This document shows positions 1 to 64,000 of a stretch of 64,000 nt of DNA, piece by piece. The notes below the pieces were generated by a model, which had not been told where the DNA came from, did no database searches, and saw only the letters and a program-made list of their open reading frames with translations. Position numbers and translations under genes: made by a program. Position 1 is the stretch's first letter. Each line of letters opens with the position of its first letter. This DNA comes from Tausonia pullulans (lineage: Eukaryota > Basidiomycota > Tremellomycetes > Cystofilobasidiales > Mrakiaceae), in NCBI GenBank assembly GCA_951802195.1, contig OX637625.1, positions 186,001 through 250,000 of the forward strand, read 5' to 3'.

Positions 1-222
1 CAGTCGCTCTTTGCTTTCTCTGTGCCAACTCCACCACTTTTTCGCGACGCTTGACAACGAAAGCAGAGAGTTCAGAGAGGGCGAAAGGCACGAAGCCTTG
101 ACGACGGGCAGACTTGGGTCAGATGCAGAGGTAGGCAGGCGCTTTCGCCCTGCCCTCCTTGGACTCGCGCCCTCGTTAACCACCACCACTACTCCTGTCC
201 CCACCCCCCACACTATAAGGAC
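1..222. other. 5' flank / leader of SUP35
   Basis: The stretch before the SUP35 start is pyrimidine-rich towards its 3' end, with CCACCACCACTACTCC-like repeats and many C/T runs just before the ATG. This is typical of a fungal promoter and 5' leader. I see no clear TATA box and no other gene. The open frame that runs through it overlaps the SUP35 N-terminus out of frame and is not supported. Confidence 0.4.
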
Positions 223-2977
223 ATGTCGGGCGGCTTCAACCCCAACGCTCCCTCGTTCAACTTCGTTCCCGGCCAGCCGTTCGTGCCTCGAACTCAGCAA
301 CAACAGCAGCAACAGCAGCAGCAGGGGCAGCCGGGCCAGCAAGGCAGCCACGGCGGCTACCACGGCCAGCAGCAGGGTTACTACGGCGGCCAACAGCAGC
401 CTTTCAACCCTTACAGTGCCTCGGGCTACGGCGGACCCCAGCCCGGGTACGGTGGACCTCCGGGAGGCTACCAGCAGCCAGGTGTTTACAACCCGTACGC
501 CGCCCAGCAGCCGGGAGGCTTCCAGCCCCCCCAGCCCCGCTATTCGTCGCCGTCGACCCAGGTTGGTGGGCCCACCCAGGCCGAGCAACTCGCTGCTCTC
601 CCTCCAAAGGTTCTTTCCCTCGGTGGCGCCAAGCCCGCGCCCTCGAACCAGCCATTCGTTCGGACGGAGGCCAAGGAGGCGCCCAAGCCCGCTCCCTCGC
701 TTTCCCTCGGAGGCGGCAAACCCATCATCAAGCCCTCGACGAGCGGCATGATTTCGAACTCTAACAACACCACCAAGCCCTCGAGCGGCATGATCTCCTC
801 GTCCAACAACTCCAAGCCTGCTTCCATTGCGCCATCGGTCCCCTCCAATGGCCCCCCGTCCTCTGCCTCGTCCTCGACTGATGCTGCCGCCTCGACGCTT
901 GCTGCGGCTGCTGCTGCTGGTACTGCTGTTGTTCCTGCTGCAGCTTCTGGTTCAGTCGAGCCTGAGAAGGCCGATAAGAAGGAGAAGAAGGAGAAGCTTG
1001 CTCCCGTCGCCGCCGCCGCCGCTTCGTCCAACTACAACTTCAGCACTTCCAAAGCTAAGATGGACTCCGACGGTGTCGCGGCCGAGGCTGAGAAGCTGCT
1101 CACCGAAGACTCGCTCCAGACGCTCTATGGTGGTAAGCAGGTGGACGCCGCCGGTACGTTTCATTCAGCCGCGGATCCAGCTCCGGCTCTTCTCGCTGAC
1201 GACGTTCTTCCGGCTTCTCTTTGGATGGCTTCTCACAGCCAAGACCCACCTTAGTGAGCCTACGACATTTGTTTGATTATCAGATAAAGACGCATCTGAC
1301 AGGATGCCTTTGGCGCTCTCTAGACGTCGTCTTCATCGGCCACGTTGATGCTGGAAAGTCCACTATGGGAGGTCAGCTACTTTACCTCACCGGTATGGTC
1401 GACAAGCGTACTCTCGAGAAGTTTGAGAAAGAGGCCAAGGAGGCCGGTCGTGAGAGCTGGTACCTTTCCTGGGCGCTGGACTCAACCCCTCAAGAGCGCG
1501 CCAAGGTCCGTCCTTTCGGGTTGACGTCTTCTCTGGCTGTGTACGTATGCTGACCCGTTGCCGCCTTCGGCTTGCCTTGGCTCGTTCAGGGGAAAACCGT
1601 CGAGGTCGGACGTGCCTACTTCGAGACCGAGACCCGACGTTACACGATGCTCGACGCCCCAGGCCATAAGACCTATGTTCCGAGCATGATTAGCGGAGCT
1701 GCCCAGGCTGACGTTGCCCTTCTCGTACGTTGAGCGTCTTCCTTCTTTCACTCCCTTTTCAAATGTTTTGTTCTGATCTCTTGGAGCGGTGACATCAGGT
1801 CATCTCAGCGCGCAAGGGTGAATTCGAGGCCGGTTTTGACAAGGGTGGCCAGACCCGCGAGCACGCTCAGCTCGTCAAGACGGCTGGTGTCACCAAGCTC
1901 ATCGTTGTCGTCAACAAGATGGACGACCCGACTGTCGCTTGGTCCGAGGAGCGGTTCAAGACGATCCAGAAGGAGCTCGGCGGGTTCCTCAAGAAGGGAC
2001 TCTTCCTCCCCAAGGATGTCGTCTTTATCCCCGTCTCGGCCTTCACTGGTGCCAACATCAAAGAGCAGGTTTCTAAGGACATTTGTCCCTGGAACACCTC
2101 GCCCTCGCTCCTTCAGTACCTCGACAGCATGCCCGCCCCCGACCGCAACGTCAATGGGCCTTTCATCCTCCCCATCTCGGAGAAGTACAACGATCTTGGC
2201 ACCATGGTTGTCGGAAAGATCGAGTCTGGCCGCATCTACCGCGATGACACGCTTCTGCTGATGCCGAACAAGGTGCGCTGGCAAATGGCCAGAAGATTCA
2301 TGTAAAGGACTGAGATCCAGGACTGATCGCGCTGTTTCCTCCTAGACCTCCGTCAAGGTTTCCAACATCTACGACGAAGTCAACGAGGAGCTCGAGCACG
2401 CCTATTCTGGCGACAACATCCGCATCCGTCTCTCGGGCGTCACCGATGCCGACGTCACGCCAGGATACGTCCTCACCTCGCCCAGCCGTCCGATCCACAC
2501 GACGACCCGGTTCCAGGCGCAGCTGGCGATTCTCGAGTCCAAGTCGATCATCTGCGCCGGCTACAACGCCGTCATGCATATCCACACGGTTACCGAGGAG
2601 GTCACCCTCGTTTCGCTCCTCCACTACCTTGAAGCTAAGACGGGTCGCAAGTCGAAGAAGCCCCCCCAGTTTGCCAAGACCGGCCAGCAGATCATTGCCC
2701 TCATTGAGACAACTGCCCCAGTCTGCATGGAGAAGTTTGCCGACTTCCCGCAGCTCGGACGGTTCACGCTTCGCGACGAGGGCAAGACCATAGCGATCGG
2801 CAAGGCGCGTTTCTCGCGTTGTCCAGCTTACGTCTCGCTCAAGAGCTCACTAAAATCCGTCTTTCGTTTATGGTTTCTTAGGTCACCAAGATCATCACTC
2901 CCAGGGAGACTGCTGCGGCCGACGCTGAGGCGCTTCCCGACGTCGGAGGTCTGGCCATCGACGGTGCCACTGCCTAA
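223..2977 (+). CDS. SUP35: Translation termination GTPase eRF3 (Sup35)
   Basis: This is eukaryotic release factor 3, the GTPase that works with eRF1 at stop codons. Six exons read 223-1153, 1324-1505, 1590-1724, 1799-2272, 2346-2804 and 2882-2977, giving 758 aa. The N-terminus is prion-like: a polyglutamine run followed by G/Y/Q-rich repeats (GGYHGQQQGYYGG). An S/T/A-rich middle region and a K/E-rich segment follow, as in yeast Sup35. The GTPase domain shows G1 GHVDAGKS, G3 DAPGH, G4 NKMD and an SAFTG G5 region. The C-terminal part carries the elongation-factor-like beta barrels (FTLRDEGKTIAIGK). The intron between exons 5 and 6 begins with GC rather than GT; the eRF3 C-terminus is only readable with it removed. 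The identification is very secure; exon edges were set by eye and all phases agree. Confidence 0.96.
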
Positions 2978-3283
2978 GCTCGGAGCGGCGAACGGTGGCC
3001 GATCTTTGTTCTTTTCAGAGAGAGATGAATATGGGTTGTGCCTGATCCGCAAATTTGAGAAAATGAGAGACACCTGGTCCCATCGATACTCTTCCTTGAT
3101 TGTACGCACGGAGATTGACCAAGTGGGCTGCTGAAGATACGCGACGCGTTGGCGCCCTCTCTTCACCGACCCTCATCCACCCAAACACCCCACGTCCTCC
3201 TTTCAACCGTACGACCCTTCCCCCACTCCGACCAAAGCTCAATTTCACCAGTCTCAAGACACTGCCGTTCCTGGGCTAAGCCG

Positions 3284-6200
3284 ATGTCGGCGGCTCCGTT
3301 GTCCGACGAGTTCGATGACGATCTTGATGACGCGACGCTCGCCGCGCTTGATGAGATCGAGCAAGGCGTCGTAGCCGGTCCCTCGTCATTGGTCCTTGAG
3401 CGTGGTGCGCCCTTCAAGGCCGATCCGAGTAAGAGCTTTGTGAACGAGCTGCGAGCAGAGCCCAGTAAGCAGCAAGCAGCATGCCTTCTTACCCCTCCCT
3501 TCTCGTCCCGCCATCCTCCACCCGTGTCCACTCAACCCGCTGATCCTTCGCGGTCAGCACCTGTCAATCCAGGGTCAGATGACATCTACGGTGACGATGA
3601 CGACTTCCTCATGTCGGCCGCGAACCTAGAGGAAATTCAAGCCCTCGAGTTCACCCACTTCCAACGCGCTCCGGTCGCGTTGAAAGCTGGCACCTACGCG
3701 CGTGCTGGGACATTGCCCTCCACCTCGTTATCTCCTTCCTCCTCTTCCTCCTCCTCTCTCTCTCGCTTCCGACCTACACCTGGAGCCAGAGGACCTGTGA
3801 TCTCTTCCACCCTTCACCCGCCAGCACTGCGCATGTCCGGTCTCCGCCAGACGCATCTCCTCGGCGGGATACTTGACGAGACCGAGTTCGACGAGGCGCC
3901 CAACGGCTCGCAGAGTGGCATGCACAGCAAAGAGGGTAAAAAGTGGGACCGCACTCACTGGGCTAAGAGTGGTTTTCTGAGGCGAAAGGAGAAGGCCAAG
4001 GCACAGGGAGGCTGTGACGATGGCGAGGACGATGGCCCCGAAGAAGGGGACGACGGAAACGATGGGGGCTTCGAGCAATTCCCAGCGCCGTTCGTCAATC
4101 GTGAGTGCCGTTCATATGGAAATTGTCTTGGAGTAGGCAGAGCATAGTATACTGAATAACTCGCACGATGTTCGCTATCCAGCGTTACAGTAAGCACGGC
4201 GACGGCCATCAGACTCTGGGAAGCATGACTGACCGACGCTCTTCTACGCCTGTCTTCTTCCTTCGCCTCGCCAGGCTTGTGAGCATTCATTTTCACTTTT
4301 CAGGGCATGTGAACATCCTGCTGACCTCGCCTCTCTTGTAGCTTCCCCCTCTGAAGCATAAGTACGACCCCGTGGCCGTCAAGGTGTGCCCTTCCCAATC
4401 ACTTTTCAGACACCTCTAATGCTCCCGCCCTCACACCACACCACGTTCTCGCTCTCTCATGCAGACATGGATCTATCCAACCAACCTTCCATTTAGGGAC
4501 TACCAGTACAATATCATTCGCCGCTGCCTCTACCAGAACACGCTTGTCTGCCTTCCGACCGGTCTTGGCAAGACGTTCATTGCTGGTGTGCTCATGCTCA
4601 ACTGTACGCTTTCGACGGCTGTTCAGGTCTTTCGGGCGTCCATCGCGAGCTAATATCTGTCCCTTATGGCTCTCACCAGACACGCGATGGTTCCCGACGG
4701 GGAAGATTTTCTTCATCGCCCCAACTAAGCCGCTTGTCAATCAGCAGGCCGAGGCGTTTCCTCAGACGTGCGGCTTCATCCGCAGCCAAATCACCGTTCT
4801 CACAGGTGATGTCGTTGCCTCTCAACGGTCGAGGCTGGTAAGTCCCTTGCTTGCCTCTTCCTACCTCGCCCGAACAAGCAGGCGCCTAACCGGCGCGTAC
4901 AACCCTACCTACCATTGCTCTTTAGTACGAATCGAAGACCGTCTTTTTCATGACGGCGCAGACAATGCAAAACGACTTGTCCAAGGGCGTCCTCAACGCC
5001 CAGGATGTCATCATGCTGGTCATCGGTGAGTGGCCTTCGGTTGTCTCATGCAATACTCAGCTGGCTGTCCTGAACGAGTACGCATTTCAATGCCTGTCTT
5101 CTAGATGAGGCCCATCGCGCGACAGGCGAGCATTCGTACAACCAGGTCGTCCGATCCCTCCAGGCGCGGAACCACCACTTTCGCATTCTCGCTCTCACCG
5201 CCACGCCTTGCTCGCAGCCCGAGAAGGTCCAGGAGCTCGTCGATGCGATTCACATCTCCCATGTCGAGTTGAGAACGGATGATTCCTTTGATCTCCGGCC
5301 TTATGTCTTCAAGAAGGTCTATCCTTTCAGAATGGCCAGCTTCCTGAGAGGGGGAAGGCTGACTCTTTGTCTTGGCTCGACAGAAAATTGAGCAAATCTC
5401 CATCCCGCTCTCGCGTGACATCATCAAGATAAAGGACATGCTCACCAAGATTATGCAGGTGCGTCGTTTCCGATATGAATTGGCTATAGCGTCCCTTGCT
5501 CACTCGCTCCTCCTCCCTTTAGCCCATGATGACAGAACTTCAGAAGGCCGGCGTGATCTACGAGCGGGCCGAGCCGGCAACCCTTAGCCCATTCATCTGC
5601 ATGCAGGCATCGAAGAAGAAGGAGAACAGTCGCTTTAGATGGACCCTCAGCCAGCTGGGGGTCTACTCGCGGGCGATGGTGAATCTCGTAAGTCAACCCC
5701 TTGCTGACCAAAGCATTCAAGTCTCCCTTAGTCTTTCTCGCCGTGACACTCAAGTCTCAGACTAATCCATACCCACCTCCCCCTTTCTTAGCTTCTCTAC
5801 AGCCTCGGCATGTGTGAGCACTCCCTCGAGTCGGCCATCTCGAAAAACGCCAAGGCGGAGAGCGCAAAGAATTCCTCGTCTAAGGCCAAGGCCATCATGA
5901 ACGAGATCGCGGTTATGAAGGCGCGCGGTGGGTACGTTGGTCATGCCAAGATGGACCGGGTCAAGGGTCTTCTTCTTGAGCATTTCTCACCAAAGGAGGC
6001 CGGCAACGGCCGTGACGATATTGATTCGGGCAACACGAGAGTCATGGTGTTCTGCAGCTTTCGCGCGTGTTTAACAGAACTTGTGGTAGGATGAATATCC
6101 CTTCTCCAGGCGCAGTGGTGGTCTCTCCAGACGTTATTCACGCGACGCATGCCTTTTCTCCACCTCAGTCCTATCTCAATCAGGAGCAGCCTCTTCTTCG

Positions 6201-8676
6201 GGTTTCGAGGTTCATCGGACAGTCCAAGTCGCAAGATGGGATCCCAGGCATGAAGCAAAAGGAGCAGCTTCAGGTGACTTACACGCTCGGTCAAGCCTCG
6301 TACCCGCCGATGTCTTTTTAACCTCCAGCCTCCTGTTAGGTCATCCGCGACTTCAAAGCGGGCAAAATCAACGTCATTGTCGCGACGTCCATTGGAGAAG
6401 AAGGGCTCGACATTGGCTCCGTGGACAAGGTTATTCTGTACGACTCCAAAAATAATCCCCTTTCGGTGGTACGTGCGCGCCGTCTTTTCATATCCTCCTT
6501 GCTCGCTCATCTGAGCGATCTCTCTTTTCACTCAAAGCTCCAGCGCATCGGTCGTACCGGGCGCAAGCGCGAAGGATCGGTCATAGTCCTCAGTTCGGAG
6601 GGCAGAGAGGAGCAGAATTGGGATAAAGCCCAGGACAAGTACGCTGCAGGTGCGCCATCCTGTCTCATTGTGCGGGTCTTCTTCCTTGTAGATGACCTCT
6701 GGCTGATGAAAAGGGAATGATGACTTTCAGTGCAAAAGGAGATCGAGGACCAGAATCTTGAGCTCTACGATGACGTCCCGAGGCTCCTCCCAGACGGCAT
6801 CAAGCCCGAATGCGTCAAGCAGGTCTGTGAGATCGATGACACCCCCATCCTTTCTCCCGAGAAGCCACCGCGCGCGAAGCGCAAACCGCGGGTCAGCGTC
6901 ACCGGCTCAATCAAGTCTATGGCCAAAGGTAAGAAGCAGGCTTCCGCGCACACCGAGGGGGAAGAAGACAACGACGACGACGACAACACCGTCAACAAGC
7001 CGCCGCACCGAGGAACACTCATCCCCAACGGCGCCGTCACGGGCTTCGTCAGCGCTAGCGCCCTTGTCGCTGCTCGCAGGCGAAATGTCGTTATGGAGGT
7101 GGAGTCCGAGGACTCGGACGAAGCAGCCATCGCAGCGGGACCTGGCTTTTTGCTCAAGCGCTCACTTTCTGCGCCGGCGTATAAGCCAAAGGGCCAAACA
7201 CGTGCCAGCCTCGAGGACGGCGACGACCCAGCGGCAGCTGCCCGGCCCGTCAAGCGGACAAAATCGTCCATTGCGGCGATTCAATCGCTCGCCTACGCGC
7301 CGAAGAAGGCGAATGAGAGTAATGATGACGCGAAGCTACTAGCCGAAGCTCCCGGCCCCGCTTCTTCAGATCATCGTACTCCCACACGACGCTTTGCCTC
7401 CAGCGACCGTGGCACCCACACGCCGTTCCGGGAGAGCTCTCCCGATCCTGTCTACCTTCCTCCCAAGAGGGCCCTGCCGAAACCCCAAGCAGCCGTCACC
7501 ATGGCTCAATCTCCTTCGGTGCGAGCTCGCTCTTCGCCAACTCTCTCTCCGCCCCAGCCGTCTCCGCCTCAAAGAAAGCACCAACCGGATCTCTTCGCCC
7601 CGGCGTCTTCCCAGGAGCTGGTTTTCCCACCTCCCTCTCAGCTCTCGCAGTCGATTCACCGTCGGTCCAGCTCAAGGACGCCCCCTCGCCGCCCTTCCTC
7701 GGCGCACTTCAGTTCACCCGAGGAGGTCGATCCCGGTGCCGGCGCCTCGGCTGGCCTGGTCTCTTCCCCTCCGGACCTCGCCGCTCAGGCTGGCTTTGAC
7801 TCCATGGACATGGCCTGGGTCCTTGGCCCTGACGAGATCATTTTCTCCTCTCAGGTCTCGGCTTTCCAACTCGCAGGCAGCGCTGTTGCGAGCGCATTGG
7901 TGGCTACACCTACCGAACCTCCTCCTGCAGTCACAGCCACACCATCGTCGCCTCAAGCTCTCATGGAAAGCCCCTTCCAAGCAACTCAGCACCCGATTCG
8001 ACGAGCGGGCGCTCGACCAAGGCCCAAAGCCACTGTCTCCTCTTCCCCTGTCGCCGGTCTCTCAGCACAATCACTGCGCAACAGTCGACCCTCCGCCCGA
8101 TCTCTGCTCAATAACTCCCCTCATCGTGTCCTGGCTCCTCCCGCACAAGGCTGGGTCAGACGTATCCACCAGGATCGCAACACTCTCGACGATTCCGCCG
8201 ATTCCCCTGACGCCCAGATGTCCTCCATGATTCCTGCTAAGCGCCGCAAGCCGTCGGGACCGGCGCCCGCTGACGTGCGCCGGTATTTCGACAAGGACGC
8301 GCAGGACGAGCGGCTGTCTGGCGCTGAATACTCATCGGAGGATGAAGACCGTGAGACGGAAGCCGATCGTCGGTTTGCGGGGGACTTCCAGCCAACGCAA
8401 GCGCCGCGAGGCTATAATCAGAGGAACGCCTACCTCGCGGGTATCTTGACGCAAGTAGGAGCAGCTGAAGACGGGCCCAAGTTTGCACGTTCAAGAATCG
8501 GAGAAGATGTCGTTTGGGCGAAACGCCAGCGCCGGAGCAGCGAGAGCGTCGTGAGCCTGGGGAGCGCGGCGGATGATAACGGTTACGGGACAGACGAAGA
8601 CTCGTTTGTCGTTGGCGATGAGGAGTCTCTGGAGTTGGAGTGGGTGTGCTTTCATTCTCGCCTACTTGCTCGGTAG
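3284..8676 (+). CDS. MPH1: FANCM/Mph1-family DNA helicase
   Basis: This is a 3'-5' superfamily 2 helicase of the FANCM/Mph1/Hef type, which remodels stalled forks and D-loops in the nucleus. The first good start is [10 protein letters not shown] at 3284. After an acidic N-terminus come the conserved entry motif [14 protein letters not shown], Walker A PTGLGKTF, motif Ia [10 protein letters not shown], the DEAH box (about 5104-5115), motif III TATP, and the C-terminal helicase lobe with [20 protein letters not shown] and [14 protein letters not shown] long basic and Ser/Pro-rich tail (about 6730-8676) follows, as in fungal Mph1. At least ten introns are needed. Two very short exons (4183-4189 and 4275-4278) are required to bring the N-terminus into phase with the helicase. 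The last exon may splice again near 8644, so the exact C-terminus is uncertain. Confidence 0.92.
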
Positions 8677-8878
8677 TTGATGCTCATCCTCAAACAGCTG
8701 ACACGAAGATCGTCTCCTTCCTCTCAGGCCGAGCTCGGAGTTTTGAGCTGCACATTAGTTGCACAGAAGCTCTCCTTCCTTTTGTTTCCGGTATGCGTTT
8801 TCAAATCAACGATACCCAGGACAAGACATGGTCCAGGTCACTGAGAGTAAAGATAATAATTAGCGCTCCAAGGCGATA

Positions 8879-10884
8879 TCACGATGGAACAGACAGGCCA
8901 CGCACAAGTTCCCCTCCAGACCGCTCCACCCTTCGCCCTGCCTCTGTCAGCGTGGGTATTGATTGTGGCTTGGCGTCGATGTGCGCTTCTGCCGGTGCTA
9001 CCGTCCCTGACGGTTGGAGACCGAGATATTCGGCGGTAAAGACGCGGAGAAGGAGGTCCCATCGACGGATGGTCGGGAGGTGGAGGGCAGAAGGGTCGTC
9101 CTGAGTAAGACATAATGGTCAGCTTACCCTCATAAAAGGAATACATATAGAGAGTAAGAGGTTGGGACAAACTTTAAGCGTGTGCCAGACAGGCGGGAAA
9201 GGGTTGGGTATCACTAGAGTGGAGGAGAGAATGAATATTCCAAGATTCGTGAAAAGAAACTCCCCAGAGTTCGACATACAGTGCAGAACCTCGACCCCGC
9301 GATGTAGGAATGGCAAGTGGTCATCGCTGATCCCACCCCACCCATATCCCGGCGGCTTGAACCAGGGCATGCCCTTCCCTCCCTTCCCCCACGTCGCTCC
9401 CACCCAGCCCGGTGCGCCCAAATTGGCAAACAATCCTTCCTCCCCGAGTCGCTTCTCAACCGCGCGTAGGCCCTCGTGCAGCCAGTTGGTCGACGGATAA
9501 AAGGACATCATCGACGGGTTCTCGGCGCCGAGGAGGTCGAGGAGGATCAGGCAATCCATCGTTTGAAGCGTTGAAACCGAGCGAATCGGACGGGACTCTG
9601 AGTGAAAAGAGGAGGAAGGAGGAGCAGGGGGGTAGGTGGTGTCCCTAGAGGGGCCATGTCATCGGTTACGGCAACTCTTCTGATGGTCAACAAAGCCGGG
9701 CCCCTTACCAGAGCTCGGCGAGATGCCTATGAGGACCAATAGTATTATATGAGTTGATACGAATGCCTTTTCCACATTCATCAAATCGTGAATGGACGAA
9801 CCTCGATCCGTACGTGGAGTCAGTATCCGTCCAAGTCTTGTAGGCCTCTTCTCCGTCAAAGAGGACGATTTGAATCGTCGTCCGCGCAGCCTCCTCCTCG
9901 TCGAAGCCGTCCTGAGCAGGAGCGATGAACGTCCCTTCATCGTAGGCGTTCTGAAGTTGGGTATGCCGTGCCTTGAGCATCGGCGTGAGCGAAGTGGCGA
10001 GGGAGACGAGAAGCGAGACAGGGAGCGCGCTGTCCGTGGCGCCGACGAACTTAAGGAAGCGAGAGCAACCTTGGAGTCAGATCCAGCGACAGAGGTCTCT
10101 GCGTTGTGTCCCTATTATGTGCACCTGATTGTTCGGGAAAGTCGGAAAGAATTTCGAATCGTGATGGGCGGAGAAAACCACCTTGCGAGGCGCGTCCGGG
10201 TCGAACGTGTAGATGAGATTGGTGAACTCGCGGTCACCGTATGGTGTGTTGCTCGTGAACCGGTCCTTGAGCAAGGATCGAATCAACAACGGATTCCAGT
10301 TGGTCTACTGGAGAAGTCATGGGACAAATCGACACACGGTCTCGACGTGCCAACCGAGCTCCTTGAAGATGTTGGTGATGGTGTGCTGAACAAAAGTGCT
10401 AGATCATGAAGTAGATAAATAAATAGTGATAATTTGAAGTGGAAAACGATGACTGACTTGTTGTCCGTTCCCGCTGGCCGTCAGGGCAACCATCTGTTCA
10501 GTCACGCTGTTCTCGGAGGAGGGGACAGCCAGCGGTCGGACGCGCCTCATCGTCTGACGCGCTGGCCATCCTCCCCCCTCCCAACCACTTCTGCCAGCAA
10601 GGCATCAACTCACGCGTTCTTGGAATCAGGATTGACTTGAGCAATCCACCTTCGACGGTCCAGTCGAGAAAGCCCTCGAGCTTTGGGTCTTTAGCGGCGA
10701 TGGCCTGGACGGCCTCCGGTGCCAATGGTCGGAACGCGCGACGAAGGGGCTCGGCGGCGACGAGGCTGGCGACGAGGGAGAAGACAAGGATGAAGGGGAG
10801 CCCGACGAGCATTGAGACTGGGATGACCTTGAGCGCGGAGGTCGTCGTCGTTGCAGGGAGCCTTACTATCAAGCGCCGCGACAT
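8879..10884 (-). CDS. Membrane-anchored glutaminyl-peptide cyclotransferase (M28-type)
   Basis: This is a zinc-dependent glutaminyl cyclase that forms N-terminal pyroglutamate; the anchor suggests action in the Golgi or secretory lumen. Nine exons (10884-10614, 10561-10458, 10385-10338, 10265-10125, 10049-9802, 9726-9709, 9644-9280, 9213-9173, 9100-8879) join in phase to 485 aa. One transmembrane segment lies at residues about 20-45 (VIPVSMLVGLPFILVFSLVA). Family motifs are in order: TPYGDREFTNLI, FSAHHDSK (zinc ligands), GATDSALP, VLFDGEEA (catalytic Glu), YGSRHLAELW, LLDLLGAENP, SDDHLPFLHRGVEVLH, and IPNPFPPVWHTLKDD. The conserved motifs cross several exon junctions, which fixes the splice sites. 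Exon 6 is only 18 nt. The gene converges on MPH1 with about 200 bp between the two stops. Confidence 0.93.
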
Positions 10885-11045
10885 GCCGAACTAGCAGGCG
10901 AGGCGTTGTCAAGGGCCAGCCTCGGAGTCGTTGCAGCCATCCATAGACGGGCGGCACGAACTTTCAACTCGCCCTCGACCTCCACCAGCCCCTCACCTCC
11001 TCACTCCTAATCTTACCGCTTCCGCCCTACACTCGCCGACCAGCC

Positions 11046-11601
11046 ATGTCCCAGCAGAACGGCCAGATGAACACCGGCGCCCAGCAAAGCTCCTACCAGA
11101 CGGGCTCCCACCACGCTGTCGTCGCGACGCAAAACTATCTCTGCGCTGGTGCGTCTTCCGTCGTCGTTGTTGCCCATCCGCAACTCCGGCCGCCATTTCT
11201 GACTGCTTGACTCTTGCTCTCAGACTGCGCCGCGGAGAACCCGATCAAGATGGGAGAGCCCATCCGGTGTCGCGAGTGCGGACACCGCGTCATGTACAAG
11301 CCTCGAACCAAGCGGAGTGCGTTCCGCCCTTGGACCCAACAACTGCTGCTTGCAGACATTGATGTGGCCCTGCTTTCCCCCTCCCTCCCCCCCCCCCCCC
11401 CCCCCCCTCTCCTGCCCGGGCGTCTTCTCCCTTTGTAGTGGTACGGTCTCTCCTTTGCTTGGACATCCACGTTCGCCTGCGGGCGCCGTGGCAATCCTCT
11501 TGCTGACGGAGCTGTCTCTTCCTTTGCCTTCCATATCCGTCCTCCTGCTCGATTTCCTGCCTATGTCTTCGACCAAGCAGGTCCAATTCGAGGCCCGGTG
11601 A
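11046..11601 (+). CDS. RPB12: RNA polymerases I/II/III shared subunit Rpb12 (RPABC4)
   Basis: This is the small zinc-binding subunit shared by all three nuclear RNA polymerases (RPC10 in budding yeast naming). Exon 1 is 11046-11148 and exon 2 is 11224-11316; they give [12 protein letters not shown] then [17 protein letters not shown], so the CxxC...CxxC zinc ribbon is complete. The last exon, 11581-11601, encodes VQFEAR and the stop. The family ends in RTKR-(M/L)-VQFEAR, and a single Met codon is missing between the two exons. The A at 11316 plus a 2-nt exon TG at 11439-11440, flanked by TAG and GTACGG, restores it exactly. The product would be 72 aa, close to the 70 aa of yeast. The gene is certain; the 2-nt exon is an inference from phase and conservation. 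Confidence 0.93.
11387..11407. repeat. 21-nt poly-C tract in an RPB12 intron
   Basis: An uninterrupted run of C lies in the second intron of RPB12, about 30 nt before the proposed acceptor at 11438. It extends the pyrimidine-rich tract. Its length is likely to vary between strains and between sequencing reads. Confidence 0.9.
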
Positions 11602-12123
11602 TTGCGTTTCCCCCGCAGGACCTCCATCCAAGCTGGCGACCGGACGAGGTGGAGGAGAGGACGCGTCGGGAGCGCGCGGCAACGGATGCCCCGTTTGTCT
11701 CTCTGCCTTCCCTTCCTCTCCTCCTTCTTTGGCCTGACAGTCCGCTCTTCTCTTCCCCTACATGAACAAGTCCAGGGGCAGATGAATAGTTGCCAGGACT
11801 AGCTAGAGCTGTACTTGTACTCACACCCTTTCCTTCACAAAAAGATGACTTTACGATGATCAGTTACCCTCGAGGAAGCATTCGCGCAAGCGGGATCGCT
11901 TGCCTTCTTGGTCAGAATTCAACTTAAATCACTTCCCCTCTGGCCGCTGAGACATCAAAGATGGACCTAGGACGCGACTATTTGCGGAATTATCTCTGTA
12001 TCTGCACTACAGGGCAGTCCGACACGATAACGTGGTGGCTTGCCTCCTCTCTCAATGCATCTGTACCCTCCGAATCAGACCATTTTTGTTCATTCATTAC
12101 TTTGTTCCCATCGTTGCTCTCCT
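11602..12123. other. Intergenic, convergent between RPB12 and the Zn cluster gene
   Basis: This holds the 3' ends of two converging genes. The first 200 nt are C/T-rich; the rest is less GC-rich. I see no conserved open frame and no RNA gene. Confidence 0.5.
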
Positions 12124-14181
12124 CTATTCAATCGTCCCTCGATCGCCAGGAAAATCCTGCGCCGACGATGAGTAGTGCCTCGGTGGATCCAACCCGCTCT
12201 CTCTCTCCCTCCCCGAAACAGGCTCAGGCGAGTCCACCGTCACCCTCCTCTCCATCTTGTCTCCGTCCCTGCCTCCATCGGTATCGCCATCCTCCTCCAT
12301 TCTGCCCCTCTTCTCCTGGCCCGAGCTGTCCTCATCACCTTCCTCGCCACCTCCAACTCCCATCCCCCTCCGCTTCACGCCCTTCCCCTTGCCCCTCCGC
12401 TTGATCTCCTGCACGTACATGCAATCGTGAGGGACCCCGCGCTTCGAGCAGTTGCTGCACAGCTGCGCGCCATCGCACTTGAGCTTGTGCGAGCGACATC
12501 GTTGGCATGCGATGGCTGTCCTCGGGGCCGGCGGCGGCTTGCGGAGATGCATCGGTGCCGGCTGCTGCTGCTGCTGCTGGTGCTGCCGATGAGACGAAGA
12601 CGAAGCGGGGGACGCCGCCTGAGGGAGGGGCGTCGACCGGTAAAGGTTGTTGCTGCCCCCACTGCTGCTGGAGCCGTGGCCGTGAAAGGACGACGTGGCG
12701 GATGCAGAAGAGAGCGTCCCTGGAAAGGCCGAGGGCGGGGGCGACCGCGAGAAGATATCGATGCGCGGGGTGGAGGAGTGGCTGCCCGAATGGGAATAAT
12801 GCGGGGTCTGCGAGAGCCGGGTCGAGTAAGAACGGGGTTGCGAGTATGGTGAATGGGAGGGAAGCTGGTGCGGGTGATGTGAGTGTTTGGAGCCGAAGGG
12901 CGGGAAGGGGGCTAGTGGGCCATTGAGCGGTGAGCGGAGTTTTGATGGCCCGGCAACAAGGCTCGGGAGGATAGACGAGGACGACTGGATCGAGGACGGA
13001 GCGGATGTCGAGGAAAGGGTCGCACTCGAGCCAGACGATCCATTGCCAATATAGATAGGCGGTGGTGCGTGAAGGTGGTTTGACGCGGAGCTGACAAGTC
13101 GATGCGGCTGCGTATGTTGCATACCAGGTGGTGGGGGAAGCGGAGGAAGATGCGGCAAGGAAAGCGAGAGAGCCCGTGGAGGCGGGAGCGTCGGAGGGGG
13201 GTGCGTCGGGAGCGCCGTAGCGCTCAAAGGCTGGCGAGATGGTGGATGCGTGTGGGTGTGTTTCGACGCCGATGACAGAGAGGGAAGCGTCGGGTACGGG
13301 GTGTGTGACGATAAAGCGCGAGGGGAAACCGCCAGACTGCCTGAAGCGGAGCTCGGGGCGGAGCGGAGGCTGTAGTAGCTGTCGTTGACGCGCGTGTGAT
13401 GTGGCAGGAGATGGTGATCTGAAGGGAATAGCAAAGACGGACTTGGCATATAGTATTCAGGGGGCACCGAGCTGGGAGAGCCTTCTGTTCGACCGCTGAC
13501 GGCGGGGAGCGCTGGTGGACCAGGAGGCAGTCGTAACGGAGGAAGGCGGAGGTGGTCGTGGAAAGAGCCCGACGCGGCCGCACCATGAGGCGAAGAGGAA
13601 GATGACGACGACAGCACAGACGACGACGCAAGATTTGACGAGGCGTTCATGAGGGGGAAATCCGGCGGGACGAGGTGTGGGGCGCTGGAGCACGAGCTGC
13701 CACCGGTCTCCGGGGGTCTTAAAGATGGCGGTGGTGTTACCGTTGACGGACCTGCGACCGTCGGGAAGAGCTGAGATGGCAGACCTGACTGGGACGGCGA
13801 TCGCTGAAATGGGAGGTGCTGATCCCCGTGCGAGTGGGGCTGATGGTGGTGATGATCCTGAAGAAGATGCGAATCGCCCAGGGCGGTTGCCACGCGTCGA
13901 TCATCGTCTATCCTGCCTCCTCGCACTACTTCCCCCACGGCCGCTACAGTTGCGGCGGAGGACGCGGATTCAACTGCTGGGGCCGTTGTAGTCGTTGATA
14001 ATAAGCCCGCTCGGCCCGCGTCGACGATGTATTCGTCATTTGCCCTTGATCTGGCCGGTCGGCGGGGGTACGAAAGCCCATCAAGCTCGCGCAATGAATG
14101 GCCGCCGGCACCTGCGCCGTCTAGAATGGGCGGCAATGTGTCTGTTCCTCCTGCCGGGACAGCCGTGGAAGATGAGGACAT
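12124..14181 (-). CDS. Zn(2)Cys(6) binuclear-cluster transcription factor, cluster near C-terminus
   Basis: A single open frame of about 685 codons encodes a probable nuclear DNA-binding regulator. The zinc cluster lies at about 12420-12510: C-x2-C-x6-C-x5-C-x2-C-x8-C, starting CQRCRSHKLKC. A basic stretch follows it (EIKRRGKGKGVKRRG). The region before the cluster is Ser/Pro/His-rich low complexity with no recognised domain. The cluster sits about 130 residues from the end, and no fungal-specific regulatory domain follows. That order recalls Ume6-type proteins rather than Gal4-type ones. I chose the ATG at 14181 (MSSSSTAVPAGG). An in-frame ATG at 14400 is also possible, and the frame stays open without an ATG up to 15387. 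The target genes cannot be told from the sequence. Confidence 0.75.
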   Translation of the reverse strand: MSSSSTAVPAGGTDTLPPILDGAGAGGHSLRELDGLSYPRRPARSRANDEYIVDAGRAGLLSTTTTAPAVESASSAATVAAVGEVVRGGRIDDDRRVATALGDSHLLQDHHHHQPHSHGDQHLPFQRSPSQSGLPSQLFPTVAGPSTVTPPPSLRPPETGGSSCSSAPHLVPPDFPLMNASSNLASSSVLSSSSSSSPHGAAASGSFHDHLRLPPLRLPPGPPALPAVSGRTEGSPSSVPPEYYMPSPSLLFPSDHHLLPHHTRVNDSYYSLRSAPSSASGSLAVSPRALSSHTPYPTLPSLSSASKHTHTHPPSRQPLSATALPTHPPPTLPPPRALSLSLPHLPPLPPPPGMQHTQPHRLVSSASNHLHAPPPIYIGNGSSGSSATLSSTSAPSSIQSSSSILPSLVAGPSKLRSPLNGPLAPFPPFGSKHSHHPHQLPSHSPYSQPRSYSTRLSQTPHYSHSGSHSSTPRIDIFSRSPPPSAFPGTLSSASATSSFHGHGSSSSGGSNNLYRSTPLPQAASPASSSSHRQHQQQQQQPAPMHLRKPPPAPRTAIACQRCRSHKLKCDGAQLCSNCSKRGVPHDCMYVQEIKRRGKGKGVKRRGMGVGGGEEGDEDSSGQEKRGRMEEDGDTDGGRDGDKMERRVTVDSPEPVSGRERESGLDPPRHYSSSAQDFPGDRGTIE

Positions 14182-17100
14182 AGGCGAGGAAGCGACACTT
14201 CCGCTTTGATCTTTGCTGCGTCTGGCGCCGCCGTTTGCCGTAGCTGATGTGTGGGATGCGCAGCAGAAGATTGTGTCAGATGAAGATCCCTCACTTCGGG
14301 CAGATGCGCAGGGTCGACATGCGGAGCGTGGCGGAAGGAACGCAGGAAGAAAGGGAGGGAAGGATGGAACGGGAACAAAGGGAGAGATGACAGGATCCAT
14401 CGAGCGGGTGAAGGGGGGAAGGGAGCTAGGTGGAAACAGTTCGGAGGGAGGTCGTCTTCTCCTGCTCGCTCGCTCCTCACTCGAGCGAAGGAAGGAGGTA
14501 GGAGCAACAAAGGGCCGCGCGAGGCGAGGCGAGGGCGAAGGTGCGCGTGAGGGAACCAGGCAAGGAAGAGAAGGGAAAGGCGAAGCGGAGCGGGCGGGGG
14601 GGGCGTACAGGCATCTGGGCGTCGGGTCTGCGGGTGCAGCTCCTTGGTCGCGTTGCTGGTCGGCTGGACATCTACTGCTGGGCGAAGCATCCGGTCGAGA
14701 CAGGCGGGAGCTGCCCGGTCGGGTGAAGCAAGACCGCCTGCGTTTGGAGGTTGGGAGGAGGACGACGTCGGTGACGATCCGAATTCCTGGAACGAGCGAG
14801 ACCGGGAAATCGAGTTCGCTGGCAGGCCTCTCGATAAACCTCTCACGTGGGAGGGGGTAACCGAGGGGAGAGTGTGAGAGCGCTGGATGCGCCGGAGGCG
14901 ACAGTCGCTGAAAGGAAAGGCGGGAGGAGGGGGGGGGGGAGGGGGGGAGGGGGCGACTGGAACTGGTCGTGCGGACGTCCGAGGCTGGATGCGGGAATGA
15001 CCGTCTTCGGTGTTCAGGGTGAACGAGCGAAGGTCGTCTCTGCCGGAGGGTTGGCTGGCGGGAGGGGCGGTAGGCACGGGCAAGCAAGCGAGGGGTGCAG
15101 GCAAGGGGGAAGAGGGAGAGGTGAAGACAACGGCCGAGGGAGCAATCGAGCGCGCGGTCGGATGGGCGGGTCTCGCCCTTTGAACTGACAGACCTGTCAG
15201 GGGCGAACGAAGCGAGCGCCGATGCCGCCGAACAAGGGCCAAAGAAAAGGGACAGAGGGAGAGAGGGAGAGAGAAGAGCTACTTGCCTGCCTCTTTCTTC
15301 ATCATCTTCCGCGCGCGTGCGTCTTTCGCTCCTCCTATACCTTTCACTCCCCCATCGTTGACCGGCTCGGCCGAGAAGCGGGAGCAAAAAAAAACCGCCT
15401 TTGCGTTGCGCTGCTGGGAAGGGATCAATCAGTCCCCCTGGAGGCGGATCCTCTTCTCCTGCTGCTAACTCACTCGGTCAAGGCAAAAGCAGTTCCCTTC
15501 CGTCCGATGGACATCCAGGCAAGAATTGGCATTGGAGCGCGAGGGATGGATGAGACCAGCGGCATAAGCAACCGCACAGACAACGTCAGCGAAGCGTCAT
15601 GTCGGCATACCCCTGATTATTGCTCGCATGGTCACACTCTTGGTCCCTCATCTTACATATCCGCTCCAGTCTGGATGTGAGAAGGTAAGGGCGAAGGAAT
15701 ACGGCATGGACCACGAGATGGGACTACTACCTCCGTCGAGGAAGAAGGAAGTCTAGCTAGCGGAAGCCCGACCCAGACCAGCGAGAGCGGACCTCGGAGG
15801 CTGTCTTCATCCTCCCCTGCCTCCTGATCTGGAGCCAAACAAGTCTCGCCTTGATCGTCCATCGGCTCAAGCCGAAGAGGAGGAGCCTACCAAGAGCGGC
15901 GGCGAGGGCAGCGGAAGAGCCCGCGGAGAAGAGTCGGACTTGCTTGCGTAAGTTTGAATGCAACGCAAGCACACGCGTGGGTGGGTGCATGCATGCATGG
16001 TCAGCTTCTTCATCGCCTCACCTTGCGATCAGATCATGAAATTGGGATCCTCCCTCTCCGCCAAGAGAGATAGAAAGGTGTTAACATGGCGAACCTTATA
16101 TTACCCACCTTTCGCTCTAAGGGACGAAATGTCGTTAAGTAGGAAAACAGGGTAGCAGCAGACAGACGCCCGCCGCCCGATCTCCACCTCGCGGGGCCCA
16201 TCCCGCATCCCTTCGCTTCACCCCTCTCCTTTCAAGTCTTTTAAGCTCGCCTATTCATCTTCTCCCGTCCACGATGCAGATCTATTGAAATAGGTGTCAT
16301 CGTAGTGATCGAGAGGTCAGCCACGTAGCCGAACCCTGAACAGAACAGACTTGCGTGTCAACGTCTGTCAGACAGATGGTGAAAAAGGATTATCCGGCAA
16401 TTTGTTTAAGAAAAACCCCCCAGTCGAAAGCACGCGAGAGCTCTCTCCCTCTCTCTCTGACTGACGCCTTCCTCACCCATCTTCCTTCCTAGCGTCCGGA
16501 GCTCCTGGCGGATCGGCAAGATTCGGAGAAGCCAAAGAGCGGATGCTACCGGGTGGAGGAGGCAGAGAACGAGCTGAAGGTGGAGGAGGTCGTGACAGTG
16601 CGCAAGAGAGAGAGAGGAAGAAAAGAAGAGACAGCTCTCGTTGAAAAAAAAGCGAGTTCAGAGAGGAATCAGAAGTATATAATTGATCAGGACTTGCGTT
16701 GGCGATGATGCTTCCAGGGTCGACCGCTGAAGCCGTTTTCCGTCGGAGTTCAGCTCTTGGGCTCCATCGATTGTCTGGCTTCCTGACCTCCTCAATCTCG
16801 ACTCTGAGCGTGCGAGTGAGCCTCAGGGGTCTCTTCCGGAACATTGCGTGTCGAGAATGGTAGGCGTTGGAAATCCACCGGACTGTTTTTGGTGTCCACT
16901 CGAGGATGTGCTCGTTCTCAGCAGAACACCTATCATTAAATAAGAATCACCGGAACACAGGCTATCACCACACCTCTAAGAACATTCTTTCATCCTCTCT
17001 CATCCTCTCCCATCCTGCTCGTCGCTCTTGCTCAACTCCCCCGCCGCGACTCTCGCCTCCTACTCGGTGGTCCAGCCGATAACATCCCAGTCTGCGAGGC

Positions 17101-19916
17101 CCCCACCTGTCCGTCGCTGTATCAATCTCCGTCTGGCCCCCAGTTGGCAGATTGGGTAGCAATCCACAGTGGTTTGAGCGAGAGGAAGGGTTAAGAAGGA
17201 ACCGCGACCCCGTCGTGGCTATGGATGCTGTCGAGACGATATCCGTTGCAGCCGGTGCGGCAGACGATTGTCGAGCTGCCGCGACGCTGCCGACGCTGCC
17301 TCCTCACCTGATGCCCTTCGCCTTGAATGCAATGCATTTCGAGCCTTTTGGTCTCCAACGGCAAGCTCGAAGTGTCCCACGCGTCTCGCAAGTGTGATGC
17401 GATTCTGTGCCTCCGTCCAAGTTAGCTTTGCGAGCGAACGGCACACAGCAATCAAGAAGACTCACCTTCCAGCTCTGGACTCCAGCCTTCGAATACGCGT
17501 TGCGATCGAAGTTAGCACCTCCGATGCGCTAGAGCCGCCTCGGGGCGGGATACTGCCGATGCTGTTCCTTGAGTGCGCAGATGAGTGGGCAAAGAACGAC
17601 GTCAACGGCGAGGCTGGCGAGGCTTCAAAGGGAAGTGGTGGATGCAGGAGCAGCCGATGGCGATGGCGGAGCAGAAGGGGGGTGGATGCTTGGATTGAGC
17701 AGGAAGAGAAAGATTACTGTACCTGTTTCTGCTGATGGTTTCTGCTGATGGTGAGGAGTAGGTTCAAGAGAGATACAGGTGTCCCCCTTGCAAGGCTGAG
17801 GCCAATGTTTACGATCCCTAGCACAATGGTCTTTGAAGGCATTCCGAGTCGCTAAAGATGTCCGTGACAGCAAACAATTTCTGTTGGCCGCTGGTTGAAA
17901 TAAGCGAGAGCTGGGAGCTCTGCATGCGCGGCAAAATTGGTTCTATGAAGAACGTCGAGATGAGACGAGCGAACGCTCGCTGAGGACTGTCGAGCGTCTC
18001 GGTTGCGCTAGGACAGAAGGTGCAATAGGATAAGGTGCAGCGAGCGTCTGCTCTGGCGTGACTCGAGCTGGATCCACACCTGACCAAAGATGTGACCAGA
18101 CCCCTTCTCGACAAACTGGAGACGGACGGCGAGCGCGAGAAAATCCTTCCAGACCGCCTATGGGCAAGTTGGTTGTCTGGGATGCTTGTGTTGAGCCTAC
18201 CCGGCAAATCTGGATTGCAAAAGCGGAGGTCAGAGAGGAGAGCGACGAATGGGTGAAGCTTCTTGGCACCTGGAAGCCTTTTACAAGGCTACATAGCGGA
18301 GGGAAATGGTGCAGCTGGAATGTGGCGGTGGGAGGACGGGGTTAAGGCAGCGAGAGCTACGAAGATGGAGGAGTGTTGTAGGGCGGTGGCAGATGCAGAC
18401 ACGGGAGTCGTGACTGCCGCGCGCATGGACGTCCTCGCCGATCCTAGAGGAAGTTAGGCAGGTTCCCTGAGATGACCTTGACCTGCTCGGACATTGTAGG
18501 ACTCTTCATTAAGGATAGGTCATGATGGATCTACCACACCATTTCGGAACCTCAGACTCTCAGCAGCATGCGGGCTTGTGGGCAATGTCCTGAAACGAGA
18601 CGGACAAAGCACTTGCCCGAAAAGTGCGTTAATAGGGTGGCACCTGTCTCATTGGCGAAGGCGGAGCTGAAACGCCTGTTTTGGAGCTGCCCAAGAAAGT
18701 TGCGGAAGCTCATGTAGGAAGACCCGGTGAGGAGGGACCACGTCAAATATTTCACAAAGCGGTGTTTTGGGGACTGACACGTTCACTATCAGGTAGGACC
18801 CTGGTCGTACGTCCACATCGCAAGGTCCGATAGAAAACGGCTGGGGAGTGCAAGCCAGGATCAGCTGCGATTGGGACGGGAGACGCTGGATCTTCTCACA
18901 TTCAGGAACAATGCAGAGGAGAAATTGATCAAAATCTCAGTGGTGGGAGGCAAACGCATCAGGACGACTAACTCAGCTCTTACTCGCCTTGCGTTCTGGC
19001 ATCTGCGACAGTCTGCGAGATCGACTGCACAGTTGGCCAGCCCGTCGAGCACGGCTTTCCCGCCCTCCGATATGTTTCCCGTCCATGCAATTGAACACGC
19101 CAGCCGACGACGATCCCAACCTGAAACGAACTGTGAACCAAAGCGCCAACCGCGATACATCAGATTCTGGAGATCGCCCCATAGAACAGTAAAAGCGAGC
19201 AGAGATGTGAGACAAGCAGGAAAGGATCCGCATTGAAGGATAAGCAAGGGCGCGGTGGCTTGACGAGGTTGGTCGATGGTCTGCCGGAATTTGCTCAATC
19301 GCCTTCAAGTCATGCTCAAGTGCGTGAGGCCGTTCTCTCGACTCCGAGTCCATATGAGATCGCATCCATCGAAGTCCCAGAGCTGGTCACAATGTCACCC
19401 GATGACGATAAACCTTCCTCGCCCCCCTCCCCCGGTGAGGTCGCGTCCGGCGTCTGTTGCTGGACGAGCCCTGACTCATTTTGTATTCCCGGGGGCGGGG
19501 CGATCCAACGGAGATAGAGGCGGGTGTGAATGTAGATGCAGTGGGATGTGTGGGCTCGACGGGACGTCGATATTGAGGATGATGATAGTCGGAAGCTTCC
19601 TCGGCCTGCCCAAAGGATGGCGACGGCCGTCGCCTCAAGACCGCAGTATTAAAGAGTGCATCGATCAAGCACATGCGCGCATCTCATCGTATCTCCCACT
19701 CTTGCTCCTCTTCTCCGGGTCTTGTTGGTAGACAGATACGACAGGAGATAATGCTGTATAACGCCCAGAACGGACAAGTAGACTTCAAGATTCAACCAGA
19801 CGACGGCGAGGGAGCAAATCACGTCCTCCGGAGTGCGTCGGCCGGTTCTACTCCCCCAATTGCTGCCTATTTCCTTGCTCTTCAACGACCATCGTCACCC
19901 GCCCCTCTCCTCGAGC
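14182..19916. other. Large region without a recognisable gene
   Basis: This 5.7 kb includes the upstream side of the Zn cluster gene and the promoter of VIP1. From 14.2 to 15.4 kb the DNA is GC-rich and purine/pyrimidine-biased, giving long but meaningless open frames. From 15.7 to 19.8 kb base composition is more even and the frames are short and scattered. On the minus strand at 17.2-18.3 kb and 18.86-19.3 kb there are fragments with fairly natural amino-acid composition, for instance FVEKGSGHIFGQVWIQLES near 18.1 kb. They shift frame and contain stops, and I could not join them by splice sites. It may hold a decayed gene, a non-coding transcript or only long regulatory DNA. Confidence 0.4.
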
Positions 19917-22900
19917 ATGTCGTCTCAAAATCCTACGCGCTCGAGCTCCGGTGATGAGCAGGTACCCTCGGCCGCCTCCTCCATTTCTTCCAGCTCAGCC
20001 TTCAGCCAGGCCACGACCCCGCCCTTCAACCGTCGTCTCACTAACTCTCCCGGGCCGATCTCGAAGGAGCCTCCCATCGTCCTCGGTATCTGCGCCCTCG
20101 ACATTAAGGCCCGGTCCAAGGCCATGCGCGAGATCCTCACCCGGATTGTCGAGATTGAGGGCTCCGGGATCGACATCAAGATCTTTGGCGACAAAGTCAT
20201 TCTCGACGAGGGTCAGTCGCGCGGTGTCATAAGACTCCCCTTTTCCCTACGCGACGCGTTTTCGCAGGCCATTCTGCATCATTCATGCGCTCCCCAATCG
20301 CTCGTGTAGAACTTTCCAGCATGTGTCGATCGGTGGGGATTGTTCTCAGCCCTAGGAGCTGCCACTGCTGCTGCTCCTGTTCTCTGCCCCGGCCTTCACG
20401 CGTCGCGCACGTTCTGGGCCCTTACTGACAGCATTCGCTCTCTCCTCTTCGCTCGCGACGACTCTAGAGATACAGCACTGGCCGCACTCGAACGTGCTGA
20501 TCTCCTTCTTCTCAACCGACTTCCCGCTCGATAAGGCCATCGCCTACACCCACCTCCCGACGCTCCAGCCGCCGCCCATTGTCATCAACGACCTCCCGCT
20601 CCAGTCCGTCCTCTGGGACCGCCGGCTTGTGCTCGCCATCCTCGACCATATCAATGTCCCCACGCCTCGCCGAGTCGAGGTCAGCCGCGATGACGGACCC
20701 TGGATTGGCCCTGAGGTTCGGGAGAAGATGCAGGGGCTCGGCCTTGATCTCGATTCGCTGGGCTGGAAGACGCCGTCGCAGAAGAAAGGAGGCGTCGTCC
20801 GCGGTCGAGACGTCAAGCTGCGAGAGGACGGAAACGCCATTATTGTCGATGGTGTCCTAATGGAGAAGCCCTTTGTCGAGAAGGTTCGTCGTCAGAGTCC
20901 TCACTTGGTGCTCTGAAGGCCAGGTGGGGTTTAGTTAGACACACGCGCACGTTCGTTCTGACAGCTCGTCCATCCCCGCTTGACGTAGCCCGTCAACGGC
21001 GAGGACCACAATGTCTACATTTACTACCGTGGAGGAGGAGGTCGCCGCCTATTCCGCAAGGTGCACTCTATCTTCTTGACTCGCAAAGCCAACAGTCGGA
21101 CAAGAGCTGATTGTCATGTGCGCATCCCTTCAGGTTGGCAATAAATCCTCGGAGCACGATCCAGATCTGCACGCGCCTCGGACTGAGGGCAGCTTCATCT
21201 ATGAGGAATTCATCAACGTCGAGAATGGTGAGAACACTGTCATTTGCCGTTTGATGGAGCTTGTTACGGGTTCTGATCGGCGCTCTGCTTGATTCGTCGC
21301 CAGCTGAGGATATTAAGATCTACACCGTTGGCCCGTCCTTCTCGCATGCCGAAACCCGCAAGTCGCCCGTCGTCGACGGCCTAGTCCGCCGCAACACGGA
21401 TGGCAAGGAGATCCGTTTCATTACTAAGCTCTCGGACGACGAGAAAAGTTATGCCCAGCGGATCTGCGAGGCCTTTGGCCAGATGGTTTGCGGCTTTGAC
21501 CTCCTTCGCTGCGAGGGAGGCGAGAGGAGTCTTGTCATTGACGTCAACGGATGGAGCTTCGTCAAGGGCAACCAGGTGAAGAAGAAGCTCCCCTTGAGGG
21601 ATGATAGAGGCACAGGCTGACAATAGCGACGATCCGCCAGGCTTACTACGGTTAGCTCACAGGACTAGATTGCCCTCGTTTGGCACTGACTGATAGTACT
21701 ATCCGCCTACAGACAAGGCCGCCGAGATCCTCGCAGGAGTCTGCGAGGGGGCCCGAATCCGTCGCAGGTCGCTCGAGACGGCTGCCGCCGCTTTGCCGGT
21801 CAACCCCAGGAGTGGAATCTCTGCCAAGACGCCCATCGAGTCTTCGCCATCTATGCCTACGGCGTCATCGACGCTCAAGGCTAGCGTCACAGTCTTTCGC
21901 CACTCTGACCGGTGAGTCGTTCCCTTCCTTGAATGTAACCAAGCCCTTTTGACTACTGCTGAGCCCGCTTTAGAACTCCAAAAATGAAAACTAAGTATGT
22001 GCTGAAGACCTTTGTTTCGAAGAGCTTATGTGCGTTTGTTAACCATATTGTTTTCAGGTTTACCTTTACCCAGGGCGAGCCTGTTGGTCTTCGTTTTCCC
22101 TTTGCTCCGCCAGCAGCAGCGGGTCCGTAATTAACTTTCCTGCCCGTTATCTCAGTGGGCCGCTCCCTTTGTCTCACTCCTCCGCGGTCACCGTGAAGAG
22201 ATTGTTCTGCGAGAATCGAAGCAGCTCGATCTCATCCTCGAGGCCGCTGGTATGGCCATCGATATTGGCTGCCCCGAAGACTTCATGGAGAAGCTTCGCC
22301 GTCTGCAGGATGTCCTCCAGCGCAAGAAGGACCTTCCCGGCACCAAGGCCCAGCTCAAGCCGACATTCCCTAAGGACAAGTCGAGCAAGAAAGAGAAGAA
22401 GAGGGAGGACCCGATGGACGACGATGATGGTACCACGACCGAGACAGACGACCGCATTCGCAAGTGGATGGCCCTCGGCGAGGCTTCAAGTCCAATGGAC
22501 GCCGTCAAGGAGGAGGGCGCCGCTACCGCTGGGATCGACACTTTGAGTCGGCCCAAGTCCACCGAGGACTCAGCTCGGACCAAGTCGGCCAAGATTTTCC
22601 CTGCTCCCGAGGGGCTTGAGAAGGTTCAACTGGGTGAGGTCCGCTCCGGCCTTAGTTTTTTTTTGTTCCAGTTTTGACCCTTCTACCACCCAACCTCTCG
22701 CTCTAGTCGTCAAATGGGGAGGCGAGGTCTGTCTGCCTCTTTGTATACTAAAGGTCGAGGTCGAGATCGCTTATCTGCTCGTATGCCTTCCTCTTCTCAG
22801 TCGACCCATGCTTCGCGGTACCAGTCGAAGGATCTTGGAGAGAATATGAAAAAAGACATCACCATCATGAACTCGTCCATTCTCAAGAATGTCAAGGTTT

Positions 22901-25083
22901 GTGTACCGCCGTGGTTGCCGACGGGCGTCACACTCAATCTAACACTCGTATCTGGATGTTCAGATCTACACCTCGTCCGAACGTCGTGTCATCAACACGG
23001 CCGACATTTTTGCCCGCGCGCTCCTTGACAAGGATAGCAGTTCGGGCTCATCCTCATCGACGAGCCTTGCGTCCGGCAAAGCCCCACTCGTCGACCATCT
23101 CATTCAGCGTCGGGACCTTCTCGACGACTCGAACGCGGCCAAGAGCCTCATGGACGGTGCATTCTCCGAGTCGAGCTCTGTTCAATCGTGGCATCTGGCT
23201 GAAGATCTGACATATTGTTGTCACCAGGCGTCAAGAAGAAGCTCAAGATCCTGCTTCGGCCTGGAGAGAGCGAGCGTCGGCCGGGACTCTACTGGCCAAA
23301 GGAGCTCAAGAAGGAGCCTGTTCAGGTCGTTCGAGTGCGTGGCTCGCTCACAGCTCTTCTCTCAAAGCCGTTATCGCTGACGGAAAGCTGTCGCTTCGAT
23401 AGGAGGTCGTGGAGATGATGACTGACATGCGGGAGATCCTGCTCGCCAATTTCAGCAACGGCAACGTCGACAAGATTTCCTCGCGATGGTGAGCAGCAGA
23501 GCTATCACCATCTGAATGGCATCTTCGAGCTGACGCATCCCTCGTTTGCTGCCCAAAGGTGCTCCGGCGACAGCCCAAGCCTCTTCAAGGAGCGCTGGGA
23601 GAAACTCTTCGAGGACTGGGTCGTAAGTCGCGACTTCTTCCGGGCCGCCTCTTCTAATGGAGCCGCGGTACTGATCTTGATGTATGGACCCAAAAACAGG
23701 GTGTCAAGCAGGAGAAGGTCAGTCCTCGTTGGCGGAGTTGGATTCCCGTTGCTTCCGCTGACTTGTTCGCCCTCCGGCACCAGTTTGACCCCTCCCGGGT
23801 GAGCATCAAGCGTCATCTCCATCGTCGAGATGGATGGGACTAACGCTTGATTTTGTTCTCTCCCAGGTTTCTGAGCTGTACGATTCTCTCAAAGTGAGGT
23901 TCACTCTACATGACGCGTTCTGCGCTCGCACAAGCTGATGAACCCTTCCGTGCTTCAGTACGACTCGCTTCACAACCGCGTCTTTCTCTTCGCCATCTTC
24001 GATCCGAACGGCGGCAAAGACCCCTCGGCGCCCAAGGACCGCCGGCTTCACGAGCTCGTCGACCGGGCCAAGGTGCGTTGCACATGTTGAATATCATGCG
24101 ACGAAGCTGACACGGGTCCTTACAGCTCCTCTTCGACCTCGTCGCTCCTCAAGAATACGGAGTATGTCCAAAATTTCCAACCTCTGTTCTGCTACCTGAG
24201 CTTATGCGTATTTCTCCATATAGATTGAGCCCGAGGAAAAGGAGGAGATCGGCCTTCTCACGTCGTTGCCCTTGCTTCGCAAGGTCGTTGAAGTCAGTGC
24301 TTCAACCCTTCATTTGGGCTCCCGTCAGGATGACGCTCACCCTTATTTGATTTATCTTCAGGATCTCGAGCATGCTCAGGCGAGCGACGAGTCTCATGCG
24401 TCATTCTACTTCACTAAGGAGTCACAGTGAGTGCTGTCAACGTCCACGACTCCGTCACGGTAGACCGATGGCTGACCCGCTCCCCTCCCGGTCTAGTATC
24501 TACACTTTTGTCAACCTCGTCCTAGCGTCCGGAATCCCGATGGACAAGAAAAAGAAGAGCATCGAGCTTGATTACGGTCTGTCCTCGCGCTCGAGCGTCT
24601 CAGCTGGGCGACCGCTGACCCTTTGCATACTCATTAGCCTCCCACATCACCTTCGAGCTCTACGAGCGTTCGACGCCCGGCCAATCCAAGAAAGAGTTTT
24701 CTCTTGGCATCGCGATCTCCGAAGGTGCTCACTCGCCTCAGATCCTTGACTCGTCGGTTGATGCCCGGCACTCACTCAATGTTCAACCGAGGCGCAAGCT
24801 CTGCTCGTATGTCATAGTTGCACGATGTCTTCGCTCAAGCCGGCTGACACAGTTGTTTTCCCGCCTCAGCCACATTCCCTACGACACGGCGATCACCGCG
24901 CTTAAGGCGTTCGAGAACAAGGCCAAGCAGCAGGACCTCGTCTTCTCGACGACTCCCCTCGAGGGAGAGTCCGTCTACTTCAAAGCCGATATCCAGGACG
25001 AGACGGAGATCCCTTTGAGCTTCTCCCGGTACAACGAGCCTCCCAGCAGCGTCAACAGCGACAAGGCTGGCGAAGTCTGGTAA
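19917..25083 (+). CDS. VIP1: Inositol hexakisphosphate/diphosphoinositol kinase Vip1 (PPIP5K)
   Basis: This is the bifunctional inositol pyrophosphate kinase/phosphatase (Asp1 in fission yeast), which makes 1-PP-InsP5 and InsP8 in the cytosol. The start [12 protein letters not shown] at 19917 opens a Ser-rich leader. The ATP-grasp kinase half then reads [94 protein letters not shown] and [14 protein letters not shown]. The histidine-acid-phosphatase-like half begins at [14 protein letters not shown] and continues through [14 protein letters not shown]-type sequence, [12 protein letters not shown] and FTKESHIYTFVNL. At least fifteen introns occur. The RHSDRTPK motif is split by introns around a 21-nt exon at 21974-21994. 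The stop TAA is at 25081-25083. Length and motif order fit the family well. Confidence 0.95.
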
Positions 25084-26320
25084 GAGAGCGTTTATCTATA
25101 TAGATTGGTATCATTATACTTCGTGTTCACAGAGAGCAAAGCGAGGAAGAGATAGAATGAGTGAGCTCCAGTGTGTCTCCCATCAGAATAACTCAAAAGA
25201 GGGCGACATCGGATGGGTCTGGCTGTAATGGTTGGACGGGAACATCTTTCACAGAAATAAGACGCAGACGGATGCCTAGTTTTGAGTGCGCCTACCAGCC
25301 ATCTTCCCTTTCAGTGTTAAGATCACCAAAAGGCTGAGGGTAACTCGACTCCAACCCGTCCCATGTGAACATACGGTTCGCCTCTCTCGCTACATGCAAA
25401 ACAGGCGACTGGCGGGCTATCCCAAGAAATTGGAGCCTCCCATGAATCTGCTGCTGTTGCTTGCACTTGCAGACAGCCAAGGTCAACGCCATATCTTCAA
25501 GCCTGCGTGTCGACTTGTGAGCCGAGCAGAACAGTGGCTCAAAGGATGGAACCTCGTCGTTCAGCACGCGAGCTAGGGCTTCCATTACCTGACGATGAAA
25601 GATCCCCTCTGAGACTTCTGTCCTGCCTTTAGCTAACGCAGCACTCCGCGACAGTCCTCGCCCGTGCTCCCATCCCTCGCAGCAGGCGTACCGGATCAAG
25701 TTACCCAGGCACAGCCAAGTATTTTTTCACCTGACCTGCACATCTTACATCTTGACTCAGGCGTCTCATTCAAAGCAAACACGTGCGATCAAGGCCGAAA
25801 TACACGATCAGGACTCAGAGGTCGGGCCGATGCTACGCCATCCCTTCAAATCCGACGGAAGTGCGCCGGCCCGTTCATATCTGGCAGTCTGCCCGTATCA
25901 GGAAGTGGCAGCGCAATTGCAGAGCTTGAATCGTGGTTTATTTTCTCTCGTGCGTCTGTTTTCCTGAACACAGGTTCACGACCCGCCCGCTTGTTATTGA
26001 TGCCATCGCGAGACGGAGGGTGGAGCGAATGAGAGACCAGCCCGTTGATGATGCTGCTGCAGATAGCAGGACAACGCAGAATGCAGGAAAAATGGAGTGC
26101 AAGAAGATACACAGATGCCAGTTGAAATGCAAGATCGAGAAAGACCAGGAGCAATGGAAGGCAGCAAACAAGGGAGAGCTTCAACGTCCGTAGTCGTACT
26201 TCTCGAAGAAGCTGGAACAAGCCAGGAAGCCAGATCAGCAAGAGAGATCAGAAAAATAGAAGGACTGAAGAACTGACGTCTTCGCGTCCTTCGTCTTAAT
26301 ACAAGGAAAGGTAAGTAACA
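25084..26320. other. Intergenic between VIP1 and CAF16 (convergent)
   Basis: The two neighbouring genes converge here. The longest frames (minus 25292-25699, plus 25664-26032) have no family motif, and neither shows a clear start context or splice pattern. I see no gene, repeat or RNA I can support. Confidence 0.4.
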
Positions 26321-27601
26321 TCAGTCTTTCGCTTTCCCTTTCACTCTGTCAACGGGGTTACTCACCTCGGCCCTCGCACCCCTCTGCTTCGACCCCTTCT
26401 CCTTCTCCATCTTCTTTCGCAGGTCGCGGTCCTCTCTGAGCCAACCGAGGGCAATGCCGAGCAGCGACGACGCCCCCGCAGGTGAGCCCACAGCCGCACG
26501 CGAGGCCTCGTCAGCTGGGAGAGGCCACTGGAGGGGCTTGATGGGCGTCCGGCCGAGCTGCATGTGGATGACTTGAGTCGGAAAGATGTCGAGGCCATCG
26601 AAGATGTGCGTGCCTGGGATGTGAAAGTTGCATAAGCCCCTGAGAAAATCTCCGCAGCAAGAGGCCAGAGATGCACAGTAGACTATGGTTGCGTTCCGAG
26701 CCTTGGACTCCTCGATGAGGAAGTCCATAAGATCACCGCGGACAAGGACGTCGAGGTCGACGGTGACCTCATCGAGGAGGAGGATGTCCCAAGGCGCCTG
26801 TCCAAGCGGGAGGAGTCAGCGACTTCTCTTCAACGCACAATGCGACTTTCGGCTACATACCATGAGGCCCATGACAAGCTGAACTCGCCGACGCTCTCCG
26901 TCTGAGATCTGGTGCATGTGCCTGTCGATCCAAAGGCCAGGACGCGCGGCTGTCAGCTTCGACGCGTCCTGCTCCACCAACCATGCTCGTCGGTGACAGC
27001 AACAAAGACAGCACACCAGACCACCTCACCAGTCAAGATCGACGTCCAGGATGTCGAGAAGCCTGTCCCTGCGCTCCTTGTGCCTATATCCTCCAACCGA
27101 GTCAAGGAAGTGCGAGACGACAATGTCTCCCCGAACAACTGGGTTCATCGCCCACTCAGTGCCGAGGTCTAAGTGAAGTTCCGTCAGCAGTAGCCCGTAG
27201 CTGTCTTGCTTGAACGTGTGAGAGAAAATTATGACGCACAGGTGACGCCCTGTGGTGGCGACCGGAAGCAGTCCTGGCCAAGGAGAAGGGCAGTCGTGTT
27301 CTTGTCGTTGACGAGGCGCTTGCCGGCAAGGATGCGAAGGAGAGTCGATTTTCCGGCACCTATAGGCAAACGACGTCAACGAGCTCGGTTAGAAACTCTG
27401 AAAGTCACACACGAGACAAACCGGGAGAAGGGCGGAGAGATAAGGTGTTTGTTAGGACGGACCGTTAGCACCGATGACGAGGATGCGTTCGCCCTGGGGG
27501 ATGACGAGCTCCACGTCGAAGAGAGCGTTCTCATCCTGGTAGGCAAAGTTGAGATTGCGAACGTCGATGGCGAGCTGGTCGGGGTCTTTGTTCACGGCCA
27601 T
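26321..27601 (-). CDS. CAF16: Soluble ABC ATPase of the Caf16 type (CCR4-NOT associated)
   Basis: This is a single-domain, non-membrane ABC ATPase. In yeast, Caf16 associates with the CCR4-NOT complex. The start MAVNKDPDQLAIDVRNL is at 27601. The Walker A motif IGANGAGKSTLLRIL is split by an intron after the second GxN triplet. The ABC signature appears in its Caf16 form, ISDGERRRVQLVMGL, in place of LSGGQ. Walker B reads WDILLLDEVTVDLD. The family hallmark THIFDGLDIFPTQVIHM follows, joined across an intron to ATIVYC. A basic tail (RKKMEKEKGSKQRGA) ends the protein. About five introns are needed. There is no transmembrane segment, which rules out an ordinary transporter. The gene is separated by 435 bp from the TVP38 gene on the same strand. 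Confidence 0.92.
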
Positions 27602-28036
27602 AGTACTTCAAAAGAGAGGAAAGGTGGGCGTTTGGGGGAAAGAAAGAAGGCAGCGGCGTTGAATCGAAATCGAAATCGCGCTGAAGCCCGGATCGGCCGA
27701 GTCCAGACGCAATCGGGTCCTCCTCTTCCCCTTCTTTGGGCTTCAGGTGACGAATCAGACGGTTGGTCAATGCGAAACATGTGCTTCCACATCGTCGTGT
27801 ATTTCAAGGGCGCGGGGGGATAAAGAGAGGTAGTTTGTTCCGACGAGTCTGAGCAGAAGATGGGAGAAGGCGCCCTTCTGCCCCGGAAACGAAGGAGACT
27901 GCTCGCGCTCGATGACATTTTGAGTCGATGAACCCGGCTCGGAGCAAAACATAACAACGATAGAAATCCAAGAGATGGTGGTACAAAAATGTGTGACGAG
28001 TGAGTGTTGCGTGTGCGGGCTGGCGGAGCTAGCTAG
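27602..28036. other. Intergenic between TVP38-family gene and CAF16
   Basis: This short stretch holds the CAF16 promoter (CAF16 is on the minus strand) and the 3' end of the TVP38 gene. Several overlapping minus-strand frames occur, but none has a recognised motif. Confidence 0.4.
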
Positions 28037-30254
28037 CTATCCGACCGCCCTTCCTATTCCTCCTCCTGACCCTCCTCCTCCGCCAAGCACTCCAACGACC
28101 TCCTCCATCCCACTGACGCTCAAAGGCCTACCTCCATGCTGCCGCCCCTCGGCCGACTCCTTGAGGACGCGCCCGACGGCTTGTCCGACGAGTCGCTCAT
28201 GAACGAGCTCCAACTCCGACATCTCCTCACTGCTGCCGTCGCCGTCGCCGTTGCCGCTTGGGTCCGTTGTCGGAAGACGTGTATAGGCGGACGAGGGAAT
28301 GACGGGCGAGTCTGGGGCGGAGATAGTCGTTTGGTCGACGGCGCGCCGGGCGACAAGAGTGAGGTAGATAAAGAGCGCGATACAAAGGCTAAGGTGCATC
28401 GCGAGTGTCACTACGGGTGTGCAAGTAAGTTTGAGGGAGGACTCGCGGGCTCACCCAATGCCGATGATTGACCAGGCCTTGCGAAGCATCTCGCCCTGGG
28501 CCTCTTCCGGAGTGAGCTCCCGTGTCGGCGCAGAAGACTCGTTGTCTCCAGTCGACGACTCAGCGTCTGAGCCCGAATTGGCATGGTAGCCCGACCAGTC
28601 GTGAATCGAGGCCCCGATCGTTGTATGGATGATGAGTTTCAAGAGCGAAACTGCGGTAATACCCGAGTACATCTTGAGGGAAAGCGTCCTGGAGCTGGCA
28701 AGGAGCGTGTTCATGACGTTGTAAGGGTACGGCGCAAGCCGAATGAGGAAGAGCAGCGAGGGCTTGCGCTCGATGGCATGGATGACGCGTGCCAAGGAGG
28801 GGGAACGAGAGAGACTAATGGTCGTCCAGGGTCAGTATGACGGGGGTGGATGTCTTTAGATGAAGAAAGAGGCGCACAGGCGAATCATGGTGGTGCGGAA
28901 GAGGGAGCGAGAAAGGAGGAAGACGACGATGGCTCCCTTAAGGAGAGAGAAACTCCCGCTTCAGTCAAGCAGAGAGAGAGAGCATCCGAGACGACCAGTG
29001 GACTCACCGACAAGGCGGACAGATACGAGATGATAAAGCCGACCCAGGCACCAAAGGCATAGCCCTGAAACAAATCGTAAGGGGAAGCAAAGTGATAAGA
29101 ACGCCAGGTCCTAAGTGAAGGTCGGTCGCTTGAAACCTGCCTCCGCCCGCCACCAGCACGAGTTGAGGCAGATGCCGCAGCGATGACTGCGGGTGACAAG
29201 CAGACACGCACGGAAAGGATGATGAGGGTCGAGTATAGAGGCAGAGGAGGGATGGTGGTGAGGAAGATAAGGAGGCCTATCAGGGTTGAATGTGAAGATG
29301 AAGGAGAAGAGGGAGGGTCAGCTCTTAGACCCTCGGTCATGCGCGAACAGGAAGGCTCAGGCGAGAGGGGGAATTGGGGGAGCCCTCGTTTCCTTCACTG
29401 TCCCCGGTCGACGCCGCCGTTCTTTCCAATCCTCTTCATACAGCCCGAGGACGCACCCATGGTCACCCTACCCCAGAAGCCCATCGCGGCGAGCATAACA
29501 GAGAGCGAATCCAGGCCTAGAGAACGCCGGAATGGCTCAGCTGATGGGAGGGACGATAGCTGAGAATCTGGCCGGATGACGCACCGCTCCAGAGCTCTTC
29601 TCGCCAAAACGTGAACGCACAGACGAACCCAAGGCTCATCGCGCCCCAGCAAGCGAACGGAACGTAAGGCGTCAGTCCGACGGGCACCTGGAGCTGGCCT
29701 GTCGCCGGGCTCCGGCAGCAGGCAAGCTGGCGACCGAGCCACGTCGTCGGCGGTGCCGGGACGAGGTGCGAGTGATAGGAGACGAGCTGGGGCCGTGCCG
29801 TCGACGCCTGGCCGGACAGCGAGTGCGTCGGAGTGTGCGACTGCCGGAGAGCATGCTGCTGGTGGGCAAGATGCGGAGTGGGCGAGAAGGACGCGAATCG
29901 GTTGATCGGCGATGAGGCCGGGGAGTCGTCGTCCACGGCAGTCCGAGCGCGCGAGGAAGAGACGACAACTGCGCTCTCGAGGACGCCAGCCGAGTGCGAG
30001 GATCCGGCAGGCGAGTTTGAGAGCGAGCTCGTATCAAGCGCCAGCGGCGGGGGACGGTTTGAGACCGTCCCGGGTGCCGGTAGTGATGGTGTCGGGTGAT
30101 GTTGGCTAGGAGGCGGGGTCGACTTGGGTCGATGTTGGTTGGCGAGTAAGGGCGTCGGCTGGCCGAATGTGCTCGTGCCCGTGGGCGAGGCCGGCCGGGA
30201 GTTCGGGTTGGACTTTGGCATGTCGAAGAGGATGAGCGGTGCGGAGGGTGCCAT
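28037..30254 (-). CDS. TVP38: TVP38/TMEM64-family (SNARE-associated Golgi) membrane protein
   Basis: This is a polytopic membrane protein of the SNARE-associated/VTT family (DedA-like), placed in the Golgi or late secretory membranes in yeast. The long N-terminus (residues 1 to about 200) is Ser/Pro-rich and disordered. The core has hydrophobic segments such as VPFACWGAMSLGFVCAFTFW, LIGLLIFLTTIPPLPLYSTL and GYAFGAWVGFIISYLSAL. The family signature FLIRLAPYPYNVMNTLLA and LKLIIHTTIGASIHD lies at 28600-28760. The last membrane helix (HLSLCIALFIYLTLVAR) is on the final exon, which joins at G|TGACACTC after an intron containing 28450. The tail is hydrophilic. The ATG at 30254 (MAPSAPLILFDMPKS) has a good context; a second Met 11 codons on is an alternative. 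At least five introns are present. Confidence 0.88.
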
Positions 30255-30725
30255 CCTGGACGGGCGGGCAGGCTTGATGAGCTCGAGGAAGGTCGTCGGA
30301 GGGAAGAACGAGGGGGAGTTCGTTCTGCCTGAAACCACGAGGCGAGGGGACCAATACGGCAACAACGGGCCGAAGTTGTTTCGCGCGCATGGTTTCTTTC
30401 ATGCGAGGCCGTTTTCACTATTTTTGCCTGCGCGCTCACTATGCTAGAACCGAGCTTTCCCCTGAGCCCCCTTTAGTGCGAATGCCGCCCGCCTTACGTG
30501 CATTCAACTGTCACTTTCTCTCACTCGCCATCGCTAGTGGTCGCTTCACACGTGAAGATGCTCTATCTATTGCTCTTTTCACGCGGCCTGCAAATCCTCG
30601 AGCTTGCATCTATCCGGACGTCTCTCGACGTCCGCTGCTATATTTCGACAAAGCTGGATTACTTGCCTCTGGGGCCGCCGCGAGCTTCGGATTTCTACCT
30701 GTCACATCACAATGTTCCCAAGGAG
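30255..30725. other. Intergenic between POLI and the TVP38-family gene
   Basis: This is the upstream region of the TVP38-family gene (minus strand) and the downstream end of POLI. A plus-strand open frame here lacks any family motif. No other signal is seen. Confidence 0.4.
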
Positions 30726-33114
30726 TCATCCATTACTCTCCACCTCCCCCTCATGAAACGCTGCGTGCGCTTGTAGACTGAAATCAAAGAGCTGCGCCCC
30801 ACATCTCGAGCACTGAAACGTCTCGAGCGCGCCACCCTCCCCATCGCTCGCCCACTCGGTTAGATCTTCGTCCCCTAGTGAGACCGAAGCCGAATCATCC
30901 TCATCAACCGGCTCATCAGCCCTAAAGCTCTGCTCTTCTGCTTCAAGCAGGTCCACTACCTCAAACGGTAAACCTGCCGTTTCCTCCAGTCGCTGTCGCT
31001 TCACCGGTCTTGCAGTTCCTGCGTCTCTGGAAATAAGGTCGTCTTCCGTAATACCGTAACTATCCAGGACCTCCGCCCGCAGATCTGCGGGTAACTCAGC
31101 GAGAACGGCCAGGTCGATGTTCAGAAAGCCGGGGTCGATGAGCGCCCGCTGCTTGCCATTGTGCGTCGAGGACGAGGAGGATTGCGAAGGGTGTTTGAGG
31201 ACGTTGGTGAAGGATGAAAAGGTCGACAGCCGTGTCCATGAGCCGAGGGATGGTGGCGGGGGCTCAGTAGACATCGATGTGGCGGCGACGTTGATACTGA
31301 ACGACGAAAAAGGGACGTCAGCTCCGTTTTGACATCTGTCATTCTTTGACACCCACATGTACAACGTGATCCCCTTGTCCCATTCCCGCGCACCCGAAAG
31401 CAAGCCCTTCAGGAGCGTTCCAAGCACTCCAACTAGCCCTTGCGAAGCAGAAAAAGAAGCACCGTCTTCCTCGCTGCTTCGTCCAAAGACGAGCCGATCT
31501 GCACGAGCCTCAACTGGAGTTCCTAGGTCAAGCGCCCACCCGGGCAGCGGGGCACTTTTCGACTCTCGGCCGTGCGGGCTGTCCCATGCCTTGCGGACGG
31601 ACAGTCGGACTTGTTGCGGCCAGCGGACCCATCTCCTCGATGCTGCCGAGGCAGACGAGACGGCGGCAATGGTGACCTCGTTCTCCAGCCGACGGAGCAA
31701 GCTCCGTGTGAGTCGCCTCAGCTCGTCCTTCAACCGTGGGAGGTTGAACCCGGGGTCGGCAGCGTAGGAGTCCTCAACCGAGATCTGGGCGGGAAACTCT
31801 GGCGAGGGCTTGACAGAGTCGTCGTCGACGCCGTGAAGCAGGCCCCAGAAGATCGCTCCTAACCGCGCGGAGAAGATCCGTTCGAAATCTGCGAGAGAAA
31901 AGAATGTCCGAGCTTCGAGGATGGTGAGGCGATCGAGAGGACCTTGGTGGTGCGATTGGAGAGATGGCAAGGGGGTGCCCGAACGAGAGGCGAGGAGCTT
32001 TTGGAGTACAACGGAACCAAAGCCAGGGAGTTTGCGGAGATCCAGCGGATCGAGGAATGCTTGGATGGCGGTCGACGGCTGCGACGCCGAGGGATGGGGG
32101 GATGGATGAGGTGGGGGGGAGGCCGGGAAGCTTGTCTGATCCGCCGGTTTATGTGTTGCAGCAATGAGTTTCGAGAGTGTCCTGGTTGTTACGACGAAGC
32201 GTTAATTCAGAGGGAGATCAGAGTTACGGCCAGGGAGAGACAAGTCGCTCACTTAGAGAACGAGACACCAGCAGAAGACGTGAGCCCGATCTGCTCGTGG
32301 ACCTGAGTCCGGAGATAGAGTGCGACATGAGAGCCGATCTGAAGGTGCTCCCAACGTTCAAATCGCACGCGCGGCAAAGAGTCTAGCATGACCTGACCTG
32401 CCCACGTCCCCGGCTGGTACCAAAAGCCCTTCCCGACACCTTTAAACGAGAACCACAACTCAGTCTCGCTTTCGCTGAGCTGCCGATGCCTGGCTTGACC
32501 GGCAAACGCTTCTGAGCGATGGGCGGCCACCAGGGGGGTGATGTCGCAGAAGAGCTCGTCCATGCCAAGCTTCTCAACTGGTTCCCCGAAGAGAGAGCGA
32601 GCCAGCTCAAAGACCCGGCGAGAATAGGCTCGGTAGAGGGTGAGATCTTCGCCGGAGACGATGGCGAGCTGATGAGGTAGGTGCAGCGTCGACGCGTCAC
32701 TGGACTGCTCGCAGCGGAACGATCGGAGAGGAGATATCCCACCTCAGGACCTGCATGGTCACCTTAAATTAGATCTCCCTGTCCATGTCGTTGTTCTTTG
32801 GTCTCCCGCGACGTGCTCACAGTGTTTAAGAGCTTCTTTGACCGGCATGAGCTTGTCGACGCCTTTCTCCCTCGCCTCATAGGAGCAGGTCGCAAGAATC
32901 CCCTTTTGCTTGATTCCGACCGGCCTGCCAATCAGTGATGGGTCCCGCAGACGCTCACATCCGACATACTGTGGATCAATGAGAGGTTAACTTTGTGTCA
33001 GCGAAAGCGAGACCCGTCTGCTCGAGCCGGAGCTTTGACTCGACGAGTTGGTGCTAAATTCACAAAGTTGTCCAGATCCAGAGCGATGATCACCCGCCGG
33101 TCGTTTGAGCTCAT
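30726..33114 (-). CDS. POLI: Y-family DNA polymerase iota with UBM and UBZ-like zinc finger
   Basis: This is a translesion polymerase of the iota branch, acting at damaged replication forks. Exon 1 (33114-33064) encodes MSSNDRRVIIALDLDNF and joins YVGCERLRDPSLIG. The iota-type block GIKQKGILATCSYEAREKG is followed by LMPVKEALKHCPE, AIVSGEDLTLYR and KLGMDELFCDIT, which holds the catalytic Asp/Glu. Next come GLTSSAGVSFSKTLSKLI and the hairpin LRKLPGFGSV. The little-finger region fills the large exon to about 31300. Near the end, 31062-31121 encodes a ubiquitin-binding motif (IDLAVLAELPADLRAEVL). The C-terminus at 30750-30818 carries CSRCG...HAAFH, a UBZ3-like C2H2 finger as in polymerase eta. 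Block similarity (KQK, VSGEDLT) favours iota over eta. About six introns are used. Confidence 0.9.
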
Positions 33115-33498
33115 CGAGATTGTCCAGTCAACGTCCGGACGTCAAGCAGAAAAGAGGGGGATGATTCGGGGGGCGGTTGGCAGCAGAGCCTGAGAACGGC
33201 GCGTCGATTGACCCTCAGCCTGAGTGAGTGCCAGTGGGAGCGTCGCGTTCCATCGTGTTTCACCGCCAGCTTCGCCCTCCCATACTTCTGAACAAAAATC
33301 TAATGCACTCTCGATCTTCATTTCTCGTATTGTTTGATTCTCCTTCGAGTGACGGATTGGACGGAGCTTGCGCATGGCCCTTGCCGTTGCTCTCACCGCG
33401 CATGGCTGAGCTACCCCCGTCCGACCCGGACTTTGACACCCCAACCACCAACGGCGCTCGCCCCGACACTCGTCTCCTCCCTACTCCAACGCGACGCG
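33115..33498. promoter_or_regulatory. Divergent promoter region, POLI / mitochondrial OB protein
   Basis: The two genes start 384 bp apart in opposite directions, so this stretch must hold both promoters and leaders. It is moderately GC-rich with C/T runs on the + strand close to the 33499 start. I see no definite TATA box. Confidence 0.5.
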
Positions 33499-36400
33499 AT
33501 GCACCGGTCCATCTTCCGGTCCTCCTCGTCCCTCCTCTTGCGTGCTCCTGGCGCCCCGCGGCCCTCGGCGGCGTCGGTGGTGACTGGCCTCAACGGACGG
33601 CGCCTACTTTCTTCGACCCTCCCGGCCCGATTCGCGTCGAGCCCAGCGCCGGAGAAGAACGCTACTCCCGCTCCTACCAGCCCCTCTGCAGCTTCTTCAG
33701 GTATGCCGTATCGTTGCTGCTTGATCAGACCCAATGGACGCTGGCTGAACAAAGCTGGTCCTTCGACTCTTTCTCCTTGCAGTTGCTCAGACGACCTCAT
33801 CGAGCACCCCCCCGTCAGCTTTCAGCGTTTCTCGTGAGTTGTCACATCGACCTCTCCAGCTCGTCTTCTGAGTTCCCTTTGACTGGATTACCCCCAGGGA
33901 GAGCTAGCCCGCTTATGAGTACATCTTTCTTTTGCCAGCCTCCGGAGTCGTGTCGCCTTCTCAGTCCGCCAGCTCCAACCCACCGGCGTCGAATACCGAG
34001 GAAGGCATGCCATCTGTCCAGGAGATCATTGAGGACATCGGCATTTCCGCTCAAGGTGAGCCCCATTCCCTGGCTGTTTCAAGCACATATCCTCCTTGCC
34101 GTTGACAGGCGCGTATCAGTGCTGACGTTCCTTCCTGTCGCTGCTCTCCAGACCTTGCGAAGGACGCTGTCGCTGCTGCGTCCGATCTTGTCCAAAAGGT
34201 CTCATCCGGTGAGGGACTCTCTTGCTGCTTCTCGCTCTGTCCTAAAGCAGCGGCTTATACTCCGTTTTTGCACGTGAAGCAACCTCAACACCCACGGCAC
34301 CCTCGACCTCGACTTCGACCTCGACTTCTTCTCCTCCGATCATCAAGAAGCGGTTCCTGACCCTCAGCATAGACGATCTTACTCGGCGGGACAAGGTCAG
34401 CTTCTTCCTTCCCCTCTGTGCCTCTTCTTGTTAGCCAGGCTTACCTTCTCCACTTCGGACGTGTCCTGCAGATCGTAATCGACCCAGGCCTTCCCGACGG
34501 CGAGGTTCCGGACGTGTCCGAGTTGCCTCCCCTTCGCTACTTTGGCATCTGGCTCGACAAGGACACCCGGCCCTTTGTCAAGGCCTCTTTGGAGAACGCC
34601 CTTGGGGACCCGCTCCCGATGGACAAGCACGCCGAAGAGCTCGCCCGACGTGTGCGTTATTATTCCACCCCGTTCGCAATTGGGTTAACCTGTCCGATCG
34701 ACTGACTGTCAATCTTTCTCCAATAGGGCTCTGCGAGATATCGCGATCTTCTCTTGAAAAGAGAGACTCCTGGAAAGCCTAGTGCCGAGGCGACGATCAG
34801 TGGTAAGGAGTTTGAACGCAGGGCGCAGGCGGCCAAGAAGGAACCGGTGCGTTGTCTCTGCCCATCAATGCGCAATAGGGACGAGGTAGGATCGTTGACT
34901 GCGTACAAATGTTGGTCTATCTCAGAAAGATTCTTTTAAGGAGTCTGTTACCATCATCGGCGTGTGGTCGCGACCGCGGAAACCAGAGATGCAGAACAAA
35001 GTTTCGAAGTGGCTTCAGTTTGCGGACATCACGACTGAGGATGGCACTAAGGTGAGGCTTAAATGCTGAAAGTTGTGTGCAGTTGAGGAACTGAAGAGTC
35101 GGCGTTGCTTCCTTGAGATTGTGGCCTCGACGAAGGGGTAGGTCGCTCTCCGGCTTGACTGCTCGTTAGAATCGAAGAGCTGATCCTTCATCATCCTTTC
35201 GGCTTTTTCATTAGCCATCCGATGGCGAGCATTGTCCAGCCTGGAGACCTCGTGGCCGTCACCGGAAGCCAGGTTGCCTGGAAAGGTCCCGATAACATGA
35301 TTCGCGTGGAGGACATGACAGTGTTACCAACTGTGCGTCGCGGTTTCCTTCCTGCCTCTATGCTCATGGGATGACATACTGACCTTTTCTGCTGAGGCAT
35401 GCCCATCAGAGCCGGCGAAGAGAGTGGGAGGACGCTCGTCGGCTTCCCCTTGTGGCTGCCGCGACCGCAACGCCCTTGGACGACGCTGTTTCGTTGGCGG
35501 ACTTTCACAAGCGGCTGGAGGCTGAAACTCGCGCCGAGTGGCCCGGCATGCGAGCGGTGGGTGGTAATGCCTTGAGAGAGCTAGGAAACACTATTCTGAT
35601 ACTTCCGTGGGCCGACCCTTTCCCCCTTCTCCACCAGATCACTGTGACAGGAGTCGTCACCGAATTTACGACGTTGAAGCAGTCCAGCTTTATCAAGATC
35701 TCGGACGGGACGCATACAGTGAGCAGCAACGCCCCTCCTTTCCCTGGCATTGACGAGCGACTGTTATTGATCTCGGCACTCGTCCACTCCAGCTCCGGCA
35801 GATGGCTTGCAAGTAGTGAGTCAACCACATTTCGTTTTGGTGCTTGTGATCTGTTTTTGACTTTTTGTCCTCGTCCGGCCCACCAGTCTTCCGGCCCAGG
35901 GGATGATCCGCGTTGGTGACACGGTGGCCATCAGTGGCCAGCTTATGGCGAAGTCCGACAGAGGCGAGGCTCTGCTTGCCTTCCACGATAATCAGACTCG
36001 GCTCCTCAAGCTCGCTGAAGCGTCATTGAATAATGCGGCGTCGTCCTCGGCTCCTGATTCGATGTTCTCGGATGAAGCCACGCCTTCTATCGCCAACTCG
36101 CCCTCCCTCGCTCCCAACTCCCCTTCCTCCCCATCTTCCACCGCCGCGACCACCCCCTTATCCTCTTCCCTCTCTTCGTCATCCCCTCTCTCAGCCTCCA
36201 ACGCCGACAAGCCCTCTTCCTCTTCTTCTTCCTCCTCCTCCGCCTTCGCTGGAAGTGACGGCGCCAACGCCGCCGTTCTCTCTTCGATGACTTCCAACCA
36301 CGCCTTCCGGACGCGCGTCATTCAACTCCTTGCGCACCGGAGCATGTTCACGCCCAAAGATGACCACGTCACCCTCATCCACCACTTTGACACGGCTGCT

Positions 36401-36857
36401 GTCGACGAGGACCACGTTCTCTCGCTCATCTGGGAAAAGTTCTCACACATGGCCGTCCAGCGCAAGTCGCCCAAGTACACGATGCGGTTCGATCACCTCG
36501 TTTGGGACGACAAGGTCGCCATCCTCACCGTCGAGGACATCGAGCTCGTCGACGAGGGACTCTCGGAGTACGAGCGGGCGCTCTGGTCTCTCCCTGGAGC
36601 GACGGCTCGCCGCTTCCACGTGCGTCTCTCGCGCTCTAGCTGCTGGTTGTTTCTATGGGCCCGGCTGACCCTTCTCCCCCTCCTCCTTGCCCCACTCGCA
36701 GCTTACTGTCTGCCGGATGGGCGGCAAGAGCACCCAGGACGCCGCCAAGCGGCTTGCCCTCCGGTTCCGCCAGAAGGAGGTCCACACGTTCCACTACGTC
36801 CGCGCCAAGACGAGCGTCTCGTTCGAGGGCAAGTTCTATGCCCGGGAGATGGTTTGA
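33499..36857 (+). CDS. Unrecognised mitochondrial protein with OB-fold-like segments
   Basis: I do not recognise the family. The N-terminus MHRSIFRSSSSLLLRAPG, with RRLLSSTLPARFASS after it, looks like a mitochondrial targeting sequence. A Thr/Ser/Pro linker leads to KKRFLTLSIDDLTRRDKIV and a helical, charged region. Three segments look like OB-fold strands: VTIIGVWSRPRKPEMQNK to DLVAVTGSQVAWKG; ITVTGVVTEFTTLKQSSF to VGDTVAISGQLMAKS; and possibly part of the C-terminal domain. A polyserine insert lies at about 36040-36260. The C-terminal 190 residues (about 36280-36857) have few repeats and no motif known to me. A 20-nt exon at 35793-35812 joins THT to LPAQGM in phase. About ten introns are inferred. 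Nucleic-acid binding in mitochondria is a guess from the OB-like strands. Confidence 0.65.
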
Positions 36858-36989
36858 GGAAGGGGGGTTTCCTTTTCAGATTATTCAGATAGAAAAGTTG
36901 TTGGCTCGCTGGGTGTCATGGCAAATCGTGGCTGAGAGGGAGGGGGTCTAACAAGGCCGGAATAGGTTGTTGTGAGAGGAGCGGGATTA

Positions 36990-37712
36990 TCAATCGTACA
37001 CTGCAGACCCAAAGAGTGAGAAGGAAGGAGTCAGCCATAAAGATCACAAGGGCAGTGGTGCGATAGAGAAAGACTCACCGTGGACGACGGCGTAGACTGT
37101 CCGAAGAAGGCCAGGGTCGCGCGATAGCAGGGAGAGGCAGCAGCGCCGCGTCAGACCTCGCGCACGCGCGTCGTCGTTCGACCGGCAACTCACCTCCAAT
37201 CCAGAGAAGGAGAAAGGCGAGCAGACTGTCCTGGTCAAACTTAAGGAGGTCCCTGTAGAACAAACAGCGAGCAGACATCAGCACTGCTAGCGTCAGCCAC
37301 GGCTTCTTCCCTCTCACGAGCTCCGTTCACTCTCTTCTCTCCTGTCATGAGAAGACTCACCACCACCCATGCTGGAAGTACTTGCTCGGCTTTCCCTGGC
37401 ACTGAACCCCCGCCACAACGACGGCCGTCACGACGATTGTCCCGAGGAAGAAGGCGAAACCCGTGAGGTTCTCGAGCCCGATCACGCCGGAGACGGCGCC
37501 TGCGAAGCATGAGACAAGCGTTCGCATCGAGGCGAGGGCATTCTGGTAGCGCATGAATGTGTGTGAGAGCAGGGAACAGAGGGGGCTGAGGTAGAGGGAA
37601 CGACACAAACGTTGTTGTACAGGAGGTGAGGCGGGAAGATGGGCAGGGGAGCCTCCTTGTCAGGCGGCGCGGCGCTGGCGCCGGGGGGTTGCATGAACTC
37701 CATGATCTGCAT
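36990..37712 (-). CDS. EMC6: ER membrane protein complex subunit 6
   Basis: This is EMC6, a small core subunit of the ER membrane insertase complex. The start MQIMEFMQPPGAS is at 37712. After a short cytosolic N-terminus, YNN joins NALASMRTLVSCFAGAVSG. The next parts are IGLENLTGFAFFLGTIVV and KYFQHGWWDLLKFDQDSL, followed by LLAFLLLWIG. An 18-nt exon (37079-37096) encodes VYAVVH, and the last exon adds VYD and the stop at 36990. The ending (WIG-VYAVVHVYD) matches the usual family end, so the short exon is well supported. The product is about 122 aa with three hydrophobic segments, normal for EMC6. Five exons are used. The gene lies tail to tail with the OB-protein gene, 132 bp apart. Confidence 0.92.
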
Positions 37713-37981
37713 GGACACGACTCAGCTGACTGTCTGTCTCGACGCGGAAGGGTCGCGTACGCACGGAAGATGGCGGTTTAGGACAAGTGAGCCTGCGGGT
37801 GTCGCTGGCGAGGCACCCCTCCAGGCGCGGTCCTCTTGCGCCCCGACCCTCGCCCTCGGGGCAGGCCGCGTTCTCTCGTTGTTTTTGACTTTGCTATAGT
37901 GTGTAGTGCTCGCATGGAAGAAGCCAGAGCCGTGCCATGATACATGAATTCAGAAGTCGATCATCTCCTCACCCCTCCCAT

Positions 37982-39457
37982 TTAGAGATCGATGTAGTCC
38001 TTCGTCTCCCTCTCCGTAAGCTTGCGGAAGACGGGCGCAATCCGCTCCCCGGGAGCGGCGATGAGGTCCTCGGGCTTGGGAACAGTGATGATGCCGATTT
38101 CGACCGTCTTCTCCGTCATCTGGCCCTCAAATCCTTCCTTGAGGGTGAGGAGCGCCGTGTGGATTGCGTCCTCGAGCGAGATGTCGTCGTTGTACCTTGG
38201 GGGACACAGTCGCCATCAACTTTCTTTGTTCATTGCTTCGTCAAACAAGGGCTCAACCCACCGCTTCTCCAGGAAGGTCTTGGCGTTGACCATGTTCTTG
38301 CCAATCGCCGATGCCTTCCACGCCCAGAACGAGCCGGACGGGTCGACCTGGTAGAGCGACGGGCCGCGATGCGTGTCCCAGCCGGCGACGAGAAGCGAGA
38401 CACCGAACGGCCGAACTCCTCTGTTAAACAGGACGGAGGAGAACAGAGGTTAGTCGGGAAGGACAGAGCTGTAAAAATGAGAACAGAGAGCAACAAGGAT
38501 CCTTCCAGGAGGGCAACGCGTCGACGCGCGTCCTCAGCCTCAACCGTTGACCTCAGACACTTCCCGCGTCCATCGCTCCTTCCATACCAGAGAAATGTAG
38601 GATCCAACAGGTCTGAAAAGTGTGAGAGACCAACCCAGATTGCGTCGCCTTTTGCATGATGGTCGCGACCTCCTGGACGAGAACCTTGGTAGGCGGGTAC
38701 TCGTTGTAGATCTTCCAGTACGCCTGGGCCGACTGCCTCGCCTTGGCCACAAGCGTTCGGAAGTCAGGACCCATGCCGGAGTAGACGATGCCGATGTTGG
38801 GGCAGATGACGGCGACGCGCTCAATGGCCGACTCATCGACGAGGATCGAGGGCGACTTCTTCTCCGTGGCGATGACGATGCCGTTGGTGGCTGAGTAGAA
38901 GGAAGGCAGGCGCACGCAATCAGGGTGACAACGAGAGAGTTGCAAGGTGGGGATAGCAGGGCAGGGGACGGCGGGGGAGGCAAGATGCGTGGATAGTAAG
39001 CGAAAGATACTAGTCGGTCCCGAAGCTGGACGTCGAGCGTCGGGCGCCGAGAGCGAGAGACTGCGTCAGGGCGAGTGGGAGCACGTACCCTTGACACCGA
39101 GCGACGTAGATCCGCCGGAAACAACAGCAAGGGCATGCTCAATCTGGACGAGCTGAGGAGGAGGAAGACAGGACGCGCGAACGACGACCCCGGTCGACGT
39201 CAGCGTTGCATGTTCCACGTCCAGGGCCACGCGGCCGCGGGAGATGATGGTGCTCGGCAAGCCGACGCGAGGCCCCAGCCTTGTACATAAATAACGAACC
39301 TTTCCTGAGGGAGAGAAGGTCGTGAGAGAGAAGCTGTAGGCTCCGCCTGAAGGTGGAAAGCAAGCGATGCAGGTGGGCGGTGTCAGCGCGTGAGGTGGAG
39401 GAAAGGCAGCGGTCGGCCGCGGTTGCGAGAGGACGAACCTCCTCCGGGTGCGGCCAT
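37982..39457 (-). CDS. PRE8: 20S proteasome alpha-2 subunit
   Basis: This is the alpha-2 subunit (PSMA2/Pre8) of the 20S core ring, a non-catalytic gate and scaffold subunit. The start at 39457 gives MAAPGG, spliced to [14 protein letters not shown], the alpha-subunit N-terminal signature. It continues [102 protein letters not shown] and ends in a KDYIDL tail with the stop at 37982. The usual IEYALAAV reads IEHALAVV here, a mild substitution. Exon count is about six. The length (near 250 aa) is normal. It shares a 216-bp divergent promoter region with the TRAPPC2L gene. Confidence 0.95.
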
Positions 39458-39673
39458 GATGATAGTTAGGGAGTTTGAGGATCGGGGTTGAGCGGAAGCT
39501 GAAGCGTGTGGAGAAGACCTGGCTAAGGTCAAAAGACGATGGAAGGATGGTAGTGGCGAGGTAGAAGTAGCTAATCGTTGGGAGGAGACAAGCCGGGGTC
39601 GCGTCTCTCTCACTCGTTGCCCTTCTGCTCCCAACGGCCACCATCCCCCTTCGCAACCGACCACTCTCTTGTC
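39458..39673. promoter_or_regulatory. Divergent promoter region, PRE8 / TRAPPC2L
   Basis: Only 216 bp separate the two divergent start codons, so both core promoters lie here. Promoters of fungal proteasome genes can carry a PACE element (GGTGGCAAA core); I looked for it and found only partial matches, such as GGATGGTAGTGGCGA. Confidence 0.5.
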
Positions 39674-40374
39674 ATGGAGTCCTCCCCGTCTCTCTTCATT
39701 GCGTCTCTCGCCTTCATCTCGCCAACAAACACACCCCTTTACCTCCGCTCGTACCCTCCTTCGCCCTCGACCTCCCTCACCCACTGGCACATCTCCTTCG
39801 TCGCCCTTGATTATGTTGAGGACGCGGTTGCTGCCGGCAAGGGCTCCACCAACGGAAAGGAGGGATATCTTGGCCTGCTGCTTGTCGTGGAGGACCTCGC
39901 TGTGTACGTAGTCGGAAGCGCTCGCTCATCCTACTGTTGCTTGCCAGTTGTCGTCCTGACCTGGGGCCCTCCTTTCTTGACAGCTATGGCTACAAACCCT
40001 CCTCCAATATCACTATCCTCGTCTCCCTCCGACTGTCCTCTCAGCAGGTTCCTTCCTCGTCGGTGATGACGGTGCGAGCGCTCCCCCTGTTCTTTCTCTC
40101 CTCCCAGCTCGACGCGCTAGCGCCTCCTGCTTCGACTTGGACGCGTCCTGACTCCGAACCCGATCTCTCTTCCCCTCTCTTTTCCACTGGTTTCCCTCGG
40201 CAGATCTTCCACGCTCTCCACCTCGCCTACCTCCAGGCCATCTCCAACCCCTTTCACCCGCAGCCGACGAACGGCGCGCGCGACCCTAAGGCGTTCGAGT
40301 CGAGCAAGAAGTTCGAGCACCGGATAGCGGAGATCGTCGAGGGGGTGAACAGTGTCGGGCAGGTTGCGGCCTAA
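39674..40374 (+). CDS. TCA17: TRAPP complex subunit, TRAPPC2L/Tca17 type
   Basis: This is a sedlin-like longin-fold subunit of the TRAPP tethering complex, acting in ER-Golgi and intra-Golgi transport. The start MESSPSLFIASLAFISP is at 39674. The longin pattern follows: PLYLRSYPP, then FVALDYVEDAV and GYLGLLLVVEDLAV. An intron after GT joins CTATGGCTAC, giving VYGYKPSSNITILVSL. The last exon encodes IFHALHLAYLQAISNPF and FEHRIAEIVEGV, the usual C-terminal helix with the NPF segment. Two or three introns give about 165-170 aa. The pattern YGY...IFHALH...NPF is typical of TRAPPC2L rather than of TRAPPC2 itself; the exact paralogue is less certain than the family. Confidence 0.85.
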
Positions 40375-42024
40375 TCTTTGCGATGGAAAAGACGGAGAGC
40401 CGGCCCAGAGGGATGCGAAGTGTTTTTGTGGGTCCTCCGGTCAGGACTAGCACTCCCTCGCTTCTATTGTGTAGCTGACGAACTGTCCCCTTGCCCGTCT
40501 GCATCAGACGATCTGATGACTTGACGACCTTCCACTTATCTCGACTTCCCATTTTCAGGCCTTACAGCCCAGCCACCCATTCTCAGTCTCCTCAGTCCTT
40601 TCCCCTCATTTCTTCCCGGTCTCTCAATACCCGCACGCGCCCTGACCTCGGCGCTCGCTCTCTTCAAGGAGGGAGCGTCGAGCTCTCGAATACCCACTTC
40701 CCATGGCGCGTGCGTCACTCAGCAGACCCAAATCGAATGCTCTCTCTCTTTTTCTCAGATTCTTCTCTTTCTCTCCCTCTCTCTCTGTGCGCTTGGCCTG
40801 TCTGTGTAACGAACTTGCGCTTGAGCTCTCTGTTGGCTCCCTTGTGAAGGGGAGATGAGGAGATGCTCTTGGCAGGCACTTGTGCAGAGGGAGGAGGAAA
40901 GGGAGGAGGAAACTTTCAACTAGAGACGAGACCGCGTCGGCCTCTTCTTATGATATCCTCTCTCTGAGAACCTTGGGGTGGGTAACAGATACGGAGGCCA
41001 CAGTTCAGTTCAGTTCCGTCCTTCCTTCCTTCCTACCTGCCTGCCTTCCTTCTTCCAGTCTTTTTCTGTAACGCGGATGCGCCCTGTTTCTTGTCCATGT
41101 CTGGCTCACCGATGAATGAATTGTTTCAACTGAGCGGAAGGTTACCAACAGACATTGGCGGGCGTGCGATGCCGCACAGTGGCTACGAGGGGGGACGCAT
41201 GAGTCTGAACGACACATAGGTAAGTGAAACGAGGAGACGGACCGAAGACGCAGCTGTGACCCCGGCTTCTTCTAGCAGAATAGAGAGTTGAAAGAGTTGG
41301 GGCGATTGCGTCGGGAGGGGAGCGAGTGTATTTCAACCTAAGGGGAAGGGGGGGGGGGGGAGATCGTCATCAGATGAGGCTACGCGAGCGAACGGAGGCG
41401 TGAGAGACTGATTGACGGGTAGAACATCTTATAAAGGGTTGCGCAGACGTCGCTGCAAGGAGCAGAGAGGTCCCAGAAGGAGAATGGCGCAGAGCGCAGA
41501 GTGGAGATCACAAAGCCGAGGCGACCAAGGGTTGGGAGTAGGCTGTTAGGAGGGGAAAGGTGGCAGACCGTCAGCATATCACATCACTCCATGCCAGCTC
41601 GAAAGATAAAACGAGGATCTTACGACTCGTACTTGCAGAGCAAGATCAGGTGCTAGACGACTCCGCTCCCGCCTCGACAAGGACCTAGCTCCCATTCAAT
41701 CTACAGTAAGAATCAGCCTAACGGCTCCGTCAAGGCCGAACTATGCGGTTCACATAAGCACGGCCTGGCGGGCAGAAGCTGAGGGGAACTAGGGCACCAT
41801 GTCCGCCTTGAAGGACATCTCTTGAAGATCCTATCGCAGACACGTGCCCCGAGCAGTCTGCGCTACCCTTGGCCACATCTGGAAAGCAGGTGTGGTGAAT
41901 TTCGAGCCTCAGCTTGTCATAAAGCCCAATGAAACAAGGATTCAATTCAGAGATCAGCACTCAGACCGTCAAGCGTGCAGAAATCGAGGCTAGGTGAGCT
42001 CAGACGGGGGGCAAGGATAAGGTC
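40375..42024. other. Intergenic, no gene seen
   Basis: This 1.65 kb follows the TRAPPC2L gene. It contains C/T-rich stretches at about 40740-40800, a 13-nt G run near 41349 and short frames in all directions. None has a family motif or a plausible splice pattern. Confidence 0.4.
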
Positions 42025-42621
42025 TCAAGCGTTGACGAATGCCTTCTCGGTGCCATCGAAGTCTGGTTGGTTGCTACCTTCTCTACGATATCTACAGCGT
42101 CATTTTCGTGCTCGTCAGTCAGGGGTCCAGGAGAAAGCGACGCAGAGGTGTTCTTACTTGAGGACGTTGTTCTGGATCTTGTCGACTAGGAGAGCTGCAC
42201 CGGCCTTGGTCTTCTAGCCTCCGGCGGCGATGATGCTGGAGTTGAGGTCGGTTCGGCGGTCTCGGCGGCGGCTATATGGAAGGAGAGGAGAGTTTAAGGT
42301 TAGAAATAGTTTCTCCTACAATTACTAGACAGAAGAGTCACACCATGAGGGCGAGAGCGCTGGTTGAAGCCTGGGGGATCGTCTTGAGGTCTTAGGGACC
42401 CTTCCTCCAGAACGTGGGAGCCTTCTCGATAGCAGTTCCGGAGGAGGCGCCAGAGATCTGGAACTGAGAATAAGGAATGTCGTTGAGGCCGGCGTCAGTG
42501 GCGGCAGTGGCGAGGTTCTGGACCTTGTGTTAGGGAGGGGGACCATCCTGTCAGGGTCTTGCGGACTCGCCACCTCGGCTCCGGGCTTGGCCACTTCTGC
42601 GTCTGCGCTCATGCTCAGCAT
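42025..42621 (-). pseudogene. Decayed small protein gene with retained introns
   Basis: The minus strand reads like an intron-containing gene that has lost its frame. ATG at 42621 gives MLSMSADAEVAKPGAE, then an intron with good signals, then VQNLATAATDAGLNDIPYSQ and an EKAPTFWRKGP segment that meets an in-frame TAA. After it the same frame continues DLKTIPQASTSALALM, and an intron follows. The next exon needs a frame change to read TDLNSSIIAAGG, followed by an in-frame TAG and KAGAALLVDKIQNNVLK. A further intron joins in phase to YRREGSNQPDFDGTEKAFVNA and a TGA at 42025. Two stops and one frame change across well-formed codons point to a pseudogene. I do not recognise the family. A shorter functional product of 58 residues cannot be ruled out. 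Confidence 0.55.
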
Positions 42622-43951
42622 TTCCCCTTCGTTCCTTCTTTCGCCACATCATCCCACGCTCCTTGCTTCATGATCCTTCCTTCTTTCATCATTCAGCACC
42701 TGTACCATACTTTTTGTTCTTTCTCACCGTTCTCTTCCCTTCCCTGGCTCTCAGCCCTCATCAATACAAAGCTCAGTTCATTGTAGACTTTGTTCTGCAC
42801 TCTGACTATCATTTGACCCAACACACCTACCTGCCTATGGCCTCCAGCGAGCTCATTCCACCTCCACCACTTCAGTTCCACTTCATTACCGATGCCCCTC
42901 CCTCATCCATCATCATCAGCCCTCAACCTTGGGACTAATCTTTGACAAGAAGACTGAATGTGAGGATCTATAAGGTGGGGGAAGGAGGGGGGAAGCGGAA
43001 GCAAGAAATAAGGAGTAAAGCAGAACCAAGGAGCGAGGAAGAGCAAGGGACTGGCTCAAGAAACGACAACGAAAGGGAGAAGGGAGGGGGAGGGAAGAGA
43101 GAAAGAGAGATGTGGTTAGGAACCAACCGAGGGTCGCCGGGGGAAGTCTCTGTTCTATGTCGTGCCTCCTATCCTGGGACCTGAAACAAGTGTGACCGAG
43201 AGGATGCCGGAACATTCCCTCCGTCGTGAGCGGAGGCTCTTTCTGTGGACCGGGTGGCCGCGATGTTTGAGGAGAGCAGGGCCAGAGCGCGCTCGCTACA
43301 GGTACGTAGAGAAACGCGTGACGTCCAAGCGTGGCGAGGGGAAGCCCCTGCTTCGTTTTTGTCTCCGAGTTCACAACGTCGACCGATGCCCCTGAACGAA
43401 CGCTTCTTTCATCTCGTCGTCATTCACCGCGACCGGCACTCCGAGTCTTCAGTCGAGCCGACCTAACAGGAACTTATTTCGATTTAGTGCACTCTCCATG
43501 GCTTATTTTTGAAGACTTCTCTGCATCTTCTTCATGATGATTTCTCGCCGCCGTCCATTTTCACGCTCATTGTCCTTCTCTGACGTCACCCAGCTGGCCC
43601 GCTTCCTGTTCCTAGTGAGCCCTTGTGCGGTGTTCACAACAATGACGACGATCAGAAACACCAAAACATGGGCATGCAATTGTATAGCGTAGTATGTGCG
43701 CCGGTGGATAGGTAGTCAGAATCATTCCTCTCTTCCGTCCGGTGGCCGTCGGTCTGCAAACACCTCGTTGTTGACAGGTCCTTGATGAGACAGGCGCTAA
43801 ATGCGACGCGGAGACGGCACGAGACGGGGATCTCCGGCCTTTACCCCCACGCGTTTTCTTTCCCGTGATTCGAGAATCCCTCACAGTCATCTTCTTCCTT
43901 CGCTCCGCGTCGCCCTTGCTTCAGCCCTCGTCCAAGGCAGCCAGGCCCCAC
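42622..43951. other. Intergenic before the P450 gene
   Basis: This 1.3 kb holds the upstream region of the decayed gene and the promoter of the P450. A purine-rich block lies at 42960-43140. A 33-codon frame at 42838-42938 (MASSELIPPPPLQFHF...) looks natural in composition, but it has no known domain and no splice partner I can see. It may be a small peptide, an upstream frame or a relic. Confidence 0.4.
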
Positions 43952-46346
43952 ATGTCGATTGTGCTTGACGCCTTGTCGGCCTTGCCTCGCTGGGTGTACG
44001 CCCTCCTGGCGGTCCTCGCCCTCGTGAGTGTCTGCCGCTTAATGACCAGCTGTTTATCCCGTCTCTGCGACTTACCTCGGCATTCCCTTTCCACTCTCAC
44101 AGTCCTTACGGTTCCTTCTTTTGCCTTATATAACCGATCCTCGCGGGATTAGAGACATCCCTGGCCCGGCCCTCGCCCGCTTCTCCGACTTCTGGCTTGC
44201 CTGCGTGGCCGGCAGAGGTTTCCGCTCACTTCGGGTCCACGACGCGCACGCCCGATACGGTGTGTGACTTTGATTCCTCAGATCGGCTGCTTGCCTGAAA
44301 CTGATGGGACTGCTCTGGGGTTGCGAACTCATAGGCACATTCGTCCGCATTGCCCCGAACCACGTATCCATCGCCGACCCGGAGGCGATCCCGGTCGTTT
44401 TGGGACACGCGACGGGGTTCCTTAAGTCCGACTTCTACGACGCCTTCGTCGCCATCAAGGTCCGCGGACTCTTTAACACGAGGTGCGTATTAGTCCTGGA
44501 GTCAAGTAGGATTGTTACTGACTCTTCGACAGAGACCGCGCCGAGCACACCCGCAAGCGCAAGCTCGTCTCGCACGTCTTCTCCCAACGGAACGTTCTCG
44601 ACTTTGCGCCTTTCATCCATGAGTATCTCGCCCAGCTAGTTGACATTTGGGACGCCCGAACGGAGGGTGGCCAGACGTCTAAGTTCGACACGCTGCCCTA
44701 CATGAACTTTCTTGCCTTTGACATGTGCGTTCGTTCGAATATTTGTGGCGGCGATATCTGACGCTCATCTCATCCTCTCTCTCTACTCAGCATCGGCGCT
44801 CTTGCATTTGGACGACCGTTCGGCATGGTGGCATCTGGCATCGACTCGGCCATTGTCGGAGGCGACGCTGATAAGCCGCAGACGGTGCCGGCGATCAGGG
44901 TCCTGAACGAGCGGGGCGACGTTTCTGCCACCCTCGGTTGCCTCCCGCCCTGGATGCGGTGAGTGCCACCCCCTGCAAGGCGATCTCGGAACCGGACGCT
45001 AGAGCTGACGAGCCCGAGGTCAGGCCATTTACCAAGCATCTACCGTGGTTCAAGCCGCGACTGGCGAGTGTCTCCCTCCTGTCCAAGGTGAGCTGTCAAC
45101 CTCAGGTTTCACTTATGGGCCAGCCTCTTGACTACCAATCTCTTTCTCGCCCAGATCGCCATCGCTGCCGTATCCCACCGCCTCGCGCACCCGCCTTCCT
45201 CCGAGCCAACCGACCTTCTCTCCAAGCTCCAACGTGGAACCGACGCCGAAGGTCTCCCTCTGGGGTTCAATGAGCTCACCGTCGAAGCCCTCACACAAAC
45301 GATCGCCGGATCAGATACGACGTCCAACTCGTCCTGCGTCATCCTGCACTATCTCGCGGAGCATCCGGACGTGCAGAGGAAGCTCCAGGAGGAGCTGGAT
45401 AGCGCGTTTGGAGAAGAGGTTGAGGAGAATGAGACGCTAAGTTATGATGCCGTCAAGGGGCTGCCTTACCTCCAGGCTGTGATAGACGAGTCGTTGAGGG
45501 TCCATGCTGTGAGATGCTGCTCCCTCGCTCATGTTTGCTGGAAAGAAAAGCTACTGACTCACGACCCACCCCCAGACGTCCGGTATCGGTCTCGCTCGCG
45601 TCGTCCCACCTGAGGGAGCCGTCGTCGCTGGGCGTTTCTTCGTCGGCGGCACTATCCTCAGCTGCCCCGTACGTCCTTACTCCCCGCCTTCTATGCTTCA
45701 GTCCGCTGATCGTTTATACAGACATATACTATCCACCGCCTTCCCTCTCATTTTGGCGACGACGCTGAGAGCTTCCGGTCCGTCTTCTCTCGCACCTCTC
45801 TCTCTGCCTCCCCTCGTCTCCACTTCTCCACCTCTTCCCTTCCCTGACACGCCCTGTTTCTGCCCCTTCAATCGATCCCTCAGCCCCGAGCGCTGGCTCA
45901 CCACCTCCTCGGAAAAGCTCAAGCGCATGCAAGCGGCGTTCATGCCGTTCTCGGCGGGACCCCGAGGCTGCGTTGGACGGAAGTGAGTCGTCATCCCTTG
46001 GTCCTTCCTCCTCCTCCTCCGTTCCAACAGCCTGCTGAACTGGACTTCCTCCGCGGTCCGCCGCCGACAGCCTGGCAGCGATGGAACTCTTGCTGATCAT
46101 TTCGACGCTCGTGGGGCGATACAACTTGGCGCTGTCGAGGGAGGGTCAGAAGGTGCGTGTTCCTGCTCCACCCCTCCCCCCCCCCTCCCTCCTTCCTCCA
46201 CCCCCTCTCTTTCTCTTAAAATACACTCTCCTCTCCGACCTGGCGTGCTGAAGACGACCCAACGCCAACCTCGACAGCTTGAAGTCACCGAGGGTTTTCT
46301 CCGCAAGCCGAAGGAGAGTGTGCTGCGGGTCAGCCGTCGAAGATAG
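43952..46346 (+). CDS. Cytochrome P450, CYP53-like (benzoate 4-hydroxylase type)
   Basis: This is an ER-anchored haem monooxygenase. The N-terminal anchor reads ALPRWVYALLAVLAL joined to SLRFLLLPYITDP across the first intron. The proline-rich hinge DIPGPALARFSDFW follows. Other marks are GTFVRIAPNHVSIADPEA, the I-helix AGSDTTSNSSC, ExxR in IDESLRVHA, the PERF-like FRPERWL, and the haem loop FSAGPRGCVGR with the cysteine ligand (near 45950-45980). The helix after it, NLAAMELLLIISTLVGRYN, matches CYP53/CYP52-era fungal forms, and the overall blocks resemble CYP53 benzoate para-hydroxylases, which feed aromatic acids into the protocatechuate route. Substrate is inferred only. About nine introns occur; the last exon ends KESVLRVSRRR with TAG at 46344-46346. 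Confidence 0.88.
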
Positions 46347-46789
46347 AGCGAGACGAATAGAGCTGCGTTTTCGATTTCTCGGAAGAAGGGGGGGGGGCGG
46401 GGAGATGGGGGAGAAAAGGGGAGAGAGGACGCGAATGCGAACATGGGAATCTTCTGATCACAAGGGAGAATCCGACGAGAGAGGGCAAGGAGAGTGAGGG
46501 GAAAGTCTAGATGCAGTGAAGGCGACGAGGCAAGAGGGAGGGAGAGGAACAGGAGCGGTGCCTTGAGAATAGAAAACGAGACGAAGGGGGCGGGAGAGAG
46601 AGAAAGGACGAGGAGAAGGAAGAGGAGGGGGGGGGGGGAGGGGGTGAGGCTCGGAGGAGAGAATCGAGACTCTAGGACGGGAACGAGAGAAAGAGCGAAA
46701 GAGAGAAAGAGCGACCGAGTGACCGAGCGAAAGAGCGAAAGAGAGGGAGAGGTCTTGTACATCGGAAGGGGAGAAGAGAAAAGAGAGAG
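46347..46789. other. Intergenic purine-rich stretch between convergent genes
   Basis: This holds the 3' ends of the P450 and the transporter gene. The + strand is strikingly G/A-rich, with G runs near 46390 and 46628 and GAAAGAGCGA-type repeats at 46690-46760. No gene is supported; the long antisense frame here is a product of the composition bias. Confidence 0.5.
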
Positions 46790-49034
46790 CTAGGCCTTGT
46801 AGCGGTAAATGTACAGCCCGACGATGGACAGTCCGTAGCCTGACGGACATGCGAAACGTCAGTGCATAATGCCTTGTTTTCAAGAGCGCGAAAAAGTAAC
46901 CCACCGGCAATCTGCATCGAGCGAACCTCGTTCCCAAAGAATGCCGCGCTCCCAATGATGAGCGCAATGTCCTTCACAACACCTGCCAGACTCAGGACGA
47001 GCCCTCCAACCCTCTGGATCAGAATTAGACCCAGCAAGTTGAGCGAGAACGCGATCGCCGCGTTGGCGAGGAGGATACCAATGGAGATCCCACCCTGCGG
47101 CGGGTACAAGACCGCGAGGAAGGGGGCGGGACCTTCAACGAGCGGGATGAGGACGAGGTTGAGGACGAGGCAGACAGGCGCATAGTGGTGGAGCGAAGTG
47201 AGCGGGTCGAGGCTGTGGCCTTGGAGGAGGATCTGGATGAGGACGAGCCGGAGGGACTCGCTCTGTGGATCGAGTGTCAGCGCTGACCGGGACTGGTCAA
47301 GAGAGACAAGAAAAAAACCGCACGACAACCGCTCCAAGCTGGCAAATAAATCCCGGAAGAGAGAACTTGACCTCGCCGAAGGCAGCAAGGGCGCAGCCAA
47401 AGGAGATGATCTGCGGAAAAAGGTTGTCAGCGGAGACGAGCAGCAGTAAATCGTAGAGAGGTCTAGGAAGGGACGGACAAGGATCACCGAGATGCTCATC
47501 ACCGTGAGCTTTCGGATGCCAAAGATGGCCGAAACGATCAGAATCGCCGCGGGGATGAAGGCCTGATGGGGGGCCGCTTATTGTCAACTTCGATATCTTA
47601 TTTGGCAGAAGATATGAGAAAACGGACTTTAAGCATTTGAACGAGACTGATGCTGAGCATCATGACGGCAAAGTTGCTGAGGATCAGACTGCAAGAGAAG
47701 AGGATTCCGATCGGGAGAACCGCGTGGAGGTACGTGTTCCACTTATCGTCGATTTGGTCGTTCATCAGCACAGAAAGGAGAGGGAAGCGAGGCGAAAGAA
47801 CGCACACTGAGCTCATTTTCGGCGATGACGAAGCCTGGGACGATCCTGGGGCCGATGACCTTGAGGATGCGAGTGCCAACGACCTGCAGGGCGGGCGACA
47901 TTTAGCGAAGATTAACTTACACTATGGGAGGGATGGAAGACGTACGGCGAAGCCCATGTGGCACGTCGTGAGGAAGATAGGCTGGGGGACGTGCGCAGAT
48001 TCAGACGGACAGGGTGACGTCAGCGCATCCCCGTGACGAACAGGGCGCATGAATCACTCACAAAGGGGAATTTAAGGTCCGAGAGGATGTACTGAAGAGG
48101 ACAAGGGGTTGAGCCAAAACAGAAGAGGGGGAGTGATGGAGGTCAGTCCAGTCGTCGGGTGACAGACAGACAGGAGTCCGCGGATCGGGGTCCCATGCGT
48201 CCGTTCGTTTCTGCCTCTCTCTGGCTCGCTCGCTCCTTGAAGTTGAGGGCAAGAACGCACTTTGTTCGACATGACAAGGAAGATTCCCATCAACAGCTGA
48301 TAGGAGGTGAGGGTACAGTGAGAAAACTGTCAGATGAGCACGTGCAAGCGACAGAGCGGGAGAGCTTCCTAGTTGTCGTCGCCCCCAACCAGCCGACCCA
48401 AAAGAGAGGGACGTAGAAGCGATGCACTTACACTGAGGATCCAGATGGGGAGGACTGCGAGAGGGACGCGGAAGTGTGAATCAGTTCCGACCTGTTCTGT
48501 CTCGTCCTCATCCCATCCTGTCACAACCTGTTCGTCTGTCCGTCTGCCTACCCGTCCGCTCACGTCGTACATCACATCTCCTCCACCCCTCTCCAACCAG
48601 CCTCGCTCGTATCCGACAGAAGGAGAGAGACAGACAGAAAGTAACTCACCCCTCATCCAGTCTACATGCTTCTCAGCGGTGGCGGGGGCGGCCGACGACC
48701 TCCTCCTATGGTGCTTCCCACCAGCCGGCAGAGCCGACGCCTTCCTCGTCTTCTCCCTCATCTCCTTCTCCTCCAGCCCCTGCCGAGTTCCTCCGGGAGC
48801 GGGGCTCATCGGCGGCGTGTACGGCGGGGCGAGGTGGCTCATCCCCAGCGCGTTCGTGCCATACGAGCCCGCCCGCTTCGACGACGGGGAGGCCCCCTTC
48901 TCGGCGTCGGAGAGATCGTCATCGTCGGAAGCCGAATCGTCGGAGATGCTGCCGCGGTCTTCGAGGTCGGAGTAGGGGTCGCCGTGGGAGTTGAGAAGGG
49001 AGAGGGAGAGGGATTCGGTCGTAGGGGTCGACAT
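46790..49034 (-). CDS. Triose-phosphate/nucleotide-sugar transporter family protein (TPT, DMT superfamily)
   Basis: This is a ten-helix drug/metabolite-superfamily carrier, probably in Golgi or ER membranes. The start at 49034 gives MSTPTTESLSLSLLNSHGD, then an acidic, Ser-rich cytosolic head. Membrane segments and family motifs follow in small exons: AVLPIWIL, LLMGIFLVMSNK, YILSDLKFPF (about 48058-48092), PIFLTTCHMGFAVVGTR, YLHAVLPIGILFSCSLILSN, AVMMLSISLVQMLKA, LTVMSISVILIISFGCALA, LVLIQILLQ, GILLANAAIAFSLNLL and LAGVVKDIALIIGSAAFF. The ending GYGLSIVGLYIYRYKA is characteristic of the TPT family. NLxxxxxSVSFMQMLKA-like and VKD motifs place it with fungal DUF250 carriers. The substrate is unknown. 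About eleven introns occur. Confidence 0.87.
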
Positions 49035-50109
49035 GGCTGGTTCCCCTGCGTTGGGTGGGAACTGAAGAGGAGGGAAGGAGAGGAAGGGAGGGAGGGGGAA
49101 AGGGGAAGAAAGGGTATGCGAAGAGAGACGAAGGAATGTAAGGGTAGTGCGTAGCCGTTAGAGGTTGAGAAACGAAGCTGAGACGACCGGTCCGGTTGAC
49201 GCAGACGGGAGCCTTGAGGTTTCTTCTCCCCTCACACCGTGGGCGGCGGCCTCGGCGCAACCCGATGAAGGCGACGGCGGCGAAATTGCCTTGGACTGTC
49301 GCGTTGGGGGGAGGACGCGGGGCCGGGGCTTTCGTGTTGAAGAGTGAGGCCGAGGTGGATGCAGCTGACAATGTTTCCGCTCTGTTGGAGGAAAGGCCTT
49401 GTAGGGAGAGGACGACGGACCGGAACCTGCATCGCCGGGGGGCGGCGAAACATGCAAGAGACACGGAACGACAGCTGCGCGACGCATCCCGCCGGCCGCA
49501 AACAAGGGCAGGCAGCCAGCCGATCTGTTGACGCCCATGCTCGCGCTCTGCTCTCCTGGGTCAGCCCAGCAGCTTGCGTTCGGTGGAGCAACGTCTTTTT
49601 GGCTGGATCTCCTGTCCTGAACGAAGAAGGACAGGAGGAAAACTTCTACTCGCCAGGCCCAGATCCGAAGCAACGAGGCCTCCCGAAACAGGAGGCGCCT
49701 CAGGGCGATCGAGCTTTTCGGGTGTACACGGCTACCTAGCAAATAAAAGTTAGTCTCGCAGACAGGCCGTGAAGGTCGGGTTGAAGGCAGAGAGGCAACA
49801 CGTCGTCCCTCGTCAGATGACTGGTCCTTTGGTGAGCGAGCTACAAACAGACGGGCTGACAGAGGGAGAGCTCTCAAAAGCGTTCTTCTGGGGCTAGAGA
49901 CGTTCATCGCAGCGTGACGACCGAAGTAAAAAAAGAGGAAAAGAGAAAGGGAAGTGTAGAGGGAGGGAGAGATATGCTAAGCAAAGGTTCGAACGAAGGA
50001 TGGTCGTGTCATAGTCGACCAGGGAGAGTGAGGGCGGAGTGTGTGTGTGTGTGTGTGTGTATGAGACAGAGAGGAGAGAGCAAGAAAACAGAGGAAACAA
50101 GCCGGCGTC
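49035..50109. other. Intergenic between SDH2 and the transporter gene
   Basis: Both flanking genes are on the minus strand, so this contains the transporter promoter and the SDH2 3' end. A (GT)n microsatellite lies at its right side. I see no gene in it; the long minus-strand frame at 49158-49907 lacks any motif. Confidence 0.4.
50039..50060. repeat. (GT)n microsatellite
   Basis: About eleven GT units in a row lie just beyond the 3' end of SDH2. They are likely to be length-variable. Confidence 0.9.
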
Positions 50110-51582
50110 TTAGGCCTTGCCCGTCGCGAGCTCGAGCTTGATCTGAGCAATTGCCTTGCCCGGGTTGAGGCCCTTGGGGCACGTCCGTGAGCAGTTGAAG
50201 ATGGTGTGGCAGCGGTAGAGGGAGAAGGTGTTCTGGAGCTTGTCCCCGCGGTCCTGGGTGTAGGAGTCCTGTTGGGACATGACGTGCAACAAGGAAGAGA
50301 CCAGGTCAGTTCGACTCTAGCTGATGAAAGTGGGGAGCGAGTGAGCGACCCACGCGAGAGTCGGCCATCCACCGGTACGCCTGCATGAGGACGGCCGGTC
50401 CGAGGTACTCGTCCTGGTTCCACCAGTACGACGGGCACGACGTCGAGCAGCACGCGCAGAGGATGCACTCGTACATGCCGTCAAGCTTCTTCCTGTCCTC
50501 GGGCGACTGGAGGTACTCGCCTGGTGCAAGCAAAGGGAGGGACATGTCAGGGCGTGCGCGACAGGAGGAAGACTGGCCCGGGCTGGCTGCTGCTCACCCT
50601 GGGCGGGAGGGTTGTCGTTCTTGAGGAACGGCTCGATCGACTTGTACTGCTTGTAGAACTGAGTGAGATCGGGGACGAGGTCCTTGACAATGTACACTGG
50701 AGGAGACCAACACCCATCATCAGTCCGGCTCGTTCTCATTCGTCGCGGGCCCTGCTCAGGCCAAGGTGGGCCAAATGCGCAGATCGGAGGCGCCAGTGAC
50801 GGACTCACTGTGAGGAAGAGGGTAGATCTTGGACGCCTTGGACTCGTCCCGGTCGATCCGGCAAAGACAGGCGAGCGTGTTGACCCCGTCGATGTTCATG
50901 GCGCAGGAGCCGCAGATACCCTCGCGGCACGAGCGACGGAACGTGAGCGTCGGGTCGACCTCGTTCTTGATCTTGATAAGGGCATCAAGGACTGGCAAAA
51001 GGACCGTGGTTAGGATCGGTCGAAGGGGCAGGGAGGGGGAGGGGGGAGAAGGAGCCCGGCGGGCAAGAGAAGAGAGGAGAGAGGCTGAGGAGGGTGGGAG
51101 AGAGAGCATGACGGGGCCGCACCCATAGGTCCGGTCTGGGCAAGGTCGAGGTCGTACGTCTGAAGCTTGGGCTTCTCTGACGGCTGGTCCGGGTTCTGGA
51201 ATGAAGAGGAAGAGGCCGTCAGCAGGGGAACTGTCGAAGGCAGGAGGAGCAGGGTCGGTCGGTCGATCGGTAGCCGGTTCCTCGTGCTTCTCTCCCCTCT
51301 CGCTCTCTCCTTCCCTCTTGCCGCCCGGCGGCCTTCCTCTCCTTGCGCCCCCCCGACAACCCGTGCCTGCCTTGGCCGCCGCAACCTGCTGTCGCTGTGG
51401 CCACTCACCCAGCGGTAGATGCTGAACTTCTTCATGACCGACTTCTTTGCCGCCGGCGCCGACGAGGCGTTGGAGTTTTCCACGGCCTGAGCCTGGGCGA
51501 GCGACGAGCTCGAGGCGATCGTCGCCCGGAGCGAGGGCGCGGCGACGGTGGCGGCGCGGAGGGTCGGGCGGAGGGCGAACAT
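50110..51582 (-). CDS. SDH2: Succinate dehydrogenase iron-sulfur subunit, mitochondrial
   Basis: This is the iron-sulfur subunit of respiratory complex II, carrying electrons from SDH1 to ubiquinone in the mitochondrial inner membrane. The start [20 protein letters not shown] at 51582 is a clear mitochondrial presequence. The mature part begins [20 protein letters not shown]. The [2Fe-2S] ligands lie in [15 protein letters not shown] and LACLCRI, the [4Fe-4S] ligands in [11 protein letters not shown], and the [3Fe-4S] and shared ligands in [17 protein letters not shown]. The end [13 protein letters not shown] is normal, with TAA at 50110. [19 protein letters not shown] is fully conserved. Five introns are needed. 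All ligands are present, and nothing suggests loss of function. Confidence 0.97.
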
Positions 51583-52612
51583 GGGGAGTGTCGCGAGGCA
51601 GGAGAGGGAGGGAGGAGGGATGGCGAGACGGCCGGTGAGAGAGAAGATGGAGGTTGAGGGGAAGGACAGAGACGCGAGCTCCCTCTCTGTCCTCTCTCCG
51701 CCGCTGGGACTCCAGCCTATAGGAACGCGCGCCTTTTCTCTCGCCGGTCCCGCTGCCTGGGCCGCCTCGCTGGGCCTCTGGCCGCTCGTGCCCATCCCGG
51801 GCAGCTCATATGCATCCGTCCAGCCGACCAGCTGCCCCCCGTCTGGCGTCGAGCCTGGGATCGACGTCCACAGGGCACAGGCGGGTAGCGAGAGCGAGAC
51901 CAGAGCATCGACGGGGGAGGTCGGCTCGCGGCGCCCGTGTCGTCGGACTTGTCGGACGAGGGAGGGCTCGCTAGCCGGGGCGTCTGCAGTGACCCGCAAT
52001 GTTGCGCCGGATGAGCCTCATCTCAGCTCTGGAAGAGCCTCTCGTCTTTCCTGGGCGGAAGTCGATCTGCCGGGCCAACACTGCTGCTCGGGGTCATCGT
52101 TCGCTGGTGCGCCCACACACGCCCGGCTGCGAGAACGCCAAACTCCGCTTAGACTACAGCGATCTTGGCGCTTATCCAAGAATGATCGACATCCAGTTGG
52201 CAGGGCCGCTTGCAAAGATGTTCAAGGAACCATCTTCTCAACGCTCCGGTTTTCACGAGACAGGCTTCGCTTGGCTCCATGGCGCGGAGAGGCGGATCTC
52301 ATTCTCGGGCAAGATCGGAACTTGCTCCAGGCGACCTCTCCTCGTTACGAGATCCGCACACACGCAGCAGGCTGCAAGCGGGAAGGTGCTAGCCTGTAGC
52401 GCTCACAGCCCGAAAGGCCACCCAGCCCGAAAGGCCACCCAGCCCCAGCCTCAGCCCTCCCCTTGGTCGCTCGTCGCTCTCCAGTCTGTCAACGCTCCCT
52501 CTGTCGGATCGGACCGATCGCTCTCTGTCAGCTCGCCTTCTCTCCTTCCAATCAGCGACACCCACTCCCTCAATCGGAGAACGCATCCCAATCCATTCCA
52601 TCCCGTCTCTCC
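51583..52612. other. SDH2 upstream region
   Basis: This kilobase lies between the SDH2 start and the rhomboid stop, both on the minus strand, and should hold the SDH2 promoter. It is GC-rich at the SDH2 side. A long plus-strand frame (51548-52399) crosses the SDH2 start region antisense and has no motif. A 17-bp direct repeat lies at its right end. Confidence 0.4.
52405..52438. repeat. 17-bp direct tandem duplication
   Basis: Two exact copies of CAGCCCGAAAGGCCACC stand head to tail, followed by the start of a third. It is probably a recent slippage product. Confidence 0.85.
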
Positions 52613-54209
52613 TCACCAAGACCACCCAAACCTTCGCCTCAAGAAAAGGAAATACCCCACTCCCACCAACACGCTCGCGATGTTCCCTGCTGCCTCGGGC
52701 CCCCTCTCGCCGCGGCTGTTGGAGTCGAGGTAGAGATCCGCTGTCGGTCGTATCTGCCTCGTCAGCTCGTGGAAGAGAGGGAAGGAGAAGGAGGAAGGAG
52801 AGAAGAGGAAGTGGAGAGGGGAAAGGGAGAGGGGGGGGGGGGAGGAGAATCAGAGAATGAGGAACGCACAGACGAAGTAGAGACTAATGAGAAGCCAGGA
52901 GGGAAGCGGGAAGGCGCGGAAGAGAACGATGGTTGAGCGCGGGTAGGCGGCTGCGAAGCACTGGTTTCGTGAACCACCAAGTACGTCAGCGCTGGAGAAA
53001 GGCCACAACGGCGAAGGCAGCGGAGGGCGAGGACGCACGGAAGCGACGGCAAAGATCCCCCCTGCCGCCCCGAGAGTGGGCCTTTGGGACCAGACGCCCA
53101 TGACATCCTTCTGGTAGTGTGTCCAGCCGAGGGAGGCGAACGCCGAGCCAAGGATGTAGCAGCTAATGAAGGAGGCTGGACCGATGAGGCTGGGAGTTGG
53201 GGTGGGGCCGGTCAGTTGCTGTAGAGGGATAGCGCTGAGATGAGGGACCCACGTGATGACGGGCGAAGCGATCGCGTGCAGCACAACCATATTGAACACA
53301 AGATGCCACGGCACAGCATGGGAGAAGCAAGACGTGATATATGTCCAATATCGGCCCTCAAGAATGTTGGTCGCAGAGAGGGTGAAGTGGCGCTGCATGG
53401 TCGTGATCCAGCTGTCGGGTCCCTCGAGCGTGTTGTACGTCACGTCGTGCCAGCCGGCGACGAACCAGGCGGCGGTGACCCAGATATTAACTGCACAGGC
53501 AGTTTCAGCACGGTAGAAAGGGGTAAGCAGGGAGGAGGCGGCTCACTGAGAATGATCCAGAGGACCTGTCAAATCACGCGCGCCCTGTCAGCAGTCAACC
53601 TCCCTTAACATTCACGACCCGACTCACAGGCCACATCTCCGCCCCGCCCTCCATGACGACGCTCCCAAACTTGAAGAGCCAGTCGTCGATCTTCTCCCTC
53701 GCCTGCGCCCACAGCGGCCGCGGGCCCTCCCCGGTCCACCTGTATCGTGCCGCGGCGAGTCTCTCGACGATTGACTCGCTGTCGCTCGCCGACGCCTCGG
53801 CCCCCGGGAGATGGGATGATGGTGGGGGAGAAGGGGTGGAGTTCAGATGCAAACCACTGGCTGCTGCTGGTCGCGACAACAACGCAGACGACGACAAGTG
53901 AGGAGGAGGCCGGATCGCTGCTGCCCGGGCTTCGAGTTCCGCGCGGCGGCTGGCGACGCGGAAGGGCGGGGGCGGTCGGCGGGCGAGTGGAGGGGTCGTT
54001 CCAAAGGCCCGATGGGCGGTCTCGAACCAGAGAGGGCGGAGTGTGGAGAGTCTTGGTGGTCGAAGGGCAAGAGGGTGGAACGTGGTAGGACGGCGCGTCG
54101 ACGAGAGAGGAGGGAGGAGAGGAGAGGACGACGCTGGAGGCGTGCACGAGCGGAGGCCGGTGACCAGGTGAGAGAAGAATCCTCTGGAGGGGCCGGCGAG
54201 GGCCGTCAT
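52613..54209 (-). CDS. Rhomboid-family protein lacking the catalytic Ser and His (pseudoprotease)
   Basis: This belongs to the rhomboid intramembrane protease fold, of the mitochondrial Pcp1/PARL kind. The start MTALAGPSRGFFSHLVTGLR at 54209 and the Arg/Ser-rich leader suggest mitochondrial import. The rhomboid core is clear: FTLSATNILEGRYWTYITSC, then FSHAVPWHLVFNMVVLHAI (loop and helix 2), SFISCYILGSAFASLGW, TLGAAGGIFAVAS, TIVLFRAFPLPSWLLISLYF and EAAGNIASVLVGVGYFLFL. The GxSG motif reads GAAG: the serine codon position is GCA (53063-53065). The second catalytic residue, His in the HxGG helix, is Asn (AAC, 52682-52684). The last exon joins through an intron at 52741-52869 and ends RRRFGWSW. 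The fold is intact but proteolysis is not expected. Confidence 0.85.
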
Positions 54210-54565
54210 GGTGTGGGAGTGGCCCTGAAGGCGAGCGAGCGAGAGCGGCGGTTGAATCAATGGCAGTTGAGGCGAAGAGAGCCAGCAGGCGAGGCACAAG
54301 CAAGCAGGAGGCAACCGGAGCGACCGGCTGGCGGTCCGATCCGGACCATGCGTCTGGATTCGCTACGCCCCGTATCGCAAGGCAGAGAGGGGGCAGAGGG
54401 ATCGTGTATAGGAAGCCGTGGATGAGTAAAAGGATTTCACAGCAGGGTTTGAAGTAGTGAAGAGAGCATACAGCGACGACGACCCAGCGCCACCCGCCCG
54501 CGCGCCTTTCCGTGCGAAGGTGCGCTAGCCCGGTTGCATCCAACACCATCTCACTCCCCCCACCC
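54210..54565. promoter_or_regulatory. Divergent promoter region, rhomboid-like gene / GID5
   Basis: The two genes diverge from here, 356 bp apart. The sequence is mixed in composition with no clear TATA box. The + strand is C-rich just before the 54566 start. Confidence 0.5.
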
Positions 54566-57500
54566 ATGACGCTTCCACAGCCACTCTTTGCGAGCCACCC
54601 AGGGTTTGGGATTCCGGACACCGAGGGGGGATCCCTCGCCCTTGACCTTCGAGCTCTCAAGCAGCTCAAGAACGACGTCGTTGGCGATCCCTACGCCAAA
54701 CGTCGCGTCCTCGGCCGGAGGGATCTCATCCATGCGTGAGACCCGAGGTCTTGTTGGGTCTTACGGCAGGTTGGTGTATGTCGATGTCTCACACTCTGTC
54801 CTTACGTGCCAGCTTGGTTCAACTTGTGGACCTCCCGCCCGGCCAGCATGAGCGGGAGATCGACGCCCATCGCCGCCTCGAGGCGACCCTCGTTCTCTCG
54901 TCCGTCGCGTTGCGTGCGTGGCCCTCACTCTCTTAGCCATCTTTCTAGCTCCTCTGATTCTCTTCTCCAGTCCCTGGTCGAGGGGCCATCCCTCTCCTCT
55001 CCACCCCACTTGTCTCCCATCTCCTCCGCGCCCTCTCCCTAGCCCTAGCCCGATCCTTTGGCACCGGTCGCAACGCTCTTGTGCTCCCGAAGGAAACAGA
55101 CATCCTTCTCAAAGCTCTCGGCAACATTGCTGCTCTCGCTGGCGGCTTCTGTGCTCGCGGGGAATGGGGCGGCGGGGTCGAGTCGGACGAGGACGACGCC
55201 AACGATTTGGAGGCGGACAACGTCCCGATGCTCAGCGAGGAGCAGGAGAGAGAGGCTGTTGGGAGATGCCTCAGCTTCTTCCTCGAGGTGAGTCCTTGAA
55301 TCTCTGTCAAGCGGCGAGAGAGGGGATGAGACCTAGTTGGAGGGGGAGGAGCGCCCTCGGCCGTAGCCGAGATGCTGCCTCGTACGCGCGCTAATGAGCC
55401 TTCGCTTCCCCAGCCCTCCTCCCTTTCCCTCCTCCTCTCTCTCCTCCCCTCGCCAACGCGGAATGCGGCCATGATCAAGCCCTACGTTGGCGCCTCGTCC
55501 ACGACAACCGTGCGCGTTCTTTCCCTCCTGACGACGCTCGTCCAGACGCCGGCTCAGCGCGTCGCGGTCCTCAAGGCCAAGGCGCGGCGGTGCCCTGACG
55601 GGACCAGCGGAAGGACCTCTAAGGCTGGAGAGATAGAGGCTATCGAAGAAGCGGATGGCAAAGAGACTCCGGAGCTTGTGAAGAGCGTCGTATGGATACT
55701 TACTGCCGGGAGGGCCGATGGCAAGGTGAACTCTCGGTCTGAGAGCGTTCGAGCTAGCTACGACGGACACTAACATGCTCTGCTCAGACGATCACCGCTG
55801 CTCTCACGCTCCTCCGCGCGCTCGGTCGTGATGATGCTCGAGTCTCGCGCGAAATCTTGGCGCTTCCCTTACCGACGGGTAGTTCGTCCCAACCGCTTAC
55901 AGGCTACATCTCTCCTCTGCTGACCCATCTGTCTGTAGCCACCACCCTCGGAGAAAAGCTGCAGGCCTTCATGACCCACCGGGATGGTGACGTTCAGCTC
56001 GCCACCATTGCCTGGTGAGTGCGCGATTAGCGTCTACCTCATCGACATCCAAACTCTGACATCGGTGCCCGTAGTCTCGCCACTCTTCGCAACGCTACCC
56101 GGGCCCTCAATCCCACCCCCACCACAGTCATTCACTCCTCATCCGGGCATACCTTGGCGGACCCATCGGACCCCTGGAGCCAAACCTGGGTCGCCCTCCT
56201 CAGCAACGTATCCCGCCTGCTCGGCCAGCCAGGCGAGGCACGCATCCGAGCGACTTTCATCCTCGCCTACCTCGTCGCCGACGACCCGTACCTTCAGTCG
56301 CTCGTCCTCGATTCGGACGTCCTCTCCAAGCTCGGCGCAATCATCTCCGAGTCTGCGGGCAACCCAGTCGAGACCGCCTCAGCTCTTCAGCAGCAGCAGC
56401 TCGAGCAGTCTTCTTCTTCGATGACCCAGACTCATCCCAACACCGATGTCGCGATGGGCGATGCTGCTGCTCCTGCCTCAGCCAGCGAGGCAGACTGGCC
56501 TGCGGACCCCTTCATGCTCCCAGCCGAGGAAGACCTTGACGGCAAAGCACGTCTCCGTGAAGGCGCTCTCACAGCTCTCGCTTCCCTCTCCTTCCTCTCC
56601 CCCTCCCTCCGCCAACAGACTGCCTCTCTTCCCTCTCTCCCCTCCGCGCTCCTCCACTCGCTCACCCACCCCCGCTCTGCTGCCGTCCGCGCCGCAGCTT
56701 GTCAGCTTGCTCGAGCTCTCTCACGGTCCGTCGCGGTTTTAAGGACGAGCCTCGTCGATGCAGGAGTGGCGGATGAGTTATTGGCAAGGGTCGCGGATAA
56801 AACGGAGAAGGAAGAGGTGAAGGTTGGGGCGTTGGCGGCGGTGGCGAACTTGGCACTTGACTTCAGTCCGATGAAGGAGATTCTCGTTGAGAGGGGCCTG
56901 TTGGAGGTCCTTGCGGGATATTGTCTGCCAGGTCATTCGCCCGAGCTTCGACTCAACGCCGCCTGGGCACTCAAGGTTCGCATCGTTGTTTTGGCTGGCC
57001 TGAGGTTTCGCGAGCTGACCTCTTGATTTTTAGAATGTTCTATATCGTTCGACCTGGCTTCTTAAGGAGCGGACCCTTCGCGCCTTGCCGTTTGCTACGC
57101 TGGAAGAGTGAGGCCTGCGAGATGTGGGGCCGATCGCGCGCCAGACTGATGGGTCATCTGGTTATAGCCTTCTCTCCTCTCCTACTCCTGACCTCCGAGT
57201 GGGCCAATCCGCTCTAAAAGGCGTCTCAGCTCCACCGTCCATCCCTTCTTTCACCACCACGGCCCTCGCCTCCCTCCCAACCCAAGCGCTCGCCTTCCTC
57301 CGTAATCTCCTCGCTGATGCGACCTCGGCCGAGATCAACGGCGTCTTCCATCTTCCATCGGCCAACTCGTCCCGCTCTTCATCTGGAACGGCCTCCCCTA
57401 CGGTGACAGCTGCAAACGCCGCTTCGCGAGCGAGTGCGGAGGCATGCTGGCCCGGGTTGACGCTGGAGAAATTCTTGCCTCTTGTCTGGAGGCAGTTGGA

Positions 57501-58244
57501 CTCGGAGTTGGGGCGGGAGGACGAGGTCGTTGGCCAGGTTTGTCCATCTCGGTTGACTAAGTCTTTGACGCCTTGCTTACTCGTCCTCTCAAAAGGCCCT
57601 CTACGTGCTCGCCTGCGGCGCCTCGGGCTCCGAGCCCTTTCGCCGTGCTCTGCTCGACTCGCACGAGGCTCTCCATCGGATCAAGGCTTGTCTCGTGGGT
57701 CTTTCTCTCTTCCGTTCTCTCGCAGAATCCTTCATCTTCTGACATTTCCTCTCTGGTTGCACCGCAGGACGCTCATTCGACCCCCGTCCGAACCGCCGCC
57801 GTCGTAGTGTTGACGAACCTCGCTTCCGCCCCCTCCCGCTGTACGTCTTCACTCTTTCCGTTATCCAACCTCGCTTGCTTCCTCGCTGACGTCCATCCAA
57901 CTGAGTCAGCCCTGACGGCTCAAGCGATCGATAAACTCACAGTCCTCGGCGTCGACCTCCGGATCCGCGCCATCCTCCTCGGCGACGCTGCCACGCCTCC
58001 CTCCGGAGGTAGCGGGTCGCCCATCTCTCCCCCCTCGGCGACCTTGGGAGGAGAATCGCTCCCGACGTTCGCGGTGGCGTATCTCAAGTCGGCAACGCAG
58101 ACGCCGTCGGCCACGAGTGAGGAGGACGCTGCGGAGCTGACGGGTGTGGCGATGAAATTTTCGGAGCTCCTTGCGAGTGGCGGAGGGGGCGGCGGGGGAG
58201 GAGTGGGGTGGGAAAGGGGGCGCTTAGTATCTGGCTCGACTTGA
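54566..58244 (+). CDS. GID5: Armadillo-repeat subunit of the GID/CTLH ubiquitin ligase (Gid5/Vid28, ARMC8)
   Basis: This is an alpha-solenoid protein that in yeast links substrate receptors to the GID/CTLH E3 ligase, which degrades gluconeogenic enzymes. The start MTLPQPLFASHPGFG is at 54566. ARM-like repeats run through LVQLVDLPPGQHEREIDAHR, ILLKALGNIAALAGGFCARG, TVRVLSLLTTLVQTPAQR, ATIACLATLRNATRAL, ARIRATFILAYLVADD and VGALAAVANLALDFSPMKEI. The family block RLNAAWALKNVLYRSTWLLK then leads to LRALPFATLEELLSSPTPDL and ALAFLRNLLADATSAEINGV. ARMC8 has the same WALKN then solenoid order. A Gly-rich tail (GGGGGGGG) ends the protein, with TGA at 58242-58244. At least nine introns are used. The ARM fold is secure; the Gid5 assignment rests on that block. 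Confidence 0.78.
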
Positions 58245-58400
58245 ATTCATAATCTCACTCTTCCTTTTGCTTCTTTTGCTCCGCTATAGCTTGTTGTGTG
58301 AATATGCTCATGTACTTCTATTATACCATGAAGGCAAGGAGCGTTTTAGGGTCTAAATCTAGTGTTAATAAAGGCCTTCCGGTCTGTTGAAAGTTTCCAT

Positions 58401-60031
58401 CTAGTACCGCGGCAAACCGATCCTCCCACCCTTGGCGCACCACTCTTCAAGCTCCTTGGTAATCTGCGAAAGCGGAGGTCAGCATTTGAGATTGAGGCAC
58501 GCAACAGGGAGGGAGGGACCTTGATCTGACACCCGAGTCGGCTTGACTCTTTGCGCATGACGGCGTTGACGAGCATACTGATAAATCAAGTAAAGCAAAT
58601 CAGTCGAATCGAAAGCTGAAGCATCGGAAAAGGAGGAACGTACTCGTCCTCCTCGTCACTCATCTCCTCAAGAGGCGGAGGCGAAGGCTCCGGCTCTATG
58701 AAGCAGTGGCATGTCGCGCACTGGGTAGAGAGAAAGCAGGCTGTCTTCAGAGCACCGCGCGCACGACAAGTTGTGCAAACAAGACTCACCTCAAGCACTC
58801 CACCACAAACTCCCTCCATGGCCCCCAGCTCCAGCCGCTTCCCAAGCTCCATGATCGTCTCTCCCGGTTCAGAACGGACGGCGCACTCCTCCCCGTCCCA
58901 TGCTTTGAAGACGACGTCGAAGCCCGTCTCCTCAGTAGCAGCTGGCACCTCCGCTGTGACTTTCTGCGCCCAGATAGCCTCCATCTCGGCCTTGGTCATC
59001 CCAGCTTCGCCACGCCAAAACTCCCGGAGAGGTCCCGAGGCGAGCGCACCGGGAGAAGGGGTCGCAGAGCCAGCAGCGACGGCGGGAAGGAGCTCGTCGA
59101 GAACAAGAGGAGCGTGCTGGGGAAGGATGTTGCCGAGGAGAGTGTTGTGCGGGAAGGCCCAGAGGTTGGCCGCCCACCTGAATAAAAAGAGAGAGAAGTG
59201 GGGTGGGAAGGGGTGACGTCAGTGTGGTGAAGGACAACGACTGATGGTGCCTGAATCATTGGAGCGCTACTGCGTCTCTTCCTCTTCCACCCCATTTCAC
59301 TCTCTCCACCAACAACAGGCGCACATTACTCACTTGTGTCCCCCAAGATGGCTGCACTCCCATACGCGGACCGTCTCCTCGCCGAGACCCCTCCGCTCGA
59401 CCTCAGCCCGGAGTGCGTCAACGACAGCGCCCCCGGCGTCGCTGCACTTGCAGTCCCGCTGGCCATGCGTGCAAACGTAACTGCTCGACCCAGGGAGGAG
59501 TGATGAAGGAAACCCCATCAAGTCAGTCAGACAGGTCGTTCACTCGCTTGACGCGTCGTCGATAAATGGTGACAACGCGACTGGCTGAAAGAGTGTCGAC
59601 ACGTACAGGTCGAGCTTGGTCTTCCCCTCCTCCTCCCAACCCTCCAGATCCTCCCTTTTTGTGTCCTTCTCAACAACCCCCTCTCGGACCCTCTGCCCAG
59701 GGACAAACCATCTCCCCGTCGCCTTCTCGACTGCCTCGACGTCACTTGCAACTCCTTCGTTGTCCCAAGCGAGGATCGACCGCCCCTCAAGTTCGGCCGG
59801 CGTCCGGCCGAGCATCGCTCCCGTTGCTGCATCTAGAAGGGGAGTCCGTCCCGGTTTGGACGGCCATTTTGGTGGTGCAACGGGGATGTGGAGAAAGAGA
59901 TGAGAGGCTGTTGGAGGGGCGGTGGCATGTAATGGCTCTGTGGGGGCGTAGGACTTGAGTGGGAGAGGGGCGGTCAATGGTGGCCGGTGGTGAAGGGCGG
60001 GAGAAGCGAGACGCCGGAAGGAGGGCCGCAT
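58401..60031 (-). CDS. AIM32: Aim32/Apd1-type thioredoxin-like Fe-S domain fused to adrenodoxin-type ferredoxin
   Basis: Two iron-sulfur modules lie on one chain. The start MRPSFRRLASPALHHRPPL at 60031 looks like a mitochondrial presequence. The first module is a sucrase/ferredoxin-like domain: LFLHIPVAPPKWPSK, then LYVCTHGQRDCKCSDAGG (joined across an intron), and VWECSHLGGHKWAANLWAFP, carrying the paired Cys and the HxxxH pattern of the family. After a linker the second module is a plant/vertebrate-type ferredoxin: FDVVFKAWDGEECAVRSEPG, MEGVCGGVLE joined to CATCHCF (C-x5-C-x2-C), an acidic SDEEDEY loop, and SRLGCQIKITKELEE with the fourth Cys. It ends GRIGLPRY with TAG at 58401. Yeast Aim32 has only the first module. 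At least five introns are used. Confidence 0.85.
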
Positions 60032-60507
60032 GGAGGGGGGTGAGACGGAGTTGGTCGTCGTGGTCTGAGGGAAGACAAGGAGACAGGAAGAATGGCAGAG
60101 CGAATCCGACGGCAAGGAAGGGCGACGACGCGAAGCCGCCACGGCGCAGAAGACCGAGGAGCCTCGGTTGACCGAGGAGCCTCGCGGAGGATCGGAGCTT
60201 CCTGGGAAGCTTTCTGTGGAAGTCAGCACCGCTGACGTAAGTGACTTTATTTTTAGTACGCATGATGAATAGAAAAGTAGGCAGGGCGTCGACCTTCATA
60301 AGGATAAAGCAAGAAGGCCAAGAACAAGATTGAGTGGCGCGCTCGTTGACAAGCAAAGAGACAGGGAAGTCACCGAACGAGACATGACAGTCATCCGAGG
60401 CCGGAGTATTTGAGAGACAATGGGAGATTAGGCTACATGGGCAGGAGAGAGAAATCAAGAGCAAGGCAAGTAAGCTACAGAGAAAAGCGCACCGGTCTAT
60501 CATTCGT
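60032..60507. other. Intergenic between the Aim32-like gene and the YTP1-family gene
   Basis: Both genes are on the minus strand; this is the promoter of the Aim32-like gene plus the 3' end of the YTP1-family gene. An AT-richer patch lies at 60240-60310. No gene is seen. Confidence 0.4.
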
Positions 60508-63452
60508 TCACACACTTCCGCAACGCTCCCGACCCATATCCGCTTCGTCGTCCCCAACCTGCGTCGTCTCACTGTACCTCCGCCCGTCGAAAAGGACTGG
60601 TTCCTCCTCGATGGACGTCGCCTTTTGCTGCTGGCCTCGACGACGCTCACGGCTGCTTGCCCAGCCCTTGGCGGCGAGGACGATGAAGGTCCAACTGATT
60701 TGGGGAGACGTTTTCAGCATCTGTGCATCCAGGTCAAATGAATTATCTCGCTTACGAGAAAATGCAAGCGACCAGCGAGATGGTGAGTATGAGGAACACC
60801 ATACTGTTGTCTTCAGGGGCAGGCGCGCTTAGTCAAGGAACAGGGAGCGTAAATCGGGCCAACTAGTAGACTTACCCCAGCCGCTCCGCATCGCGCCGTA
60901 GACGACCTGCTCGTTTGAGAGAATGAAGACGACACCGCCGCCTGAATAGAAGATATTTAGGCTCCGAACAACCAACACAAGGAGAAACATCATACTGACA
61001 GGCCAGGAAGAAGGAAGCGAGGGCCTCGGTAGGGGGCATCGAGGGCAGGATCGAGCGGGGCGGGCGAAGCCAGAGGAAGACATAGGTTCTGCGAAGCGGG
61101 CAGGAAGTCAGCAAAGGCTCAAAGAGAATCATGCGGGGTGGGAGGGATCTACAGGATGCGGAAGATGCCAAAGAGCAAGAGGAGGTTGCCCCACAGCGTG
61201 TGGACCTGGACTTGGAAGAGGTAGGTTTGGTGATGCGATGCCATTGCGAGACCGGTCTGTCAAGCACACTCCAAGGTGGGTAAGAGCATCGGGGCAGTGC
61301 CCTCCGTGAAGAGATATCACTGACCACTCCAATGACGAGAGCAGGGAAGGGGTTAAAGCTTCCCTCCCAGCTCGGAGGCTTCTCCACCGAGCCAACCTCC
61401 TGGTGTCCGTTGACGGCGAGGACTTGGTGGGCGAGCCAAGCACGGGCGGACCTCAGCTCGAGTAGCAGTCCGATGCCACCGAGAGCGAAGAAGAGGAGGG
61501 CAATCGAGATGTGCTCGGCCTCATGGACGGAGATGGCGGCGCCGGGGGTGGAACCGAAGCCTGAAGGGAAACGTCTCAGTATACAACGATGCATAACGGA
61601 GCAATGCGATGACTCACGCTCCATCCAGACATTGGTTGCGCCGTAGAAGAAGATGACGCCGCTCTCGACTGCCTCTGGAGAATCAAGCTGACGTCATCAT
61701 CATTGTCCTTGGTCTGAGAGGCGAAGAGGACGAACCAGCAGGGATATTCCAGCCAGCCTTCTTCTTGGGCCGCACATTCCAAGCCCAGCCATATTCGGCG
61801 AACGCGCCTAGATAGCGACTGAACGAGAGCAATCCGTAGAGGAAGAATATGCCGCCCTTGATGAGATGCGCCGCGCAGCCGTTGAGGTACCTGTTCAATG
61901 AGGCGAGTCAGTCCGGCGGTATTAAATATAAATAATAATTAAAAAGGGGGAAGGGGGGGGGGGGGGGGGGAGTGGTGAAGGAAAAGAAGAGGAGACGCAC
62001 TGAGCACGGCAAGAGCCGCTGTAAATCGTGATACCCATGAGCCAGCTCGCAAAACCAAGGACCGGGATGAGCCGCCAGATGAAGGTGTTGAGCAAGTCCA
62101 GCCAGCGCTGGCGACGGGTTTGGGAGCCATTGAATGTTGCGAAGAAGCGAGAGGAGGCTGGCAACTTGGACAATACACGGCCCGGCGCTGTCGAGGGCTC
62201 TTCCAGGTCACGGTGGTGGAGTGTGGATGAGGAGGATGAGGAAGAGGTCGGGGAGATGGTGGTTTCGGCGGAAACGTCCCGGAAGGGCGCCGAGGTGTCG
62301 AGCTGGATCGGACGAAGGGGGGATGAGCGAGCGGTGAGTTGGACTTCCTCCTCCTCTGAGTCGTCGTCGTCGTCTGCGATGTTGAACTTGGGCTCTCGCT
62401 CCTCTTCTATCTTCTGGCCAGCCAGCTGCTCTCGCTCGTGCGGAGAAGCACTAATTCGGTCATACTGACCGCTCGCAAGCAGTTGATCGCCCGAAGATGA
62501 CATCCTCCTAAGACAGAAGAGTGATATCACACGAGCCGCCCAGCCTCGGGTCGCAGAGTGGCGGGTGAGCCTCCAAAGGTCGAGGCCGGAGAATACGAAG
62601 AGGGAGGCGATCACGGCCCAGCCGAGGGGCGCGTGGGCATTGTGGGCATAGAGGTCTGGCGTCGCGAGCTTGTAAATTCGAGAAGAGACAAGCGAGATCA
62701 CAATGAGGGCGAGTGAAACGAGGAGAATCGGGGCGTAAAGGGAAGACCTGGCAGTCCGGAAGGCGAGGGCTAAATGGGGGGATGATGAATGCGCGGGAGC
62801 AAGTGGAGGCCAAGGTCGGCATTAGGGAGCACAACGATCGTCAGTCGCGCAACACCATCTACCTCTTCTTCTCCTTGCGGCCACACAGAACTCTTCAGAA
62901 CTCACCGAGTGGTAAGAGGAAAAGCATTCCGATAGTCATCGTTGCCGCGTGGCCGTAGACGATCCATCCGCCGTACTGGCCCCTCCTCTGCAGTCGTTCG
63001 TCGCCAGCCGCGAACGTCCAGTCGTGTGTCCAGTACGAGAGCGGGTTTGGGTCATGAGAGAGCAGTATATCCGTCTCGTTAAGAATAGTAAGGGGGGCCA
63101 TGCCGTGGTGGTGGTGCGAGTGACCGCCAGAAGGCGAGGTCGGAATGGGCTCCATGATCTGGCCTGAGCCGTCGACGATGTTATCGACGATGGTGGGAGT
63201 CGAGGGTGGCAAAGTGAGCTCCTCGTCCGCGGCCTCGTCGTCCTCGTCCTCGCCGCCGTGGTGATGGTCATGCCTGGGCGAGAGGATGACCGGGAGAATG
63301 CCAGGAGAAGGAGGCCGGGGAAGGGGGAAGAGCTGGTCGCTGAGCGAGCTGGAGGTCGCTGTGGGAAGGCTGACCACTGGGGGAGCGAGCGTGGAAACTA
63401 CTAGACAGGCGAGACAGGTCGTCGACGCGAGAGCGGCTCGGGTGAAACGCAT
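60508..63452 (-). CDS. YTP1: YTP1-family polytopic membrane protein (DUF2427 + Ytp1)
   Basis: This is a multi-pass membrane protein of unknown biochemical role, of the Ytp1 family. The start at 63452 gives a signal peptide, MRFTRAALASTTCLACLVVS. A lumenal part follows with two His-rich clusters, HDHHHGGEDEDD and GGHSHHHHGM, which could bind metal. The DUF2427-like unit reads GGWIVYGHAATMTIGMLFLL, LYAPILLVSLALIVISLVS and HAPLGWAVIASLFVFSGLD. A long acidic, Ser-rich loop (about 62150-62500) precedes LIPVLGFASWLMGITIY. The Ytp1 unit follows: LIKGGIFFLYGLLSFSRYLG, EAVESGVIFFYGATNVWMER, VHEAEHISIALLFFALGGIG, GLAMASHHQTYLFQVQVHTLWG and GGVVFILSNEQVV. The tail after WTFIVLAAKGW is basic. At least nine introns occur. 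The family is clear from motif order. Confidence 0.87.
61953..61970. repeat. 18-nt poly-G run (poly-C on the coding strand) in a YTP1 intron
   Basis: This homopolymer lies in an intron of the YTP1-family gene. It forms a C run on the transcribed sense strand, next to an AT-rich patch at 61921-61945. A similar 12-nt run lies in a rhomboid-gene intron at 52831-52842. Confidence 0.9.
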
Positions 63453-64000
63453 TGGCGGCCTGGCTGGATGGATGGAGGAGGAAGGCGAGAGTGTTTTGTA
63501 TGCTGAAGTGGAGGTTGGGCGGAGGAAGCGAGAGCAACAGTGAATGACTGGGCGAGGGGGAGTGGATGAGAAAGGAAGAGAGCCGAAGGGCGGAGACGCA
63601 ACATCCAAGCCGGCCGCTTCCAACATTCCGCCGCCTCGTCTCTCAAGACGCTGCGTAAGCAGTGGAGTCAAGTCTTCGTCAATGCTCCGCCGCCACGACA
63701 CGGTCCCAAAGGATATCGGCTTTGCGTTACAAATATGGAACCTCGGGCCAAGCCAGGACGCCAAGAAACTAAAAGTCAGAGAGCTCTGATTGATACTTCT
63801 CTCTAGCATTATTGATGCTCGCGCGCGCACGCCTACCGGCTGTAAGCCATCCAATGAGCTGCCTGATATCATCTGCAACAGGAAGGATGATCCATCCTGC
63901 TACAAGCTGCATACGTGTATGCATACGTGTTTGCATTCGTGTTGGCATTCGTGGATGCATTCGTGTATGCATTCGATTGGGAAGGCATGTGATCGTGCGG
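63453..64000. other. YTP1 upstream region to the window edge
   Basis: This holds the promoter of the YTP1-family gene on the minus strand and ends in a short tandem repeat. No further gene can be supported before the window ends. Confidence 0.4.
63908..63975. repeat. 12-bp degenerate tandem repeat
   Basis: Five full copies and part of a sixth of a 12-bp unit, consensus TGCATTCGTGTA (with TGCATACGTGTA variants), stand head to tail from 63908. The unit is longer and less G-rich than typical fungal telomere repeats. Neighbouring copies differ at one to three positions, so it is not very recent. Confidence 0.85.

What the first reader, a model, noticed from the sequence alone, without database searches (positions are those of the whole stretch)
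11316..11601. Probable 2-nucleotide exon in RPB12
Exons 2 and 4 of RPB12 end in ...RTKR + A and begin with VQFEAR. The family requires one residue between them, Met or Leu. No acceptor/donor pair I could find gives this directly: exon 2 ends in phase 1 and the last exon starts in phase 0. A TG at 11439-11440, preceded by CTTTGTAG and followed by GTACGG, restores ATG (Met) and an exact RTKRMVQFEAR. Each flanking intron (122 and 140 bp) has normal ends. An exon this short is close to the physical minimum and rare in any eukaryote.
Basis: partly seen in the sequence, partly recalled or inferred. Interest (0 to 1): 0.75.

Follow-up and report, generated by a model that had tools for sequence, protein, structure and literature searches.

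The report
Two-letter exon in RNA polymerase gene
In this intron-rich fungal genome, the only copy found of the gene for RNA polymerase subunit RPB12 reaches its family's usual ending, among the splicing patterns tested, solely through an exon two bases long, which is likely spliced into the mRNA and would be among the shortest exons known.

Summary
In a splice model self-trained on 260 kb of this genome (560 introns) the GC donor scores below all 560 donors, and that rival is 6.5 nats worse than the two-base exon. A TG exon with sites as good occurs about 0.001 times per 262 nt. An unspliced relative (P0121) permits, at peptide level, CAG|TG|GTCNGT in the same intron. The genome falls nearest Phaffia and Mrakia (Cystofilobasidiales), fungi with very many introns; 12 of 498 predicted internal exons are 10 nt or shorter, and three of 7, 10 and 13 nt encode residues that align to solved structures. 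I judge the two-base exon likely (0.84), a new member of a known kind: 1-nt exons are confirmed in plants and Fusarium. No transcript could be read, and splice signals alone would favour skipping it.

The parts
11046..11148 (+). RPB12 exon 1 (MSQQNGQ...NYLCA + G)
   Evidence: Sequence and frame; same exon in the self-trained gene model
11149..11223 (+). Intron 1, 75 nt, CTG|GTGCGT ... CTCTCAG|ACT
   Evidence: Donor 86.8th and acceptor 73.9th percentile of 560 introns
11224..11316 (+). RPB12 exon 2, zinc ribbon ...[16 protein letters not shown] + A (phase 1)
   Evidence: PF03604 match, the only one found in the genome; whole predicted protein
11317..11438 (+). Intron 2, 122 nt, GGA|GTGCGT ... 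CTTTGTAG
   Evidence: Donor 47.7th, acceptor 31.8th percentile
11357..11363 (+). Candidate branch site of intron 2, CATTGAT (A at 11362), 77 nt from the exon; no A and no other AG between it and the acceptor
   Evidence: Branch score 3.63, between the 1st (3.08) and 5th (4.05) percentile; A-free stretch
11387..11407 (+). Run of 21 C in the pyrimidine tract of intron 2
11439..11440 (+). Inferred two-base exon TG, completing A|TG = Met
11441..11580 (+). Intron 3, 140 nt, GTG|GTACGG ... CCAAGCAG
   Evidence: Donor 7.7th percentile (14.1st once intron 2 is gone: ATG|GTACGG), acceptor 29.8th
11501..11507 (+). Candidate branch site of intron 3, TGCTGAC (A at 11506), 75 nt from the exon
   Evidence: Score 6.83, above the 75th percentile (6.5) of found branch sites
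11581..11601 (+). RPB12 last exon, VQFEAR and stop
   Evidence: Sequence; same kind of C-terminus in 139 of 143 homologues listed
11319..11320 (+). Rival GC donor (AGT|GCGTTC); would give RTKRSVQFEAR with one 262-nt intron
   Evidence: Score -5.5, below all 560 trained donors, which are all GT; context below all 11 predicted GC donors
11439..11470 (+). Rival 32-nt exon from the same acceptor; would insert 10 residues ([10 protein letters not shown]) before VQFEAR
   Evidence: Donor CAC|GTTCGC score 3.1

Best explanation
The only RPB12 gene found in this fungus contains TG at 11439-11440 between an ordinary acceptor and a weak GT donor, and this two-base pair is likely spliced as a complete exon, giving the family's usual ending RTKRMVQFEAR. 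The likely route is sequential splicing by intron definition: intron 2 (11317-11438) would be removed first, which places A in front of TG and turns the next donor into ATG|GTACGG, a better site; intron 3 (11441-11580) would follow. The order is inferred; U1 at one site and the acceptor factors at the other could hardly sit on two bases together. Origin (inferred): an old intron splits the Met codon as A|TG, and a later intron gain two bases downstream isolated the TG, in a fungal order known for very many introns.
For: Frame and residues fit exactly, and of the enumerated joins only this one gives RTKRMVQFEAR. Chance of a TG exon with sites as good is about 0.001 per 262 nt. The two introns have ordinary lengths (10.2% of 560 introns are 100-160 nt) while one intron of 262-264 nt would be rare (2.3% are 250 nt or more). 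Model score -1.7 for the two introns against -8.3 for the GC-AG intron. One copy was found and its last exon is intact. Met in 137 of the 139 listed homologues with a complete end. In P0121, a relative read on from exon 2 into the intron, the peptide permits CAG|TG|GTCNGT 98 nt after the donor and does not continue as TGGTCCAATTC; 0.7% of 5000 control peptides reach the same probability for AGTGGT, 0.14% with the +5 G. Phaffia rhodozyma is annotated RTKRMVTR-stop, as if read on from TG into a following intron. Microexons are common here: 12 of 498 predicted internal exons are 10 nt or less, 66 of 498 are 30 nt or less; those in a RecQ helicase (7 nt), a GTP cyclohydrolase I (13 nt) and a VIP1-like kinase (10 nt) encode residues that align to solved relatives.
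Against: No transcript was seen. The annotated Mrakia frigida protein P0001 reads RTKRSVQFEAR, the residue the GC-AG rival predicts. The donor TG|GTACGG is weak (7.7th percentile), the intron 2 branch candidate is weak, and both branch candidates lie 75-77 nt from their acceptors, where the median is 24 nt, although 17 of 76 introns of 100 nt or more have 60 nt or more (only branch sites scoring over 4 were counted, 449 introns). Splice signals alone, ignoring the protein, prefer skipping TG: the frame-breaking single intron scores +3.8 against -1.7. The self-trained gene finder did not choose the TG exon, even when exons of 1 nt were allowed. P0121 and Phaffia are read from proteins, not DNA; counted without probabilities, 24% of control peptides permit AGTGGT somewhere, 17% with +5 G and 5% with +5 G and +6 T.
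Confidence: 0.84

Rival explanations
1. One GC-AG intron (11319-11580) is removed and the protein ends RTKRSVQFEAR, with Ser in place of Met.
For: It needs no tiny exon; Mrakia frigida P0001 is annotated with exactly this Ser; GC-AG introns occur here, 11 of 571 predicted.
Against: The GC donor scores -5.5, below all 560 trained donors, which are GT by construction; leaving the C itself aside, its context (-2.13) is below all 11 predicted GC donors, whose lowest is 1.73; it competes with a good GT donor two bases upstream; the intron would be unusually long. Among 139 listed homologues with a complete end only Mrakia has Ser. P0120 and P0121 read S-E there, so their DNA cannot have GC after the Ser codon. 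The Mrakia Ser could come from a gene caller, or from an aligner that laid TG over GT (inference).
Confidence: 0.08
2. The exon starting at 11439 is longer (32 nt, to 11470) and the protein carries ten extra residues before VQFEAR.
For: The donor CAC|GTTCGC scores 3.1, slightly above the 2.8 of TG|GTACGG, from the same acceptor.
Against: All 139 listed homologues with a complete end have exactly one residue between the RTKR position and the six-residue end; an insertion would split the most conserved stretch of a tiny core subunit.
Confidence: 0.04
3. The assembly is wrong: two bases (TG) are missing just before 11581, and the real gene has one GT-AG intron ending in ag|TGGTCC.
For: An A|TG intron may be the older arrangement: the Pholiota model RTKRSAYL looks read on at the same A|GT. 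The single-intron signals score well.
Against: It needs a two-base deletion outside any homopolymer in exactly this place, and leaves the good AG|TG|GT site (0.001 per 262 nt) as coincidence. Reads could not be checked.
Confidence: 0.02
4. TG is mostly skipped, and the frame-shifted 61-residue tail ([13 protein letters not shown]... to a stop at 11765) is a real alternative C-terminus or a way to lower expression.
For: Splice signals alone favour the single intron 11317-11580; the shifted frame is open to 11765.
Against: It would remove the conserved VQFEAR end from the only RPB12 copy found; none of the 143 homologues listed ends that way.
Confidence: 0.02

Closest known systems
1-nt exon of Arabidopsis APC11 (PMC4674806, passages read)
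   Same: An ultra-short internal exon needed to keep the frame, between an AG and a GT inside a presumed single intron; the authors suggest intron definition with removal of one intron after the other.
   Different: One base, in a plant, proven by cDNA and reporter constructs; here two bases, in a basidiomycete, without RNA.
1-nt exon of Fusarium CYP621A P450 genes (PMC12940212, passages and Discussion read)
   Same: A fungal gene whose flanking exons disagree in phase inside a conserved motif and which a tiny AG-N-GT exon repairs; gene models are said to be wrong there.
   Different: One base, an ascomycete P450, with the same candidate exon in 24 genes and read support in two species; stated there to be the first in a fungal gene. 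Here two bases in a core RNA polymerase subunit.
Conserved 1-nt microexons of plant APC11 and VPS55 (PMC8831610, passages read)
   Same: Conserved across species and missed by reference annotations.
   Different: Plant genes with RNA-seq and RT-PCR proof; '2-nt' and '2 nt' do not occur in its main text.
Annotated 2-bp exon in the sago palm genome (PMC8760474, two passages read)
   Same: An exon of two bases, reported as the shortest in a genome annotation.
   Different: An uncharacterised plant gene, with no test of the exon in the passages seen; the same table lists a 5-bp intron.
Microexons in P450 genes of the basidiomycete Phanerochaete chrysosporium (PMC1184071, passages read)
   Same: Widespread tiny exons in a basidiomycete.
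   Different: Shortest exon 6 bp, in one gene superfamily.
High intron density of Cystofilobasidiales (Phaffia, Mrakia) (PMC5103461, passages read)
   Same: The window's genes are closest to Phaffia and Mrakia; about 9 introns per predicted gene here against 7.4-8.2 there.
   Different: The passages shown speak of intron numbers, not of tiny exons.

Membership tests
RPB12 / RPABC4 (PF03604) | Zinc-ribbon domain over the family cut-off | tested here: met
   64.7 bits against a cut-off of 24; exon 2 alone 55.7 bits, the only match found in the genome
RPB12 / RPABC4 (PF03604) | C-terminus RTKR-like, one residue, VQFEAR-like | tested here: met
   Met only with an inferred join: RTKRMVQFEAR by the TG exon, or with Ser or Thr by the GC-AG join or the CT exon; family tally
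Ultra-short (1-3 nt) spliced exon | AG directly before and GT directly after, with both flanking introns of usable length | tested here: met
   tag|TG|GTACGG; 122 and 140 nt; site percentiles 47.7/31.8 and 7.7/29.8
Ultra-short (1-3 nt) spliced exon | Needed to restore frame and a conserved residue | tested here: met
   Only enumerated join giving RTKRMVQFEAR; Met in 137 of 139 listed homologues with a complete end
Ultra-short (1-3 nt) spliced exon | Present in the mature mRNA | not testable with these tools
   No RNA reads or cDNA held
Ultra-short (1-3 nt) spliced exon | Conserved in related species | tested here: inconclusive
   P0121 permits CAG|TG|GTCNGT and Phaffia reads RTKRM-VTR, but Mrakia is annotated with Ser and no relative's DNA could be read
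GC-AG intron | GC donor with otherwise strong donor context | tested here: not met
   Context score -2.13 against 1.73 to 6.15 for the 11 predicted GC donors
Stepwise (recursive-type) splicing | Removal of the first intron leaves a usable donor at the join | tested here: inconclusive
   Donor rises from 2.76 (7.7th percentile) to 3.31 (14.1st); intermediates cannot be seen here

The most novel reading that the evidence does not exclude
A two-base exon in a core subunit shared by RNA polymerases I, II and III is an inherited feature of Cystofilobasidiales, born when an intron was gained two bases from an ancient A|TG intron; every cell of these fungi splices it stepwise, and standard annotation gets the gene wrong in Phaffia and Mrakia alike.
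Probability: 0.55. Interest if true: 0.7.

Novelty: new member of a known kind. Interest (0 to 1): 0.57.

Why it matters
If true, a housekeeping gene that every cell needs depends on constant recognition of a two-base exon, so the lower size limit of exons is not confined to plants or to rarely expressed P450 genes. It gives a natural substrate for asking how a spliceosome handles two introns two bases apart, in a fungal group with extreme intron density and, by this report, many microexons. It also warns that standard gene models in these genomes can be wrong exactly in conserved motifs.

Tried and rejected
Relatives' DNA: scans for RPB12 in viral contigs (15 pattern matches, none confirmed) and prokaryote genome contigs (184, none confirmed) gave nothing.

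Origin by duplication: the end of intron 3 resembles the end of exon 2 (TCG-ACCAAGC against TCGAACCAAGC) close to the junction, but 409 of 5000 shuffles and 60 of 239 control introns align as well, so I make no claim. Intron 3 has no second copy found in the genome, so a repeated intron-like element is not indicated.

Gene-model training: a first seed filter separated signals only modestly (154 of 817 GTRNGT sites; the other five donor patterns tried ran from 82 of 1203 to 125 of 904) and was dropped. The first full training run collapsed into one giant gene because site and length scores were not normalised; I corrected the priors and the second run settled at 86 genes, 62 of them good enough for training, with 560 introns. 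All percentiles rest on that second run; its introns are predictions, not cDNA-proven. The branch distances were cut at 60 nt; one search repeated them without the cut. The six other AGNNGT sites that pass the score thresholds were listed, not followed.

Other one-residue joins (Thr from CT at 11512-11513) and longer exons were enumerated and set aside on scores or on the protein. Rfam and tRNA scans of the window found nothing.

The homologue tally has a bias: the first query contained Met at the position in question. The second also contained Ser variants. Each listing shows the best 120 only (of 158 and 624 hits); together 143 proteins. An earlier tally by another pattern (133 Met, 5 Ser, 1 Ile in 139 matched, 4 unmatched) counted read-on models and the first copy of the fused P0122 as Ser; one search replaced it by complete ends.

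Full report
WHAT IS THERE. RPB12 lies on the + strand: exon 1 11046-11148, exon 2 11224-11316 (ending ...RTKR plus A), last exon 11581-11601 (VQFEAR and stop). The zinc ribbon is the only PF03604 match found in the 23.9-Mb genome, and the gene region has one match, itself. Exon 2 ends in phase 1 and the last exon starts in phase 0, so two bases are missing for the one residue that the family places between RTKR and VQFEAR.

THE FAMILY. Two searches listed 143 homologues (the best 120 of 158 and of 624). Of these, 139 have a complete end of one residue plus a VQFEAR-like six: Met 137, Ile 1 (Tremella P0126), Ser 1 (Mrakia frigida P0001). The other four are Phaffia P0002 (RTKRMVTR), Pholiota P0117 (RTKRSAYL) and two relatives that read on into the intron, P0120 and P0121 (RTKRSES...). 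Solved relatives show Leu and Val at the position (that these are mammal and plant is recalled). So the position is hydrophobic nearly throughout; 'Met or Leu' is slightly too strict.

Donor GTGCGT after A also makes a GC two bases on: AGT|GCGTTC. A GC-AG intron from 11319 to 11580 gives RTKRSVQFEAR in one step. This had to be tested, the more so as Mrakia is annotated that way.

A SPLICE MODEL FROM THIS GENOME. I fetched C6:100001-360000 except the window, which I held, and trained a gene model without outside labels. After one failed run it settled at 62 usable genes of 86, 560 introns, 9.0 introns per gene, donor consensus GTGAGT (+5 G in 91%), branch site GCTGAC, acceptor CAG 74% and TAG 17%, median intron 72 nt. 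Against it: donor 11317 is at the 47.7th percentile, acceptor 11438 at 31.8, donor 11441 at 7.7, acceptor 11580 at 29.8, while the GC donor (-5.5, with a 1% prior for C) is below all 560, which are GT by construction. Allowing GC donors gave 11 of 571 introns (two rows alike), with context scores 1.73 to 6.15; the RPB12 GC context is -2.13. Summed over site, branch, length and content terms, the two introns score -1.7 and the GC-AG intron -8.3. Lengths agree: 10.2% of introns are 100-160 nt, 2.3% are 250 nt or more.

CHANCE. AGTGGT occurs 82 times on both strands of 260 kb; only 2, this one included, have both sites at least as good, or 0.001 per 262 nt; for any AGNNGT it is 7 of 1892, or 0.0035 per 262 nt. 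In the gap itself only two AGNNGT exist, and the other is poor. In the enumeration of joins (GT or GC donors at 11285-11344, at most one internal exon under 40 nt, introns of about 40 nt or more, last acceptor at 11580), TG alone gives RTKRMVQFEAR.

RESULTS AGAINST. The protein decides; splice signals alone do not. A single intron 11317-11580 that breaks the frame scores +3.8, above the two-intron path; it would replace VQFEAR by a 61-residue tail. The gene finder itself took an acceptor at 11618 with another foreign tail, and when exons of 1 nt were allowed its shortest internal exon in 260 kb was 4 nt. A 32-nt exon from the same acceptor has a donor of 3.1, slightly better than 2.8, but inserts ten residues into a stretch of fixed length. 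Both branch candidates lie 75-77 nt from their acceptors, and that of intron 2 is weak; there a run of 21 C stands between, with no other A or AG. Over 449 introns with a branch site scoring above 4, the median distance is 24 nt; of the 76 of these that are 100 nt or longer, 17 have 60 nt or more. The acceptor at 11580, with its 75 nt, is needed by every reading that keeps VQFEAR.

RELATIVES. The best RPB12 matches are Mrakia and Phaffia. A GTP cyclohydrolase I from the same contig has Phaffia rhodozyma as its best match (64% over 99%), and a partial Mrakia frigida protein matches at 89% over 48%. I therefore place the genome in or near Cystofilobasidiales, reported to have the highest intron numbers among the fungi compared (PMC5103461, passages). 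Phaffia's annotated RPB12 ends RTKRMVTR, which fits reading on from ATG into an intron that starts GTNACN; such a donor would lack the usual +5 G, so this is weak. P0121 reads from exon 2 into the intron (RTKRSESLEE...GPQWSVC...). Its peptide permits CAG|TG|GTCNGT at intron length 98 with probability 0.387 under plain base composition, and two poorer placements. As a yes-or-no test this is not rare: 24% of 6000 noncoding control peptides permit AGTGGT, 17% with +5 G, 5% with +5 G and +6 T. With the probability taken into account it is: 0.7% of 5000 reach it for AGTGGT, 0.14% with +5 G, none with +5 G and +6 T. After TG the peptide does not fit TGGTCCAATTC, so this is not simply the last exon. 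P0120 and P0121 both have Glu after the Ser codon, which rules out a GC donor there. Mrakia's Ser may be true, or may come from a gene caller or aligner that put the two exon bases on the GT of the donor; I could not tell.

MICROEXONS HERE. Of 498 predicted internal exons, 12 are 10 nt or less, 37 are 18 nt or less and 66 are 30 nt or less; 32 of 62 genes have at least one of 30 nt or less. Three were tested: a RecQ helicase (7 nt, KDQ), a GTP cyclohydrolase I (13 nt, PFTGV) and a VIP1-like kinase (10 nt, AYYD, window 21641-21650); in each the residues align without a gap to a solved relative. A two-base exon is thus the far end of a range that this genome seems to use routinely.

HOW IT LIKELY WORKS (inferred). 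Exon definition across two bases is implausible; intron definition with removal of one intron after the other is what the authors of the Arabidopsis case suggest (PMC4674806, passages). Removing intron 2 first turns GTG|GTACGG into ATG|GTACGG and lifts the donor from 2.76 to 3.31. The Pholiota model that looks read on at A|GT hints at an old A|TG intron; gain of a second intron two bases downstream would isolate TG.

KNOWN OR NEW. Exons of 1 nt are proven in Arabidopsis APC11, plant VPS55 and Fusarium CYP621A (passages and one section). Searches for two-base exons led to one annotated 2-bp exon, in an uncharacterised sago palm gene, with no test of it in the passages seen (PMC8760474), and to one false lead (PMC7725694). 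Other papers in those listings were not opened except as cited, and subscription journals are mostly missing. Microexons are known in basidiomycetes: Phanerochaete P450 genes, shortest exon 6 bp (PMC1184071, passages). The one mention in the Cryptococcus paper that I checked is a mapper setting (PMC3990503); of the other papers only PMC1184071 was opened. Microexon with Cystofilobasidiales gave 0 papers; micro-exon with basidiomycetes gave two, the Fusarium and a Trichoderma paper. I file it as a new member of a known kind.

Noticed in passing
window 21641-21650: Predicted 10-nt exon in a VIP1-like inositol pyrophosphate kinase gene (19917-25083, 25 exons); its residues AYYD align to a solved relative.
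   Followed up: yes
window 23700-23717 and 23784-23798: Two neighbouring predicted exons of 18 and 15 nt in the same kinase gene (GVKQEK, FDPSR); they fit the family from memory only.
   Followed up: no
window 1239-1253: Predicted 15-nt exon just before the first GTPase motif (KTHLN-VVFIGHVDAGKS) of an eRF3-like gene; gene name and motif recalled, not tested.
   Followed up: no
window 4183-4189 and 4275-4278: Predicted exons of 7 and 4 nt in a row, upstream of a helicase-like domain (recalled as Mph1/FANCM-like); unverified. The model also seems to fuse this gene with the eRF3-like gene.
   Followed up: partly
G000:C6, window-relative 84554-84560 and 129604-129616: Outside the window: 7-nt exon in a RecQ helicase and 13-nt exon in GTP cyclohydrolase I, both supported by alignment to solved structures.
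   Followed up: yes
window 11387-11407: Run of 21 C in the pyrimidine tract of RPB12 intron 2; its length may vary between strains and may affect splicing.
   Followed up: no
window 11569-11580: The end of intron 3 (TCGACCAAGCAG) resembles the end of exon 2 (TCGAACCAAGCGG) right at the junction; not significant against controls.
   Followed up: yes
RPB12 and GTP cyclohydrolase I, about 117 kb apart on C6: Their Phaffia rhodozyma best matches P0002 and P0144 are both listed with a contig of 452644 bases, which suggests kept linkage.
   Followed up: no
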